This document shows positions 1 through 64,000 of a stretch of DNA of 64,000 nucleotides, one piece after another; position 1 is the first letter of the stretch, and each line of letters starts with the position of its first letter. The notes under the pieces were generated by a model, which saw only the letters and a program-made list of their open reading frames with translations, had not been told where the DNA came from and ran no database searches. The position numbers and the translations under genes are program-made. The stretch is from Candidatus Magnetomicrobium cryptolimnococcus (lineage in GTDB: Bacteria; Nitrospirota; Thermodesulfovibrionia; Thermodesulfovibrionales; Magnetobacteriaceae). The stretch covers positions 124,001 through 188,000 of the forward strand of contig JAGYWI010000003.1 in the NCBI GenBank assembly GCA_018606805.1, given 5' to 3'.

Positions 1-2
1 TT

Positions 3-1640
3 AAAATAGCTGATATGAAAGGTAAAAATTTCTTTAAACATTTTCTACCATCAAATATTATAGAACAATACAAAGACAAATTTTTTGCCCCAGACACTAT
101 AAATCAAAGTATAATTATACCGATATTAACCCATAATAATGAAAGACGATACATTGAATGGTTCAATCGGCCACTAAAAAACGCTGAAATCAAAAGTATG
201 AAAGAGGGCTTCCTTGCCGTAGGCCACGATATTACTGAACGCAGAAATGCCGAGGCATTTTTGCGCGAAAGTGAACAAAAATATAGAACAATAATAAATA
301 CCACATCTGAAGGTTTTTGGCTTCTAACGCCGGAACTGGTTACCATAGACGTAAATGACTCATTGTGTAAAATGCTCGGCTATGGACGCCATGAGTTTAT
401 CAATAGAAAACCATTTGACTTTATAGCAAAAGAAAGCCTTATTAAATATTATGATAAAGTAAAACAAATTCCAACAACAACACAACGTGTGTACGAACTC
501 ATTTTTAATAAAAAAGATGGTAAACCGCTCTATGCCATAATAAACGCTACCACAATCATAGATAACACCGGTCAACCCAGTACAGTATTTACCTTTATTA
601 CAGATATAACAAGACATAAACAACTTGAAAAAAACTTACGGGAAAGCGAGGAGCGTTTCCGTGCACTTAGTGAAGCAACTTTTGAAGGTATTGCTATAGT
701 TAAAGGGAAAAAGATTGTTGAAACAAATAGTATGTTTTCCAATATGTTTGGATACGAACAACGAGAAATTATTGGTATGAAACTATCGGACTTCATATAT
801 GCAGACTATCATAATAATATAATCGGTGAGTGCGACTGCAATAACCATATCCATTGTGAATCAATAGGACTCAAAAAAGATAATACTAAATTTAATATAG
901 AAATATGCGGTAAAAATATGTACTACATGGGAGTAGCTGCAAGGGTATACGCTATACGTAATATCTCAAGATTCAAGGACGCTGAAGAACAAATCAAAAA
1001 ATCGCTCAAAGAAAAAGAAATGTTTTTAAGAGAAATACACCACAGAATTAAAAATAACCTTCAGATAATTATCAGTCTATTAAACTTACAATCATTATAT
1101 ATATCTGATACCAAAACACTTGAGGTATTTCAGGAAAGTAAAAACCGTATCAAGGCTATCTCCCTTATTCATGAGCGCCTGTATCAATCACAAGATGTAA
1201 GCAAAATTAGCACAAAAGACTATGTGATAAAACTGGTTAGTTCAATAACCCGCTCATACGGTTTGGATAATAGAAAAATCAAACTTACCTTCAACGTAGA
1301 AGATTTCCTACTGGGCATTGACACGGCCATACCGTGCGGTCTAATAATAAATGAGCTAATATCAAACGCCATGAAATATGCCTTCTCTAAAGATATGGAA
1401 GGCGAAATAATAATTTCATTTAAAGAAAAAGAGTCTGAAAGCTATGAATTAATAGTGGAAGATAACGGCATTGGCCTCCCACCGGGATTTAACTTTAAAA
1501 CAACCAAAAACGCCCTAGGCCTCCAACTTGTAAACGACCTAGTTGAAAGCCAGCTAGAAGGCGACATAAAGCTTGAAAGCACAGCAGGCACATGTTTTAT
1601 TATTAATTTTAAAGAGGTAAAGTATCAAGACAGAATTTAA
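3..1640 (+). CDS. PAS-domain sensor histidine kinase (HisKA_2 type), 5' end outside window
   Basis: Sensor kinase expected to autophosphorylate on histidine and pass the phosphate to a response regulator that is not in this window. The frame is open to the left edge and the first ~75 residues are the end of a PAS domain finishing in VGHDITERR, so the gene starts upstream; the ATG at 15 is internal. Two more PAS domains follow (about 85-205 and 210-325). The H-box REIHHRIKNNLQ lies near residue 340. An HATPase domain has an N-box (INELISNAMKY), a G1 box (VEDNGIGLP) and a G2-like ALGLQLV. The REIHHRIKNN form is typical of the HisKA_2 family. There are no membrane segments in the visible part, so it is probably soluble. 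Family call sure; ligand unknown. Confidence 0.9.
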   Translation, partial: KIADMKGKNFFKHFLPSNIIEQYKDKFFAPDTINQSIIIPILTHNNERRYIEWFNRPLKNAEIKSMKEGFLAVGHDITERRNAEAFLRESEQKYRTIINTTSEGFWLLTPELVTIDVNDSLCKMLGYGRHEFINRKPFDFIAKESLIKYYDKVKQIPTTTQRVYELIFNKKDGKPLYAIINATTIIDNTGQPSTVFTFITDITRHKQLEKNLRESEERFRALSEATFEGIAIVKGKKIVETNSMFSNMFGYEQREIIGMKLSDFIYADYHNNIIGECDCNNHIHCESIGLKKDNTKFNIEICGKNMYYMGVAARVYAIRNISRFKDAEEQIKKSLKEKEMFLREIHHRIKNNLQIIISLLNLQSLYISDTKTLEVFQESKNRIKAISLIHERLYQSQDVSKISTKDYVIKLVSSITRSYGLDNRKIKLTFNVEDFLLGIDTAIPCGLIINELISNAMKYAFSKDMEGEIIISFKEKESESYELIVEDNGIGLPPGFNFKTTKNALGLQLVNDLVESQLEGDIKLESTAGTCFIINFKEVKYQDRI

Positions 1641-1660
1641 TTTGTATTGAATTAAATACC

Positions 1661-1678
1661 AATACCGGCTGCGGTATT
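1661..1678. terminator. Short hairpin after the sensor kinase
   Basis: AATACCG-GCTG-CGGTATT forms a perfect 7-bp stem with a 4-nt loop, 20 nt after the kinase stop. There is no T-tract, so its role as a terminator is weakly supported. Confidence 0.3.
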
Positions 1679-1702
1679 AGTATAAGACATAAAAAAAATG
1701 GT

Positions 1703-1731
1703 TTGAAAAAATCATTAAAATTAGGTATAAT
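1703..1731 (+). promoter_or_regulatory. Sigma-70-type promoter for the first NACHT gene
   Basis: TTGAAA at 1703-1708, a 17-nt spacer, then TATAAT at 1726-1731. Transcription should start near 1738. The leader contains ATG GGG GAA... at 1749, a 9-codon frame whose TGA overlaps the ATG of the NACHT gene, which would allow translational coupling. Confidence 0.6.
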
Positions 1732-1774
1732 TAAAATACAGTTAAAAGATGGGGGAAATAATCACTAATAAATT

Positions 1775-4660
<2,886 letters not shown>

Positions 4661-4699
4661 ACCATTCCCTTAATAAAACAAAATAGAGTAAAATAAATA

Positions 4700-4777
4700 G
4701 GGAGGTGCGCCTACGCACCTTTTTGCCAAAAAAGGTTTTCCCCCACGCATCTTTTTCCTTAACTTATTTAGAAAAAG
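4700..4777. repeat. Modular intergenic hairpin element (copy 1)
   Basis: Contains the hairpin AGGTGCG-CCTA-CGCACCT (4703-4720), then the AAAAGGTTTTCCCCCACGC module and a pyrimidine-rich tail. A degraded second copy of the tail module (gtttccccctcaaatc) follows. The same modules recur between operons throughout the window. Confidence 0.75.
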
Positions 4778-4864
4778 TTTCCCCCTCAAATCTTTTTATC
4801 TTTATCCCTTTAATTTTGTTATAATGTCTGATATATTTCTTTAAAACAAATTATGGGGGTGCTA

Positions 4865-6127
4865 TTGCATTTTTTTACTTATAAGAAGAATATACTCCAC
4901 GTCGAGGATGTTCCTATCAGTGAATTGGCTGAGATATATGGAACTCCTATTTATATTTACAGCTATAAAACGCTTATAAGGCATTATAAGGCCTACGATG
5001 ATTCTTTTAAATATCATCCCCATCTAATATGCTTTGCTTTAAAGGCAAACACTAACAGGGCTCTCTTAACAGTGTTTGCTAAGGAGGGGGCTGGGGCTGA
5101 TGTAGTGTCGGGCGGGGAGCTTTATCGGGCGCTTATGGCTGGTATTTCCCCTAAAAAAATAGTGTATGCGGGCGTTGGTAAGACAGCGGTTGAGATTGAG
5201 TATGCCATAAGGCAGGGGATTTTAATGTTCAATGTTGAATCAGAGCAGGAGCTTGCTGAAATTGATAGGATTGCTGGCATTTGTAACATGAAAGCGCCCA
5301 TTGCTTTACGTGTCAATCCGGACATAGACCCTATGACGCATCCATATATCTCGACTGGTCTTAAGAAGAACAAGTTTGGCATTCCTTATGAGACAGCCAT
5401 TGAGTCTTACAAGTTTGCAGCTAGCTTAAAAAATATTGAAATCATAGGCATTCACAAACATATAGGCTCGCAGATTGTTAATTTAGCGCCATTTATGGAT
5501 GCCTTCAATCGGCTTTTGCACCTAGTTGATATGCTAAAAGAAGATGGCATATCCATAAAATATTTAGATATAGGTGGTGGGCTTGGCATACAGTACTTAG
5601 ATGAAATCCCGCCTCATCCAACAGAGCTTGCTAAGGAGTTTAAACCACTGTTGCAGGATAGGGATTTAATTATTATATTAGAACCGGGACGCACGATGGT
5701 TGGCAATGCCGGGGTCCTTATAACGAAGGTCTTGTATATAAAAAACGGTTACGACCGAGACTTTATCATAGTGGATGCGGGCATGAATGATCTGGCGCGG
5801 CCTGCCATGTATGGGGCGTATCATCATATAATGCCGGTGGCTAAGAAAAAGAACAGGCAGGAGGTTTTTGCTGATATAGTTGGGCCTATTTGCGAATCCG
5901 GGGATTTTCTTGGCAAGGAGCGACAGATACCGGAGGTTAAGCAGGGGGAGTTCGTAGCTGTTATGAGTGCTGGGGCTTATGGATACACGATGAGCTCTAA
6001 CTATAATAGTAGACCAAGACCTGCTGAGGTGCTTGTTAATGGTAGTGAACATTTTCTTATTAGGCAGCGCGAAACCTACGAAGACCTTGTGAAAGGGGAA
6101 ATGGTGCCTGAGTTTTTAAAAGGCTAA
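4865..6127 (+). CDS. lysA: Diaminopimelate decarboxylase
   Basis: PLP enzyme converting meso-diaminopimelate to lysine and CO2, the last step of lysine synthesis. Visible motifs are FALKANTN with the Schiff-base lysine, HKHIGSQI, DIGGGLGI, EPGRTMVGNAG, CESGDFLGK with the active-site cysteine, and GAYGYTMSSNYNSRPR. About 420 aa, normal for the family. I prefer the TTG at 4865 because GGGGG lies 5 nt upstream and the product then begins MHFFTYK, like other LysA proteins. An ATG at 4853 in the same frame adds four residues but has no Shine-Dalgarno. A TATAAT box lies at 4820-4825. dapF begins 13 nt after the stop, so the genes are probably co-transcribed. Confidence 0.97.
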   Translation: MHFFTYKKNILHVEDVPISELAEIYGTPIYIYSYKTLIRHYKAYDDSFKYHPHLICFALKANTNRALLTVFAKEGAGADVVSGGELYRALMAGISPKKIVYAGVGKTAVEIEYAIRQGILMFNVESEQELAEIDRIAGICNMKAPIALRVNPDIDPMTHPYISTGLKKNKFGIPYETAIESYKFAASLKNIEIIGIHKHIGSQIVNLAPFMDAFNRLLHLVDMLKEDGISIKYLDIGGGLGIQYLDEIPPHPTELAKEFKPLLQDRDLIIILEPGRTMVGNAGVLITKVLYIKNGYDRDFIIVDAGMNDLARPAMYGAYHHIMPVAKKKNRQEVFADIVGPICESGDFLGKERQIPEVKQGEFVAVMSAGAYGYTMSSNYNSRPRPAEVLVNGSEHFLIRQRETYEDLVKGEMVPEFLKG

Positions 6128-6140
6128 TTGGTGGAATCGT

Positions 6141-7055
6141 ATGATAGTTGATTTTATAAAAATGCAGGGGCTTGGTAACGATTTTTTAGTGTTTAATTGT
6201 CTTAGTTCGGAGCTACTTGCAGATACTATAGTATCTGTTGCCACAAGCCTATGTGATAGGCGCTTTGGTATTGGCGCTGACCAGATACTTTTGCTTCTGG
6301 ACCCTAAGGTGCGTAGGCGCACTCCCGTAAATGTGCGTAGGCGCACTCCCGTAAATGTGCGTAGGCGCACTCCCGAAGACAGCGATTTTCAAATGCGTAT
6401 AATCAACGCTGATGGCTCAGAGGTTGAAATGTGTGGTAACGGCATACGGTGTTTGGCTAAATATATTTGGGAGGCTGGGCTTTCTCAGAAAGACACGCTT
6501 GATATTGAAACTCTGGCCGGTACAATAAGACCTCAAAGGGTAGGCAAATTGGTTAAGGTAGATATGGGGCAACCTGTGCTTGAAGGAAGCCTAATTCCTA
6601 CTATGCTTACAGGCAAGGTCGTAGACCATCCGCTGAAAATTAACGGAAAAACCTTTAATATAACATGCGTATCTATGGGTAATCCACATACGGTTATCTT
6701 TGTAGATGATGTGGAGGGGTTTCCCGTACACGAGTATGGATCTATTATAGAAAAACATCCGTTTTTTCCAAAACGTACGAATGTGGAGTTTGTAGAAATA
6801 ATAGATAGCACTCACATAAAGATGCGGGTGTGGGAGAGGGGGGCTAATGAAACGCTTGCCTGTGGGACTGGCGCTTGTGCTGCCTCAGTAGCATCTACGA
6901 TAAAGGGATTTACTACTGGCGATACTAATGTGCTACTTCGAGGAGGTGAGCTGCTTATACAATGGCAAAATGGTAGTAGTGTGTATATGACAGGTCCGTC
7001 GGTTTCGGTTTTTAATGGTAGTATAGATTTGGATAGGTTTTTAGGGCAGGAGTGA
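6141..7055 (+). CDS. dapF: Diaminopimelate epimerase with palindromic-repeat insertion
   Basis: Interconverts LL- and meso-diaminopimelate, feeding both peptidoglycan and the neighbouring lysA. Both catalytic cysteines are present: EMCGNGIRC (Cys98) and LACGTGACA (Cys241). GLGNDFLVF at the N-terminus and NPHTVIFVDD also fit. The protein is 304 aa against roughly 275 for the family. The excess is at residues 57-79, where three copies of the genome's GTGCGTAGGCGCAC palindrome encode VRRRTPVN-VRRRTPVN-VRRRTP. The site lies between GIGADQILLLDPK and DFQMRIINADGS, a loop position in the family, and the frame is kept. The enzyme may therefore remain active. dapA follows after 36 nt. Confidence 0.95.
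   Translation: MIVDFIKMQGLGNDFLVFNCLSSELLADTIVSVATSLCDRRFGIGADQILLLLDPKVRRRTPVNVRRRTPVNVRRRTPEDSDFQMRIINADGSEVEMCGNGIRCLAKYIWEAGLSQKDTLDIETLAGTIRPQRVGKLVKVDMGQPVLEGSLIPTMLTGKVVDHPLKINGKTFNITCVSMGNPHTVIFVDDVEGFPVHEYGSIIEKHPFFPKRTNVEFVEIIDSTHIKMRVWERGANETLACGTGACAASVASTIKGFTTGDTNVLLRGGELLIQWQNGSSVYMTGPSVSVFNGSIDLDRFLGQE
6309..6375 (+). repeat. In-gene tandem palindromic repeat inside dapF
   Basis: Two identical 24-nt units (6309-6332, 6333-6356) and a third partial copy (6357-6375). Each has the stem GTGCG-TAGG-CGCAC followed by TCCCG. The unit length is a multiple of three, and the same hairpin occurs in the intergenic elements near 4.7, 14.9, 19.5 and 42.4 kb. Confidence 0.95.
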
Positions 7056-7091
7056 GTTAACTATTTTTTATGGATTACAGGAGGATTCTTT

Positions 7092-7964
7092 ATGTTTAGC
7101 GGTTCTTATGTTGCTATAGTTACACCATTTAAAAATGGCAAATTTGATGAAAGTGCTTATAGGGCTCTTATTGAGTGGCATATCGTAGAGGGCACTAACG
7201 GGATAGTGCCAGTAGGCACAACCGGTGAGTCGGCTACCTTGGAATACGAAGAGCACTATAGGGTTATACAGGTTGCTGTAGAGACAGCAGCAAAAAGGGT
7301 GCCTGTAATTGCTGGCACAGGGGCTAATTCTACAAGTGAAACCATAATGATGACGAAGGTTGCTAAAGAACTTGGTGCAGATGGGGCTTTGCTTGTTTGC
7401 CCATACTATAATAAGCCGACACAAGAGGGGTTATATCAGCATTTTAAAGCTGTTGCCGAGTCAGTAGATTTACCATTGGTTTTATACAATGTACCCGGAA
7501 GAACAGCCATTAATATAGAACCACAGACGGTCTTGAGGCTTTCGGAGGTACCAAACATTGTTGCTATTAAGGAGGCCTCCGGTGATATGAAACAAGCTAG
7601 TGAGCTCATAAGGCTTTGCGGTGATAAGATGGATGTTTTGTCCGGTGATGATTTTACAACCTTTTCATTAATGGCAATGGGTGGTAAAGGGGTTATTTCA
7701 GTTTGCGCTAATATATTACCTAGACTTACTTCTCTTTTGTGTAAGTATATGCTTGCCAATCAGGTGTTGCAGGCAAGAGAGGTACATTTTAAATTAGAGC
7801 CATTAAATAAGGTGCTTTTCATTGAAACAAACCCTATACCTGTTAAGACAGCCTTAAGTCTTATGGGCAAGATTGATGAGGAGTTTCGCCTACCACTTTG
7901 CATGATGTCAAAAAACAATAAAGACACTCTGAGGTCTGTCCTTGCTTCATATGGGATTGTTTAA
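7092..7964 (+). CDS. dapA: 4-hydroxy-tetrahydrodipicolinate synthase
   Basis: Class I aldolase-fold enzyme condensing pyruvate with aspartate semialdehyde, the first committed step towards diaminopimelate. PVGTTGESATL (pyruvate-binding T-T), YNVPGRT with the catalytic tyrosine, and AIKEASGD with the Schiff-base lysine (about Lys160) are present. 290 aa, the normal length. A strong AGGAGG lies 7 nt before the ATG. It is the third gene of a lysA-dapF-dapA run; no dapB follows, and the next 600 nt are non-coding. Confidence 0.97.
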   Translation: MFSGSYVAIVTPFKNGKFDESAYRALIEWHIVEGTNGIVPVGTTGESATLEYEEHYRVIQVAVETAAKRVPVIAGTGANSTSETIMMTKVAKELGADGALLVCPYYNKPTQEGLYQHFKAVAESVDLPLVLYNVPGRTAINIEPQTVLRLSEVPNIVAIKEASGDMKQASELIRLCGDKMDVLSGDDFTTFSLMAMGGKGVISVCANILPRLTSLLCKYMLANQVLQAREVHFKLEPLNKVLFIETNPIPVKTALSLMGKIDEEFRLPLCMMSKNNKDTLRSVLASYGIV

Positions 7965-8591
7965 CGGTAACACTAACTATGTATTAGGAAAATTTCTCAA
8001 TGTTAAGTGAAAACACGAGATATTCTCACAACTATATCTTTAGATTATCACAGTCTTACACACATTTAGGTACAATAAAACATTTTAATTGCGTTTGGAA
8101 TGATAAAACTTCTATTTATTAAAGGTTTGATGTCATTCTAAGCACAACAACGAATTAAGTAATAGTTCAGCCCCATGCCTCGTCATTGCGAGGAGCTTAA
8201 GCGACAAAGCAATCCCGTTTTTTACTAAAGAGAGATTGCAGGGAGGTGCGCCTCCGCACCTTCGCTACGCTTGCAATGACAAAAGAGGGTGAACTATTAC
8301 TGACTTAACACTTGCTAACCAAAATAACTGAGCTAAAGGGGTGATGCACGTTCATTATAAAATAACAAAAAACCAGGCACTACCCCTTAAACTCAGTATC
8401 TTGTATCTATCGCTCCTATACTAAGAACAAAAAAAACAATAATTCTCGTCAGCAACTTAACATCAACCGCTCATCCGCCGTGCCTACTGTAAGCAATAGT
8501 GTCATGCCGCCTCTTAAAAATCTGCCGCAATCCTACAAGAAAAACCTAAAGCCAGATAATTCTACCCTTTAGTATCAATAGGTACTATCAT
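7965..8591. other. Intergenic region between dapA and the flaG-like gene
   Basis: Holds the palindromic element at 8158-8301 described separately. The rest is AT-rich, with no convincing gene or RNA. It lies between two convergent transcription units. Confidence 0.6.
8158..8301. repeat. MITE-like palindromic element with nested hairpins
   Basis: The outer arms AGTAATAGTTCA (8158-8169) and TGAACTATTACT (8290-8301) are exact inverted repeats. Inside are GTCATTGCGA / TTGCAATGAC arms (8182-8191, 8271-8280) and a GCAATC/GATTGC pair. The hairpin AGGTGCG-CCTC-CGCACCT (8244-8261), a copy of the local palindrome family, is nested within. The GTCATTGCGAGG...GCAATC type is, from memory, a widespread intergenic palindrome in bacteria. 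There is no transposase. Confidence 0.75.
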
Positions 8592-8990
8592 TCAGACTTC
8601 TGCATGAAAAAGATTTTGATAACTAACCTTCATTCGTTCAACGAGTTTCAAATACTCTTCCGGTGGTATCTGTTTAAGCAATTCACCGTCAGGGTTTACT
8701 ATTCTTATTACAACCTGCTGAGCCTTTTCATCAACGGCAAAATATGCCTTATTGACAATCATATCTATTTCCGGTAATTCGATTGGTTTTAATTCCTCTA
8801 TTCCTAGCTCATCTTTTTCTTCTTCACCACTTTTGTCCTTGTTTATTGCCACAATGTCTTTAATAATTAAAGGCTTTTTGTTTTCCTTATCAGGCGTTAC
8901 TATGGATTCGACAGCGCCAGCCCTTTGCTCTTCCGCTGCGGAAGCTCCTGTTAGGGCTGATATATCTATACCTATTTTGTTTATTTCCAT
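8592..8990 (-). CDS. flaG: FlaG-family flagellar protein
   Basis: 132 aa. The C-terminal ~55 residues (AYFAVDEKAQQVVIRIVNPD, then LLKQIPPEEYLKLVERM) match the FlaG family pattern of a short beta-rich segment followed by QIPPEE and a helix. The N-terminal half is acidic, Lys/Glu-rich and probably disordered. FlaG proteins influence flagellar filament length or assembly in several bacteria; the precise role here is inference. No flagellin, fliD or fliS neighbour is visible, so the flagellar context is thin. Confidence 0.75.
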   Translation of the reverse strand: MEINKIGIDISALTGASAAEEQRAGAVESIVTPDKENKKPLIIKDIVAINKDKSGEEEKDELGIEELKPIELPEIDMIVNKAYFAVDEKAQQVVIRIVNPDGELLKQIPPEEYLKLVERMKVSYQNLFHAEV

Positions 8991-9256
8991 GTCGTCTTCT
9001 CTTATATATAATTTAGTTTATCTACATTCTTAATTACAAGACTCTAACAGATGCTGTCATATTTTATACATCCTCAAAGCCTTTGTAAATACAAATTCTA
9101 CCTCCACACTATTTTTTCCGCTTATCCAAACATTTACCCACAATTTATAAACAAAACAGTCCCCGAAAGCCTGATCTAAATACCTCTACTCTAATCCATC
9201 TCTTTCAAATCTTACAACCTGTAAGTGGAACTTCCAATTACCACCCCAACTATTGT

Positions 9257-9640
9257 TTATGCCTTTACGATACTTTCCTCCAAATCTTTGTTCGGTTCCG
9301 ATTTCTCCTCTTTTGGTTTATCTTCTTTTGGTTCATCAGCCGCTGCTGTCTTATTAGTATCCTGTGCCTCTCCCGGTGTGCTCACTTGAGAAGCCTCTTG
9401 TGTATATTCCCCGCCAGTAACATTTTCAACAGCCCTCGAAGTTATAGTCTTTGAAGTCTCAGCCGCAGACTGTGCTTCTTTAGCTGAATCCGAAATATCT
9501 ACAACCACATCCGGTCCATACTTAGTTTCTGTTTCCTTACGTGCCTCTGCCCCCGACGTATCAGTTGCCTGTGCCTTTTCGTTTGGCCTTATTATTTCTA
9601 TTTTTACGGCATCCTGTAATGATGTTGTGATTTCTTGCAT
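9257..9640 (-). CDS. Small acidic disordered protein, unknown
   Basis: 127 aa, rich in Glu, Lys, Ala and Thr with no cysteine, no hydrophobic segment and a low-complexity C-terminus (DEPKEDKPKEEKSEP). One short hydrophobic stretch, DVVVDISDSAKEAQS, recalls the amphipathic motif of proteins encoded next to flagellar genes, but I do not recognise a family. A good GGGGGTGG ribosome site precedes the ATG by 4 nt, and a TATAAT box (complement of 9660-9665) lies just upstream, so it is probably a real gene with its own promoter. flaG lies 266 nt downstream on the same strand. Confidence 0.6.
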   Translation of the reverse strand: MQEITTSLQDAVKIEIIRPNEKAQATDTSGAEARKETETKYGPDVVVDISDSAKEAQSAAETSKTITSRAVENVTGGEYTQEASQVSTPGEAQDTNKTAAADEPKEDKPKEEKSEPNKDLEESIVKA

Positions 9641-9741
9641 TTTACCACCCCCATATAAAATTATAAAATATTAAGAATTATCACTTTTGACTTTATTTTC
9701 TTATCGGATTTTTTTTTCAAATCTTTACTATTTTTTTTTAT

Positions 9742-12700
9742 TTAACAGTTTTTAAAAGTAAACAGTCTTTTACCAATTCCTATAATAAAAAAATAAAATC
9801 CAACAACAGCAACCTGTTCGGCTACTGGCTCAAGCTTAAGCATAACAAAGAATAATATACAAGGTAAAAGCATGATAAAGCCAAATATATAGATATTACC
9901 GCTTTCACGATAAATCACATTAGTAACATTTGGTACAAACTCTCTTAAAAACGACATAACGGTTATTATTAAAATACGGATAGCCATAAAAAATGCAATG
10001 CTTCCAACGGTAAAGCCATAATTATCTGCTCGACCTGTTGATGCTGTAAGTCCTATAACATAAAATCCAAGCCCAAATGCTGTAAAGCCCAAAACAGCTA
10101 ACCAGCTCATCCTTTTAACAAGAAAGCGGTCAATCCTCCGTATAAAATCAACTATAACAGTAATAAATGGTTGTAGACGCCTTACCTTAAAAAACAAAAT
10201 AGCAGCAATTCCAAAGATAAAAATAACGATAAGTTGCAATTTGTGAGATTTAGATTTGGTTTTGATAGCTGTTGTCGGCATATCTATAGCGCTATTAGCT
10301 TTTAAAACAGGTGGCTTGGTGTCTTCCATGGTTTTTTCTATAACTAAATCCTCCACTTTCACTAAAGGATTCTCCCAAACATTCACATGTGGCAGCCCGG
10401 ATGGGCTTTTCACCTCACCAAGGTCAACCCAAACCCCTCCGTCCATCAGGGCTGATATTTCTTGTTTGCTAAGTAAAGGCAAAAAAGCAGCTTTACCAGA
10501 AATACTTACTATTGGGTTTACTGTAAGGCTTGTTGCCAAATGTTGCCTACCAGAAAGGCTCATTGCAAGATTTTTAATGACAATATTAAAGGGTAGCCCT
10601 TTGGGTTTTGCTACATAGAGACCATTTATTTTAAATATTATATTTTTTATATTGCCCATCTTTTGCCAATTATCTCCAATAGCGGAAGGGACGTGAATGT
10701 TTACTTCAGTATTTGCAAGGGGTAGCTCAAGAACTTTAGTAACAATACCGGTATCGCCTTCAAACTCCAAGGTCAACCAGTGTGGCTTACTGGTAGTGAG
10801 TTGCCATGGGGCTACATAACTAAAGCTTAACCACTGAATCGTCTCTATAGGTTTATCCACGGCGGCTTTAATCGTAATAACCCTTTGAGCATCTAGTCCT
10901 TCAGATAGCTCTTTGGAGGCTATCAATTGTACACTATTTTTATCACATCTCGTGTGCTCATAGCGCTCCATTTCACTACAGTTTGGATATAGGCTAAACC
11001 ATTGCCTTGACATAGAATGGCTATCAGCAAAGATGTTTTCAACCGGTTTTTCCTCCATGTGGTATAAAAAGCCTTCCTTAAGTAATAGTGTGTACGGCGG
11101 CTTTTTAATAAAATTAACCTTCAAGGTCATCTGTGCCCTTCCACGTGGAAGTTTACCAATGGTAATCGGTGTATTTGGCTTTATTGTAAACATTAGCGGC
11201 TTAACTTCTGGTACATCTACGGCGGTATCATAATTTAAAACAAGCTCAACGTTTGAAATAGCGTTTGTACTTTCATAAATGCCAAACCAAAATTTATAAT
11301 CAACATCAGGTACAATGTCCACCCTTGCCGGATATACAAGGGTTAAATACCGTAGATTACCTTCAAGCTTTAAGCCAAAATAGTCCGGCGTTATCTCCAC
11401 TTCACCTTCATATTCAAGGAAGTCATCACTATAAACCATTTTATTAAGAATAAGCATATCCGTATATAGCCCAGAAGGTTTATCAAAGGCAAACGATAAA
11501 AAGCCATCCATAGTGGTAGGCCACGGTCTTTTCGTATATCCAGCAAGATAAAACGCACCGGCAAGGTCCATAACCGCCTTATTTGTACTTTTATAAAACT
11601 CCGGTGCCTTATCATCAAGTCCCCTTACAAGCTGAACGCTCTTAAGCTCTATACCACAAATTTGTTTTTTATCCGATGGGCTTACTTTAAGCGTCAGACC
11701 GTTAAGCATAAGCTCCTCAGCATTAATCCTATCAAGGTTAGCCCGCATAACACGTCTATCTCCGGCTAAATACTCTATCTCTTTTTTTATAATCCCACCG
11801 TCTTTTTTTAAACGTTTTTCCGCAATTTCCCCAACGCGTTGAAACCGTATCTCGTTTAATGGTCTTACGTTTAATATATATGGTAGTTGCCCTGGCAGGT
11901 GCATTATTATCTCATCTAAAATGAGTTGTTCTTTATTTTTACTATACTCGTTTAACAAATCAAAAAGCCAAAAACGAACAATCCTTACGTTGTCTTTATC
12001 AATGATATCAGCCTGTATGTTCGGTGCACTCCAAGGTATAATCTTTTCTTGAGTCTTAAAGTTCCCATGAATTTTTAAACGAAGGCTTATTTCCTTTATA
12101 AACGTACCTGAAGCAAAAACAATATCAATGGCATCATAATGGTTAAGAGGCACATCAAAGCGCCTTTGTAAAACGACATTGTCGCCATCTTGGGTGTAGT
12201 ACAGGGCATTTTTAGAAGGAAGCCCTAATTTTCTACTTAAGCGATACACGTTATCCTTTTCCTGCCAACTAAGGGTGTGTATATCAAGGGCAAGGGCAGG
12301 CACAAGCTTAATCTTTTTACCTGTATAAAAATTAACCCCATCGCCACTATGAAACTTAGATGTGTTAAGTTCTAAGTCTACGTCGCAGTGGCTATTTTCA
12401 AAAAGCTCGGTGTATTCTATTAAAATTTCATCAAAGCCCCCAGCTTTTAAACCCCAAGGGGTGATTATGGCATTTTCCTCAATCCCTATTGGCACAGATA
12501 ACGTCGTTGGCTCATCTTCCGATGATGGCCATATCCAGTTTTGCCCTTGAATAAACCAACCATTTTGAAACAACTGCTCATCGGTTTTCACTGGTTGCCA
12601 AAGGAGCCTTTGAACCTGTTCGGCAACCCTATAGTCTCTATTCTTAAAAGAGACCCGTCCCCGCACCTTGTATAGGTCGGAGGCTTGTACTTCGCTTATG

Positions 12701-12804
12701 CTGGCGGCACTTACAGCGCTAACACTACAAATTTGAGTAAAAACAAGCATGAGCAAACAACAAATAATAAAGCCTGCAAAGTTTTTCTTGCAAACGCTAA
12801 TCAT
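9742..12804 (-). CDS. Large exported membrane-anchored protein, unknown family
   Basis: 1020 aa. A signal sequence (about 1-33, hydrophobic FIICCLLMLVFTQICSV) is followed by about 800 extracytoplasmic residues, predicted rich in beta structure. The C-terminus (about 855-1015) holds five hydrophobic helices, including KLQLIVIFIFGIAAILFF and YIFGFIMLLPCILFFVML. It starts 17 nt after the stop of a GT-C-like membrane protein on the same strand, so the two are probably co-translated or co-transcribed. This suggests a cell-surface polysaccharide or protein-glycosylation role, but no catalytic motif is evident. I do not recognise the family. Confidence 0.8.
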   Translation of the reverse strand: MISVCKKNFAGFIICCLLMLVFTQICSVSAVSAASISEVQASDLYKVRGRVSFKNRDYRVAEQVQRLLWQPVKTDEQLFQNGWFIQGQNWIWPSSEDEPTTLSVPIGIEENAIITPWGLKAGGFDEILIEYTELFENSHCDVDLELNTSKFHSGDGVNFYTGKKIKLVPALALDIHTLSWQEKDNVYRLSRKLGLPSKNALYYTQDGDNVVLQRRFDVPLNHYDAIDIVFASGTFIKEISLRLKIHGNFKTQEKIIPWSAPNIQADIIDKDNVRIVRFWLFDLLNEYSKNKEQLILDEIIMHLPGQLPYILNVRPLNEIRFQRVGEIAEKRLKKDGGIIKKEIEYLAGDRRVMRANLDRINAEELMLNGLTLKVSPSDKKQICGIELKSVQLVRGLDDKAPEFYKSTNKAVMDLAGAFYLAGYTKRPWPTTMDGFLSFAFDKPSGLYTDMLILNKMVYSDDFLEYEGEVEITPDYFGLKLEGNLRYLTLVYPARVDIVPDVDYKFWFGIYESTNAISNVELVLNYDTAVDVPEVKPLMFTIKPNTPITIGKLPRGRAQMTLKVNFIKKPPYTLLLKEGFLYHMEEKPVENIFADSHSMSRQWFSLYPNCSEMERYEHTRCDKNSVQLIASKELSEGLDAQRVITIKAAVDKPIETIQWLSFSYVAPWQLTTSKPHWLTLEFEGDTGIVTKVLELPLANTEVNIHVPSAIGDNWQKMGNIKNIIFKINGLYVAKPKGLPFNIVIKNLAMSLSGRQHLATSLTVNPIVSISGKAAFLPLLSKQEISALMDGGVWVDLGEVKSPSGLPHVNVWENPLVKVEDLVIEKTMEDTKPPVLKANSAIDMPTTAIKTKSKSHKLQLIVIFIFGIAAILFFKVRRLQPFITVIVDFIRRIDRFLVKRMSWLAVLGFTAFGLGFYVIGLTASTGRADNYGFTVGSIAFFMAIRILIITVMSFLREFVPNVTNVIYRESGNIYIFGFIMLLPCILFFVMLKLEPVAEQVAVVGFYFFIIGIGKRLFTFKNC

Positions 12805-12821
12805 AGTAAAAACATTATTTT

Positions 12822-14735
12822 TTATTGTTGCCCTTGTGATTTTTGTTGTTCTTGCAACTGCTTTTGTTGTTGAAAATACTGGATTAACTCCTCGTTTCTT
12901 CTCATAGCCGCCTGTTCAAGTTTGGTAGCGGTTTCATATTTACCGCTATATAGTGATGATACATTTTGCTTAAATATCTCAACAATTTGCATAGAAAACT
13001 GTGGACCAAAAAATGCGTTATATATTTGAAACAGGTCTACTAAGATAGAAGGGTCTGTAACATCATTGAATCTCTGCGTGGATATATCAATTTGCTTTAA
13101 GTTAAGTTTCTGTAACTCAGATACATGTACAAAAACGGCAGCAATCTTATCAAAGTAAACTAAGCGCCACTGCGGATGATTAGCAAATAGCATAATATAT
13201 GGCATTGTTTTCATGTGTATAACGGCAGTTTTAAAGGGATATTTTTGCTGCAGTTGATTTAAACTGTCAATAGACATATTTTTATTAAAATTAACAATCG
13301 CCGGCCATATTTCATCAACATATGGAGCATAGCGCGGGTCTATAAATACCTTATAATCCGGATAAAGTGCCCACATAATATAAGCCCCTATTAAATAATC
13401 ATTAAAAACAGGAGTTGGCAGCTTATTTTCCTTCATAAATTCCATTTCCTTTATAGGTACGCTATAGGCTGTGCCGCTACCAAACCACTCACGGTGATTC
13501 AAAAAAACAAGACTCTGATAGGAAACAAGCACTGACCAATAAAGGAATATGGCAAAACTAACAGTAGCAACTTTTCTCTTTAAGTGTGAGACATCTGCTC
13601 TTTGGATTATGTATATTAAAGACAGATAGCACAATATAGGGAAAAAGAAACTGGCTCTTGCTATTCTCATACTTATCATAAAAAAAGCCGCATTAGCAAA
13701 AAGGATCGCCATATCTACTTCCCGCTTTTTACGGGCACAATAAATAAATACCACTACAAATATAGCTGCCATAACAAGAATGGTACGAGCACCGTTTACA
13801 AAACGAAACATATTGCTACCAAACACATGGTCCCACAGACTAAAATATGCCAAAACCCCGGAGGCAGAATTAAGAATGTTTTCCGTTATTAGATTATTAA
13901 AAATTGTAATGTGATAGTCAAACCCGTAGGGATTAAACAGCGTTGCCAGATAAGATAGAAAAATGCTAATAGCAAAGTGAACCAGTAGAGTTTTAGAAAG
14001 CCCCTTTTTTGCAAAGAAAAAATTAACCAATTCACCACCAAAAACGGCACATAGAAAAAAGAAGCCAAAAATAAAAGCCCCATGCGTATTAACCCATGCT
14101 AAAAACAGGACAGGGTATATGTAAAAAATGTTTTTGTTTTTATATTTAACATATAGATAGATAAAAACAGCAACGGCAAAATACGTAAAGGTAAACATCT
14201 CAGGCTTAATGTATAACGCTTCAAGGTTTGATGCTATTGCCACTAATAGCAATAACATTAAGTTCGTAATATCGTGTTTATCAGAAACAATTTTCGAATA
14301 AGCATAAAAAACAATAAACACACTTAAAAAGACAAGCCACTGAAGGATATGGAGGGTAAATGTGCCACCTATTTTATAAGTTAAATATAAAAGAGAACTG
14401 CCTATCCAAGTAACATATATCCAGTTCTTTTCAATAGGGGTCCATGAAAAAACCGTATGGTCTATCTTCCACGTAAAATTATTTACATAATGCTCACCGT
14501 ACTTTAAATGAAACCATACATCATAATCTTGCTGCAAGGCTTCCGGATAATATAGAAAAAATGAAATAACTAACACTAAAACACTGCACAAAAAAACAAT
14601 CTTACTGTTTGATAAAGTAAATATATCACTAAGTATGTCTGGTGCCTTCGAATTATTTATCTTAGCACCATTGCTGTCGTTAACATCATTCGTACCTCTT
14701 ACTGCTTTACTTTTACTATATTTTTTCTTTTCCAT
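12822..14735 (-). CDS. Polytopic membrane protein, GT-C glycosyltransferase-like
   Basis: About 637 aa with roughly eleven to thirteen hydrophobic helices between residues 45 and 400. After the first helix comes an extracytoplasmic loop with DYDVWFHLKYGEHY, the sort of acidic first-loop motif seen in GT-C enzymes that use lipid-linked sugars. The C-terminal ~230 residues are soluble and end in a Gln-rich tail (QQQKQLQEQQKSQGQQ). A GTG at 14741 is in frame, but the ATG at 14735 has a better-placed CAGGTG. The downstream partner is the 1020-aa exported protein. Glycosyltransferase function is inferred from topology only. Confidence 0.65.
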   Translation of the reverse strand: MEKKKYSKSKAVRGTNDVNDSNGAKINNSKAPDILSDIFTLSNSKIVFLCSVLVLVISFFLYYPEALQQDYDVWFHLKYGEHYVNNFTWKIDHTVFSWTPIEKNWIYVTWIGSSLLYLTYKIGGTFTLHILQWLVFLSVFIVFYAYSKIVSDKHDITNLMLLLLVAIASNLEALYIKPEMFTFTYFAVAVFIYLYVKYKNKNIFYIYPVLFLAWVNTHGAFIFGFFFLCAVFGGELVNFFFAKKGLSKTLLVHFAISIFLSYLATLFNPYGFDYHITIFNNLITENILNSASGVLAYFSLWDHVFGSNMFRFVNGARTILVMAAIFVVVFIYCARKKREVDMAILFANAAFFMISMRIARASFFFPILCYLSLIYIIQRADVSHLKRKVATVSFAIFLYWSVLVSYQSLVFLNHREWFGSGTAYSVPIKEMEFMKENKLPTPVFNDYLIGAYIMWALYPDYKVFIDPRYAPYVDEIWPAIVNFNKNMSIDSLNQLQQKYPFKTAVIHMKTMPYIMLFANHPQWRLVYFDKIAAVFVHVSELQKLNLKQIDISTQRFNDVTDPSILVDLFQIYNAFFGPQFSMQIVEIFKQNVSSLYSGKYETATKLEQAAMRRNEELIQYFQQQKQLQEQQKSQGQQ

Positions 14736-15038
14736 AAGCACCTGTCTAGTTATTTATATGTATAGTATATTATCAAAAGGTATGTTTTTTTGTAAAACTC
14801 TTTTTTTTTGTTTTCATAAGGAAAGAAAAAAGCGGGGGACAACGGCAGAAGAAAAAAGATAGGAAAGTGGGGGGTGGGGATACGGTAAGATAAGATAGAT
14901 AAGATACGGTGGACCTAACATATGGCAGGCCAAAAGTTTTAGGAAGTGCGTAGGCGCACTCCCGTAAGGGGGTGCGGGGGGACAACCCTTTTTCTCGAAA
15001 AGGGTTTTCCCCCACGCCTCATTTTTTTCTTTTTTTTC
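14736..15038. other. Intergenic region with repeat element (copy 2)
   Basis: Divergent intergenic region. The first part (14830-14920) is a purine-rich, low-complexity stretch with GATAAGATA repeats. The modular repeat element described separately follows, and then the promoter of the HTH-EIIA gene. No gene seen; apparent reading frames here are artefacts of the repeat. Confidence 0.6.
14925..15038 (+). repeat. Modular intergenic hairpin element (copy 2)
   Basis: Full-length arrangement: a head GGCAGGCCAAAAGTTTTAGG; the hairpin GTGCG-TAGG-CGCAC (14946-14959); CTCCCGTAAGG; a long hairpin of GGGGGACAACCCTTTT against AAAAGGGTTTTCCCCC (about 14976-15013); CACGCC; and a pyrimidine tail (TTTTTTTCTTTTTTTTCTT). 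The tail runs into the TTGACA of the next promoter. Confidence 0.85.
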
Positions 15039-15068
15039 TTGACAAAGAAATTTAAAACAATATACACT
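15039..15068 (+). promoter_or_regulatory. Promoter of the hydrogenase-related operon
   Basis: TTGACA at 15039-15044, an 18-nt spacer, then TACACT at 15063-15068. It lies about 30 nt before the ATG at 15099 and directly abuts the T-rich tail of repeat copy 2. Confidence 0.6.
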
Positions 15069-15098
15069 GTAGGACAAATTAGGACATGTAGGGACAAT

Positions 15099-15782
15099 AT
15101 GAATTTAACTGTAAAAGATATGGCTGAGTTTTTAAATGTATCTGAAAAGACGATATATCGCATGATACAAAATGAGACTATTCCTTGTTTTAAGGCAGGT
15201 GGGCAGTGGCGCTTTGATAAAAACGAAATTACCTCGTGGATAGAGGATACGAGGGCTTTTTCGAAAAAGGTATCCATAGATGAGCCATCGCTTGAGGATG
15301 AGGAGATTATTTCTGTAGGGGAGTTTATACAAAGGGGTGGGGTTCATTATGATATAGCTGTTGACACTAAAAAGGCGGTTATTTTGTCGTGCCTTGAGCG
15401 TATCAAGGAGCGTATACCTGTGTTGGATACGCAAAAGCTGTTAGCCCTTATAATGGAGAGGGAGGCTTTGTGTTCTACTGCTGTTGGTCATGGCATAGCC
15501 TTACCGCATCCGAAATCTTTTAAAACGTTTACTGATATTTCTTATGTTGCGCTTTGTCATTTGGAAAGGCCAATGCCGTTTGGGGCTTTAGACAAAGAAG
15601 ATGTAAACACGTTATTTTTTATTTTTCCTCGCAGTGAAAGGCGGTTTTTAAGGATACAGGCTATGTTATTGAGACTTTTGAAAGACGATGAGGTTTTGCA
15701 TAATGTAAAGCAGCTATCTCATCCGGATACACTTTGTAAGATATTATTTAAAAAGGAGGCTGAGATATTTAACAAGTGTTAA
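15099..15782 (+). CDS. HTH (excisionase-type) fused to PTS EIIA domain
   Basis: 227 aa. Residues 1-50 (MNLTVKDMAEFLNVSEKTIY, then QWRFDKNEI) are a helix-turn-helix of the excisionase/HTH_17 class. Residues about 80-225 are a PtsN-like PTS EIIA domain with the phosphorylatable histidine in GHGIALPHPK. A longer frame starts at 14946, but its first 51 codons are translated repeat element, so I take the ATG at 15099. The stop overlaps the hyfB-like start by 7 nt. It is probably a phosphorylation-responsive regulator of the downstream membrane complex; this is inference from position. No EI or HPr gene is in the window. Confidence 0.85.
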   Translation: MNLTVKDMAEFLNVSEKTIYRMIQNETIPCFKAGGQWRFDKNEITSWIEDTRAFSKKVSIDEPSLEDEEIISVGEFIQRGGVHYDIAVDTKKAVILSCLERIKERIPVLDTQKLLALIMEREALCSTAVGHGIALPHPKSFKTFTDISYVALCHLERPMPFGALDKEDVNTLFFIFPRSERRFLRIQAMLLRLLKDDEVLHNVKQLSHPDTLCKILFKKEAEIFNKC

Positions 15783-17830
15783 TGATATTATCTCCGATTA
15801 ATTTAGCTATTTTTTCCATAGTATTGTTATTCGTACCGGTGTTGTTGTGTGCATTAATTAGACAAAATCCGTTGGTTTTGAGGGTTATGGCGTTTTCTTT
15901 AGCGGCGTTTGCATCGTTTTTAAGCTTTATAGCTGGTTTATGGACGCTAAGTAGTGGGGTTACAAATCAGCTAATATTGCCAATAGGGTTACCTGCGCTG
16001 CCTTTTCATCTGAGGCTTGACCCGCTTGCAGGGTTTTTTCTTATGGTTGTGGGTTTACTTGCCTTTTTTGTATCAATATACTCGATAGGCTACGTACAGG
16101 GGTTGGGCACTAAAAGGCCTATATCGCGCCTAATTGTATTTTATAACCTATTTATAGTTGGTATGTTGTGCGTAATCCTTGCAGATGATGCCTTATCGTT
16201 TCTGATTGCTTGGGAGTTCATGGCAGGGGCTTCTTATTTTTTGGTATTATTTGAAGATGAGCACGTGGAAAATCGTCGTGCTGCCTTTCTATATTTGGTA
16301 ATAGCACATATTGGGGCTATGGCAATACTGCTGGCATTTGGAGTAATGGCGGGGGTTGCTACTGGTTTTGGCAATTTCGATGGTTACACCTTTGATTCAA
16401 TGAGGCAGGCTACTTTTTCCCCGCAATGGGCAACAGTCGCCTTTGTGCTTGCTTTTTTTGGTTTTGCTGCCAAGGCAGGGGTTATACCGCTACATGTTTG
16501 GTTACCGGAGGCTCACCCGGTGGCTCCATCAAACGTATCTGCTCTTATGAGTGGCGTTATGTTAAAAACTGCCATATATGGTATTGTACGGGTTACCTTT
16601 GACCTTTTGGGGAGTTTTCCGTGGTGGTGGGGGGCTCTTGTGCTTGTGCTTGGGTTGATTTCCGCCGTTATGGGTGTCCTTTATGCCTTAATGCAGCATG
16701 ATTTAAAAAAGCTCTTGGCATATCATTCGGTTGAAAATATCGGCATCATCTTGATAGGCATAGGTCTTGCCATGATATTTACCTCTTTTAAGTTTACAAC
16801 AATGGCAGCCCTTGCGCTCATTGCAGGGCTATATCATACGCTAAATCACGCTATGTTTAAGGGGTTACTGTTTATGGGTGCAGGTGCTGTCGTGCATGCC
16901 ACACATGAACGGAATATGGATGAAATGGGCGGATTAATACACCACATGCCGTGGACGGCGGTGTTTTTTCTTGTTGGGTGTATATCTATTTCAGCTTTAC
17001 CGCCTTTTAACGGATTTGTCTCCGAGTGGCTTACATTTCAGGCTTTTTTGCTGTCACCGTCTTTGCCCGCTCCGCTTATGAAATTAATAATACCATTAGG
17101 GGCCGCTCTTTTGGCGTTAACTGGGGCTTTGGCTGCTGCTTGTTTTGTTAAGGTGTTTGGTGTAACTTTTCTAGGACATTGGCGCGGGCATAACCGTCCG
17201 CATATTTATGAAACCTGTTGGCCTATGCGTATTGGTATGATGTTAGCGGCAATGAGCTGTCTTTTGCTTGGCATTGTCCCGACTTTTTTAGTAAACCTAC
17301 TTGACGGTATTGCGGAAACTATGGTTGGCTCTAAGCTAAATGTTGCTGCCTCTGGTACTTATAACTGGATGTGGCTTACACCAATGCAGCCTGAAAGGGC
17401 GTCTTATTCCGGCTTTATTGTCTTAATCGGTATTATCATAACAATTAGCATAGCCTATCTATTGTTTCATTTGAAATCCGGTAAAATCCAAAGAGGGGAT
17501 ATTTGGGATTGTGGTTTTGAAAAACTCAATCATAATATGCAATATAATGCAATATCCTTTTCTATGCCAATACGACGGATATTTGGTTTTTATTTCAATA
17601 TAAGGGAACGGGTAAGATTGATGCCACAGCTTACATCGCCGGCATTTCCACTAAAACTCTACTATAATCTACGAGTGAGAGACCGTTTTTGGGGTTGGAT
17701 TTATAAACCAATAATAGAAGCCGCCTTTGGGATTTCACGCCAAATGGGTAAACTACAGCAAGGGCAAATACATTTGTATTTAATATATTCCTTTGTAACT
17801 ATAATAGTATTGCTGGCGGTTGTTTTATGA
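15776..17830 (+). CDS. hyfB: HyfB-like proton-translocating membrane subunit
   Basis: 684 aa, antiporter-type subunit (NuoL/HyfB family) with about 15 helices. Typical signatures are EFMAGASYFLVLFE, KAGVIPLHVWLPEAHPVAPS and HALFKGLLF-like HAMFKGLLFMGAG, with conserved lysines and glutamates in broken helices that would carry protons or Na+. The C-terminal region after about 560 is a soluble-membrane extension as in HyfB. It belongs to an operon with overlapping genes (overlaps 7 nt with EIIA and 4 nt with hyfC). Because the catalytic subunit lacks NiFe ligands, the complex is better called hydrogenase-related than hydrogenase-4. Confidence 0.92.
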   Translation: MLMILSPINLAIFSIVLLFVPVLLCALIRQNPLVLRVMAFSLAAFASFLSFIAGLWTLSSGVTNQLILPIGLPALPFHLRLDPLAGFFLMVVGLLAFFVSIYSIGYVQGLGTKRPISRLIVFYNLFIVGMLCVILADDALSFLIAWEFMAGASYFLVLFEDEHVENRRAAFLYLVIAHIGAMAILLAFGVMAGVATGFGNFDGYTFDSMRQATFSPQWATVAFVLAFFGFAAKAGVIPLHVWLPEAHPVAPSNVSALMSGVMLKTAIYGIVRVTFDLLGSFPWWWGALVLVLGLISAVMGVLYALMQHDLKKLLAYHSVENIGIILIGIGLAMIFTSFKFTTMAALALIAGLYHTLNHAMFKGLLFMGAGAVVHATHERNMDEMGGLIHHMPWTAVFFLVGCISISALPPFNGFVSEWLTFQAFLLSPSLPAPLMKLIIPLGAALLALTGALAAACFVKVFGVTFLGHWRGHNRPHIYETCWPMRIGMMLAAMSCLLLGIVPTFLVNLLDGIAETMVGSKLNVAASGTYNWMWLTPMQPERASYSGFIVLIGIIITISIAYLLFHLKSGKIQRGDIWDCGFEKLNHNMQYNAISFSMPIRRIFGFYFNIRERVRLMPQLTSPAFPLKLYYNLRVRDRFWGWIYKPIIEAAFGISRQMGKLQQGQIHLYLIYSFVTIIVLLAVVL

Positions 17831-18774
17831 AAGAGCTAAATCCAATCTTTATTACCGTATTACAAGTGGTGATAGTGCTTGCAATAGCGCCTGTTTTTAT
17901 AGGGTGGCTTAATATGCTGAAGTGTTGGTCTCAAGGTAGGTCATCGGCAGGCTTATTGCAGCCTTATAGGGATATTGCCAAATTATTTGTTAAAGATATA
18001 GTCTTGGCTAAAAACGCCTCGTGGATATTTCGCTTTACACCGTACTTAGTCTTTAGCGTGCCTGTTGTTGCTAGTGTAATAATCCCGATAATCTCAACAA
18101 ATCTTTTGTTATCACCAACAGCAGATATTATCGTGCTCATAGCACTTTTTGCAACGGCTCGGTTTTTTACGGCACTGGCCGGTATGGACATAGGAACGGC
18201 CTTTGGTGGTATGGGTGCAAGCCGGGAGATGATGATAGCTTCTTTGACAGAGCCGGCTATCCTTATGGCTATATTTACCGTATCCCTTGCTGGTAAGTCT
18301 ACGTCTCTTGCCCACATTGCCCAAGTGTTTGCAAGTAGCGTGCCCATAATGAGACCTTCTTTAGTGTTTGCAGCCATAGCGTTTGCCGTCGTTATCCTTG
18401 TTGAAGGCGGTAGGATTCCTGTAGATAATCCATCAACCCACCTGGAACTTACAATGGTGCATGAGGCTATGATTTTGGAATATTCAGGTAGGCATCTGGC
18501 ACTTATCGAATGGGGTAGTATGATGAGGGTGTTTCTGTTTGTAACGCTTGGAGTGGCTTGCTTTGTACCATGGGGCATTGCTAAAACAGGTAACATTACG
18601 GAAATAGCCCTGTCCTTCTTTTTCATGATTATAAAAGTAGGTATCATAGGTGCTGGTATCGTCTTTGTAGAAACAGGTATTGCCAAGATGAGGCTTTTTC
18701 GCTTAACAGAATTTTTAGGCGGGGCTTTCTTGATGGCAACCCTTGGAATGTTATCGTTTTTTATCTTGGAGTAA
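17827..18774 (+). CDS. hyfC: HyfC-like (NuoH family) membrane subunit
   Basis: 315 aa, about eight helices. It belongs to the family linking the peripheral redox arm to the membrane arm in complex I and group-4 hydrogenases. Signatures include AGLLQPYRDIAKLFVKD near the N-terminus and VEGGRIPVDNPSTHLELTMVHEAM in the conserved cytoplasmic loop; the latter's glutamates are the typical acidic residues of this subunit. It overlaps hyfB by 4 nt (ATGA). Confidence 0.93.
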   Translation: MKELNPIFITVLQVVIVLAIAPVFIGWLNMLKCWSQGRSSAGLLQPYRDIAKLFVKDIVLAKNASWIFRFTPYLVFSVPVVASVIIPIISTNLLLSPTADIIVLIALFATARFFTALAGMDIGTAFGGMGASREMMIASLTEPAILMAIFTVSLAGKSTSLAHIAQVFASSVPIMRPSLVFAAIAFAVVILVEGGRIPVDNPSTHLELTMVHEAMILEYSGRHLALIEWGSMMRVFLFVTLGVACFVPWGIAKTGNITEIALSFFFMIIKVGIIGAGIVFVETGIAKMRLFRLTEFLGGAFLMATLGMLSFFILE

Positions 18775-18775
18775 C

Positions 18776-19441
18776 ATGAGCTTAAAAATCTTAGAACAAG
18801 TAAACAGTTTTTTAGCAGCCCTTGTGCTACTTACAGCATTTGCTATGCTGGCACAAAGACGTATAAATGCACTTATACACGTTTTTATGTGGCAAGGTCT
18901 TTTTCTTTCGATAAGTACGGCTATCGTTGGCTTTATTGCCAATAAACACCACCTATACCTATCTTCAGTACTAACATTGTCTTTGAAAGTAATTGTACTG
19001 CCCTACATTTTACACGTCTTGATAGTGCGCCTCAAAATACGCAAAGAAGTTGAAACAATAGTGAATATCCCCATGACGATGCTGCTTGGTATAGGATTGG
19101 TCATTTTTTCCTATCACCTGACACGCCCCATTATGGAGCTATCTACGTTTATAACCCGCTCAACCCTCTCAGTAGCACTTGCCACCGTTATGATAGGACT
19201 CCTTATGATGATTACTAGAAAAAAAGCCATTACCCAAGTGATAGGTTTCCTCGCTATGGAAAATGGACTGTTTTTAGCCGCTACAAGTGCTACCTATGGT
19301 ATGCCCTTTGTCGTTGAATTAGGTGTTGCTCTTGATGTGTTAATAGCAGCGTTTATTTTTGGTATATTCCTGTTTCATATAAATACAACTTTTGATAGTC
19401 TTGATGTGAACCAGATGGCAAGATTAAAAGAAGATATTTGA
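18776..19441 (+). CDS. hyfE: HyfE-like membrane subunit
   Basis: 221 aa, about seven hydrophobic helices (for example VLLTAFAMLAQRRINALIHV and VALATVMIGLLMMITRKKA). It matches the HyfE family, a fusion of MnhC/NuoK-like helices. I take the ATG at 18776, which has GGAG four nt upstream and directly follows the hyfC stop; a TTG 33 nt earlier in frame overlaps hyfC and is less likely. The gene is followed by a repeat element and a toxin-antitoxin pair before hyfF resumes. Confidence 0.9.
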   Translation: MSLKILEQVNSFLAALVLLTAFAMLAQRRINALIHVFMWQGLFLSISTAIVGFIANKHHLYLSSVLTLSLKVIVLPYILHVLIVRLKIRKEVETIVNIPMTMLLGIGLVIFSYHLTRPIMELSTFITRSTLSVALATVMIGLLMMITRKKAITQVIGFLAMENGLFLAATSATYGMPFVVELGVALDVLIAAFIFGIFLFHINTTFDSLDVNQMARLKEDI

Positions 19442-19626
19442 TAAAAAAGGAAAAAAGAAAAAAAAGAAAAGAAAAAAGAAAAAAAGAAAAAAAGAAAAGA
19501 AAAAAGATAGAGGCGCGGGGGAAAACCCTTTTAGACAAAAGGGTGCGTAGGCGCACTCCCAAACCCCGCACCCCTTACGGGAGTGCGCCTACGCACTTCC
19601 AAAAACTTTTGTCTTGCAGGCTAGCG
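19442..19626 (-). repeat. Modular intergenic hairpin element (copy 3), inside the operon
   Basis: Reverse orientation. A polypurine tract (19444-19508) is followed by GCGCGGGGGAAAACCCTTTT and then an 18-bp inverted pair, GTGCGTAGGCGCACTCCC (19543-19560) and GGGAGTGCGCCTACGCAC (19579-19596). It ends in AAAAACTTTTGTCTTGCAGG. It could extrude a cruciform and probably terminates transcription after hyfE. Confidence 0.85.
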
Positions 19627-19670
19627 TTTTAAATGGGATTTAAGGGGGAAAGTTCTACAAATGCTCAAAT

Positions 19671-19973
19671 ATGGAAACAATTATGGATATAGAAGACATT
19701 AAAAACATTTTATCAAAGCATAAGCATATAATCATAGAGCGATATAAGGTTAAGGAAATTGGAATATTTGGCTCTTATGTTAAAGGTATACAAACTAACA
19801 CAAGCGATATTGATATACTTGTTGATTTTAGTGAAGCTGTAAGTATGTTTGAGTTCTTAGAGCTTGAAGAGTATCTTGCCAATATGCTTGGAGTAAAGGT
19901 AGATATGGTTTCAAAAAATGCACTTAAACCTTATATAGGTAGTTATATCCTTAAAGAGGCGATTTATATATGA
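19671..19973 (+). CDS. mntA: MntA-like nucleotidyltransferase antitoxin
   Basis: 100 aa minimal nucleotidyltransferase. The pol-beta-type motif GSYVKG...SDIDILVDF (about residues 38-60) has the G-S and the D-x-D metal-binding aspartates. In the HepT/MntA family the antitoxin adenylylates a tyrosine near the toxin's HEPN active site. A second ATG at 19683 is in frame. It overlaps the HepT gene by 4 nt, the standard arrangement. Confidence 0.85.
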   Translation: METIMDIEDIKNILSKHKHIIIERYKVKEIGIFGSYVKGIQTNTSDIDILVDFSEAVSMFEFLELEEYLANMLGVKVDMVSKNALKPYIGSYILKEAIYI

Positions 19974-20332
19974 GCAAACGAGATTATAGAGATTATCTCT
20001 ATGATATGTTAAGTTCTATCACAGATATAGAAATGTTTATTGCGAATATGACATATCAAGAATTCATTAATGATAAGAAGACAATGAATGCCGTTGTAAG
20101 AAGTATTGAAATTATAGGTGAAGCATCAAAGGTTATACCAAAATCTATAAAAGATATGGAAACTTCTGTGCCATGGAATAAAATAATTGCTATGCGGAAT
20201 AAGATAACGCATGAATATTTTGGAGTAGATTTAAATATAATATGGAACACTATTAATTATGATTTGCCAGCACTAAAAAACAGTATCCAAGTATTGGTTA
20301 ATAAATATAAAAACATGTGCGGGGAAAACTAA
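19970..20332 (+). CDS. hepT: HepT-like HEPN ribonuclease toxin (DUF86)
   Basis: 120 aa, all-helical HEPN domain. The R-x4-H catalytic motif is present as RNKITH, followed by EYFGVD whose tyrosine sits where MntA modifies HepT proteins (R-x4-H-x-Y). In characterised systems HepT cleaves RNA and is blocked by MntA. The pair lies between hyfE and hyfF of one operon, bordered by repeat copy 3 upstream and a short hairpin downstream, so it looks like an insertion. Confidence 0.88.
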   Translation: MSKRDYRDYLYDMLSSITDIEMFIANMTYQEFINDKKTMNAVVRSIEIIGEASKVIPKSIKDMETSVPWNKIIAMRNKITHEYFGVDLNIIWNTINYDLPALKNSIQVLVNKYKNMCGEN

Positions 20333-20343
20333 CAGAAATATAG

Positions 20344-20385
20344 TGTTTTTGGGGTTCAAGGGTGTGAGGGCAGAACCCTCATTCT
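20344..20385. repeat. Short shared repeat with hairpin after hepT
   Basis: The sequence TTTTTGGGGTTCAAGGGTGT occurs here and again near 24002 after the last complex gene. Here it is followed by GAGGG-CAGAA-CCCTC and TTCTT, a terminator-like hairpin. The two copies bracket hyfF-hyfG-hyfI. Confidence 0.6.
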
Positions 20386-20419
20386 TCTAAATCTGTATTT
20401 TAAAGGTAGAAAATATATT

Positions 20420-21868
20420 ATGATGCTTATTACTTTAATATGGACACCATTTGTAGCTGCTATCGTATTAGCGTTAATTGGAGACAGGCGGTTTGCTTCA
20501 ACAATCAACGTATTAGGTTCAGCGGCTACTTTTTTGGCAAGTGTTTGGCTTGCTTTTCAGGTTTATGAGTATGGTGCTATCGTTACTAGTGGAAAATTAT
20601 TTTTTGTAGATGCCTTTAGCATCTATTTATCGGTTCTTACGGCTTTTGTTTCTATGACTACGGCTGTATTTAGTCATAAGTATATGCTAAGGGAAAGACA
20701 GCATGGGCGGGTTGGACGTAAGGGGATGCGCTTTTATCATGCTATGTTTCAAATGTTTATTTTTTCAATGCTTGTGTGTCTGCTTACGAATAATATTGGT
20801 GTACTATGGGTATCTATGGAGCTTGCAACGTTATCAACGGTGCTGTTAGTTTCATTGTATCGTACGCCAACGGCGATAGAGGCTGCATGGAAGTATTTTA
20901 TACTGTGTGGTGTTGGCATTGCGCAGGCACTTTTTGGAACGGTGCTTTTATATTTTGCAGCAGAGAAGGTCTTAGGTGAAGGGGCTGATGCTTTGCTTTG
21001 GACAAATCTAAGTCAAGTTAGTGGAAGGCTTGAGCCTACGATTCTATCGCTTGCTTTTGTGTTTTTAATGGTAGGTTATGGTACTAAAATGGGTCTTGTG
21101 CCGCTTCATAACTGGCTGCCAGATGCTCACAGCGAAGGGCCGACGCCAATATCGGCGGTGTTGTCGGGGCTTATGCTAAATATAGCCCTTTATGCCCTTG
21201 TCAGGTGCAAGGTACTGGTTGATGGCTCTACGCATACGCACTTTGCCGGTAATATCATGATTGGTTTTGGGATACTCTCCATTATAGTATCGTCCTTTTC
21301 ACTTTTACGGCAAAAGGACATAAAGCGCATGCTCTCGTACTCATCTATAGAGCATATGGGTATAGCAACGTTTGCCTTTGGGCTTGGAGGTGCCATAGCC
21401 ACCTTTGGTGCACTTTTGCACATGTTAGTACATTCACTGGCAAAATCCTCCATATTTTTTACAGCCGGGCACACCTCTCAGATATATCAAACGCAAGAAA
21501 TAGATAAGATAAAAGGGCTACTTAAGGGTAATCCATTTGTTGGCTGGATGCTCATACTTGGCACTATGGTTATCGCCGGGATGCCGCCTTTTGGAGTTTT
21601 TACGAGTGAATTTCTAATTTTAACAGCTACCATAAAAGATGCGCCATATTTGACGCCATTTTTGCTTTTAGGCATAGCAGTAGCCTTTGCTGGGCTTATG
21701 AGAAAGGCTCAGTACATGGTTTCGGGTGAAGTGCCGTTAAATCATCATCCGATGAAGGTGGCTTATCTGCCTGTAACACTGCACATGGCATTAGTGCTTA
21801 TAATGGGGATTTATATGCCGAATTTTTTAAACCTGTGGTTTAACTCGGCTGTGGAGTTGCTAAGATGA
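20420..21868 (+). CDS. hyfF: HyfF-like proton-translocating membrane subunit
   Basis: 482 aa, second antiporter-type subunit (NuoL/N, HyfF family) with about fourteen helices. Signatures include GVLWVSMELATLSTVLLVSL, GLVPLHNWLPDAHSEGPTPI and SSIEHMGIATFAFGLGG. It overlaps the next gene by 4 nt. Two ATGs are adjacent (20420, 20423). It is separated from hyfE by about 1 kb carrying the toxin-antitoxin pair. Confidence 0.93.
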   Translation: MMLITLIWTPFVAAIVLALIGDRRFASTINVLGSAATFLASVWLAFQVYEYGAIVTSGKLFFVDAFSIYLSVLTAFVSMTTAVFSHKYMLRERQHGRVGRKGMRFYHAMFQMFIFSMLVCLLTNNIGVLWVSMELATLSTVLLVSLYRTPTAIEAAWKYFILCGVGIAQALFGTVLLYFAAEKVLGEGADALLWTNLSQVSGRLEPTILSLAFVFLMVGYGTKMGLVPLHNWLPDAHSEGPTPISAVLSGLMLNIALYALVRCKVLVDGSTHTHFAGNIMIGFGILSIIVSSFSLLRQKDIKRMLSYSSIEHMGIATFAFGLGGAIATFGALLHMLVHSLAKSSIFFTAGHTSQIYQTQEIDKIKGLLKGNPFVGWMLILGTMVIAGMPPFGVFTSEFLILTATIKDAPYLTPFLLLGIAVAFAGLMRKAQYMVSGEVPLNHHPMKVAYLPVTLHMALVLIMGIYMPNFLNLWFNSAVELLR

Positions 21869-23436
21869 CAACATTACTGGAAACCTTAATGTCAGAACTT
21901 GGTGGGGAGGCTGTAGCAAATAAACATCAGTATCCTCGCACTGTTATTTCACTTATAGTGCCCAAAGACAAATTCGTAGTGGCGGCCAAGGCGTTGAAAA
22001 AAGCAGATGCCTTTCTTACAGCTGAGTGGGCAACTGATGAGACTATGTTAGGTGGTGGCTTTGGTATTTATGCTTGTTATAGGTGTGATGCCCAGTATTT
22101 AGTAGTAAAAACAAAGGTATCTGAAGATGACCCTACCTTTCCCTCGCTTATTAAAAAGTATGTGCCAGCTTACAGGTTTGAACGACAAATGAGTAGCCTT
22201 ATGGGGGTTATACCGGTGGGACATACGGATATGAGACCATGGATTAAGTTTGAAAACTGGCCACCTGATGCGTGGCCACTGAGGAAGTCCTTTGCTGCTT
22301 CAACACTAATGCCATCGGTGCAGGGGGATTATCAATGGATAAGGGCTTATGGCGAGGGGGTTTATGAAATCCCGGTTGGACCGGTACATGCCGGGATAAT
22401 AGAGCCGGGACATTTCAGATTTCAAGCAGTAGGGGAAAACATAATTAATCTTGAGGCACGCCTTGGCTACGTTCATAAGGGGATAGAAAAGAGGTTTGAG
22501 GTGCTAAGCTTTCAAGACGGTGTAAGGTTAGCAGCACGTGTTTCAGGGGATACAACCGTAGCCCATAGCATTGCCTACAGCATAGCACTAGAGACGATGA
22601 CGGGGTGTCGTGTTCCTCAAAGGGGGCACTGGTTAAGGGCACTTTTTTTGGAACGAGAGCGTATAGCAAATCATCTTGGAGATATAGGGGCTATTTGCAA
22701 TGATGCCGCATTTGCTTTTATGTTATATCAGTTATCAAGGCTCAAGGAAACGCTGTTGCGCACTAATCGTAAATTATTTGGGCACAGATTTATAATGGAC
22801 AGGGTTGTACCGGGTGGGTGTACTGTTGATATTGATACAGAGGGCAAAGCGGAAATCTTAGTGGAGCTTGATGTATTGGCTAAGCAGTTTCAACGGCTTG
22901 TACGTATTTATGAAGAAAACCCCTCGCTTGAAGATAGGGTTAGGGATACGGGCGTATTTACACCTGAAATAGCTAAAGAACTTTGCACGGTGGGGGTTGT
23001 TGCTAGGGCAAGTGGATTAAAAGTGGATTGTCGTGTGCACCAGCCATTTCCACCGTATGATTCCATAGAGGTGAAGGTGCCAGTGCTCATTTCTGGGGAT
23101 GTTCATGCACGGGTTTGGGTAAGAGTTAAAGAAATAAGGGAATCCATACGTATAATAAAACATATATTGGAAAACCTCCCAGATGGTGCTATACGAACGG
23201 ATATTAGTATGCCAATATCGGAGTCGGAGGGGTTTGCGGCGGTTGAGGGCTGGCGTGGTGAGATTATTTATTGGTTGCAGGCAGGGGCTGACGCTCAGAT
23301 AAACCGGTGTATGGTAAGAGACCCGTCTAGTGTTAATTGGCTTGGACTTGAGCAGGCGATAAAGGGTAATATAGTACCTGATTTTCCACTTTGTAACAAG
23401 AGTTTTAATCAATCATATTCGGGGCATGATTTATGA
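21865..23436 (+). CDS. hyfG: HyfG-like large subunit (NuoC-NuoD fusion) lacking NiFe ligands
   Basis: 523 aa. Residues 1 to about 165 are NuoC-like and the rest is the NuoD/hydrogenase large-subunit fold (VGPVHAGIIEPGHFRF, LGYVHKGIEKRFE). In NiFe hydrogenases a CxxC follows the R-[IV] here; this protein has RVSGDTTVAHS (residues 225-235). The C-terminal DPCxxC is replaced by FPLCNKSFNQSYSGHDL, a NuoD-like ending with one cysteine out of register. It should therefore not bind NiFe. This fits the energy-converting-hydrogenase-related (Ehr) complexes, whose substrate is unknown. No C-terminal maturation extension is present. Confidence 0.9.
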   Translation: MTTLLETLMSELGGEAVANKHQYPRTVISLIVPKDKFVVAAKALKKADAFLTAEWATDETMLGGGFGIYACYRCDAQYLVVKTKVSEDDPTFPSLIKKYVPAYRFERQMSSLMGVIPVGHTDMRPWIKFENWPPDAWPLRKSFAASTLMPSVQGDYQWIRAYGEGVYEIPVGPVHAGIIEPGHFRFQAVGENIINLEARLGYVHKGIEKRFEVLSFQDGVRLAARVSGDTTVAHSIAYSIALETMTGCRVPQRGHWLRALFLERERIANHLGDIGAICNDAAFAFMLYQLSRLKETLLRTNRKLFGHRFIMDRVVPGGCTVDIDTEGKAEILVELDVLAKQFQRLVRIYEENPSLEDRVRDTGVFTPEIAKELCTVGVVARASGLKVDCRVHQPFPPYDSIEVKVPVLISGDVHARVWVRVKEIRESIRIIKHILENLPDGAIRTDISMPISESEGFAAVEGWRGEIIYWLQAGADAQINRCMVRDPSSVNWLGLEQAIKGNIVPDFPLCNKSFNQSYSGHDL

Positions 23437-23945
23437 TAAGAATTTTAAGACAAATGTTTCGTACTGGAATAGCAACAGAGCCTATTGCTGTTGCCAATGA
23501 TGATAATGTCAAGATAATGGACATAAAATTAAGCAAAACGGCCAAAAGGTGTTTACGTAAGAGTTTAGTAATAAGGCAGGTGGATGCCGGCTCATGCAAT
23601 GGCTGTGAACTTGAAATACACGCTATAAATAACCCAATCTATAACTGTGAGAGATTTGGTATACGTTTTACGGCCTCACCGCGGTTTGCCGATATGGTCT
23701 TGGTAACCGGGCCGGTTAGCAGGAATATGGAAGTTGCCCTGCGTCGGACGTATAATGCTATGGCTACACCAAAGCTTGTAGTGGCACTTGGGGATTGCGC
23801 ATGTAATGGTGGTATCTTTGGTGAAAGCTATGCCTCTTGTGGAGGGGTTGACAAGGTTATACCTGTAGATGTTTACATATCAGGCTGTCCACCAGTGCCG
23901 GAGGATATTCTGCAAGGAATTTTAAAGATATTTATACCAAAATAA
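23433..23945 (+). CDS. hyfI: HyfI-like (NuoB family) iron-sulfur subunit
   Basis: 170 aa. All four ligands for the proximal/N2-type [4Fe-4S] cluster are present: SCNGCE (two), GDCACNGG and SGCPP. The first ~45 residues are extra relative to minimal NuoB. It overlaps hyfG by 4 nt and ends the operon. No HyfH/HyfA-type 2[4Fe-4S] ferredoxin subunit is encoded here, so the electron donor to this cluster is not apparent. The retained cluster alongside a ligand-free large subunit argues that the complex still does redox chemistry. Confidence 0.93.
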   Translation: MIRILRQMFRTGIATEPIAVANDDNVKIMDIKLSKTAKRCLRKSLVIRQVDAGSCNGCELEIHAINNPIYNCERFGIRFTASPRFADMVLVTGPVSRNMEVALRRTYNAMATPKLVVALGDCACNGGIFGESYASCGGVDKVIPVDVYISGCPPVPEDILQGILKIFIPK

Positions 23946-24000
23946 AAATGGTTTGCAAAAAATAATAGTTATATTTTTTATTATATCTTATGGAAATGTT

Positions 24001-24178
24001 GTTTTTGGGGTTCAAGGGTGTGTCTACACACTCTCCTCACATAGGTTCGCCCATACAAATAGATGTGTAGGGGCAGACCTATGTGTCTGCCCTATGTTCC
24101 TTGTCAGGGAGGTGTGCTGCCGCACCCCTTTTTTTTGAAAAGGGTTTCCCCCCACTCCTCTTTCTTTTCTTTTTTTTA
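24001..24178. repeat. Composite intergenic repeats (shared 20-mer, AGGTTCGCCC family, element copy 4)
   Basis: Starts with the copy of TTTTTGGGGTTCAAGGGTGT also seen after hepT. ACATAGGTTCGCCC and GGGGCAGACCTATGTG then form imperfect arms (about 24036-24086). The partial modular element follows (GGTGTGCTGCCGCACC, AAAAGGGTTTCCCCCC, pyrimidine tail). It lies between convergent genes and probably acts as a bidirectional terminator. Confidence 0.7.
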
Positions 24179-25372
24179 ATCAACCTTTACACTTACAATA
24201 AATATCGGAATTGAGATAACAAGCAATGCAGACATTATCCAAAATGAGTACAGATAATCAAGCCTTGCTATCAAAAGTCCTGCTACAATAGGTCCGGAGG
24301 CGTGCCCTATGTCAAATAGTGTTCCAAAAGCCCCCATAGCTGTTCCAAAGTGCCTTGCTTTACATATATCAGCCACCAATGCCGCAGATGATGAGGTTAC
24401 AAACGCTTCTCCTATCCCAAAGAAAATAGCGGTACCCAAAAGGGGATAAAACCCTTTTAGTAGTGGTATGGCTCCAAAAGAGCCGGCACAAAGAAGCATT
24501 CCCACTATTATTATAGCCTTTCTGCCATACCTATCTGAAATCTTTCCCATTATGGGCTTTGAAATTATTGTTGCAAATACCTGTATACCCCAAAGAAGCC
24601 CTGCCTGAAATTCATTAAGCCCTGCAACCACCACCGCATAGATTGGAAGAAATGCCTCAAGCGCCCCAACTGTCATATTTTGCAAGCCTTCCATATTTGA
24701 GGTTATAACAATCCGCTTGTCGCTCATCACCTCTTTTATCCCGGATATAAGGCGCACAAAGGAGGCTTGCAATCCAAGTCCTTTTCCTTTGTCTTCCTCA
24801 CCTTTTAGCAATTTGAATGTAAAAAGGAGCGACATTATACCAGCAAAACCGCTTACTATATATACCGTTTGAAAATCAGTTATTGAAGGGGTTGGGCTTC
24901 CTGATAAACTGTGGAGTATTAAGCCACCAACGGGTGCTCCAAAGAGATTCCCAATGATTGTAATTGATGAAAACCACGAAAGCATCTCACCCTTTCTCTC
25001 CTTTGCTATATCCACAACAAAGGCCATTGATACAGGTCCATAGATAGCCGTTGCAAATCCATGGATGAAACGAATTACAAGTAAGACTTGGTAATCACGG
25101 GCAAATAGGTATGTAAATGGTAAAATGGCAAATATAAAACTACCTACAAGCAAGGTCTTTCTTCTACCGATTATATCTGAAAGGGCACCTGATGGTAGTT
25201 TAAAAAATATCCCTGTTACTGTGGATATACCAACAACAAACCCTATAGCCTCCGGACCTGCTCCGAGATAGAGGGCAAAAAGTGGAAGCACTGGGCTTCT
25301 TGCAAGTGAATAGGAAAATCTTGCAAAAAACCCCACCATGCACATTGCATTAAATTGGCTAAGTATGTTCAT
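24176..25372 (-). CDS. MFS transporter
   Basis: 398 aa, twelve predicted helices. The classic MFS loop motif appears after helix 2 (GALSDIIGRRKTLLV) and, in its second-half form, as GKISDRYGRKAIIIVG. Substrate not deducible. It is third in a minus-strand run chrB - DUF2148 - MFS (20 nt after the DUF2148 gene), taking the place that the chromate transporter ChrA usually has. A role in export of a toxic ion or drug is therefore possible, but inferred only from context. The stop lies within the pyrimidine tail of the adjacent repeat. Confidence 0.85.
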   Translation of the reverse strand: MNILSQFNAMCMVGFFARFSYSLARSPVLPLFALYLGAGPEAIGFVVGISTVTGIFFKLPSGALSDIIGRRKTLLVGSFIFAILPFTYLFARDYQVLLVIRFIHGFATAIYGPVSMAFVVDIAKERKGEMLSWFSSITIIGNLFGAPVGGLILHSLSGSPTPSITDFQTVYIVSGFAGIMSLLFTFKLLKGEEDKGKGLGLQASFVRLISGIKEVMSDKRIVITSNMEGLQNMTVGALEAFLPIYAVVVAGLNEFQAGLLWGIQVFATIISKPIMGKISDRYGRKAIIIVGMLLCAGSFGAIPLLKGFYPLLGTAIFFGIGEAFVTSSSAALVADICKARHFGTAMGAFGTLFDIGHASGPIVAGLLIARLDYLYSFWIMSALLVISIPIFIVSVKVD

Positions 25373-25392
25373 TTCTTGTACTCCATATTTGA

Positions 25393-25947
25393 CTAATGCT
25401 TTGCTGGCACATTTCTGTCAAAGTATATGCTCTTTCCACCTATGCTTATAGGTATGCCCATAGCCACTTCTGCTTTTATTAACCCAAGTGCCCTTGCTGC
25501 TGCCCCCACTCTTTGCTGCACCCTATTATCTACATTTAAAAGACTTGCCGTCTTAGCAGCCGAAGAAAGTGCAACGCCTATATCCATCATCCGCATAACA
25601 CAATGTGGACCTGTATAGCCCATATCCTTGTCCTTAATCTGCCTATTTTTAGCAAATTCTCCGCACGATGCAAAGCCACACCCACCGCAATCATACCCGG
25701 CGGTTACGGCCTTACTAAGCCCTACAAGTACGACTGCCTGAGAGTTTTCTATGTTTGAAGCATCCCGAAGCCAAAACGCCTCATTCGTACTATCCGGCGC
25801 GTAATCTTTCATCTTTTGCGCTATATTTTTGAGCTCACCTTCATCCGTTATTACAACGATTTCTAAAAAGTCCTTCCCTCCTGCCTTAGGTGCTGTCCGT
25901 GCAGAAGCCGCCATTAACTGTGCCGCCATATGTGCTACATCTTTCAT
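25393..25947 (-). CDS. DUF2148 ferredoxin-like domain protein
   Basis: 184 aa. The central DCGGCGFASCGEF plus a later cysteine in GPHCVMRMMDIG supply four cysteines for an iron-sulfur cluster, the layout of DUF2148. The C-terminus (VAMGIPISIGGKSIYFDR) is also typical of the family. The function of DUF2148 is unknown to me. It sits 3 nt downstream of chrB and 20 nt upstream of the MFS gene, clearly one operon. Confidence 0.85.
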   Translation of the reverse strand: MKDVAHMAAQLMAASARTAPKAGGKDFLEIVVITDEGELKNIAQKMKDYAPDSTNEAFWLRDASNIENSQAVVLVGLSKAVTAGYDCGGCGFASCGEFAKNRQIKDKDMGYTGPHCVMRMMDIGVALSSAAKTASLLNVDNRVQQRVGAAARALGLIKAEVAMGIPISIGGKSIYFDRNVPAKH

Positions 25948-25950
25948 GTG

Positions 25951-26916
25951 TTATCTCCTTATAGGTTCTTTTTGATTTGCATATAGGGCATCAAATATAA
26001 TCATGCCCCTGTCCATTACCTCATGGTCGTCCTTTGACATCTTGACTATCCCTTGTATTATTTTCTTAATGCCCTTTGTGTCTTCTAAATATGAGGTATC
26101 ATCTTCTAAGTCTATACTGTGAACCACCTTCATTATGTAATTTATCCCCTTATCTATTATCTTAAAAGACCCAGCAAGCACCTCGAAGGTTACCATATTG
26201 TCTTTATGTGTAAAATCCCCTCCATCTATATCAAACAATATGGCATTATCTGGTCTTTCCTTGCCTTCAGAGGGTAAGACAAAGTGAATTTGCGCCTTAT
26301 CATCTATAAAGCGCTTAATATACCACCAAGAAGCTATCCTATCAATATAGGGATTTTTTCTTGTAACCCATATCTTATGTGTAAAATCTTCTATATTTAA
26401 TGCTGCACTTAAAACTAATTCTTTGTTAGGATTTAATCTATTTGACAAAGATTCAAGCAACGCGGCCATCCTTTCGCCTTTTTCTGATGAAAAAAAATCA
26501 ATCTCCTTTATAGAGTTAAATTCCCGCATAAACCTTTTCATCAACCTTGCTCGTTGTGCTTCTACATCTTCAGTAACTACATCGTTTACATAGAGCATTG
26601 CATCAAAGTCCTTTAATTTTTCTTCAAGCTTGATATAACCAGACTCCCGCTCCTTATTAAACATTGCCACTATCTCATCATTTGTTATGTTTTCAATATG
26701 CTCACACTTGAAAAAAACCGCCTCTCCTCCCATCTCCTCCACTTCTTTTACCGTCCATTCTAAGTGCTCATAGTGAATATCACTCATGGGCAGGATATAA
26801 AGTGAGTTTTTAAGTTGAAGTGCCCCTATGTTTGATAGTTTCCTCCAAACCCTCACCCTTGCCTTTGAACTTTGTGTAGGAAGGCTGTATGTAAAGACTA
26901 TCCATGTGTTATACAT
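25951..26916 (-). CDS. chrB: ChrB-like chromate-resistance/regulatory protein
   Basis: 321 aa. The N-terminal domain (WIVFTYSLPTQSSKARVRVW, then ALQLKNSLYILP) and C-terminal domain (WVTRKNPYIDRIASWWYIKRF, then ILFDIDGGDFTHKD) both match ChrB. In other bacteria ChrB represses or senses chromate for the chr operon, and the C-terminal domain is also found alone in chromate-resistance proteins. No ChrA is nearby. The promoter region carries repeated GTTATA motifs that could be its own operator. Confidence 0.8.
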   Translation of the reverse strand: MYNTWIVFTYSLPTQSSKARVRVWRKLSNIGALQLKNSLYILPMSDIHYEHLEWTVKEVEEMGGEAVFFKCEHIENITNDEIVAMFNKERESGYIKLEEKLKDFDAMLYVNDVVTEDVEAQRARLMKRFMREFNSIKEIDFFSSEKGERMAALLESLSNRLNPNKELVLSAALNIEDFTHKIWVTRKNPYIDRIASWWYIKRFIDDKAQIHFVLPSEGKERPDNAILFDIDGGDFTHKDNMVTFEVLAGSFKIIDKGINYIMKVVHSIDLEDDTSYLEDTKGIKKIIQGIVKMSKDDHEVMDRGMIIFDALYANQKEPIRR

Positions 26917-26953
26917 ATAACATTATAGTAATATATATAACATAAATTGTCAA
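26909..26953 (-). promoter_or_regulatory. chrB promoter with palindromic GTTATA sites
   Basis: On the minus strand TTGACA (26953-26948), a 17-nt spacer and TACTAT (26930-26925). GTTATACATATAAC is a perfect inverted repeat over the start codon, and further GTTATAT copies lie between, suggesting an autoregulatory operator. Confidence 0.5.
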
Positions 26954-27304
26954 GCTAAAAACTGCCATTTGCCAAAATAATGACACAATAGTCAAAGAAA
27001 AAGACTTTAATAAAAAATTTTTATTAACTAATTAAAAAAAAAACTTTTACAAATTAACCGTTGATTCATTAGAATAGCTTCATTATTATGTAAAAACAGT
27101 TATCAATGCAGAATTATTACAAATCGATATTAATAACAATTAAGATGAGAAAGGAGTAGGTGTTATCAGATAAGGGTATAAAATAGCATAGGTATAATTA
27201 TTGCATATCTCATATCAATTAATGCTTATGTTTAATCAGCCATCAAAATTTATATTTTGTTAGCTAAGTCAACACAAATACTTCTAAAGAAAGGAGAGAC
27301 GTTT
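26954..27304. other. Divergent intergenic region, chrB / NlpC gene
   Basis: Very AT-rich. A TATAAT at 27193-27198 without a clear -35 could serve the NlpC/P60 gene, leaving a leader of about 100 nt. I see no small gene or known riboswitch. Confidence 0.4.
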
Positions 27305-28657
27305 ATGACAAGAAAATCTCCAGTACTGTTTTTGGTTATGACGTTTATTCTTCTGTATGGATGTACGAGTACAAGACAAGTTGCGTCAATAAAACCGAAC
27401 ACTGCGCCTCAAGAGTTAAGGGATGAAGCCGAGGGTATGTCTATGGCTATGGAGGAGGATGATGTTCTTTATGCCTCTTATGGTAATTCTTATAATAGTT
27501 CAGTGTATGATGTAGTTGAAAAGAAGCTGCCCAAGGTATACAAAGACTATATCGGTATGGAATACCGCTTAGGTGCAAACCCAGATGAATCATCCTCTGC
27601 TGATTGCTCACATTTGGTAAGTGCTTTGATGAGAAAGTGCTTATCAAATACAAATTACGCATTTGCCCCCTACTACGTTAACTCCAGAGGAATATACAAA
27701 AACACGTACAAAATTGACGTAAGCCAAGTAAAGCCTGGAGATGTCCTTATATTCAACTCCAATGGTAGGATAAACCACACAGGCATGGTAACAAGGAAAA
27801 GCGATGACGTGGTTTATTTCGTACACGCTTCATCAACAAATGGGGTCGTGGTAACCTCTACAGCGTCCCGTATTTGGGATTCATACTGGCAAGAGCGCTT
27901 TCATTCATTTAGAAGATGGAAGCCAACCGTATTTATGGCAGATGATAATCTATCCACAATGTATGCCTCGGCAGGGATAAAGAAAAAACCCTCTCGGTTA
28001 AATGCCGGCTCTTATGAAAAACCAGAGCAATTAGCCCAGAACGCTGTAAAACCAGCAGTCAAAAAAGTTGATAGTGCTGTAAGACCTGAGGAGGTTGTCG
28101 AGGTAGCTAAAACATCTATAAAAACAAAAGAAAGCAACAAACAAAACACTCAAGCCCATGATAACGGTCTTGTAGCAAAGGCAGCCAAAACTACAGATAA
28201 AGTAGCTGATAAAGTAGCTGCTGCCCCCGTTGCCTTAGCTAAAACACCGGGCAACACCGGTAAAAAGAACCAAGTAGCCGAGAAGGTTCAAGTAGCTCAG
28301 GTTTCCCAAAAAACCGACAAAAAAACCGCCCCAAAAACTAATACTACCGAAAAATCTCAGACTGAAAAATCCCAAACCGCTAAAAAAGATAACGTCAAAG
28401 ATAGCAAGCTCCAAGTAGCACAAAAGAAATCTGAGACAACAGAAAAGCCTCAAATAGCTAAAAAGCAAGCACCGGAGAAAATGTTACTTGCCAAGAATTT
28501 TGAGCCAGTTGGTGCAAAAAAGAGTTTGATTGCATTAAAAGCAGGCAAAGATAAAGCCGTAGATAGTAAAGTTTCTACCGCTACAAAAAAGGCCGAACCG
28601 GTAAAGGAAAAAATTTCCAATACCAATAAGGTTGCTAAGAAAACAGCACGTTCATAA
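27305..28657 (+). CDS. NlpC/P60-family lipoprotein with long Lys/Ala-rich tail
   Basis: 450 aa from the ATG at 27305, which has AGGAG eight nt upstream (a TTG at 27257 is in frame but has no support). The lipoprotein signal ends in the lipobox LLYGC. The cell-wall hydrolase domain is at about residues 75-210, with catalytic Cys in ADCSHLV (about 101), His in NHTGMV (about 158) and a third polar site near FVHAS. Residues about 230-450 are Lys/Ala/Thr-rich and disordered, perhaps binding anionic cell wall. It probably cleaves peptidoglycan peptides at the outer-membrane face; the target bond is not deducible. Confidence 0.87.
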   Translation: MTRKSPVLFLVMTFILLYGCTSTRQVASIKPNTAPQELRDEAEGMSMAMEEDDVLYASYGNSYNSSVYDVVEKKLPKVYKDYIGMEYRLGANPDESSSADCSHLVSALMRKCLSNTNYAFAPYYVNSRGIYKNTYKIDVSQVKPGDVLIFNSNGRINHTGMVTRKSDDVVYFVHASSTNGVVVTSTASRIWDSYWQERFHSFRRWKPTVFMADDNLSTMYASAGIKKKPSRLNAGSYEKPEQLAQNAVKPAVKKVDSAVRPEEVVEVAKTSIKTKESNKQNTQAHDNGLVAKAAKTTDKVADKVAAAPVALAKTPGNTGKKNQVAEKVQVAQVSQKTDKKTAPKTNTTEKSQTEKSQTAKKDNVKDSKLQVAQKKSETTEKPQIAKKQAPEKMLLAKNFEPVGAKKSLIALKAGKDKAVDSKVSTATKKAEPVKEKISNTNKVAKKTARS

Positions 28658-28681
28658 CTCGTTTTGATAGGTAACAAAATA

Positions 28682-28759
28682 AGGGCTTGCCCCCTAGGTT
28701 CGCCCCTACAAAAATACATGTATTGTAGGCAGACTTAGGGGCAAGCCCTGTTTTATTAT
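28682..28759 (+). terminator. Strong hairpin terminator built from the AGGTTCGCCC repeat
   Basis: AGGGCTTGCCCC (28682-28693) pairs exactly with GGGGCAAGCCCT (28738-28749), enclosing an AGGTTCGCCCCTACA...TTGTAGG inner repeat, followed by GTTTTATTAT. It ends transcription of the NlpC gene. Confidence 0.7.
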
Positions 28760-28866
28760 CTACACTTTGTGCCGTTGAGTAATTAATAAATTTAATAAAT
28801 TTTTTTTGTTATTTTATCTGGATTTATAGTATTATATATAGAAGAAAACTCGGGGAGGTTGTTGTT

Positions 28867-29127
28867 TTGGAAAGATTACGTAGTCTTGAAGAAAAAATAT
28901 CGTCATTTATAGAAAAAGTTCGAATGCTGAAAGAAGCTAATGTTAAGCTTGAAAAACAAGCATCAGAGTTCGAAAGGGAAAGATTGCAAAAACAACAAGA
29001 AGTAGTTACTCTGAGGGCGGAGCTTGAGAAAAAGGAGATGGAGATTTCGCGTTTACAGGGTGAAAGAACGTCGGTTGCTGAACAAATAGAGGCTATTTTA
29101 AATGAATTGGATAATATAGAGATTTGA
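28867..29127 (+). CDS. zapB: ZapB-like coiled-coil division protein
   Basis: 86 aa, almost entirely heptad-patterned coiled coil (LEEKISSFIEKVRMLKEANV onward) with no cysteine and no hydrophobic segment. It matches the ZapB type, whose members help organise FtsZ rings. TTG start with GGGGAGG about 9 nt upstream; the stop overlaps the zapA-region TTG by 4 nt. Adjacent zapA supports the identification. Coiled coils are easily over-assigned, so the name is moderate. Confidence 0.7.
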   Translation: MERLRSLEEKISSFIEKVRMLKEANVKLEKQASEFERERLQKQQEVVTLRAELEKKEMEISRLQGERTSVAEQIEAILNELDNIEI

Positions 29128-29132
29128 AAAAG

Positions 29133-29663
29133 ATGGGAAGCGTTGAAGTTAATATCTTAGGCCAAAAGTATACAATACGCGGCGAGGAAAACGAAGACTA
29201 CATAGCCTCATTGGCCAATTATTTAAACAATCGAATATCGGAAATTTGCAATAATGCTCCAAATGTACATCCGTTAAAGGCTGCTATTTTGTCTGGCCTT
29301 GGTGTGGCTGATGAAGTCTTTAAGCTTAAAGAGGAAATCAGGATTATCAATAAGCGATATGAGCAGGTTAAAAAGGAGCTTGGAGATTCAGACGATATTA
29401 AAAAAATCAAGAGCGATTATTCTAAGTTAAAAGAAGAATATGATAGAATGGCCATTCTTTATGAAAATACAAAGGACTATTACACGATAAGGGCAGAGCT
29501 TGAGCGGCTTAGGGTGGAAAATGATAAAATGGCTAAAGAGCTCGCTGTAACAGGCCAATATTATAAGGTCAAGGATGAGCTGGAGCGCCTTAAAGAGGGA
29601 TACGATATGTTGACTAAGGAGCTGGAGGCAACCACGGATGCCCTTAATAATATCTTAGGATAA
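29133..29663 (+). CDS. zapA: Cell division protein ZapA-like with coiled-coil extension
   Basis: 176 aa from the ATG at 29133 (a TTG at 29124 overlaps zapB). The N-terminal ~85 residues (VEVNILGQKYTIRG, then AILSGLGVADEVFKLKEEI) are the ZapA domain that binds and bundles FtsZ. The remaining ~90 residues are extra coiled coil with repeated 'YYxVKDELERLK' like units, making it longer than the usual ~100 aa. Confidence 0.82.
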   Translation: MGSVEVNILGQKYTIRGEENEDYIASLANYLNNRISEICNNAPNVHPLKAAILSGLGVADEVFKLKEEIRIINKRYEQVKKELGDSDDIKKIKSDYSKLKEEYDRMAILYENTKDYYTIRAELERLRVENDKMAKELAVTGQYYKVKDELERLKEGYDMLTKELEATTDALNNILG

Positions 29664-29696
29664 CAATTTAAGATAATAATTTAGGATAATAATTTA
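29657..29696 (+). repeat. Short tandem repeat upstream of purS
   Basis: Three near-identical ~13-nt units, AGGATAACAATTTA, AGATAATAATTTA and GGATAATAATTTA, run into the purS ATG. They fill the 32-nt spacer between zapA and purS. Confidence 0.7.
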
Positions 29697-29941
29697 TGAA
29701 GGCTTGTATATACGTTAAGTTGCGGTCATCGGTATTAGACCCACAAGGAAAGGCTGTGCATATGGGGCTTGAGACCCTTGGCTTTACTAATGTCAAAGAT
29801 GTGAGGGTTGGCAGGTTTATTGAAATGCAAATGGATGATGGCACAGACAAAGACAAGGCGCACGCTATGGTTAAGGATATGTGCGAGAAGTTTCTTGTTA
29901 ATATGGTAATTGAAGATTACAGTTTTACAATTGAAGGCTGA
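29696..29941 (+). CDS. purS: Phosphoribosylformylglycinamidine synthase subunit PurS
   Basis: 81 aa. Small structural subunit bridging PurQ and PurL in the multi-subunit FGAM synthase of purine biosynthesis. KACIYVKLRSSVLDPQGKAV and the GLETLGFTNVKDVRVGRFIE segment are characteristic. purQ follows after 64 nt; purL is not in the window. Confidence 0.92.
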   Translation: MKACIYVKLRSSVLDPQGKAVHMGLETLGFTNVKDVRVGRFIEMQMDDGTDKDKAHAMVKDMCEKFLVNMVIEDYSFTIEG

Positions 29942-29985
29942 GAAGGCTTATATATTGAAGGCTGAGAAGGCTGAGAAGGCTTATA
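29931..29985 (+). repeat. Tandem repeat between purS and purQ
   Basis: TTGAAGGCTGAGAAGGCTTATA is duplicated, and the second copy contains an extra GAGAAGGCT unit. It begins inside the last codons of purS, so the duplication probably copied the gene end. Confidence 0.75.
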
Positions 29986-30005
29986 GTTATGAGTGGTAAT
30001 AGCAT

Positions 30006-30710
30006 ATGATAGGCATAGTGGTTTTTCCCGGCAGTAACTGTGAGTACGATTGCTACCATGTGGTGAAGGAAGTGCTCAAAACAGATGGATGTTTTATCTG
30101 GCATAAGGAAAGGCATATAGATAGTTCGATAAAGGCGTTAATTTTACCAGGGGGGTTTTCTTTTGGTGATTATTTACGTACGGGGGCTATCGCTAGGTTT
30201 TCACCTGTTATTGATGCCGTTAGTCAGTTTGCAGCGGAGGGGAAGCTTGTTTTAGGTATCTGTAATGGCTTTCAAATATTGCTTGAGGCGGGGCTTTTAC
30301 CGGGGGCTATGCTTAAAAATAAGAATTTAAAGTATATTTGTAAAGATGTCTATCTTAAAATCAACAAAAAATCCACTTCACCTTTTATCTCTGAATATAA
30401 AGGTAGAGATGTTGTTAAAATCCCAATAGCCCATGGCGAGGGCAACTACTACGCTTACCCAGATACACTAAAGGCACTTCACGATGAAAACTCCATTGTA
30501 TTTAGATACTGTACGGCAGATGGTCAGGTAACGGATGATGTCAACCCTAATGGCAGTGTTGAAAACATTGCTGGGATAGCCAATGCAAATGGTAATGTGC
30601 TTGGTATGATGCCCCATCCGGAACGTTGCTCAGAGGACATACTTGGTAATCGTGATGGGCTTGCCATTTTTGAGTCTATGGTTAAGGCCATTAGACAAGC
30701 TGCACTTTAA
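30006..30710 (+). CDS. purQ: Phosphoribosylformylglycinamidine synthase glutaminase subunit PurQ
   Basis: 234 aa class I glutamine amidotransferase supplying ammonia to PurL. The nucleophile is in GICNGFQIL (Cys86), and the His/Glu pair in MMPHPERC (about 204/206). [13 protein letters not shown] at the N-terminus is typical of PurQ. A Shine-Dalgarno is not obvious; the tandem GAAGGC repeats lie just upstream. Confidence 0.95.
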
Positions 30711-30752
30711 TTTTAATAATTTAGTAAAATCTATCAAACTGAGGTGATAACT

Positions 30753-31601
30753 ATGGGTAAAGAGATTTTTATAGACCCTAAAGTAAATCCACTTAAAGGA
30801 CACAAGAGCGCTATTGTTATTATAGTTACGTTAATTGCTGTGATAGCAGTGATGTCTTTTAGCCCGTTTGTTATAATTGTAGCAGGTGAGCGCGGGGTTT
30901 TACTGACCCTTGGGGCGCCGGAGGAAAAACCGCTTGGTGAAGGTTTACATATTGTAATCCCATACTATCAAAAGGTTATCAAGTATGATGTAAAGATTCA
31001 AAAATCTACCATAACAACAGAGGCTGCATCAAAGGATATTCAGGAAGTGAAGACAACCGTTGCGCTAAATTATCACGTGGTGCCGGAAAAGGTTAGTAAG
31101 GTACATCAACAGCTTGGTTTTGAATACAGGACAACTATCATAGAGCCTGCAATGAATGAGGTTATTAAGGCTGTAACGGCTATCTTTACAGCCGAGGAGC
31201 TTATTACGAAAAGACCGCGTGTTAGTACGCAAATGAAGGAAGGATTAAAAGAGAGGCTCGTAGTTCATAATATAGCTGTGGATGAGTTTTCAATTACTAA
31301 TTTTTTCTTTTCTGAGAAATTTACAGATGCTGTTGAGGAAAAACAAACGGCTGAACAGAAGTTTTTAAAGGCCAAAAAGGACCTTGAAAGGATAGAAGTG
31401 GAAGCCGAACAAAGACTTGCAAGCGCCAAAGCTGAAGCCCAGTCGTTAGCGCTACAAAAGGAAAGCATATCGCCAGAGCTTGTTCAACTGCGGCAGATAG
31501 AGGCTACCATTAAGGCTATCGAGAAATGGAATGGTGTACTGCCAAATGTAACTGGCGGGGCTATGCCTTTTATTGATGTCAAGGCTATTGGAAGACAATA
31601 A
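30753..31601 (+). CDS. Prohibitin-family SPFH/Band 7 protein
   Basis: 282 aa from the ATG at 30753, preceded by GAGGTGAT (a GTG at 30744 lies inside that site). One membrane helix (about 20-45) is followed by an SPFH domain starting VAGERGVLLTLGAPEE and a C-terminal helix rich in Ala/Glu/Lys (EVEAEQRLASAKAEAQSLAL). Bacterial prohibitin-like proteins form membrane-bound ring or scaffold assemblies, often with FtsH; no FtsH is nearby. It overlaps selA by 26 nt, suggesting co-expression only. Confidence 0.88.
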   Translation: MGKEIFIDPKVNPLKGHKSAIVIIVTLIAVIAVMSFSPFVIIVAGERGVLLTLGAPEEKPLGEGLHIVIPYYQKVIKYDVKIQKSTITTEAASKDIQEVKTTVALNYHVVPEKVSKVHQQLGFEYRTTIIEPAMNEVIKAVTAIFTAEELITKRPRVSTQMKEGLKERLVVHNIAVDEFSITNFFFSEKFTDAVEEKQTAEQKFLKAKKDLERIEVEAEQRLASAKAEAQSLALQKESISPELVQLRQIEATIKAIEKWNGVLPNVTGGAMPFIDVKAIGRQ

Positions 31602-32952
31602 AAAAAACATTCTAAGGAGCTTGCCCTCTGTTGATAGCATTTTAAAAACTGAGAGGGTTAAGCTCTGGTTAAACGAGTATCCAAGGGGGGTTGTTGTAAA
31701 GGCAATAAGGCAGGCGCTCCAAAGATTTAGAACAGATATAGAAAAAAAGACTACCCCTGATATAACTAATATACTTGAGCTTTCATATAAAACCCTAAAA
31801 GAGCTAATAAGTCCAAACTTGCAGCCGGTCATAAATGCAACCGGTGTGGTTATACACACAAATCTGGGTAGAGCCCCCCTTTGTCAACGAGCGCTCAAAA
31901 GCATAGTGGCACTATCGTCTGGATACTCAAATCTTGAGTATAATCTAAATGATGGTAAGCGTGGCAGCCGACACGTACATGCTGCGCGCTGGCTAAGGGA
32001 ATTAACCGGCGCTGAGGATGCCGTAGTTGTCAATAATAATGCGGCGGCTGTCTTAATTTGCTTAAGTGCAGTAGCTAAACCGGGTGAGGTCATAGTCTCA
32101 CGCGGCGAACTTGTGGAAATAGGCGGCTCTTTCAGAGTACCGGATATTTTGTCCTTTAGTGGAGCTATATTAAAGGAAGTGGGCACTACCAATAAAACCC
32201 ATCTCTATGACTACGAGCAGGCAATAAACGAAAACACGACATTAATACTTAAGGTGCATCAATCAAATTATAAAATAATAGGGTTTACAGAAGATGTAAA
32301 GATAGAAAGCCTCGTCCACCTAGCCCACTCAAAGGAGCTGCCCGTTATGTATGACCTTGGCAGCGGCTGTTTGCTGAATCTGCTGCCTAACGAACCAGCC
32401 GTGTCAGATATAGTGAAGGCAGGGGTAGACTTGGTAACGTTTAGTGGCGATAAACTTCTAGGTGGGCCGCAAGCTGGTATTATTGCTGGTAAAAAGATAT
32501 ATATTGAAAAAATCAAAAAACATCCATTTGCAAGGGCAGTAAGGGTGGATAAGCTCGCCATTGCAGCACTTGAAGCAACACTGCTTGAATATTATTTAGA
32601 CCCTAACGTGGCATGTGAAACAATACCGGTTCTAAACATGCTCTTACAAAGTAAAGAAACCATACTAAAACGTGCAACAGTTCTAGCGCAAAATATAAAA
32701 CCACTTAATCCTGAAATTATAGAGGAAACCTCACGAGCTGGTGGCGGCGCACTGCCGGAAGTCTTACTACCAACGTATGCCTTAAGCCTACACCCGCCTT
32801 TTGAGAAATTTGAAGAAACATTAAGAGGCGAAAATCCTCCTGTTATTGTCAGAGTCAATAAGGATAAAATTATATTAGACGTTCGCACTGTAAGTGATGA
32901 GGAAATAAGTACACTTACCGGTATACTGTTAAAATATATAAAAAAAAGATAA
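31576..32952 (+). CDS. selA: L-seryl-tRNA(Sec) selenium transferase
   Basis: About 458 aa PLP enzyme converting Ser-tRNA(Sec) to Sec-tRNA(Sec). PVINATGVVIHTNLGRAPL and VTFSGDKLLGGPQAG, with the Schiff-base lysine near 293, are diagnostic. An adjacent TTG at 31573 and a TTG at 31588 are alternative starts; the gene overlaps the prohibitin gene. selB, which commonly follows selA, is absent here and is replaced by a KAP NTPase. The genome must encode selB, selC and selD elsewhere if the pathway works. I found no selenoprotein in this window. Confidence 0.95.
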   Translation: MSRLLEDNKKNILRSLPSVDSILKTERVKLWLNEYPRGVVVKAIRQALQRFRTDIEKKTTPDITNILELSYKTLKELISPNLQPVINATGVVIHTNLGRAPLCQRALKSIVALSSGYSNLEYNLNDGKRGSRHVHAARWLRELTGAEDAVVVNNNAAAVLICLSAVAKPGEVIVSRGELVEIGGSFRVPDILSFSGAILKEVGTTNKTHLYDYEQAINENTTLILKVHQSNYKIIGFTEDVKIESLVHLAHSKELPVMYDLGSGCLLNLLPNEPAVSDIVKAGVDLVTFSGDKLLGGPQAGIIAGKKIYIEKIKKHPFARAVRVDKLAIAALEATLLEYYLDPNVACETIPVLNMLLQSKETILKRATVLAQNIKPLNPEIIEETSRAGGGALPEVLLPTYALSLHPPFEKFEETLRGENPPVIVRVNKDKIILDVRTVSDEEISTLTGILLKYIKKR

Positions 32953-32991
32953 GCTAAAAAGATAAAAATATATGGGCTGGAAACCTTTTTA

Positions 32992-33020
32992 TTGTATTGA
33001 AAGAGTTTTTACAGTATAAT
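32992..33020 (+). promoter_or_regulatory. Promoter placing a leaderless start at the KAP gene
   Basis: TTGTAT (32992-32997), a 17-nt spacer, TATAAT (33015-33020), then only 7 nt to the ATG at 33028. The predicted transcription start coincides with the start codon, and there is no Shine-Dalgarno. Confidence 0.65.
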
Positions 33021-33027
33021 AAATCAA

Positions 33028-34467
33028 ATGGATTTCTTCAACGACGAATATACCCTTGACATAAAGCTGCTTGGATATGAAAAACAGGCAGAAAATATAA
33101 GGAATCTTATTTTAAATTGTGATACACCTTATACAATAGGTATATCTGGCAGATGGGGAAGTGGCAAGACCAGTATGATGAAACACTTGATGGCGAGTCT
33201 TGGCGGTATTCCAGTTCAACAGAGGTTTAGGTTTTCAGAAAATGTTATAGAAGATGATAAAGAGAAAGGGTCATTTAACCGCATATTCGATGATTATGAA
33301 AAGATACAAGCTGATAAGGATAATAGGCATAAAACAGTAAAGGCAGTGTGGTTTAATCCATGGGAACATGAAAAGCACGAAGAGCCTATGGTTGAATTAT
33401 TAAATGAAATAAGGTATTACTTTACGTCTTTATTAAAGAGCACTGAGTGGGTTAAAAAAATCAGTACTGTTAGCATCCAAGCGGGATTAGAGCTCCTTAA
33501 GAGTTTAAAAAAATTACCAATTGCAGCATCTGATATTCAAAAATCTTATGAAAAGTACGAATATGATAACTTTGATTATGTAATAAGAAGCCAACGCTTT
33601 AAAGTAGTCTTCCAAGAGGCGATTAAAAAACTTCTTGCAATTAAAGATGAATCAACTCATGATAAGGCAAGATTAGTTATTTTTATAGATGATTTAGATA
33701 GATGCGATAATGTAACGATAGCTAAACTATTAAAGGAAATTAAACAATATCTATCAACCAAAAGATGTGTATTTGTCTTTGGATTTGACAGACATCAAGT
33801 TGAAAAAGCTGTTAATAGCGAAATTAGTTTATCCACCAAGGAAACCCGTTCCTATCTAGAGAAAATATTTCAAACTACAATCTATATAAAACAGCCTATT
33901 GAAAATAAAGTAGTGGAATTTGCCGAAAATTTATTTGATAAATTGTTTAATGGTATTGATATTAAAGACATAGATAAACAAGGCTTCATTAGATTTATAG
34001 CCAGTATAGTTGATACAAATCCACGAAGGATTAAGAGTTTTTTGGTAGGATTTTATCTACATTATACAAATATAAATTTAACAGATATTAAAGGCGAGAG
34101 TACAAAATCAGGGCAAAAAATATATGAAGGACTTGCATTAATAACATACTTAAAAGTCTTCCATGAACCTGTCTATTCAGTATTAGAAAATATGCCATCG
34201 CTTGTGACTCCTTTGATTGAGTCCATGGGATACCCAAGTGTAAACCAAGTAAAAGACAATAATGATTATTTCTTCTATTTAGAGTTGAGAAGTCATTTAC
34301 GAGACACCGACGAAAAAGATTATAAGTTTGCCAAAGAAGAGGAAAATAAATTCCTTTCAGAGATTTACGAAATGCAAGGTAGACACAAGAGCCATTCAAA
34401 ATTTAAAAAAGAATTTATTGAGTACTTTCAAGGTATAGCAGGAGATGAATTCCAATACTATTTATAA
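33028..34467 (+). CDS. KAP-family P-loop NTPase
   Basis: 479 aa. Walker A GISGRWGSGKTSM (about 40-52), the KAP signature AVWFNPWEHEKHEEP (about 110), Walker B VIFIDDLDRCD (about 216-226) and the sensor region CVFVFGFDRHQVEKAV identify the KAP family. KAP proteins often have membrane helices inserted between the Walker motifs; here that region is hydrophilic, so it is probably soluble. The C-terminus has a helical segment with TNPRRIKSFL as in relatives. It overlaps the following NACHT gene by 23 nt, so the two are translated together. Several KAP proteins belong to defence loci; a defence role here is inference. Confidence 0.9.
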   Translation: MDFFNDEYTLDIKLLGYEKQAENIRNLILNCDTPYTIGISGRWGSGKTSMMKHLMASLGGIPVQQRFRFSENVIEDDKEKGSFNRIFDDYEKIQADKDNRHKTVKAVWFNPWEHEKHEEPMVELLNEIRYYFTSLLKSTEWVKKISTVSIQAGLELLKSLKKLPIAASDIQKSYEKYEYDNFDYVIRSQRFKVVFQEAIKKLLAIKDESTHDKARLVIFIDDLDRCDNVTIAKLLKEIKQYLSTKRCVFVFGFDRHQVEKAVNSEISLSTKETRSYLEKIFQTTIYIKQPIENKVVEFAENLFDKLFNGIDIKDIDKQGFIRFIASIVDTNPRRIKSFLVGFYLHYTNINLTDIKGESTKSGQKIYEGLALITYLKVFHEPVYSVLENMPSLVTPLIESMGYPSVNQVKDNNDYFFYLELRSHLRDTDEKDYKFAKEEENKFLSEIYEMQGRHKSHSKFKKEFIEYFQGIAGDEFQYYL

Positions 34468-37306
34468 AGATAGTTCCAAAGAAACATGGTCATACCCCAT
34501 AAATTTTAGGTTTAGGGATTATATGTGGCTGGATACTTTTTATAGCTACAGAGATAGGCTTTTCAAATTATACAAAAAAGCGGACATGGCTGGCGTTATG
34601 GAGGCATCTGAGGACCAGCCAGTACATATAAAAGATATTTATGTTCCATTAAGGCTCGATAAAACTAATTTAGAACATATAAAAAGTACAGAAGAAGTTG
34701 ATAGCGTTAAAGGGCAATCAATAGAAGAGGTTCTGTGCACAAAACAATTTATAGCCATATCTGGAGCACCGGGCTCCGGTAAATCCACCCTAACTAAGTT
34801 TTTAGCTGCTATGCTTTCGCAGCCTGAAAATAATCACTATACAAGCGTACTTGGAAGGCGGGTTGTTATACCTTTTATTTTGCGGGAGTTTGATTTTGCA
34901 AAGATTAACAGTTTTGATGACCTTTTTAGTCAGTGGATTGTTGATATAAACAAACGGTTAGGTATGAAACTAACAAGAGACTTTTTTGACTTTTACATAA
35001 GCTATGGCTGGGCAGTTGTTATTTTTGACGGAATAGATGAAATAAGTGATGAAAAAAATCTGGCATTAATTGACTGGATTAATGATTGGATTGATAAAAA
35101 CATGTCTTTTTCTATAGCACAATATAAAATAAATATAATAATAACAGGCAGACCCTATGGTTATTTAGAAAAAGGCAAGTATGATAAGTTTTTTGAGAAA
35201 TTATATATTCAGCCATTTAATTCTAATGAAATCAAGGAATATGCAGATAAATGGTTTTCTATTAGATATAGGCCTGATACAGTAAGGATACAACAAAAAG
35301 TAGATGATTTTATAAAGGCTATTAAGTTTTACAATCTTGTTGGATTAAAACATCGTCCGATATATCTTGCAATGCTTGCATACGTAGCTGAAACTTATGG
35401 TGAACTTCCAAGAACCAGAACCTTAGCATATTCTAAAATAATTGATGCCTATATACATCAACTTGATTTGATTAAAAGGTTAACTTCACAAAAAATCTGG
35501 AGTTATGATGATAAAATAAGGTTTCTTGAAGAACTGGCATATAAGATTCATACAAAAGCTGAAGTAGAACTTGGCAACATTAGTGATTCACAACAAATGC
35601 ACATACAAATAAGCAGAGAAACATTAAAAACCTATTTTAAAGATATAATAAAAGAAGAAAGATTTGGCACTATTAAGGACAATGAGGTAGATGAACTTGT
35701 TAGATACTTTTTGGCAAGGACAGGGTTAATAGTAGAACCAAAAGAGGGTTATATACAATTTAGCCACTTGACCTTTCAAGAATACTTAGTAGCTGCAAGA
35801 ATATACAGAAAAAAAGACCCATTTGACTTGATTGGCGATTTAACAAAAGAGATTTTTGATAAATTAGATAAAACAGGATGGTACGAGATAGCGCTACTTT
35901 ATTTTGGAATAGATTCTATCAGAGCTGGGCAGCACCAGTCAAAGATTTTACAAAGGGTAATACAAAAGAACAATAATGCTCATCATAAATTTATAATAGA
36001 CCTTATTGCAAACACAGAGCACAAGCTCTCAGTAGAAGAAGAACAGAAGTGGTTGAAAACGCTTATATACTTATGGTTGTTGAATGATAGTGCAGACACG
36101 ACTTTGTTTAAGTATATGCAAAAATCAATACAAAAACTAACAGAAGTGCATGAAGATGTTGAAAAATATATTGCAACATATACAGACAATATTTTAGGTG
36201 ATATATCACTATATGATAGCAGTATAATCCTTCTGAACAGAGAGCAAGAGCCTGATAATAAGATTGATATTTTAAAAAATATCTTTCTTGTAGGAATTTA
36301 TTGGGATACTTATAGAAAAAGTTATTTTTCAAAAGAACGGATAGATAAACTTCAAAAAATAATAAAAGAAAATAAAAACAATAACCATCAAAGTAATACT
36401 CAACTGGCTGTTATATTAGATAAATATCTCGACTTCCATAATAAAGAAGATGCTATATTACTGTCTAATGTAATTTTCCAACTTATAACGTTAAACGAAT
36501 ATCATGTATTGTTTGGTAACTCCTTATATTATGTATTTTACTATAATAACGAAAAAATACATAATATGTTTATGGAACTGTTTATTATGTCCCATATGGG
36601 CTTGTTATTTACATTAAAAGAAATAAACAGTGGTATAGATAAATTTGATACTTTTAGGAAGGAATTTTTAGCTATTAATCGGGCTCGGGATTTGGCTCGG
36701 GATTTGGCTCGGTATTTGGCTCGGGATTTGGATCGGTATTTGGATCGGGATTTGGATCGGGATTTGGATCGGTATTTGGCTCAGTATTTGGATCGGTATT
36801 TGGCTCAGTATTTGGATCGGTATTTGGATCGGGATTTGGATCGGTATTTGGATCAGTATTTGGCTCAGTATTTGGATCGGGATTTGGATCGGGATTTGGC
36901 TCGGTATTTGGATCAGTATTTGGATCGGTATTTGGATCGGGATTTGGATCGGCGTGTTTTAAGGGTTATAATTGGTATGATATTTATTTACTACTATAAA
37001 ATATCAGAAAAAATATATAAAAGTAAGAATATAAGGATACAAGTTTCTAAAAAAAATTTTTTTGATACTTATGCAAGTATCAAAACAGATGATAACGCAA
37101 TAACTTATTTTAAAGAACGTTGTGGCGATATAGTGGCAGAACGAGAACAAGAAATTATAGAATGGTTGAACTCATCCTATTCCCCCAGAAAAATAATGGA
37201 ATTAACATCAAAATACATAGGAGACGAGGAGTTTGATGCTGAAGTTGCAATAAAAGACTTTCACGAATTTGTGAAGGCTTCTATTGAAAAATTGGAGAAA
37301 AAATGA
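34445..37306 (+). CDS. NACHT NTPase with 22-copy tetrapeptide repeat
   Basis: 953 aa. Walker [18 protein letters not shown] (about 103-118), Walker [13 protein letters not shown] (about 191-201), sensor-like [10 protein letters not shown] and the winged-helix [16 protein letters not shown] identify a NACHT STAND NTPase. A helical region follows. At residues 749-836 come 22 units of [D/Y]-L-[D/A]-[R/Q], then about 115 C-terminal residues. There are no membrane helices. It overlaps the KAP gene, implying a two-component system in which one NTPase may sense and the other act; neither a nuclease nor another effector domain is recognisable. It shares its repeat-before-C-terminus plan with the NACHT gene near 1.8-4.7 kb. 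Confidence 0.88.
36689..36952 (+). repeat. Coding 12-nt tandem repeat (22 copies)
   Basis: [GAT/TAT]-TTG-[GAT/GCT]-[CGG/CAG] is repeated exactly 22 times over 264 nt, with base changes only at a few positions that each alter the amino acid (D/Y, D/A, R/Q). The unit is a multiple of three, so copy-number change would not shift the frame. Confidence 0.95.
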
Positions 37307-37450
37307 TACCTAAAGATACAAATTGCTCAAAGATAATTTTTAAATGATTTGCATGAGTATTTTACCCTCAACATCTATAGTCCCAAGGTCTCTGATATAA
37401 ACTTCCCTTTACTAATAACATAGTTGTTTGCCTAGCCAAAAAAAATTCTA

Positions 37451-37494
37451 TTGACAAAAGTAAAACAAAATATATATGTTAGTAAGTACTTACT
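37451..37494 (+). promoter_or_regulatory. TetR-gene promoter and palindromic operator
   Basis: TTGACA (37451-37456), an 18-nt spacer and TATGTT (37475-37480) are followed directly by the perfect 14-bp palindrome AGTAAGTACTTACT (37481-37494). The palindrome covers the expected transcription start. This is a typical site for autorepression by the adjacent TetR protein. Confidence 0.7.
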
Positions 37495-37521
37495 TTAATA
37501 TTAAACACTAAGATTAAGACA

Positions 37522-38097
37522 ATGATAATGATTAAAAACGATAAAAGACAACAAATAATGGACAGTGCCATTGAGTTAATATCCAAGCGTGGGTATAACG
37601 GCACGACGACAAAGGAGATCGCTCGCATAGCCGGCGTTGCTGAGCTTACGATTTTCCGGTACTTTGGCTCTAAAGAAAAACTCTTTGAAGACATCCTTGC
37701 CACGATGAGCTTTAATAATAGGTTCATAGAAATCATGCCTGAAATAGAACAACTAAACTGCAAAGAAGGCTTAATAAAGATAGGAACATACCTTTTTGAT
37801 TTTTTAAAGAAAAATAAACCCCTTGTTACAATCATGGTTACTGAGATAAATAACTTTCCACTTTCAACAAGGAAGCTACACTGTGAAAACATAGATGGCG
37901 TAATAAATCGGCTTTCACTTTATATCAAAAGCCGGCTATGCCCTATGAAACAAGACTCATACGTAGTAGCCCGTGCTTTTTTAGGTATGCTCTTTGGATA
38001 TTTTCAATTTGAGGAAATTATTAAAGAAAGGGACGTTGATGAGGAAGAGATTAGTTATTACGTAAATGGCTTTGTAAATATCATTATAAACGAATAG
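37522..38097 (+). CDS. TetR/AcrR-family transcriptional regulator
   Basis: 191 aa. The N-terminal HTH (IMDSAIELISKRGYNGTTTK, then FRYFGSKEKLFEDIL) is typical of TetR; the C-terminal half is a variable ligand-binding domain. It lies 33 nt upstream of the RND adaptor and pump genes on the same strand and has a palindromic operator in front. It therefore probably represses the whole pump operon, including itself. A second ATG at 37528 is in frame. Inducer unknown. Confidence 0.92.
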   Translation: MIMIKNDKRQQIMDSAIELISKRGYNGTTTKEIARIAGVAELTIFRYFGSKEKLFEDILATMSFNNRFIEIMPEIEQLNCKEGLIKIGTYLFDFLKKNKPLVTIMVTEINNFPLSTRKLHCENIDGVINRLSLYIKSRLCPMKQDSYVVARAFLGMLFGYFQFEEIIKERDVDEEEISYYVNGFVNIIINE

Positions 38098-38130
38098 CAC
38101 ATAAACATAAAAACAATTGGAGATAAGGAA

Positions 38131-39198
38131 ATGCCAAGATTTCAAAAAATTTTAATAACGATTGTTTTTTTATTCATTGTCCTTACGCACCACACAACAA
38201 CCGGTTTTGCTCAAAAGGAAATGCCTCCTTCCCCCGTTGTTATCTCCCCGCTCAAAAAAGGCACCTTAACGCCTGAGACGGATTTCACAGCTACAGTATA
38301 TTTTCACGAAAAATCGGAACTTGCCGCAGAAATAGCCGGCAAGGTTAAAACCGAAAACATCGAGGAAGGTAAACGAGTCAAAAAAGGAGACGTACTCGTT
38401 GAAGTTGATAGCGTATTACTCCAAAAAACCCTAAAGGCAAAAGAAGCCGCCTATAACGAAGCCCTCGCTAAACTTGACCTTGCAAAAATCAACCTGCAAA
38501 GAACAGCTAAACTCCTACAAAAAGACACTATAAGCGAGCAGGTCTACGATGACAAACGCTTCAGTGTCTCAACCATAACCCATGAAGCCAATCGCCTAAA
38601 GGCAGAAATGGAGGCAGCATCAATAGAAATAGAAAAAACCCGCATACTTGCGCCATTTAACGGAGTTGTAATCGCCAAAAAAACCCATCTTGGCGAATGG
38701 CTTACACAGGGTAAGGTGGTTGCAATCATTGGCAAGGATGAGACCGTGGAGGTTATCGCAGAGGTACCTGTAAACGTCATAAGGGCTATTAAAAACGGCT
38801 CATCTGTTACGATAAAAGCCGAAAATAAGACAATCGAGGGCACTGTTTTTTCAGTAATACCAAACGCTGACGTAGGCACAAGGACATTTCCACTTAAAAT
38901 CCGTGTGAAAAACACCTACTCCCTCATGGAAGGCATGGAGGTACAAGTGGCACTGCCAACTGGCAGCTCCGTGGATTCTTTCATTATACCAAGAGATGCC
39001 GTACTTACCGTATTTGGCAACACGGTAGTGTTTGCCGTTACTGAAAACAAGGCAAAAATGCTCCCTGTAGTAGTTACCGGGTATGAAGGTTATAATGCCG
39101 GTATAACCTCGCAAGCCCCGATGCAAGAAGGCATGGAGATTGCCGTAAAAGGACACGAGCGCCTGCGCGATGGCCAAGCCGTAATGGTTGTGAAATAG
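38131..39198 (+). CDS. RND efflux periplasmic adaptor (MFP/HlyD family)
   Basis: 355 aa. A signal sequence (about 1-27, ending TTGFAQ) is followed by a lipoyl-like half (AEIAGKVKTENIEEGKRVKK), a coiled-coil hairpin (about 95-150) and a second lipoyl half (ILAPFNGVVIAKKTHLGEWL). Beta-barrel and membrane-proximal domains complete the order. It bridges the inner-membrane pump to an outer-membrane channel. The pump gene starts 2 nt after the stop. No TolC-like gene follows, so the channel must come from elsewhere. Confidence 0.92.
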   Translation: MPRFQKILITIVFLFIVLTHHTTTGFAQKEMPPSPVVISPLKKGTLTPETDFTATVYFHEKSELAAEIAGKVKTENIEEGKRVKKGDVLVEVDSVLLQKTLKAKEAAYNEALAKLDLAKINLQRTAKLLQKDTISEQVYDDKRFSVSTITHEANRLKAEMEAASIEIEKTRILAPFNGVVIAKKTHLGEWLTQGKVVAIIGKDETVEVIAEVPVNVIRAIKNGSSVTIKAENKTIEGTVFSVIPNADVGTRTFPLKIRVKNTYSLMEGMEVQVALPTGSSVDSFIIPRDAVLTVFGNTVVFAVTENKAKMLPVVVTGYEGYNAGITSQAPMQEGMEIAVKGHERLRDGQAVMVVK

Positions 39199-39200
39199 CC

Positions 39201-42200
39201 ATGGATATAGTCAAGTTTTCAATAGAAAAACCGGCCGCCTCTATAGTTGCAACCATACTAATAGTGCTATTTGGCATCATCGGGCTTATGAAAATGCCAT
39301 ATCAACTAAGCCCCTCTGTAGTATCGCCTGAAATTACAGTACAAACCGTTTGGGAGGGTGCAACCCCTTATGAAATCGAGCGCGATATTATAGAAGAACA
39401 AGAAAAGGTCCTAAAAGGCATACCCGGCCTAAAAGAGCTTGAAAGCACATCATCAAACGGCATGGGCTCTATTACGCTTACCTTTAGTGTGGGTACAAAC
39501 ATAGACGATGCCCTTTTGCGGGTTTCAAACAAACTAAACGAGGTGCGCCAGTACCCGACAAATGCCGATAAACCGGTAATAAACGCAACAGGGGCGGCTA
39601 CCTCGCCTGTTATATGGATGATTCTAAAAAGCCTCGACGGTAACGATAAACCGGTTGGCACCTATAAAACATACTTTGAAAATGAGGTCAAACAGTACTT
39701 AGAAAGGGTGGAAGGTGTAGCCGACCTATTCATGCGTGGCGGCATAGATGATGAGATGCACATATACGTTATACCTGAAAAGTTGGCAGCCTATGGGCTT
39801 ACGATAAGTAACGTAACAGAAGCCCTGCAACGGGAAAACGTCAACGTATCGGCTGGCACACTTGGCGTTGAGCGGCGCAACTTCCGCATAAGGACTGTTG
39901 CAGAGTTTAAAAGCCCAAAGGAAATAGAAGAGGTAGTTTTAAAATCCGACGGCATGCGCCAAGTTAAAATCAAAGACATAGCCACAGTCAGCTTTGGCTA
40001 CAAGAAACGCACAGATGCTATGTTCCATAACCACAAGGAAGGCATAGCGGTTGGCGTAAAACCAGTGCCGGGCGCCAACGTCCTTGAGCTTACAGATAAC
40101 GTGCACAAGGTAGTTGAAATGCTTAATGCCGAAAAGCTAAAGCCACGCGGCATTCAGCTTGAGTGGGTGTACGACCAACGAAAATACATAAGAGGCGCTA
40201 TAGACCTTGTTAAAGATGATATTATCATAGGCGGTATCTTGGCTGTTATCGTATTAATGGTATTTTTGCGCAGCCTTTCATCCGTAACAGTGGTAGCTAT
40301 AGCAATACCAATAAGCATAATAGGCACTTTTATCGTTATGCACTGGGCTGATAGAACCCTAAACGTAGTGAGCCTTGCAGGACTTTCCTTGGCAATTGGT
40401 ACTTTTATTGATAACGCAATAGTAGTCCTTGAAAATATAGATAGACACAGCAGGATGGGCAAACCCTCCGCCATAGCCGCCTACGACGGCGCCAAAGAGG
40501 TAACCGGCGCTATCGTTGCATCTACACTAACTAACATAGCCGTCTTTCTGCCAGTTGTGTTTGTCCAAGAAGAAGCCGGGCAGCTCTTTAGAGACATCGC
40601 AATAGCTATAACCACAGCCACGTGCGTAAGCCTCTTTGCCTCACTTTCCGTAATACCGATGCTTGCCAGCTTTTTTTATAAATCCACAGGCACAAAAACC
40701 AGTATTTTAGATAAAATCGGCACATTTTTTATTGACCTATTTATGGCAATTGCAAGGACTGCCAGTGCAAAGTGGTGGAGTCGCATCTTCACGGTCATAA
40801 TACTTGTAAGCCTATCCATGGGCATAACAATGGCACTATTTCCTAAAATGGAATACCTGCCGCAAGGAAACCGAAATCTTGTTATAAATATACTAATCCC
40901 ACCGCCAGGGCTCTCTTTAAAAGAACGTGAGGCAATAGGCGACCACATATTTAATTTTACAAAACCACACTTTAGAAAAGACTCTGAGGGTATACCGGGC
41001 ATCAGGCAGTTATTTTACATAGGCGCTGAAGAACTTATGCTCTTTGGTGCTATGAGCACAGATGAACAACGAGCAGGGGCGCTAATCCCACTTTTTATGA
41101 AGACCATAGGCTCCATACCCGGCATGTTTGGTATCAGTATGCAGGCCGGTGTCTTTGAACAAAAAATCGGTATGGGGCGCACCATTAGTATAGATATAAG
41201 CGGTGATGACATAAACCGAATAGTGGGGGCAAGTGGCGCACTCTTTGGCCTTATAAAACAGGAAATGCCCACAGCGCAGGTAAGACCAGTGCCCTCTATT
41301 GAACTACTCTACCCAGAGATTAAATTCAAACCGCTTCGCGAGCAGCTTAAGTCTATCGGCATAAGCGCAAATGAACTTGGCGTTACCCTCGACGTTTTGA
41401 TGGATGGACGTAAAATCGGGGATTTTAAGGAAGAAGGTAAAAAGAAAATAGACTTAAAACTCATGACCTCTGCCGAGACCATAGAAACGCCAGAAGAACT
41501 CTACAACTCCGTAATAGCCACGCCTAACGGTAAAACCGTTCCGGTATTTTCCGTAGCTCAGATGGAACGCACCTTTGGCATAAGCTCCATAAGACACCTT
41601 GAAAGAAAACGCACCATAACCCTAGAGGTTACCCCTCAATCAACAGTGCCGCTGCAAGAGGCAATGGAGACAATTAGCGATAAAATAGTCCCAATAGCCA
41701 AACAACAAGGCATATTAAACGGTCTTGAGCTAAACCTAAGCGGCTCAGCAGATAAATTAACAGAGGCTAAAAATGCCCTTAAGTGGAATTTTATACTTGC
41801 TGCTATTATTACATACCTTTTAATGGCAGCACTTTTTGATAACTTCATATACCCGTTAATCATTATGTTGATAGTGCCATTAGGCGGAGCTGGTGGCTTT
41901 ATAGGACTTTTTTTGGTAAATAAATTTTTGGTAAACCAACCATTTGACATACTAACTATGCTTGGGTTTATACTGCTTGTGGGTGTTGTCGTAAATAACC
42001 CCATATTAATCGTAGACCAAACACTTAATAACATACGAAATAATGGTATGAATCACTACGAAGCGGTAATGGATGCAACTCGTACACGCATAAAGCCAAT
42101 ATATATGAGCGCTCTAACAAGTATATTTGGCATGCTGCCGCTAGTGCTAGCCCCAGGACCTGGTTCGGAATTTTATAGAGGGCTTGGAAGTGTGGTACTT

Positions 42201-42290
42201 GGAGGGCTTGCCCTTTCAACAGTGTTTACAATATTTCTAACACCACCAATTTTGCTGTTTTTTATTAAAATGGAAAAAATAAGAAAATAA
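39201..42290 (+). CDS. RND efflux pump, inner-membrane subunit (AcrB-like)
   Basis: 1029 aa, the usual RND size. N-terminal helix, two large periplasmic loops and twelve helices are apparent. SLAIGTFIDNAIVVLENIDR on helix 4 contains the acidic proton-relay site, and the second half has a matching GVVVNNPILIVDQTLNNIR. The first loop starts with SPEITVQTVWEGATPYEIER, as in HAE-type multidrug pumps. It ends directly before a polypurine tract and repeat copy 5. Substrate unknown. Confidence 0.94.
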   Translation: MDIVKFSIEKPAASIVATILIVLFGIIGLMKMPYQLSPSVVSPEITVQTVWEGATPYEIERDIIEEQEKVLKGIPGLKELESTSSNGMGSITLTFSVGTNIDDALLRVSNKLNEVRQYPTNADKPVINATGAATSPVIWMILKSLDGNDKPVGTYKTYFENEVKQYLERVEGVADLFMRGGIDDEMHIYVIPEKLAAYGLTISNVTEALQRENVNVSAGTLGVERRNFRIRTVAEFKSPKEIEEVVLKSDGMRQVKIKDIATVSFGYKKRTDAMFHNHKEGIAVGVKPVPGANVLELTDNVHKVVEMLNAEKLKPRGIQLEWVYDQRKYIRGAIDLVKDDIIIGGILAVIVLMVFLRSLSSVTVVAIAIPISIIGTFIVMHWADRTLNVVSLAGLSLAIGTFIDNAIVVLENIDRHSRMGKPSAIAAYDGAKEVTGAIVASTLTNIAVFLPVVFVQEEAGQLFRDIAIAITTATCVSLFASLSVIPMLASFFYKSTGTKTSILDKIGTFFIDLFMAIARTASAKWWSRIFTVIILVSLSMGITMALFPKMEYLPQGNRNLVINILIPPPGLSLKEREAIGDHIFNFTKPHFRKDSEGIPGIRQLFYIGAEELMLFGAMSTDEQRAGALIPLFMKTIGSIPGMFGISMQAGVFEQKIGMGRTISIDISGDDINRIVGASGALFGLIKQEMPTAQVRPVPSIELLYPEIKFKPLREQLKSIGISANELGVTLDVLMDGRKIGDFKEEGKKKIDLKLMTSAETIETPEELYNSVIATPNGKTVPVFSVAQMERTFGISSIRHLERKRTITLEVTPQSTVPLQEAMETISDKIVPIAKQQGILNGLELNLSGSADKLTEAKNALKWNFILAAIITYLLMAALFDNFIYPLIIMLIVPLGGAGGFIGLFLVNKFLVNQPFDILTMLGFILLVGVVVNNPILIVDQTLNNIRNNGMNHYEAVMDATRTRIKPIYMSALTSIFGMLPLVLAPGPGSEFYRGLGSVVLGGLALSTVFTIFLTPPILLFFIKMEKIRK

Positions 42291-42545
42291 GAAAAAGAAA
42301 AGAAAGAAAAGAAAAGAAAAGAAAAGAAAAAAAGAAAAAGAAAGAAGATTAGAGGATGCGGGGGGAAACCCTTTTAGGTAAAAGGTGCGTAGGCGCACTC
42401 CCAAACCCCGCACCCTTTACGGGAGTGCGCCTACGCACTTCCTAAAACTTTTGGCCTCTTATTTCTTTATCCGTTTGTAGGGGCGCACCTATGTGAGGGA
42501 GGGTGTGTAGGCACACCTCCCTGTGCGCCTTCGCATCTTCGCCCT
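42291..42545 (-). repeat. Modular intergenic hairpin element (copy 5) plus AGGTTCGCCC-family fragment
   Basis: Reverse orientation. The GAAAAG-type polypurine tract (42291-42350) and GCGGGGGGAAACCCTTTT come first. Inverted hairpins follow: GTGCG-TAGG-CGCAC (42385-42398) and GTGCG-CCTA-CGCAC (42425-42438). The head reads CCTAAAACTTTTGGCC. Next come GTAGGGGCGCACCTATGTG and GTGTG-TAGG-CACAC. It lies between convergent genes. Confidence 0.8.
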
Positions 42546-42618
42546 TATTTTGTTTGTAATAACACCACCTGATTATTTGTCAACTTAAAAAACTTGATTA
42601 TCAAGTCTTTAGTTATCC

Positions 42619-43380
42619 TTAACGTAATCGAATACCGCTATATATAAGTGGTTTAAAGTAATCGCCGATTTGTTTTTTAACTGCTTTAAACATGGTTTTA
42701 GCGACAACCTTTGTAGCCTTCACGTGTGGGTGTTTAGCGTATGCACCTATAAGTATTAGTTCTTCAACTAGTTCATCTTTACATAGTCTGCTGCTATTTT
42801 CAAGCATACTAATGGATGGACACATGCTTACCCACATTATAAGAAATGTTATAAATAAAGAATCAAAGCCAGTATCCTCGACGCTTTCAACGTAGACGTG
42901 TTTACTTCTGGCGTAAGCAAAGGATAAGAAGTTTGGATTCACCTGTTCTATTTTCTTACTTAATCGTTTTTTAGTCTGGTTTTTGATTTTTTGTATATAA
43001 ATAGCAGCGCTTTGGTAATTTGCCTCTTCATTCATAACTTTTTGGTGAAATTCACAAAGGCTACAATCCTTGATCTTTCTTGCAAAGGTTCCAGAAGGTT
43101 TTCCGCCGCATAAAGTTCCAGCGACTGCCCAACAGGCTCTGCCGCCGTTTTTTCCACCGTGAAACCCGTCCAAGCAATCATCTATAGCTGCCGGGCAAAA
43201 CCCTAACTCCTCTACCTTTTCCCCGCCCGGTTGCCTTCCGCATTTTTTGTATTCCCAACAATTCATTTTTGCTGGCTCGTGCTTAACTGTATCTATAAGT
43301 TCTTTTGCAAACAAAACTGATGGTTTACATACCTTGCACTCTATAGCACTATCAGTTGCTATTTCTTCCACATGTCCCAT
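42619..43380 (-). CDS. Two-CW domain protein
   Basis: 253 aa. Residues about 38-115 contain NCWEYKKCGRQPGG, ELGFCPAA, GKNGGRACWAVAGTLCGG and DCSLCEFHQKV, the Cys/Trp pattern I recognise as the two-CW domain, presumably metal- or cluster-binding. An earlier CKVC pair adds to it. The C-terminal half, after about 130, is helical with a hydrophobic stretch (SLFITFLIMWVSMC) and no family I know. A good AGGAGGT precedes the ATG. Function unknown; in my recollection the domain is common in anaerobes and often linked to signalling proteins. Confidence 0.75.
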   Translation of the reverse strand: MGHVEEIATDSAIECKVCKPSVLFAKELIDTVKHEPAKMNCWEYKKCGRQPGGEKVEELGFCPAAIDDCLDGFHGGKNGGRACWAVAGTLCGGKPSGTFARKIKDCSLCEFHQKVMNEEANYQSAAIYIQKIKNQTKKRLSKKIEQVNPNFLSFAYARSKHVYVESVEDTGFDSLFITFLIMWVSMCPSISMLENSSRLCKDELVEELILIGAYAKHPHVKATKVVAKTMFKAVKKQIGDYFKPLIYSGIRLR

Positions 43381-43574
43381 TTTACCTCCTAAAGCTTTAA
43401 TTGTTTACACAAACTCCCCTATATATTATAATTTTAACACTAATACTCATTTTTTATATAGTAAATGATAATTAATATATATTTTTATGATATAGATCAT
43501 AAAGTGCTTTGCTTTTTTGGAAGCTGAACAAATCTTTTTTAATCCATTGCTTCCTTATCTTGTCCAATTCATGA

Positions 43575-43580
43575 TACAAT
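43575..43580 (+). promoter_or_regulatory. -10 box 5 nt before the lptC start
   Basis: TACAAT followed by GAATT and the ATG at 43586; no Shine-Dalgarno and no clear -35. It predicts a leaderless or near-leaderless lpt operon transcript. Confidence 0.4.
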
Positions 43581-43585
43581 GAATT

Positions 43586-44098
43586 ATGAAAAGGGCATAC
43601 GGGTTGATTCTTCTTGTTTTGCTACTTGTCATTGCGGTAGGGTTGTACTTTATCCTGAATAAAGATGATGGCCACAAGATAATCACACTGACCTCATCAT
43701 CGCAAATGGAGGGCATTAAGATTGAGCATGTAAAGGGTAGCCAAAAAACATGGGTAGCCAATATTGCCAAGGCTTTGCTTATGGAAAACAATAAGGATAT
43801 AATGCTTAAAAATATGGTTATTGAGTTTTATGAACAGCAGATACAGGTTAGCTCAAATGAAGGCAAATATTTAATTGAGAAAAACATTTTAAATATACCT
43901 GATAACGTGATAGCCTCTACAAATAAATATAGCATTCACACAAGCAACGTTTTAGTTGACTTAAATAGCGAGAAGCTGAGCACATTAAGTGAAGTATCTA
44001 TTTTTGGCAAAGGCGTTGAAATCAGAGCAGATAATATTAGCGAATTGAATAAACAAAGGATGGTGTTAACGGGCAATGTTAAGGTTACTTTTAAGTAA
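43586..44098 (+). CDS. lptC: LPS export periplasmic protein LptC
   Basis: 170 aa. One N-terminal membrane anchor (GLILLVLLLVIAVGLYFIL) is followed by a beta-rich LptC domain. It passes lipopolysaccharide from the LptBFG extractor to LptA across the periplasm. Sequence conservation in this family is low; the assignment rests on the domain pattern and the order lptC-lptA-lptB-rpoN. It overlaps lptA by 23 nt. Confidence 0.88.
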   Translation: MKRAYGLILLVLLLVIAVGLYFILNKDDGHKIITLTSSSQMEGIKIEHVKGSQKTWVANIAKALLMENNKDIMLKNMVIEFYEQQIQVSSNEGKYLIEKNILNIPDNVIASTNKYSIHTSNVLVDLNSEKLSTLSEVSIFGKGVEIRADNISELNKQRMVLTGNVKVTFK

Positions 44099-44642
44099 AC
44101 ATATAATCTTTGTTCTATTAATTGCAATATTAATAGTAAATCCAGAAGGGAAGTATGCGATTTGTGCTGAGGTGGCAGGGGCTAATGATAATGGCACGAG
44201 TAATACAGCGCCGGTACAAAAAGAGAAAAAAACTAAGCGGGATTTAAAGGATTCTCTTAAAGGGGATAAAAACGAGCCACTTGTTATAACGTCAAACACG
44301 CTTGTGGCTGATAATATGAACAATATGGCTACTTTTTCCGGCAATGTGCAGGCAACAAGAGGCGACATTGCTTTTTATGCCGATACAATGGTTGTCAACT
44401 ACGATGCTGGTGGTAACATTACCCAAATAGATGCCCACGGCAACATTAAACTAACAAGGCAGAAGAAAACCCTTGTATCCAGTCGGGCTATATATAATAC
44501 GACAAAGGAGCAGTTGATCTTTACCGGTAATCCGGAGGCTCGCGACGGTAAAAACGTCATCAAGGGGACTAAGATGACCTACTACGTTAAAGAGGACAGA
44601 TCGGTTGTGGAAAACAGCAAGGTGTTTCTTGTCAATGAATAA
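44076..44642 (+). CDS. lptA: LPS transport periplasmic protein LptA
   Basis: 188 aa. Signal peptide (about 1-31), a Lys/Asp-rich linker, then an OstA/LptA beta-jellyroll repeat domain (PLVITSNTLVADNMNNMATF, then FSGNVQATRGDIAFYADTMV). It forms the periplasmic bridge for lipopolysaccharide. It overlaps lptC by 23 nt and lptB by 8 nt, indicating coupled translation. Confidence 0.9.
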   Translation: MLRLLLSKHIIFVLLIAILIVNPEGKYAICAEVAGANDNGTSNTAPVQKEKKTKRDLKDSLKGDKNEPLVITSNTLVADNMNNMATFSGNVQATRGDIAFYADTMVVNYDAGGNITQIDAHGNIKLTRQKKTLVSSRAIYNTTKEQLIFTGNPEARDGKNVIKGTKMTYYVKEDRSVVENSKVFLVNE

Positions 44643-45357
44643 GATAGTCGTGAAAGGGCTTGTAAAACGCTTTAAAAAGAAAACCGTTGTGGAGAAGGTA
44701 GATTTAACGATAAAAACCGGCGAAATCGTCGGTCTTTTAGGGCCAAATGGCGCTGGCAAGACAACCACTTTTCATATGATTATGGGTATAATAAAACAAG
44801 ATGGTGGAACTATAACCTTTGATGATGAAAGGATAGAGACTATGCCGATGTATAAACGCGCACGGCGGGGGATTGGTTATTTGCCACAGGAGCCTTCTAT
44901 TTTTAGGAAGCTAAGCGTAAGGGACAATTTACGCGCTGTTATGGAAATCAAGGGAGAATCACAAAGGGAAATCAACAGAAAAACGGATAAACTACTTGCT
45001 GAGTTTAACTTAAATCATATATCATTAAGCCTTGGGCATGAGCTTTCAGGCGGCGAGCGTCGAAGAACAGAGATTGCTCGCGCTATTGCCACAGAGCCGG
45101 TTTTTATTTTATTTGACGAACCCTTTACTGGTGTTGACCCTATAGCTATAATAGAGTTGAAAAAGATGCTTAGTTATTTAAAAGAAAAAGGCATAGGTAT
45201 ACTTATAACAGACCATAATGTGCGGGAAACTCTTTCGATAACCGATAGGGCATATATAATAAGTCACGGCAAGGTGCTTGATGAGGGTACACCTCAAAAT
45301 ATAATAGACAACCAGTTGGTCAGGACAGCATATTTAGGAGAGGAGTTCAGTTTATAA
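44635..45357 (+). CDS. lptB: LPS export ABC transporter ATP-binding protein LptB
   Basis: 240 aa ATPase that powers lipopolysaccharide extraction with LptFG (not in the window). Walker A GLLGPNGAGKTT (about 35-46), signature ELSGGERRRTEIARA, Walker B FILFDEPFTGVDP and the switch histidine in ITDHNVRETL are intact. The ATG at 44635 is chosen because an upstream ATG at 44605 would overlap lptA by more and add residues not seen in LptB. The stop shares a base with the rpoN start. Confidence 0.95.
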   Translation: MNKIVVKGLVKRFKKKTVVEKVDLTIKTGEIVGLLGPNGAGKTTTFHMIMGIIKQDGGTITFDDERIETMPMYKRARRGIGYLPQEPSIFRKLSVRDNLRAVMEIKGESQREINRKTDKLLAEFNLNHISLSLGHELSGGERRRTEIARAIATEPVFILFDEPFTGVDPIAIIELKKMLSYLKEKGIGILITDHNVRETLSITDRAYIISHGKVLDEGTPQNIIDNQLVRTAYLGEEFSL

Positions 45358-46823
45358 TGGCACTTGAGACAAGATTAGATGCCAAGTTAATGCAGAAGCT
45401 TGTTTTAACGCCACAGCTTCAGCAAGCTATAAAACTATTACAGTTGCCACAGTTAGAGCTATCAGCAGCTATTAATCAAGAGATGGTGGAAAATCCGTTT
45501 TTAGAGGAAAATCCCGAAGACTATACTAAAGAAGATGGAGCGGACTTAACAGAGGGCGACAGCTCTGGTAGCTCAGAAGAAAGCACTAATAGCGACTACA
45601 CCAGTGAACTTGAGATGAGCGAACAGTCCTTTAGTAGCTCCATATCCGTGGATGACTATTTCGAGGAAAGAAGCAGTGATGGTCGCGACCTTGGCTATTT
45701 TAATCCGGGATACGTCGAACGGCCGGAGTTTGAAACCTTCATATCAGACAGCAAGGACTTAACCGATCATCTTATTTGGCAAGTGGGGCTTTGCAATGTT
45801 TCAGAGGAAATTAAAGAAGTTGCTGAAATGATAATCGGCAATATTGATGAAAACGGCTACCTGCGCGCTACCGATGAGGAGTTAGCGCGGCTTTTAAATG
45901 TGGATGCTCGCACTGTTGCTAAGGTGGTTACTTTTATACAAAGCTTAGACCCGCCGGGCGTGTGTGCCAGAAATATTCAAGAGTGTTTGTTAATTCAGAT
46001 AAAAATGCTTGCCTTAGAGGGAACTCTTATTGAAAAGATAGTACGGCATAATATACTGGATTTAGAAAAAAAGAAACTCAATATTATTGCAAAACAGTAC
46101 AAAGCCACAATTGACGACGTAGCTACTGCTGTTAAAATTATAGAAGGGCTTGAACCGAAACCGGGTCGCGGCTTTTCTAAAACCCAGATAGCTTATATAG
46201 TGCCGGATGTCTTCATTGAAAAGGATGATGATGAATACCGTATCATCTTAAATGATGATAATATACCAAAAATTCGGATTAGCAGCACCTATAAAGAACT
46301 CCTTACAAATAAGAAACTGCTAGGCAAGGACGATAAACAATTCCTTATAGATAAGTACAGGTCTGCCATTTGGCTGCTAAGAAGTCTTGATGAAAGAAAC
46401 AAAACTATATATAGAGTAACAGAGAGTATTTTATATTTTCAGATGGACTTTTTTGAAAAAGGTGTGCAATACTTAAAGCCGTTGAACTTAAAAGATATAG
46501 CGGAACATATTAATATGCACGAAAGTAACATAAGCCGTGTAACGTCAAATAAATATTTAACTTGTAATCATGGGATATTTCCATTTAAATTTTTCTTTAG
46601 CAGCTCTTTACCGACACAAACGGGTGATATTTCATCAACAAGTGTGAAGGATTTGATTAAAAAAATCGTTGAAGAGGAAGACTCAAAACACCCATTGACG
46701 GATAAGAGAATAGTTGAGATTTTGGAAGAAAAAAACATTAAAATAGCGAGACGAACCCTTGCTAAATATCGAGAGGAACTTAAGATACCTTCTCATACTA
46801 AAAGGAAAAAGAGTGAGTATTAA
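45357..46823 (+). CDS. rpoN: RNA polymerase sigma-54 factor RpoN
   Basis: 488 aa. The Gln/Leu-rich region I (MQKLVLTPQLQQAIKLLQLP) contacts activators. Next come an acidic region II, the core-binding domain, an HTH (LKDIAEHINMHESNISRVTS) and the RpoN box ARRTLAKYREEL near residue 464, which reads the -24 element. It directs transcription needing AAA+ activators. The start overlaps the lptB stop (TAATG). The lpt-rpoN-hpf-rapZ order is widely conserved in diderm bacteria. Confidence 0.97.
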   Translation: MALETRLDAKLMQKLVLTPQLQQAIKLLQLPQLELSAAINQEMVENPFLEENPEDYTKEDGADLTEGDSSGSSEESTNSDYTSELEMSEQSFSSSISVDDYFEERSSDGRDLGYFNPGYVERPEFETFISDSKDLTDHLIWQVGLCNVSEEIKEVAEMIIGNIDENGYLRATDEELARLLNVDARTVAKVVTFIQSLDPPGVCARNIQECLLIQIKMLALEGTLIEKIVRHNILDLEKKKLNIIAKQYKATIDDVATAVKIIEGLEPKPGRGFSKTQIAYIVPDVFIEKDDDEYRIILNDDNIPKIRISSTYKELLTNKKLLGKDDKQFLIDKYRSAIWLLRSLDERNKTIYRVTESILYFQMDFFEKGVQYLKPLNLKDIAEHINMHESNISRVTSNKYLTCNHGIFPFKFFFSSSLPTQTGDISSTSVKDLIKKIVEEEDSKHPLTDKRIVEILEEKNIKIARRTLAKYREELKIPSHTKRKKSEY

Positions 46824-46852
46824 TAACTATAAAAATCTTCTATGGAGGCTTT

Positions 46853-47395
46853 ATGAACATAAACATTACAAGCAGAAACTTCGAGATTACCTCCGCTATT
46901 AAAAGCTATACTGAAAAAAAAATAAATAAACTTGAAAAGTTTCTATCGCCAGTTACGGAAACTACTATTATTTTAAGTGTAGAAAAGCATAGGCATAAGG
47001 TCGAAGTTTTAATTAATGTTAATGGGCATCACATTCAAGCAGAAGCTATAACAAGCGAAATGTACTCTGCCGTTGATGAAGTAATGGAAAAACTAGACAG
47101 ACAGATAAAAAAGTATAAGGAAAAGGTTGGCTCTAAAAGAAAGGAAGGCTCTAAGGTAGCTTCAGAGGCTGAAGAAGGGGATACCGTTATTCCACATGAT
47201 GAAGAAAAGGAATCAATCAAGATAATAAAAAAAGAACAATTAAAAGTGAAACCGATGAGCCCTGAAGAGGCAGCTATGCAGTTAGACCTACTTGAGAGAG
47301 ACTTTTTCGTATTTAAAAATGATAAGAGTACCGACATCAACGTAATCTATAAACGCAAAGATGGCGATTTAGGATTAATAGAACCAGCTAAATGA
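46853..47395 (+). CDS. hpf: Ribosome hibernation-promoting factor, long form
   Basis: 180 aa. The N-terminal S30AE domain (NITSRNFEITSAIKSYTEKK) binds the 30S decoding region. An acidic/Lys linker leads to the C-terminal dimerisation domain (PMSPEEAAMQLDLLERDFFV, then FVFKNDKSTDINVIYKRKDG). Both domains present indicates the long form that makes 100S ribosome dimers by itself. GGAGG lies 6 nt upstream of the ATG. Confidence 0.95.
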   Translation: MNINITSRNFEITSAIKSYTEKKINKLEKFLSPVTETTIILSVEKHRHKVEVLINVNGHHIQAEAITSEMYSAVDEVMEKLDRQIKKYKEKVGSKRKEGSKVASEAEEGDTVIPHDEEKESIKIIKKEQLKVKPMSPEEAAMQLDLLERDFFVFKNDKSTDINVIYKRKDGDLGLIEPAK

Positions 47396-48246
47396 CAAAT
47401 CCATTAGTTATAATAGTGTCAGGGTTATCGGGAGCAGGTAAGACAGTTGTCCTTAGAACGCTTGAAGATAGCGGCTTTTTCTGCGTGGATAACCTGCCAC
47501 CTTATATGATAGAGGATTTTATTAAAATCTCCTATACAAACCCTGGCATTAGTAAAATTGGTGTCGGTATAGACATTAGAGAAAAAAATTTCCTCGATGA
47601 AGCAGATAAGGTTATACCGCAGCTAAAGGGAAAGTACAATATAGAGATAGTGTTTTTAGAGGCTGAAACAGAAGTGCTGCTTCGTCGGTATAAAGAAACC
47701 AGACGCCCTCATCCATTATCCATAGTAACAGACGGCAATTTAGCAAGTGCCATTGAAATGGAAAAACTGCTAATCGAGCCATTAAGAAAAAACTCCGAAA
47801 GAATCATAGACACCTCATCATACACACCTCATCAATTGAGAGAACTAATAGCAGCATCCTACGGACAATTATCCGGCGGGGCTTTTAAAACAACAGTTAT
47901 TTCCTTTGGTTTTAAGTACGGAATACCACAAAACCTTGATATGATGCTTGATGTACGGTTTTTACCAAACCCACATTTTATTGACGAACTACGCCCCCTA
48001 ACCGGCCTCGATGAGCCAGTAAGGGAATTTATTTTCAAACAACCTGCCACAAATGAGTATCTGGCTAAAATCAAAGAGCTTTTAGATTTCCTAATCCCAC
48101 AGTATAAAAAAGAAGGTAAAACATACTTGACTATAGGTATAGGCTGTACAGGCGGTCAGCACAGAGCACCAGCCTTAGCAACAAAGCTTTTTGATATTAT
48201 AAAACAACATGATATACCTGTTGATATAGTGCATCGAGAGATTTAA
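47392..48246 (+). CDS. rapZ: RapZ/YvcJ-family nucleotide-binding adaptor
   Basis: 284 aa. Walker A VSGLSGAGKTVVLRTLEDSG at the N-terminus, DNLPP just after it, ETRRPHPL in the middle and GIGCTGGQHRAPALA near the C-terminus are family hallmarks. In E. coli RapZ guides RNase E to the sRNA GlmZ; in other phyla the role is less clear. It overlaps hpf by 4 nt and ends the lpt-rpoN operon. Confidence 0.95.
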   Translation: MTNPLVIIVSGLSGAGKTVVLRTLEDSGFFCVDNLPPYMIEDFIKISYTNPGISKIGVGIDIREKNFLDEADKVIPQLKGKYNIEIVFLEAETEVLLRRYKETRRPHPLSIVTDGNLASAIEMEKLLIEPLRKNSERIIDTSSYTPHQLRELIAASYGQLSGGAFKTTVISFGFKYGIPQNLDMMLDVRFLPNPHFIDELRPLTGLDEPVREFIFKQPATNEYLAKIKELLDFLIPQYKKEGKTYLTIGIGCTGGQHRAPALATKLFDIIKQHDIPVDIVHREI

Positions 48247-48830
48247 TTAAAAAAAGAAAAAAAAAGAAGAAAAAAAAGAAAAGAGAAAGATAGAAGAAAA
48301 GGGGGCAGGACGCTGTCCTTCCCCCTTCGACCCCCTACCTGCAATGGGTCGAATGACCCCTTGACCCCTTATGTGCTCATCTGGTGGTTAAATTTATACC
48401 TGTGCTAGCATAACAACTAAAGCGTCTATTGGGGAAATGGCACGGCCTTAAGAAAGCCAAAAAGACGGCTTTCTTAAGGCCGTGCCATTTCCCCATAGAC
48501 GCTTTGGTGTAATCAGGGGGAGAAAGAAGCTCTCCCCCTGAGAGAAGACCCCCTCTGGACTCTTTTATCTACTGGTGCGCAAGCGCACCAGATGTGTTAC
48601 CACTGTAGAGTCTCTGCGCAAGCTCCAAAAGAGTTTAGAGAGGGGGATTTAAAGGGGGAGATATGTTTCCTCCCCCTTTTTGCGCCAAATCGCCGACGGG
48701 AAAGAGTACCACCCATTTTTTTTATGGGTGGTACTCTTTCCCGTCGGCGATTTACTCGTTATGCCTGCACAAGTTTTGGGAAAGAAAATGTCATTTTGCC
48801 ACAGTGTACAACATTTAGCACTTATTGTCA
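48247..48830. repeat. Hairpin-dense intergenic region
   Basis: After a polypurine tract (48247-48300) the region contains AGGAC-GCT-GTCCT (about 48307-48319). A 39-bp stem with one bulged T lies at 48419-48505 (loop 48459-48466). TCAGGGGGAGA / TCTCCCCCTGA are at 48513-48541. CTGGTGCGC-AA-GCGCACCAG (48572-48591) sits within imperfect CCCCCTCT...AGAGGGGG arms. A perfect 30-bp stem with a 7-T loop lies at 48687-48753. No gene seen; the apparent frames across it are by-products of the palindromes. Confidence 0.9.
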
Positions 48831-48960
48831 GGACAAAAGTTTTAGGAAAGAGGGTGCGGGGGAAAACCCTTTTTCTCGAAAAGGGTTTTCCCCCGCTCTT
48901 CTAATCTTTTTTCTTTTGTTCTTATTTCCTTTTTCTTTTGCTTTTATTTTCTTTTCAAAA
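48829..48960 (+). repeat. Modular intergenic hairpin element (copy 6)
   Basis: The head AGGACAAAAGTTTTAGGAAA is followed by the longest clean hairpin of the family: GCGGGGGAAAACCCTTTT (48856-48873) and AAAAGGGTTTTCCCCCGC (48879-48896), an 18-bp perfect stem with loop TCTCG. A pyrimidine tail leads into the promoter of the AmpG-like gene. This copy lacks the GTGCG hairpin, showing the modules are separable. Confidence 0.85.
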
Positions 48961-48966
48961 AACATA

Positions 48967-48975
48967 TGTTATAAT
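48967..48975 (+). promoter_or_regulatory. Extended -10 promoter, leaderless GTG start
   Basis: TGT-TATAAT (extended -10) ends 7 nt before the GTG at 48983. There is no -35 match or Shine-Dalgarno, so the mRNA is predicted to start at or next to the start codon. Confidence 0.5.
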
Positions 48976-48982
48976 CATCGCT

Positions 48983-50227
48983 GTGGGAATTAATATAGTG
49001 CCATATTTGGAAGTCTTTAAGAGTCGAAAGATAGCAGTCATGCTTTTTTTAGGGTATTCCTCTGGTCTTCCGTTATCTTTAACGGGCAGTACGCTTCAGG
49101 CGTGGTTATCGGTTACTGGTGTTGATATACGTACGATAGGGCTTTTTGCATTTATAGGGTTACCGTACACGATAAAGTTTTTATGGTCGCCTTTGATAGA
49201 CCGGTTTTCGCCTCCACTACTTGGCAGGAGGCGTGGCTGGATTTTTATTACGCAGTTTCTATTGTTATGTTTGGTTGGTGGGATGTCTTTTTTGACGCCA
49301 AATGAGACTCCTGTATTATTGGCAGCGATAGCCTTTGCGATAGCCTTTGTTTCAGCGTCTCAGGACATTGTTATAGATGCTTACAGGACAGACCTATTGT
49401 CTGAGCGGCAGCGGGGGGCTGGCACTGCTGTTTTTGTTACTGGCTATAGGGTGGCTATGCTATTGTCAGGGGCTTTGGCTATGATTATTTCAAGCAGTAT
49501 TGGATGGCATTACACGTATATATTAATGGCAGCTCTTATGTTTGTCGGTATGTTGGGAGTGTTGATTGGCAAGGAGCCGGAGGTAGAGTTAGCTGCGCCA
49601 AGGACATTGCATGATGCTGTAGTTGGGCCACTTAAAGATTTTTTTAGTCGGCCGTATGCCGTTTCTTTACTTATTTTAATAGTGTTATACAAGCTTGGTG
49701 ATGCCTATGCTGGTACGCTTACGACGGCTTTCTTAATAAAGGGGCTTAACTTTACCCCTGTGGATGTGGGCACTATAAATAAGGGTATAGGGCTTCTTTC
49801 GTTAATAGTTGGTGCTGTGGTTGGAGGTTCTTTGATGGTAAGGCTTGGGCTTTTTATGTCGCTTTTTTATTTTGGAATTTTACAAGCGATTTCTAATTTA
49901 TCTTTTATGGTGCTTGCATGGGTTGGCAAGAGCTATTTAGTTATGGTGTTTGCTGTATGTTTTGAAAATTTAACAGGTGGAATGGGGACAGCCGCCTTTG
50001 TTTCGCTGATTATGGCGCTGTGTAATGCCCGTTTTAGTGCCACACAGTTTGCGCTTTTATCGTCGTTAGCGTCTCTTGGTAGGGTTTTTGTAGCGCCATC
50101 TTCGGGCTATCTTGTTACATTAATAGACTGGGACAACTTTTTTCTATTTACTGGGATAACTGCAATACCGGGTATCATACTACTTTGGATACTGCGGCGT
50201 CATATACCTTCATCTATACCTTCATAA
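48983..50227 (+). CDS. ampG: AmpG-like MFS transporter
   Basis: 414 aa, twelve helices. AVMLFLGYSSGLPLSLTGST near the N-terminus, FLWSPLIDRFSPPLLGRRRG and SASQDIVIDAYRTDLL are characteristic of AmpG-type permeases, which import anhydro-muropeptides for cell-wall recycling. The substrate in this lineage is not proven. I place the start at GTG 48983; an upstream ATG at 48938 lies in the repeat's pyrimidine tail. Confidence 0.85.
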   Translation: MGINIVPYLEVFKSRKIAVMLFLGYSSGLPLSLTGSTLQAWLSVTGVDIRTIGLFAFIGLPYTIKFLWSPLIDRFSPPLLGRRRGWIFITQFLLLCLVGGMSFLTPNETPVLLAAIAFAIAFVSASQDIVIDAYRTDLLSERQRGAGTAVFVTGYRVAMLLSGALAMIISSSIGWHYTYILMAALMFVGMLGVLIGKEPEVELAAPRTLHDAVVGPLKDFFSRPYAVSLLILIVLYKLGDAYAGTLTTAFLIKGLNFTPVDVGTINKGIGLLSLIVGAVVGGSLMVRLGLFMSLFYFGILQAISNLSFMVLAWVGKSYLVMVFAVCFENLTGGMGTAAFVSLIMALCNARFSATQFALLSSLASLGRVFVAPSSGYLVTLIDWDNFFLFTGITAIPGIILLWILRRHIPSSIPS

Positions 50228-50268
50228 AATCATTTGCTATAATTAGTTATTTTCTGATAACATAATTT

Positions 50269-52479
50269 ATGAATAAAGGGCAGGCTTCAAAGGATATTCA
50301 GTTTACAGAGCGTTTTCAAGAGGTAGCTAATAGAATCCATGCAGCTAACAATGTAGATGAAATTCTGCTTAAACTAAAAGACAACATCTTAGAGCTGTTT
50401 GAGGCGGACAGGATAACCATTTATGCCATAGACCCGGCTAAAAATGAGTTATACTCTAAGATTATGGAAGGTACGGAGATTAAATCCATACGAGTACCAA
50501 TATCACCACAAAGTATAGCCGGATATACTGCCTATGCCCTTGAAATAATCAATATACCGGATGTTAACGACCAAAATTACCTTAGAAAGATTCATGCAAA
50601 TATAAAATTCGACAGCAGATGGGACCAAAAAAGCGGTTTTAGCACAAAACAAATACTTGCTGCGCCGATTAAGTTTGAAAACCGTCTCTTTGGCGTTATC
50701 CAGTTGATTAATAAAGAAGGCGGTACATTTTTTACAGCTGACGATGAGCGCAAAATCAAGGAAATAGCACGTATACTTGGCATAGCCTTCCGTAATCAAT
50801 CAAGAATGCTTAGCTCCAATTTTAGCTACCTTGTGTCAAATAACATTATTACAGAAGATGAACTAAAAACAGCTATTTCTGTAGCACGCAATGATAAAAA
50901 GGAAGTGGAATCAGTCTTAATGGAAAGCTACAAGGTGCAAAAAAAAGACATAGGGGCAGCGCTTGGGCAGTTTTTTGGCTGTAAGTTTGTTGAGTATAAT
51001 GAAAAGGTATCCATACCGATAGAAGTTGCCAAGGGGCTTAACTTTTCTTATTTAAGGCGTGCTCAATGGGTGCCCATTGCCATTGATAAGAGTAAAGCTA
51101 CTGTTGCCCTTACCAAACCTCTGGAGATTAAGGTTGCTGAAATTAAAAACGTTTTGAAAGTGCCGGATTATGAATTCGTTATTGCCCTTAAAGTGGATAT
51201 TTTGAAGTTTATACAATATATAGAAAAAACGGCTATTGAGGCAACGACGACTGAGGATATGTTAGAGGTACAGGAGACTACGCGGGAGTTTGAGGATATA
51301 AGCGATTTAAATAGCAGTGCTCTTGTGCGGCTAGCAAACCAGATAATCATAGAAGGGTATAATAAGCGGGCTTCTGATATACACATAGAACCAAATAAGG
51401 CTAAAAAACTTGTTGATATAAGATATAGGATTGATGGTGTATGTTATAAGCAATTTGAAATCCCCATCTTGCAAGCAAGTGCTTTGATAACGCGGATTAA
51501 GGCAATGGCAAACATGAATACTGTTGAAAAGACTGTGCCGCAGGAAGGAAAGGTTAGGTTTATTTATAAAAAAAATCCACTTGAGATACAGGTTATAACG
51601 ATACCAACGGTCTCCGGTGAAGATGTGGTTTTGAAGATCAATCAAGGAAACATGCCGATACCGCTGGAAGGCCTTGGCTTTTCGGATGTTAATGTATCAA
51701 CCCTTAAGAACATTATGCTAAATCGCCGCGGCTTGATACTTGTCTGTGGGACAGTACGTGCTGGTAAGACTACGACGATTCACTCCCTGCTTAGTCTTAT
51801 AAATAAACCGGACATTAAAATCTGGACAGCCGAATATCCTGTGAAGATAATCCAACAGGGGCTAAGACAAGTAGAGATACGGCCAAGCGTTAACTTTAAC
51901 TTTGCAAAGGCGCTGCAGAGCTTTTTGCGTGCTGATGCGGATGTGTTAATGGTTGGTAAACTAACAGATTACGAAACGGCAGTAACAGCGCTTGAAGGTG
52001 CTATGAGTGGGCATCTAATTTTAAGCACATTTTACGCCAAAGACGCCGCTGAAACCCTCGTTAAACTTGGGCAGTTGTGTTTTGCTCACCATAACATAGC
52101 CGAAACCCTCTTGTGTATTGTAGCCCAATGCCTTGTGCCTTTGCTATGTGATAAGTGTAAGGAGGCATATAGCCCATTGCAAAAGGAGATAGATTTAATC
52201 GGTAAAAACGTGGCAGATGTTAGTAGGGATTTGAAACTGTATAAAGCAAAGGGCTGTAGTATATGTAACAATAGCGGCTATAAAGGGCGCACTACTATTA
52301 GTGAGCTTTTGGTTATAACGGAGGATATGAGGAGTCTTATTCGCAAAAAGGCCTCAATTGAAGAGATAAAGGCACAGGCTTTAAAAGATGATATGGTTGG
52401 TATGGCGCAAGACGCCGTAGGGAAGTTGCTTAAGGGATATATAGATTTTAAGCAAATCCAATGTATTGACATAAATTAG
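50269..52479 (+). CDS. GAF - MshEN - GspE-like protein with degenerate ATPase motifs
   Basis: 736 aa. Residues about 20-180 form a GAF sensor domain, about 190-310 an MshEN/T2SSE_N-like domain and about 340-730 a GspE/PilB ATPase fold. Walker A is recognisable (CGTVRAGKTTT). However, the Asp box AEDPVE reads AEYPVK, Walker B VGEIRD reads VGKLTD, and the His box STLHTND reads STFYAKD. The zinc cysteines remain (CDKC...CSIC, then GYKGR). It probably cannot work as a normal pilus or secretion motor, and may be a sensor or regulator that binds nucleotide. No other type II or IV pilus genes are adjacent. Confidence 0.85.
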   Translation: MNKGQASKDIQFTERFQEVANRIHAANNVDEILLKLKDNILELFEADRITIYAIDPAKNELYSKIMEGTEIKSIRVPISPQSIAGYTAYALEIINIPDVNDQNYLRKIHANIKFDSRWDQKSGFSTKQILAAPIKFENRLFGVIQLINKEGGTFFTADDERKIKEIARILGIAFRNQSRMLSSNFSYLVSNNIITEDELKTAISVARNDKKEVESVLMESYKVQKKDIGAALGQFFGCKFVEYNEKVSIPIEVAKGLNFSYLRRAQWVPIAIDKSKATVALTKPLEIKVAEIKNVLKVPDYEFVIALKVDILKFIQYIEKTAIEATTTEDMLEVQETTREFEDISDLNSSALVRLANQIIIEGYNKRASDIHIEPNKAKKLVDIRYRIDGVCYKQFEIPILQASALITRIKAMANMNTVEKTVPQEGKVRFIYKKNPLEIQVITIPTVSGEDVVLKINQGNMPIPLEGLGFSDVNVSTLKNIMLNRRGLILVCGTVRAGKTTTIHSLLSLINKPDIKIWTAEYPVKIIQQGLRQVEIRPSVNFNFAKALQSFLRADADVLMVGKLTDYETAVTALEGAMSGHLILSTFYAKDAAETLVKLGQLCFAHHNIAETLLCIVAQCLVPLLCDKCKEAYSPLQKEIDLIGKNVADVSRDLKLYKAKGCSICNNSGYKGRTTISELLVITEDMRSLIRKKASIEEIKAQALKDDMVGMAQDAVGKLLKGYIDFKQIQCIDIN

Positions 52480-52933
52480 ATTTGTTAAACATAGAGCCGA
52501 CATTCCGCACCCCCTTCTTATAAGTCATGAATAAAATACTTTATAATTTTCACCTAGTATATCTAATATTAGAAGATGATATTCATTGATATTAATGACG
52601 AGTTCCTGTACACCCCTTACAATTAATCAATGAATTCCAAAAAAAATGTGGAATATCCATCTGGCTGTTGGATTATCAATAGATTTTCCTTTTTGATTAG
52701 GGAAAGTTGCCTTTCGTAAGTGTATCATCATTTAAGTGTTGATATTCAACATTTTTGCCTATTAATCTTTCAACTGGTTTATCCTTAAAAAAAGATGGTA
52801 TTAGATATAGTTGTTTGTTCACAAATCCTAAACCGTTTAATACCATACTTTTCACTCACTAAACAATGCAGTGCAGATAACATATATGGTCTTTTATGCT
52901 TATATAATATTAAAAACAACATAAAAGACAATT
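52480..52933. other. Intergenic region after the GspE-like gene
   Basis: AT-rich, with no ribosome sites or codon pattern that convinces me of a gene. A frame at 52795-53079 exists but runs into the MITE and has no family resemblance. Confidence 0.5.
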
Positions 52934-53732
52934 ATGTTAACAAAATACATTTTATATATGCAAAAAAAGACTGGTATTTATTCCACAGATATTATTTAGT
53001 GTCTGAACGGAAACTCATATTGTCTTTATATATCAGTAAGTTAGAGACAATTTGCTATAATGAAGATTTTTTCTATTAATAGAATTATATATGTAATATA
53101 TTCCAGTATATGTTCTAAATATGGTTTTTGCCTAACAAATGCTGAGCTTTTATAAGGATTAAAAACACAAATTATTATGACAAAAATTATAGTATGGAAG
53201 TATATACATACTTTATACTCATTCAATAAAAAATCTTCGTTTTGTAAAACTATTATAAGTATTTGTTTTATAGGCTTCTTTTGACTTTTCGTTCAGACAC
53301 TATTTATCCACTTATCCTATATCAGAGGAACACTTTTGTGATGAGTGTAAAAAATATTTTCCAAATCTTTTTATCCACGAAAGAAATAAAAAAACAATAA
53401 GAAAAATGGACGGTGGGCTCGCTCTTTTTGCAAAAGAGATTATAAGACACTTAGGGATATTAAACGATAATGCTACAGATTATGAATTAAGAACAAGATT
53501 AGATTCATTTTGCAAAAAACATAAAATAGAAGGTTCACTAGAGGGAAATATAGATAAGAAAAAGGATTTTACTTTCGAATTTTCTAATCAACGAGTATGT
53601 TGTGAACCACATTTAAAGCTAAAAACTGCCAATACTGCTGGCAACACACACCGTTATGAACATAGAATATATTTTTACCAGGATATTGAGGGAGGAAAAA
53701 TATTGATAGGACATATTGGTGTACACTTATAA
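52934..53732 (+). pseudogene. Hypothetical gene interrupted by a MITE (two parts)
   Basis: The frame from ATG 52934 runs to codon ATT at 52994-52996 and then hits TAG, whose TA is the element's target dinucleotide. Removing 52999-53300 and one TA rejoins the frame exactly (TAT TTA TCC ACT...), giving about 165 aa. The downstream part includes EEHFCDECKKYFPNLF and the C-terminus QRVCCEPHLKLKTAN...YEHRIYFYQDIEGGKIL...IGHIGVHL. That C-terminus looks like the end of a larger, probably nucleic-acid-related protein, though I cannot name the family. From ATG 53406 a 108-aa fragment could still be translated. Confidence 0.6.
52999..53300. mobile_element. MITE with IS630/Tc1-type features (302 bp)
   Basis: Terminal inverted repeats GTGTCTGAACGGAAACTCA and GTGTCTGAACGAAAAGTCA (17 of 19 match) lie at both ends, each flanked by TA, as expected for TA target duplication in the IS630/Tc1-mariner group. 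A further internal inverted pair around AGATTTTTT...AAAAAATCT supports a palindromic AT-rich MITE. No transposase frame. Confidence 0.8.
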
Positions 53733-53757
53733 AGATACTCAAGACCTGACCCATCCG

Positions 53758-53910
53758 TGTTATACGTTAAAAAGGTTTTCCCCCACGCCCATACCTATAC
53801 CTTTTTCTTCCTTTTTTACTTTTTCTATCTTTTTTTTACTTTAAAAAGTGCACAAGGCAAAAGGCAGAAACTAAATTTTCAATAATGATTTTTTTACTGC
53901 CCTTTGCCTT
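53758..53910. repeat. Partial modular element (copy 7) and GGCAAAAGGCAG stem-loop
   Basis: AAAAAGGTTTTCCCCCACGCC and a pyrimidine tail mark the partial element. AAGGCAAAAGGCAG and CTGCCCTTTGCCTT (about 53855-53908) then form a 14-bp stem with one mismatch and a ~25-nt loop. This lies after the stop of the convergent DnaJ-type gene, so it may serve both genes as terminator. Confidence 0.65.
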
Positions 53911-53972
53911 TATCATTTTTGATAACATAAAGACATATAATGACAAAATCCTTAAAATCGAAAAAATTGTTA

Positions 53973-55043
53973 TTACTTAGTTTCTTTTGCTACAAACTGG
54001 ACATTGTGGTCTTTGAGGTTCTTGATATGTTTTTTAAGTAGATTAACATTAATAAGACCTTCTGCTATGAAATATTCACCGAGGGGTTTTTGGCTTTTTT
54101 GTTGCTGCCATACAAGCATATTGCGTTGAAAAGGGGTTATGATCTGCAAGCGTATAAGTAAATCCCCAATACGTTCTCCTTTATCCCTGTTTTTCATTAA
54201 TTCAACTATCTCGCTTTCTGTAAGCCAGCCCCACCGGCATGCTATTTCACCGACGCGTTGCCGTGTCTTGGACTGCCAAACGAGCGCTGAAATTAAATCT
54301 TTCCAACTGACAATGCCAGTATGGTAAAGATACTCTCCAAGTTTTAATTGCCTGCTTGGCAATATTTTTTGCTTGTATGAGTAGGGGGTTACGCCATTTG
54401 GTGGTGCGTAAGCGTGGTCGTCCTTGCAGGACTTGGATTGATAAGAATACGTTTTACCTTGCCCATTATTACTAGCGGCACCTTTTGTTTGTGTGTAAGC
54501 AGACGCCTTTGTCTGTTCTTGTTGGAAGTCCTTGGCTTGGCCAAAATGCCTACCTTTAAAATCCTTATCAGTATCGTTGTTATTAGCATTCCAGGATGAA
54601 GAAAAAGTGTTTGTGTACGTTTTTTGTGCCGAGCTGTTGTTGGTTCCAGCGGGTTTAGCATAGCTTCTAGCAAAACCGCTTTGTGTTGAGCTAGCCTGCC
54701 TATCTTTGTAGTAAGTGCTATAGTCTCTTCTATAGTTTTGCGTAGTACCTGCTGTAGAGGTTGCGCTTTTAACGCGCACAGTACCGTTATCCCTTGATTT
54801 CAGGTATTTAGTCAGACGCTCGTAAGCACTTGTTAACATCCTAAACTGCTCTGCATAGTCTCTCTGGATATCCTCGCTGAAAGATGCGTATCTATCAGGG
54901 TGAGTTACCAGGGCCTTTTTCCTGAATGCGCTTTTTATGCCGGCTGGCTCGATATACTGAAGAAATTTCTGATCAATCTTGACATTTGAACCAAATAAGA
55001 CCTTACACGCATCAAATAAATCAGTTTCATTTATAACGTTCAT
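53973..55043 (-). CDS. J-domain protein with MshEN-like C-terminal repeats
   Basis: 356 aa. A divergent J domain at residues about 5-80 keeps the HPD motif (VTHPDRYA) needed to stimulate Hsp70. A Ser/Thr/Asn/Gln-rich disordered linker spans about 85-225. The C-terminal ~130 residues hold four repeats beginning [KRP]-[LIV]-G-E/D: KLGEYLYHTGIVSWKDLISA, RVGEIACRWG, RIGDLLIRLQIITPFQRNML and PLGEYFIAEG. The first and third fit the spacing of the MshEN cyclic-di-GMP-binding motif. It may link chaperone recruitment to nucleotide signalling; that is inference. Confidence 0.75.
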   Translation of the reverse strand: MNVINETDLFDACKVLFGSNVKIDQKFLQYIEPAGIKSAFRKKALVTHPDRYASFSEDIQRDYAEQFRMLTSAYERLTKYLKSRDNGTVRVKSATSTAGTTQNYRRDYSTYYKDRQASSTQSGFARSYAKPAGTNNSSAQKTYTNTFSSSWNANNNDTDKDFKGRHFGQAKDFQQEQTKASAYTQTKGAASNNGQGKTYSYQSKSCKDDHAYAPPNGVTPYSYKQKILPSRQLKLGEYLYHTGIVSWKDLISALVWQSKTRQRVGEIACRWGWLTESEIVELMKNRDKGERIGDLLIRLQIITPFQRNMLVWQQQKSQKPLGEYFIAEGLINVNLLKKHIKNLKDHNVQFVAKETK

Positions 55044-55048
55044 ATAAA

Positions 55049-55078
55049 AATATAAACTATCGTTTCTACCCTTGTCAA
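55049..55078 (-). promoter_or_regulatory. Promoter of the J-domain gene, near-leaderless
   Basis: On the minus strand TTGACA (55078-55073), an 18-nt spacer and TATATT (55054-55049), then 5 nt to the ATG. No Shine-Dalgarno. Confidence 0.65.
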
Positions 55079-55123
55079 GTAAAAATTTGTAGCGGTTTTA
55101 AAACAAGAACTATTCTAAATAAC

Positions 55124-56434
55124 TTATGATAAACAGTTACTTAATAAATTTTTGATAGTTTTAAGCTTTAACTCGATTTTTTCTAAAATGAAGTTATATA
55201 GTTCATCAAGGAAAAAGAGCACTTCTGGTGAATTTGCTATAAAGGTTTCAATGAATGGTTTTTCTAGTTTATAGACAGAAAGCGTATCTAATGCCTTGAC
55301 TGTGAAGTGTGAGGCAGTTTCGTTAAATAAAGAAATATCTCCAATGAGATCACCTTGTTTTAACTCTATAAAAGGATTTGCTGCTCCAAACATGCTTGCA
55401 AATGCAACTGCCTTGCCCTTTTTTATTAAAAACATATGCTGCGGTATTTCGCCTTCTATAAGTAACGGTTCGTCTTTATTGTAGTTTTGGACTTTATTAT
55501 TATCCATTAGTGTCATTATTTTATCCGGTGTAAGTAGGGCAAGAAATAATCTATTGCCTATGAAATTTACAGGGCAATCAACGGCCTGACCTGCCGGGTG
55601 GCTGCTTAAAAGCTCATCATAAGCACTCTTTGCTGTGCTGTCTTCTTTCGTAACATATAGTGCGGTTTTATAAAGTGCAAGTGCCTTACTGTATGCCCCA
55701 TTATCTTTCTGCGTATCGCCAGCACTCCTATACACTAAAGCAGCATCTGCAAACTTGCCTTCTTTAAAAAGAATTGCCCCTTTGTTGCTATAGTTGTCAT
55801 TGTTTTTAGTATTATCAGTTATTAGCGTTGAAAGCAAATGCTTAATTGCCGTCTTTCTGCTATTACTTAGGCTGTTCATTTTGGAGACTAGCCCGTTAAT
55901 GGCATCTGCAACGGTTGCACTTACTGAGTCCATAAAGATTGGACTCTGTGCACTGATTGCATCTATAAGCCCTTTTTCTATTTTAATGAACTTGGCATAT
56001 TCAATGGCTTCAACGCAAAAGCCGCCGTACTGGGGGTTTATGAGGGACATCTCGCCTATAAAATTACCAGACCTAATATTGTCATCATAAGTGTTTGGGT
56101 TTAACAGTTTGTTTACAGCATTTTCCAAGGTGCTTATAAACGGCAAGGGAGATGACATAAAGGTTTCACTATTAGTATTACATTTTACTTTGACGCAGCC
56201 TGATGTTAATAAGTAGAGAACACCGTCTGGCTCGGTAATTTGTTGTCCAACGCTAAGGTGTGTGGTTTTTAAGCCCTTTAAAAGGTTTATAAGTACCGGT
56301 TTTTCAAGTGTCTGGAGGAATGTGGCTAATGGGTTTTTATCGTAACATTGTGTAATATTATGTAAGTGCTCATAAGCGGTTTTCCAGTCTTGGTTTTCAA
56401 TATTTGCAAAAATGGTAGTATATGTTTTATTCAT
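55124..56434 (-). CDS. Protein with two cyclic-nucleotide-binding-like domains
   Basis: About 436 aa from the ATG at 56434. The first CNB-like domain (about 45-170) has LYLLTSGCVKVKC and SGNFIGEMSLINPQYGG. A helical, TPR-like middle (about 220-270, ALVYRSAGDTQKDNGAYSKA) follows. The second CNB-like domain (about 300-410) has HMFLIKKGKAVAF and GDLIGDISLFNETASHFTVK. Neither shows the full phosphate-binding RTA motif, so the ligand is uncertain and there is no HTH. An ATG at 56449 is in frame, but the promoter geometry favours 56434. Confidence 0.8.
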   Translation of the reverse strand: MNKTYTTIFANIENQDWKTAYEHLHNITQCYDKNPLATFLQTLEKPVLINLLKGLKTTHLSVGQQITEPDGVLYLLTSGCVKVKCNTNSETFMSSPLPFISTLENAVNKLLNPNTYDDNIRSGNFIGEMSLINPQYGGFCVEAIEYAKFIKIEKGLIDAISAQSPIFMDSVSATVADAINGLVSKMNSLSNSRKTAIKHLLSTLITDNTKNNDNYSNKGAILFKEGKFADAALVYRSAGDTQKDNGAYSKALALYKTALYVTKEDSTAKSAYDELLSSHPAGQAVDCPVNFIGNRLFLALLTPDKIMTLMDNNKVQNYNKDEPLLIEGEIPQHMFLIKKGKAVAFASMFGAANPFIELKQGDLIGDISLFNETASHFTVKALDTLSVYKLEKPFIETFIANSPEVLFFLDELYNFILEKIELKLKTIKNLLSNCLS

Positions 56435-56440
56435 ATTGTA

Positions 56441-56469
56441 ATTATACATATTTTTGGTTGGGATTTCAA
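56441..56469 (-). promoter_or_regulatory. Consensus promoter, leaderless start of the CNB gene
   Basis: Minus strand TTGAAA (56469-56464), exactly 17 nt, TATAAT (56446-56441), then 6 nt to the ATG at 56434. No room for a ribosome site. Confidence 0.75.
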
Positions 56470-56538
56470 TATGTGCAGTGGTTGGCTGTATTTATTGAAA
56501 AATAAAAAATGTATGAACATTATTTAAGACATTTGATT

Positions 56539-56544
56539 TATAAT
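56539..56544 (+). promoter_or_regulatory. -10 box 7 nt before a small membrane protein gene
   Basis: TATAAT ends 7 nt before ATG 56552; no clear -35 and no Shine-Dalgarno. The same geometry as the KAP and AmpG-like genes. Confidence 0.45.
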
Positions 56545-56551
56545 ATATGCA

Positions 56552-56779
56552 ATGGAAGTGAGTAGTGCGCTTATAGGGTTCATAACAGCTGTAATTGGTC
56601 TAGTAACGGCAATAATAACGGCTTTGTATGGTATAAAAAAATATAAGGAATATACTAAAGGGAAGGAAAGGGCTGGTTTTTTTTATGTAACCCTTATTAT
56701 GTTAGCACCTTTTTTGACACTTGGATTTATAATATTTGTCTTTTTTGGTTTTATCTTGTTAATAATAATGCGGCTTTAA
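56552..56779 (+). CDS. Small two-helix membrane protein, unknown
   Basis: 75 aa with two hydrophobic helices (about 5-25, LIGFITAVIGLVTAIITALY, and about 45-73, ending FFGFILLIIMRL) joined by a basic loop (KKYKEYTKGKERA). No family recognised. The promoter and start geometry and the clean membrane pattern support a real gene. It stands alone between the divergent CNB gene and the convergent protease. Confidence 0.6.
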   Translation: MEVSSALIGFITAVIGLVTAIITALYGIKKYKEYTKGKERAGFFYVTLIMLAPFLTLGFIIFVFFGFILLIIMRL

Positions 56780-56816
56780 ATTTTTATAACAAATTTAAAA
56801 AAAAATACTACTGCCT

Positions 56817-59219
56817 TTATTGTACAATATTTACTGTAACCGTCTGTGAATAAAACCTGTTCCTATCAAGATTCCCATCTGGATTATCATCAAAGCCGAA
56901 TGTGAAGGTATAAGCGCCTGTTTCAAAGGTTGAGGTGTCAACGTTTAATACCTCAGTACTCATAAGGTCTACAATTTCACCACGATAGGAAACCAAAGTG
57001 CCACCTTCCCATGCCCAGTGGTCTTCTTTATCGGCAAAATGGTACTCTCCGTATGGTGTCTGTGCTAAAAGCCACCAATCAGCTGTCTTTTGGCCAAAAG
57101 TGCCCGATGCAAGGGCTACGGATATTATCAATGAGGTACCTTTTTGGGGGGCGCCTTTTTGGATTTCTATTGCATTTGTAGCGCCGTTTGCATATATTTG
57201 TGGATTAGCTGCGTTGTCTATTATAGCAGTGCCATAGATTTTGATAGTCCAAGAATCTAAAGTTCCCTCGTTTATCTTAATCTTATCAGCTACTTTTAGT
57301 GTCCACACCCCCTGTGAGTTTTCACCCAAGTGCCGTACCGTGCCAAATCTCCAGTCATCATAAAAATACGTTGTTCGTATACAGTTTACGGTATGTGATT
57401 GGGCTAATTTACTTTCCGTGCCTGTGGGGCTTACTAGTGTTATATCTAAATCGCCCCAACACTTATGAGTAGGGGCATTAAAATAAACCTCGATGGTTTC
57501 TATTTTTATTGAGCTATCAATTGTTACACTATCAGTGATACCGCTTACGGTGCCATCTGGGATTAGGGCATTAGGTGAGGAGGTTGCCTGAGTGGATATT
57601 TCTTGTCCCATAGTTGTCCATGTTTTAGACGAGTTGACAGCCGCAGCGGCATTTACACGTCCAAAGCCGTAGTAGTAGTGTATCGGATAGCCAACACTAT
57701 TAGTGCTCCAGCCCTTGTGGCTACTGTTAAGTTTCGTTGCCGTATTTGCAAGTACCTGAGCTACATCGCGCCAGTTGAGATTTGGATTTGCTTCAAGCAT
57801 GAGCGCTATCACGCCAGCTGCTTGCGGGGCAGCAGCAGAAGTCCCGCTAAAGCCGTTTGTATAGCCTGCTACATCGGGAGGTGCTGCAGGGTCTGAAATA
57901 TCTGTGGTTGTTATGTAATGGCCATTGCCGCTTGATGGGCAATTTACTACGATATTAGCCCCAGGTTCGCTGTAATCTGCTACAGTGCCAGAGTCTGTTG
58001 AAGCGCTTACTGCTATTGTGTACCGCGAGTTGGCATAGCCATCGTAGTTAGAATTATCGTTATCGCTGCCACCATTGCCATTAGCCCAGACGTAAATACT
58101 GCCAAGGCCGCCACGACCGTTTTTAGCCCCCTCTGATATGGCATCTTCTGTTAGTGGACCGGGGGCTTCTAAGGTCATGCCATCATCACTTGGTCCCCAG
58201 CTATTTGTGTAAATATCCACTTTATTATAATTACGCGTAAGGGCATTTGACTCACTTTCATCGGAAGTTACACCCAAAAGACGGTAGCCAACTATACCAG
58301 CATATGGGGCTACACCAACTACACCTTTAGTGTTAAATCCCCTTGCTGCAACAACTCCGGCCACTTCTGTGCCATGGTTATCAAATATATTGACTGGCGT
58401 TGGGTCTTCATCTTTATCTATAAAATCATAGTTTAGTTCGCTTATTATATTATCAACTAAATCCTCATGTTTTATGTCAATACCATCATCAACCACAGCA
58501 ATTACCTCATTTGTTGAGCCTCTAAAGGTCTGCCACACAGGTGTAACGTTTAGGTCCTCAGTGGTCGTGCCACCATCTTGCCCTGTGTTTTTTAGATGCC
58601 ATTGCTCTTTAAATAGCGTATCTTGTGGCGTTTCATCACTGTAGCGCAAGTGGTTTTTGGCCATATTGATTGTATCCGGGTAGGCATACGTAACATAACC
58701 ACTTTCATGAAGTAAACGGGCGGTATCTATTGCTTCTATTTTGGTTTTAGCCTCATAAATGTGTATTTTAGAGGCAAATGGTACAACTTCTAAATGTTTT
58801 AGATTATAGGTATCTTCAATATGTTTAATAGTATTAAACGATACCCATTCATTAAAACGGACAATGATTTTTCCTGTTAAAATCAGACTTCTTTGCGGGT
58901 CTATGTTGTTGTTTTTATAAAGCACAGGGTAGCTTGAATCAGTATAGTCAACATTTAAATTACTTTTAAGGCGCAAGATAGCTATTGGGGATTTTTCTAA
59001 AACCACGTCATAGTTAGTATCGTTTATTAGCCTTTTTTCTTGATTTTGTGTAAAAATTGCCTTTTCATTGCCACTTAGCCACGCCTTTACAGTTTTTTTG
59101 CCTTCATACCAGTAAAGCATTTTACTTGTGATGGGCTCATTCGCTAATACTGAATCTTGCTGATTGAATAATAATAGTATGCCTGCCAGTAATAAGGATG
59201 GTATTAATCGTTTTATCAT
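56817..59219 (-). CDS. Secreted subtilisin-like (S8) serine protease with P domain
   Basis: 800 aa. Signal peptide (about 1-26) and a propeptide-like region (about 105-190, IIVRFNEWVSFNTIKHIEDT). In the S8 domain catalytic Asp is in IAVVDDGIDIKHED, His in DNHGTEVAGVV and Ser in GFSGTSAAAPQAAGVIALML. A proprotein-convertase P domain (about 555-680, CWGDLDITLVSPTGT) follows, then a ~115-residue C-terminal beta domain (WWLLAQTPYGEYHFADKEDH). It probably acts outside the cell or at its surface. No dedicated secretion genes are nearby. Confidence 0.92.
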   Translation of the reverse strand: MIKRLIPSLLLAGILLLFNQQDSVLANEPITSKMLYWYEGKKTVKAWLSGNEKAIFTQNQEKRLINDTNYDVVLEKSPIAILRLKSNLNVDYTDSSYPVLYKNNNIDPQRSLILTGKIIVRFNEWVSFNTIKHIEDTYNLKHLEVVPFASKIHIYEAKTKIEAIDTARLLHESGYVTYAYPDTINMAKNHLRYSDETPQDTLFKEQWHLKNTGQDGGTTTEDLNVTPVWQTFRGSTNEVIAVVDDGIDIKHEDLVDNIISELNYDFIDKDEDPTPVNIFDNHGTEVAGVVAARGFNTKGVVGVAPYAGIVGYRLLGVTSDESESNALTRNYNKVDIYTNSWGPSDDGMTLEAPGPLTEDAISEGAKNGRGGLGSIYVWANGNGGSDNDNSNYDGYANSRYTIAVSASTDSGTVADYSEPGANIVVNCPSSGNGHYITTTDISDPAAPPDVAGYTNGFSGTSAAAPQAAGVIALMLEANPNLNWRDVAQVLANTATKLNSSHKGWSTNSVGYPIHYYYGFGRVNAAAAVNSSKTWTTMGQEISTQATSSPNALIPDGTVSGITDSVTIDSSIKIETIEVYFNAPTHKCWGDLDITLVSPTGTESKLAQSHTVNCIRTTYFYDDWRFGTVRHLGENSQGVWTLKVADKIKINEGTLDSWTIKIYGTAIIDNAANPQIYANGATNAIEIQKGAPQKGTSLIISVALASGTFGQKTADWWLLAQTPYGEYHFADKEDHWAWEGGTLVSYRGEIVDLMSTEVLNVDTSTFETGAYTFTFGFDDNPDGNLDRNRFYSQTVTVNIVQ

Positions 59220-59461
59220 TAGTTTTATTTAGGTAATATAACATTTAATGCTTAATATTGTATAGCAAAAAAATAAAGACCTATTGATTCAGAAAGGAGA
59301 ATTTGTTGACAAAGAAAAAAACATTTAAGGGTAGGCTCCTATTGCGCTATCTATTACTTGGGAATTATTATTAATCACACCTTTATTTGTATTTGAATCT
59401 GTTATAATAGACCTTAAACTTTAACTATAGATTTTATATAATTTATACAAAGGAGCTTATT

Positions 59462-60547
59462 TTGAAAATAGCGATAACCGGGCTTGCTAACTGTGGTAAA
59501 ACTACTGTGTTTAATGCCGTAACTGCCCTTAATGCTCCCATATCCAACTATCCCTCAAGCATGGAAGAGCCTCTAATTGGTTCAGTGAAGGTACCAGACA
59601 CAAGGATAGAAACCTTGTCGGGTATTTACAAACCTAAAAAGACCATCTACTCTACAATTGAGTACATGGACTACTCCGGTCTTAAAAAGGGTGAGCAGAC
59701 TCACAATAAAAAGGTTTATGACTATATCAAACATGCCGATACTATTGTAGAGGTTATAAGGGTTTTTAACGATGATGCGGTAGTGCACCCAGAAAGTAGC
59801 ATAAACCCGCTAAGAGATGCCCTTAATCTTGAAACAGAGCTTATACTATTTGACATGGAATTGGTTGAAAAACGCCTTGAAAGAATGGAAGAGGCCGCCA
59901 AAAGGGGTAAAAAGCCGGATGAGGCTGAAAAGAAGGTACTCCTTAAGTGTAAAGAGACCCTCGATATGGAAAAACCCTTAAGGGGGGTTCTCTTTTCAGA
60001 AGAAGAGCTTAAGTCTCTTCGACATTTGCAATTTATTTCGATAAAGCCTAAAATTGTTGTCTTAAATATTGCTGAAAACGATTTAGGCACTGATAAGCAT
60101 AAAGCGCTTATGACAGAAATTACTAATAATATACATTTAAGCGCTGAGGCTATAATTGCCTTATGTGGCAAGATAGAAATGGAAATAGCCCAACTAACGC
60201 CAACAGAGGCAGCTGAGTTTCTAAAAGAGCTTCGTATTACAGAGCCGGCTTATAATAAGCTTATACAGCTTAGTTATAAAGTTTTGGGGCTTATGTCTTT
60301 TTTAACGGTTGGTGAAGATGAAGTAAGGGCATGGACTGTAGATAGTGGGGCTACTGCCTTAGAGGCTGCCGGTAAAATCCACTCAGATATACAACGGGGT
60401 TTTATACGCGCTGAGGTTATTGCATATGACGATTTTATAAGAAGCGGTTCTATGACAGTGGCTAAACAGCACGGCCTCCTGCGCCTTGAAGGAAAAACTT
60501 ATATTGTATCAGACGGTGATATTATTAATTTCCGTTTTAACGTTTAA
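59462..60547 (+). CDS. ychF: YchF/OLA1-family P-loop ATPase
   Basis: 361 aa, TTG start with AAGGAG about 8 nt upstream. G1 is GLANCGKTT (family usually GLPNVGKST), and the NKxD motif is replaced by NIAEN, the NxxE form that gives YchF its ATP preference. A coiled-coil insert (about 130-190) and a C-terminal TGS domain (MSFLTVGEDEVRAWTVDSGA, then YIVSDGDIINFRFNV) complete the family layout. YchF binds ribosomes and is involved in stress responses. The G1 variation and divergent switch region make this a somewhat unusual paralogue. Confidence 0.88.
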   Translation: MKIAITGLANCGKTTVFNAVTALNAPISNYPSSMEEPLIGSVKVPDTRIETLSGIYKPKKTIYSTIEYMDYSGLKKGEQTHNKKVYDYIKHADTIVEVIRVFNDDAVVHPESSINPLRDALNLETELILFDMELVEKRLERMEEAAKRGKKPDEAEKKVLLKCKETLDMEKPLRGVLFSEEELKSLRHLQFISIKPKIVVLNIAENDLGTDKHKALMTEITNNIHLSAEAIIALCGKIEMEIAQLTPTEAAEFLKELRITEPAYNKLIQLSYKVLGLMSFLTVGEDEVRAWTVDSGATALEAAGKIHSDIQRGFIRAEVIAYDDFIRSGSMTVAKQHGLLRLEGKTYIVSDGDIINFRFNV

Positions 60548-60576
60548 CATTTATTCTATTATTTTAAGGAGGGACT

Positions 60577-61779
60577 ATGAAAGCCTTATTCCTTACAAAT
60601 GAATATCCGCCCTATATCTACGGAGGCGCTGGTGTTCACGTTGAATATTTAACAAAAGAGCTTGCAAAGCTTATGGATGTTGAAGTACGATGTTTTGGGG
60701 ACCAGCGCTTACAGGAGCAACACTTAAAGGCTACTGGATATTCTTATGATAAAGCCTTGTTCGATAACTGTGATAAGAAACTAAAGTCCCCTCTTACTGC
60801 TTTTTACAATAGTATAATGTTTAATGCAGATAACATAGATGCACAAATTGTGCACTGCCACACGTGGTATACACATTTAGGCGGTATACTTGCTAAAATG
60901 GCATACGGTATCCCGCTATTTATAACCTCTCACTCACTTGAGCCGCTTAGACCATGGAAACGTGAACAACTCGGCAATGGCTACGAGCTTTCACTTTGGA
61001 TTGAAAAAACCGCTATGGAAATGGCCGATTGCCTTATTGCCGTTTCAAAAGGCATGAAGGATGATATTGTTAGTCTTTTTAACGTAAATCCGGATAAGAT
61101 TAAGATTGTTTATAACGGTATTGACACGGATGAGTACGATAAAAAAACCGACAATAGCGCACTTATAAAGTACGGCGTTAATCCCGAAAAACCTTATGTA
61201 CTATTTGTTGGCAGGATAACTCGCCAAAAGGGCATTATACACTTGGTTAATGCTATTAAACACATAAACGACGAGGCTCAAATCGTGCTTTGTGCGGGGG
61301 CCCCGGATACGCCGGAGATTAAATCCGAGATGGAAGCCGGCGTTAAAAAGGTACAGCAAAGTCGCAAAAACGTCATCTGGATACAAAAAATGCTCCCTAA
61401 AGATGAGGTTATACAGCTTTATAGCCATGCGGATGTCTTTTGTTGTCCTTCCATATATGAGCCATTTGGCATAATAAACCTTGAAGCTATGGCATGCTCG
61501 ACGACTGTTGTGGCAAGTGCCGTTGGCGGCATTGTTGAAATCATAGAACAAGGTAAGACTGGCTACCTAGTCCCACTTGAACAGTTAAAGGAAAGCCCCT
61601 TTGAACCAGTAGAGCCGGAGAAATTTTCTAAAGACCTCGCCGATAGCATCAATAAGGTCTTAGACGATAAGAGCCTTGCTGCACATATGGGTGAACTTGG
61701 GCGTAGACGAGCTGTTGAACATTTTAGCTGGAAGGCTATTGCCTCTGAAATATATGCTCTATACAATGAGTACAGATAA
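60577..61779 (+). CDS. glgM: GlgM/GlgA-type ADP-glucose glycosyltransferase (GT4, actinobacterial type)
   Basis: 400 aa GT-B enzyme. FLTNEYPPYIYGGAGVHVEY, CHTWYTHLGG, TSHSLEPLRPWKREQLG and YNGIDTDEY match the short 'actinobacterial-type' glycogen synthase, which in Mycobacterium makes maltose-1-phosphate from ADP-glucose and glucose-1-phosphate. The E-x7-E motif appears as EPFGIINLE. It is far shorter than classical bacterial GlgA (~480 aa). The GlgE homologue begins 51 nt downstream, which supports maltose-1-phosphate synthase activity over direct glycogen synthase activity. AGGAGG precedes the ATG. Confidence 0.85.
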   Translation: MKALFLTNEYPPYIYGGAGVHVEYLTKELAKLMDVEVRCFGDQRLQEQHLKATGYSYDKALFDNCDKKLKSPLTAFYNSIMFNADNIDAQIVHCHTWYTHLGGILAKMAYGIPLFITSHSLEPLRPWKREQLGNGYELSLWIEKTAMEMADCLIAVSKGMKDDIVSLFNVNPDKIKIVYNGIDTDEYDKKTDNSALIKYGVNPEKPYVLFVGRITRQKGIIHLVNAIKHINDEAQIVLCAGAPDTPEIKSEMEAGVKKVQQSRKNVIWIQKMLPKDEVIQLYSHADVFCCPSIYEPFGIINLEAMACSTTVVASAVGGIVEIIEQGKTGYLVPLEQLKESPFEPVEPEKFSKDLADSINKVLDDKSLAAHMGELGRRRAVEHFSWKAIASEIYALYNEYR

Positions 61780-61830
61780 ATATATTGTGTGGGGCCTCAC
61801 CCCACACACTAGACAACCAAGAGGTGTTTT

Positions 61831-63831
61831 ATGATTGAAAAGGTACCACCTTTTATAATTCAAGATATTTCGCCTATAGTGGATGGCGGTAAGTATCCAA
61901 TAAAAAGAGAAGTGGGCGATCTATTAACCGTTACAGCAAGCGTTTTTCGCGATGGCCACGATGTCATAAGAGTGCTTTTAAAGCATCGGGAAAAGTATGG
62001 CAATGGCAATTGGCAGGAAACGGTTATGGAGTGCATAAATGCCGGCCTTGATCTTTGGCGAGGGACATTTGCACTTGTTAAAAACACTCGATATGAGTAC
62101 ACTGTTGAGGCTTACTCGGATTTTTACCGCTCGTGGCTTAAGGAGGCTAAACTTAAGTTTGATGCTGGACAAAATATTGATAGCGAACTCATTGAAGGCG
62201 ATAGGTATTTAAATAGTGTCATACCATTAATTACACATAAGGAAGAAAGCATCTACTGTACCGATTTATTAAACCTTATATCCATCGTGGAGTCCTTGCC
62301 GGATAAATTAAAACTATATGCCGATTCAGTTTTAATTGAATTAATACATAAATACGCCCCAAGGGACTATGGCACTACTTATGAGCCATACTTGGAGGTT
62401 ATTGTAGAACGTGTAAAGGCACGGTTTGCAGCATGGTATGAAATCTTTGCACGCTCACAAGGCACACAACCAGGTAAAAGCGCTACCTTTTATGATTGTA
62501 TAAAACGACTGCCGGAAATCAAAGGCATGGGCTTTGATGTTTTGTACCTTACCCCAATACACCCAATTGGCTACACTAAGCGTAAAGGACCAAACAATTC
62601 ACTCGTATCAGCCACTGAAGACCCCGGCTCACCCTACGCTATCGGTAACGATACAGGTGGTCATACCGCCATAGAACCCGGACTTGGTACTATTGATGAT
62701 TTTATTGTATTTGAAAAGGCATGCAAAGAACATGGCTTGGAAGTAGCCCTCGACTTTGCCATTAACTGTTCACCTGATCACCCTTATGTCAAAGAACACC
62801 CGGAGTGGTTTTTCGTACGGCCGGATGGCACTATTAAGTACGCCGAAAACCCACCGAAAAAATATGAAGACATTTACCCATTAAATTTTTATGCCGCTGC
62901 TGGTAACTGGATGGCTCTTTGGCAAGAAATGAAAAATGTCCTTACATTTTGGATTGAAAAAGGGGTGCGCATCTTTAGAGTAGATAACCCACATACTAAA
63001 CCAGTACCATTTTGGCAATGGCTTATTACAGAGCTGCAAAAAGACTATCCAGATGTTATATTTCTATCAGAGGCTTTTACCCGCCCGCCTGTTGTTAAAA
63101 CACTTGCTAAAATCGGTTTTACCCAATCATATACATACTTTACATGGCGTAACTTTAAGGCTGAAATTATAGAATACCTAACCGAACTTACCCAAACCAA
63201 TGTAAATGAATACCTACGCGGTAACTTTTTTGCCAATACACCCGATATTCTACCAACATTCCTACAACAAGGAGGTCGCCCTGCTTTTAAAATACGCTTT
63301 ATCCTTGCCTCCACACTGTCGTCCGTATATGGCATATATAGCGGCTACGAACTTTGCGAAAACACCGCCGTGCCCGGCAAAGAGGAATATCTCAATTCCG
63401 AAAAATATGAGTATAAAGTGTGGGATTGGAACCGCTCTGGTAATATTAAAGATTACATTACAAAGATTAATAAAATCAGGAAGGAAAATAAAGCGTTGCA
63501 TTATTATAAAAATCTCAGATTCTATTATGCGGAAAACGATAACATCCTTTTTTATGGTAAGGCAACAGCTGAAGGCGATAGCATTATATTAGTTGCAGTC
63601 AACCTAGACCCATTTACAGCGCATAGCTCTAAATTAATTATCCCAATAAGAGAGTTGGGCATATCTGAAGACGAAACATATCAGTTGAATAACCTTATTA
63701 CTGGCGAGAAACTTTTAAAAAAAGGCAGCGAACACTACGCAACTCTAAATCCGGAAATAGAGCCTGCCTATATTTATAGAATTGAACGCTGGCTGCACAA
63801 AGAAAAAGGTTTTGATTACTTTGGTATGTAA
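61831..63831 (+). CDS. glgE: Alpha-1,4-glucan:maltose-1-phosphate maltosyltransferase
   Basis: 666 aa GH13 enzyme that extends alpha-glucans with maltose from maltose-1-phosphate. The N-terminal domain (GGKYPIKREVGDLLTVTASV) is followed by the catalytic barrel with RFAAWYEIFARSQG, HRKGxNN-like KRKGPNNSL, PGSPYAIG, ALDFAINCSPDHPYVKEHPE and AENPPKKYEDIYP. FRVDNPHTKP carries the nucleophile Asp and FLSEAFTRP the acid Glu. The whole run is closely GlgE-like. It is paired with glgM, and no treS, pep2 or glgB is visible in the window. Confidence 0.93.
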   Translation: MIEKVPPFIIQDISPIVDGGKYPIKREVGDLLTVTASVFRDGHDVIRVLLKHREKYGNGNWQETVMECINAGLDLWRGTFALVKNTRYEYTVEAYSDFYRSWLKEAKLKFDAGQNIDSELIEGDRYLNSVIPLITHKEESIYCTDLLNLISIVESLPDKLKLYADSVLIELIHKYAPRDYGTTYEPYLEVIVERVKARFAAWYEIFARSQGTQPGKSATFYDCIKRLPEIKGMGFDVLYLTPIHPIGYTKRKGPNNSLVSATEDPGSPYAIGNDTGGHTAIEPGLGTIDDFIVFEKACKEHGLEVALDFAINCSPDHPYVKEHPEWFFVRPDGTIKYAENPPKKYEDIYPLNFYAAAGNWMALWQEMKNVLTFWIEKGVRIFRVDNPHTKPVPFWQWLITELQKDYPDVIFLSEAFTRPPVVKTLAKIGFTQSYTYFTWRNFKAEIIEYLTELTQTNVNEYLRGNFFANTPDILPTFLQQGGRPAFKIRFILASTLSSVYGIYSGYELCENTAVPGKEEYLNSEKYEYKVWDWNRSGNIKDYITKINKIRKENKALHYYKNLRFYYAENDNILFYGKATAEGDSIILVAVNLDPFTAHSSKLIIPIRELGISEDETYQLNNLITGEKLLKKGSEHYATLNPEIEPAYIYRIERWLHKEKGFDYFGM

Positions 63832-63833
63832 AG

Positions 63834-64000
63834 AAAGAAAAAAAAGAAAAAGAAAAAAGATTAAAGGATGCACGGTATTGATTAAGAATGTAGTAAAAGA
63901 TAAAAGGAATCATTAAATATATTGCAGGTCAAAAGTTTTTAGAAAGGGGGTGTGGGGGAAGAACCTTTTTGTCAAAAAAGGTTTTCCCCCACGCCTCTAT
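63834..64000 (+). repeat. Modular intergenic hairpin element (copy 8), cut by the window end
   Basis: A short polypurine tract (63834-63862) follows glgE. Further on come GCAGGTCAAAAGTTTTTAGA, GGGGGTGTGGGGGAAGAACC, and the hairpin AACCTTTTTGTCAAAAAAGGTT with CCCCCACGCCTC. The pyrimidine tail would lie beyond the window. Confidence 0.8.

What the first reader, a model, noticed from the sequence alone, without database searches (positions are those of the whole stretch)
52934..53732. MITE whose precise excision restores an open reading frame
The 302-bp element with 17/19 matching terminal repeats and flanking TA dinucleotides interrupts a frame. Removing it plus one TA joins codons exactly in phase and gives about 165 aa. 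This marks a recent insertion and gives the target-site rule (TA), pointing to an IS630/Tc1-type transposase elsewhere in the genome.
Basis: seen in the sequence. Interest (0 to 1): 0.6.

Follow-up and report, generated by a model that had tools for sequence, protein, structure and literature searches.

The report
Miniature ISNCY transposon in defence-gene relic

Summary
The element is real: 302 bp (52999-53300), terminal repeats matching 17/19, A+T-rich, no transposase, with a second truncated copy (87% identical) and several solitary ends elsewhere in the genome. Two parts of the reading are wrong.

(1) Target rule and mobiliser. The flanks carry a 6-bp direct repeat, TATTTA, not just TA. 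The same ends (GTGnCTGAACGAAAA) bound ISNCY-family (NF033593) transposase genes in other bacteria, and one such end precedes a decayed ISNCY transposase in this genome. ISNCY elements examined here repeatedly duplicate TAn(2-3)TA. Nothing points to IS630/Tc1.

(2) Interrupted gene. The target is the 3' part of nsnC of the Menshen anti-phage system. Removing the element plus one TA puts the two homologous halves out of frame. Removing it plus one TATTTA joins NsnC profile positions 144 and 145 with no gap.

nsnC also lacks its first ~103 codons, and no nsnA or nsnB lies in the window. The locus is a decayed defence relic carrying a low-copy ISNCY-type MITE: a new member of a known kind.

The parts
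52999..53300 (.). MITE, 302 bp, non-autonomous ISNCY-type element
   Evidence: no ORF over 61 aa; partial second copy at C8:97399-97638, 87% identity
52999..53017 (+). left terminal inverted repeat GTGTCTGAACGGAAACTCA
   Evidence: 17/19 identical to the right end; exact 18-nt match TAGTGTCTGAACGGAAAC at C9:12574(-)
53282..53300 (-). right terminal inverted repeat GTGTCTGAACGAAAAGTCA
   Evidence: 31/35 identity with the outer end of the decayed ISNCY element on C54; 20/21 with the solitary end on C28
52993..52998 (.). target-site duplication TATTTA, left copy
   Evidence: Identical to 53301-53306; a 5-8 bp repeat arises in 0.46% of random TA-flanked pairs drawn from the surrounding sequence
53301..53306 (.). 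target-site duplication TATTTA, right copy
52864..52998 (+). nsnC fragment, upstream half (NsnC residues ~103-144); frame of ORF 52795-53079
   Evidence: tblastn with G002 NsnC 103-144, E 1.4e-5, and Bernardetia NsnC, E 3e-5; PADLOC PDLC03899 positions 104-144
53307..53732 (+). nsnC fragment, downstream half (NsnC residues ~145-300) with stop codon
   Evidence: tblastn E 3e-39; PADLOC PDLC03899 positions 145-299, E 4e-43

Best explanation
A non-autonomous miniature element (MITE) of the ISNCY group (NCBIfam NF033593, DDE transposase) was moved in trans by an ISNCY transposase recognising GTGnCTGAACGAAAA ends. It inserted at TATTTA inside nsnC, a gene of the Menshen anti-phage system, and duplicated those 6 bp. 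Ends, 6-bp duplication and target gene are shown by sequence. The trans-mobilisation and cut-and-paste chemistry are inferred. Independently, before or after, nsnC lost its first ~103 codons and its partners nsnA and nsnB are absent from the window, so the locus is now a pseudogene. The likely mobiliser survives in this assembly only as a decayed fragment, so the MITE is probably immobile now.
For: Ends: the MITE right end matches 31/35 with the outer end of a decayed element on contig C54. Downstream of that end lies a broken ISNCY_1 transposase (NF033593: E 9.9e-6; match at C54:12972-13088). Its relatives in a Desulfobacterales MAG (L090), NaphS2 (L094), Methylotuvimicrobium (L099) and others carry the same end GTGnCTGAACGAAAA, or a close variant, after TA. 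The L094 transposase scores 475 bits to NF033593 (cut-off 325). Duplication: exact TAn(2-3)TA repeats flank this MITE (TATTTA) and L104 (TAATTTA), L054 (TAACTA), L055 (TAGCTA), ISRtr6 (TAGCTA) and ISMlo5 (TAGTCTA). Target: NsnC of G002 aligns as residues 103-144 to 52864-52998 and 137-300 to the downstream frame. Removing 302+6 bp joins profile positions 144 and 145, raises PADLOC NsnC to 174.7 bits against 152.2 for the TA joint, and aligns gaplessly at the joint to four NsnC homologues. In full systems this gene follows nsnA and nsnB.
Against: L090, L099 and L105 show only TA as an exact repeat; L090 has TAATTA/TAAATA and L099 TATATA/TAAGTA, so the 6-bp rule is not universal among the elements checked. 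No intact ISNCY transposase was found in this genome, though it is a 91-contig draft. Apart from ~35 bp at the end, the MITE body does not match the C54 element, so it is not a simple deletion of it.
Confidence: 0.87

Rival explanations
1. One reading: an IS630/Tc1-type MITE that duplicates only TA; its excision with one TA restores a 165-aa gene.
For: Both flanks are TA, and a TA joint gives an open frame of 164 codons. IS630 transposase genes exist in the genome.
Against: The TA joint puts the two NsnC-homologous halves out of frame, with stop codons. The IS630 loci in this genome show no GTGTCTGAACG-like ends within 2 mismatches. ISNCY genes are bounded by this end sequence.
Confidence: 0.06
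2. The element has a 2-bp TA duplication with a broader TAnnTAnnTA preference, is mobilised by ISNCY, and nsnC already carried a frameshift at the site.
For: L090 and L099 have TAnnTA on both sides with differing middle bases. nsnC is decayed anyway.
Against: Six of nine elements have exact 6-7 bp repeats, and the 6-bp joint is gapless against NsnC homologues, which a pre-existing indel would have to mimic by chance.
Confidence: 0.06
3. Not a mobile element: a chance inverted repeat in A+T-rich intergenic DNA.
For: The region is A+T-rich and contains many weak inverted repeats.
Against: A dispersed second copy on another contig, end matches to ISNCY elements in other phyla, a 6-bp duplication, and a split homologous gene on either side.
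Confidence: 0.01

Closest known systems
ISNCY-family insertion sequences of the NF033593 (transpos_ISNCY_1) type, e.g. those in L090, L094 and M. alcaliphilum plasmid MEALZ_p
   Same: Same end sequence GTGnCTGAACGAAAA next to TA; target motif TAnnTA; a decayed member occurs in the same genome.
   Different: The window element is 302 bp without a transposase; the autonomous elements are 1.65-2.0 kb. Its body is unrelated to theirs beyond ~35 bp.
ISfinder-named ISNCY elements ISRtr6 and ISMlo5 (rhizobial plasmids)
   Same: Duplicate TAGCTA and TAGTCTA, the same TAn(2-3)TA pattern as TATTTA here.
   Different: End sequences GTTTCCGTCCAC and GTGCGCGTCCAT; transposases about 25% identical to the L094 one.
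IS630/Tc1 MITEs
   Same: Small size, inverted ends, TA next to both ends.
   Different: End sequence not found on the genome's IS630 loci; duplication is 6 bp.
Menshen anti-phage system, gene nsnC
   Same: Both halves of the interrupted sequence match PADLOC NsnC (PDLC03899).
   Different: First ~103 residues missing; no nsnA or nsnB in the window; interrupted by the MITE.

Membership tests
ISNCY (NF033593)-type MITE | Terminal repeats shared with an autonomous ISNCY element | tested here: met
   31/35 with the C54 element end; GTGnCTGAACGAAAA ends on L090, L094, L099
ISNCY (NF033593)-type MITE | Target duplication of the ISNCY type, TAn(2-3)TA | tested here: met
   TATTTA; the same pattern in 5 of 8 ISNCY elements with both ends found
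ISNCY (NF033593)-type MITE | No transposase of its own | tested here: met
   Longest internal frame 61 aa
ISNCY (NF033593)-type MITE | Active mobilising transposase in the same genome | tested here: not met
   Only a decayed fragment, C54:12972-13088; draft of 91 contigs, so a copy may be missing. Not required for being a MITE relic.
ISNCY (NF033593)-type MITE | Transposition in trans demonstrated | not testable with these tools
   Needs an experiment
IS630/Tc1 MITE | Exactly 2-bp TA duplication | tested here: not met
   6-bp direct repeat; the TA joint shifts the nsnC frame
IS630/Tc1 MITE | Ends shared with an IS630 element | tested here: not met
   No match within 2 mismatches around three IS630 loci in this genome; the C1 locus starts 357 bp from a contig edge
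Menshen NsnC | Sequence match to NsnC | tested here: met
   PDLC03899, E 6.8e-52 for the two halves together
Menshen NsnC | Complete gene next to nsnA and nsnB | tested here: not met
   Residues 1-102 and both partner genes not found in the window

The most novel reading that the evidence does not exclude
MITEs of the ISNCY (NF033593) group have, as far as the held literature shows, not been described, and the group shares a target rule (duplication of TAn(2-3)TA) that this MITE follows and that I found stated in no held paper.
Probability: 0.3. Interest if true: 0.3.

Novelty: new member of a known kind. Interest (0 to 1): 0.2.

Why it matters
It corrects the assignment of a miniature element. 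A TA beside each end is not enough to call IS630/Tc1; here the interrupted gene acts as a ruler and shows a 6-bp duplication of the ISNCY type. It also shows Menshen defence genes decaying in this lineage. The practical use is for annotation; there is no new mechanism.

Tried and rejected
IS630 as mobiliser: three loci in the genome examined, no matching ends. Copies of the MITE in 149 relatives: none beyond short chance matches. An uninterrupted orthologue at the same place in a relative: none; the only close homologue of this NsnC subfamily, in G002, is 50% identical and sits in a complete Menshen system between polyketide-synthase genes. An intact ISNCY transposase in this genome: none. Viral contigs for the transposase: none. 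Structured RNA: no Rfam match; the strand folds better than shuffles (z -3.1), which I attribute to the terminal repeats and an internal inverted repeat, not pursued. Published description of an ISNCY MITE: none found in the held library; the Microcystis MITE there is ascribed to ISL3 (PMC11448079).

Full report
Observation. The segment 52999-53300 is 302 bp, 24.5% G+C in a 38.5% window, with ends identical at 17 of 19 positions. It holds no frame longer than 61 aa. The 11-mer GTGTCTGAACG occurs exactly only at the two ends in the 64-kb window. In the rest of the 3.59-Mb draft genome there is one further partial copy (C8:97399-97638, 87% identity over 240 bp, 3' end lost), solitary ends at C9:12574 (18/18 to the left end) and C28:15240 (20/21 to the right end), and an end on C54. 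The pattern TAGTGTCTGAACG with up to one mismatch occurs 8 times against 2 for the reversed control. The element is not found in 149 related genomes.

Who moves it. The C54 end (31/35 to the MITE's right end) precedes a broken gene whose product matches ISNCY_1 transposase, NF033593. A search for that protein in named genomes and plasmids gave ISNCY elements in a Desulfobacterales MAG, NaphS2, a Verrucomicrobiae MAG, an Ectothiorhodospiraceae MAG and Desulfotignum, and on a Methylotuvimicrobium plasmid. All but two of these loci (L093 and L096) show GTGnCTGAACGAAAA or a close variant directly after a TA. The NaphS2 transposase scores 475 bits to NF033593 (cut-off 325) and weakly to IS5 and IS1182 models, with a DDE_Tnp_1 domain. 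The genome's IS630 loci show no such ends. The mobiliser is therefore most likely of the ISNCY group, not IS630/Tc1. Mobilisation in trans is inferred.

Target duplication. Both ends of nine elements were examined. Exact direct repeats of 6-7 bp of the form TAn(2-3)TA flank six: this MITE (TATTTA), L054 (TAACTA), L055 (TAGCTA), L104 (TAATTTA), ISRtr6 (TAGCTA) and ISMlo5 (TAGTCTA). Three (L090, L099, L105) share only TA exactly, although L090 and L099 still have TAnnTA on each side. Random TA-flanked pairs from the neighbourhood show a 5-8 bp repeat in 0.46% of draws.

The interrupted gene. In the two plasmids each follows a DUF262 gene and a DUF3696 gene; the phage record labels its trio Menshen NsnA/B/C. 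The best homologue, 50% identical, is in a related genome (G002), again behind nsnA and nsnB, and PADLOC names all three. Searching the window with full-length NsnC shows two matching stretches: residues 103-144 on 52864-52998 and residues 137-300 on 53286-53729, in different frames. With one TA kept, the homologous halves are out of frame and stops soon follow. With one TATTTA kept (302+6 bp absent) they run on as ...DWYLFHRYYL|STYPISEEHFCDECKKYF..., aligned without a gap at the joint to four NsnC proteins. The profile positions of the two pieces abut exactly (104-144 and 145-299), and the score rises from 152.2 bits (TA joint) to 174.7 (6-bp joint). The gene thus supports a 6-bp duplication independently of the flank repeat.

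State of the gene. Residues 1-102 of NsnC and the genes nsnA and nsnB are not detectable in the window. A further NsnB/NsnC pair (C5) and a NsnA/NsnB/NsnC set with shortened NsnA and NsnC (C91) occur elsewhere in the genome. The window locus is a pseudogene. Whether the MITE or the 5' loss came first is not known. The perfect 6-bp repeat argues against great age; the 13% divergence of the C8 copy argues against a recent burst.

Verdict. A real MITE, correctly spotted, but filed under the wrong transposon group and with the wrong duplication length and upstream frame. It is a new member of a known kind.

Noticed in passing
L126 (G000:C91:63500-70500) 2006-4359 and L125 (G000:C5:2500-10000) 2679-4904: Two further Menshen loci in the same genome: C91 has a shortened NsnA (151 aa), an NsnB and an NsnC cut at about two thirds; C5 has an NsnB (426 aa) and a full-length NsnC without a separate NsnA gene.
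   Followed up: partly
L045 (G000:C54:8000-13315) 1579-4619: A SIR2-domain protein (ThsA-like PADLOC match) followed by a 676-aa P-loop protein, probably a SIR2/NACHT-type defence pair, directly before the ISNCY remnant. A degenerate ISNCY-like end (TAGTGGCCGAACGAAAA) lies just upstream of the pair.
   Followed up: partly
window 48430-48753: Two perfect hairpins (29-bp and 30-bp arms, loops of 8 and 7 nt) close together; unrelated to the MITE.
   Followed up: no
L097 (G002:C2) 6052-9534: A complete Menshen nsnABC operon sits between two large polyketide-synthase genes in a related genome.
   Followed up: no
window 52789-52852: 15-bp inverted repeat (AAAAAGATGGTATTA / TAATACCATACTTTT) just upstream of the nsnC remnant, where the gene's 5' part is missing; could mark another lost or inserted element.
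   Followed up: no
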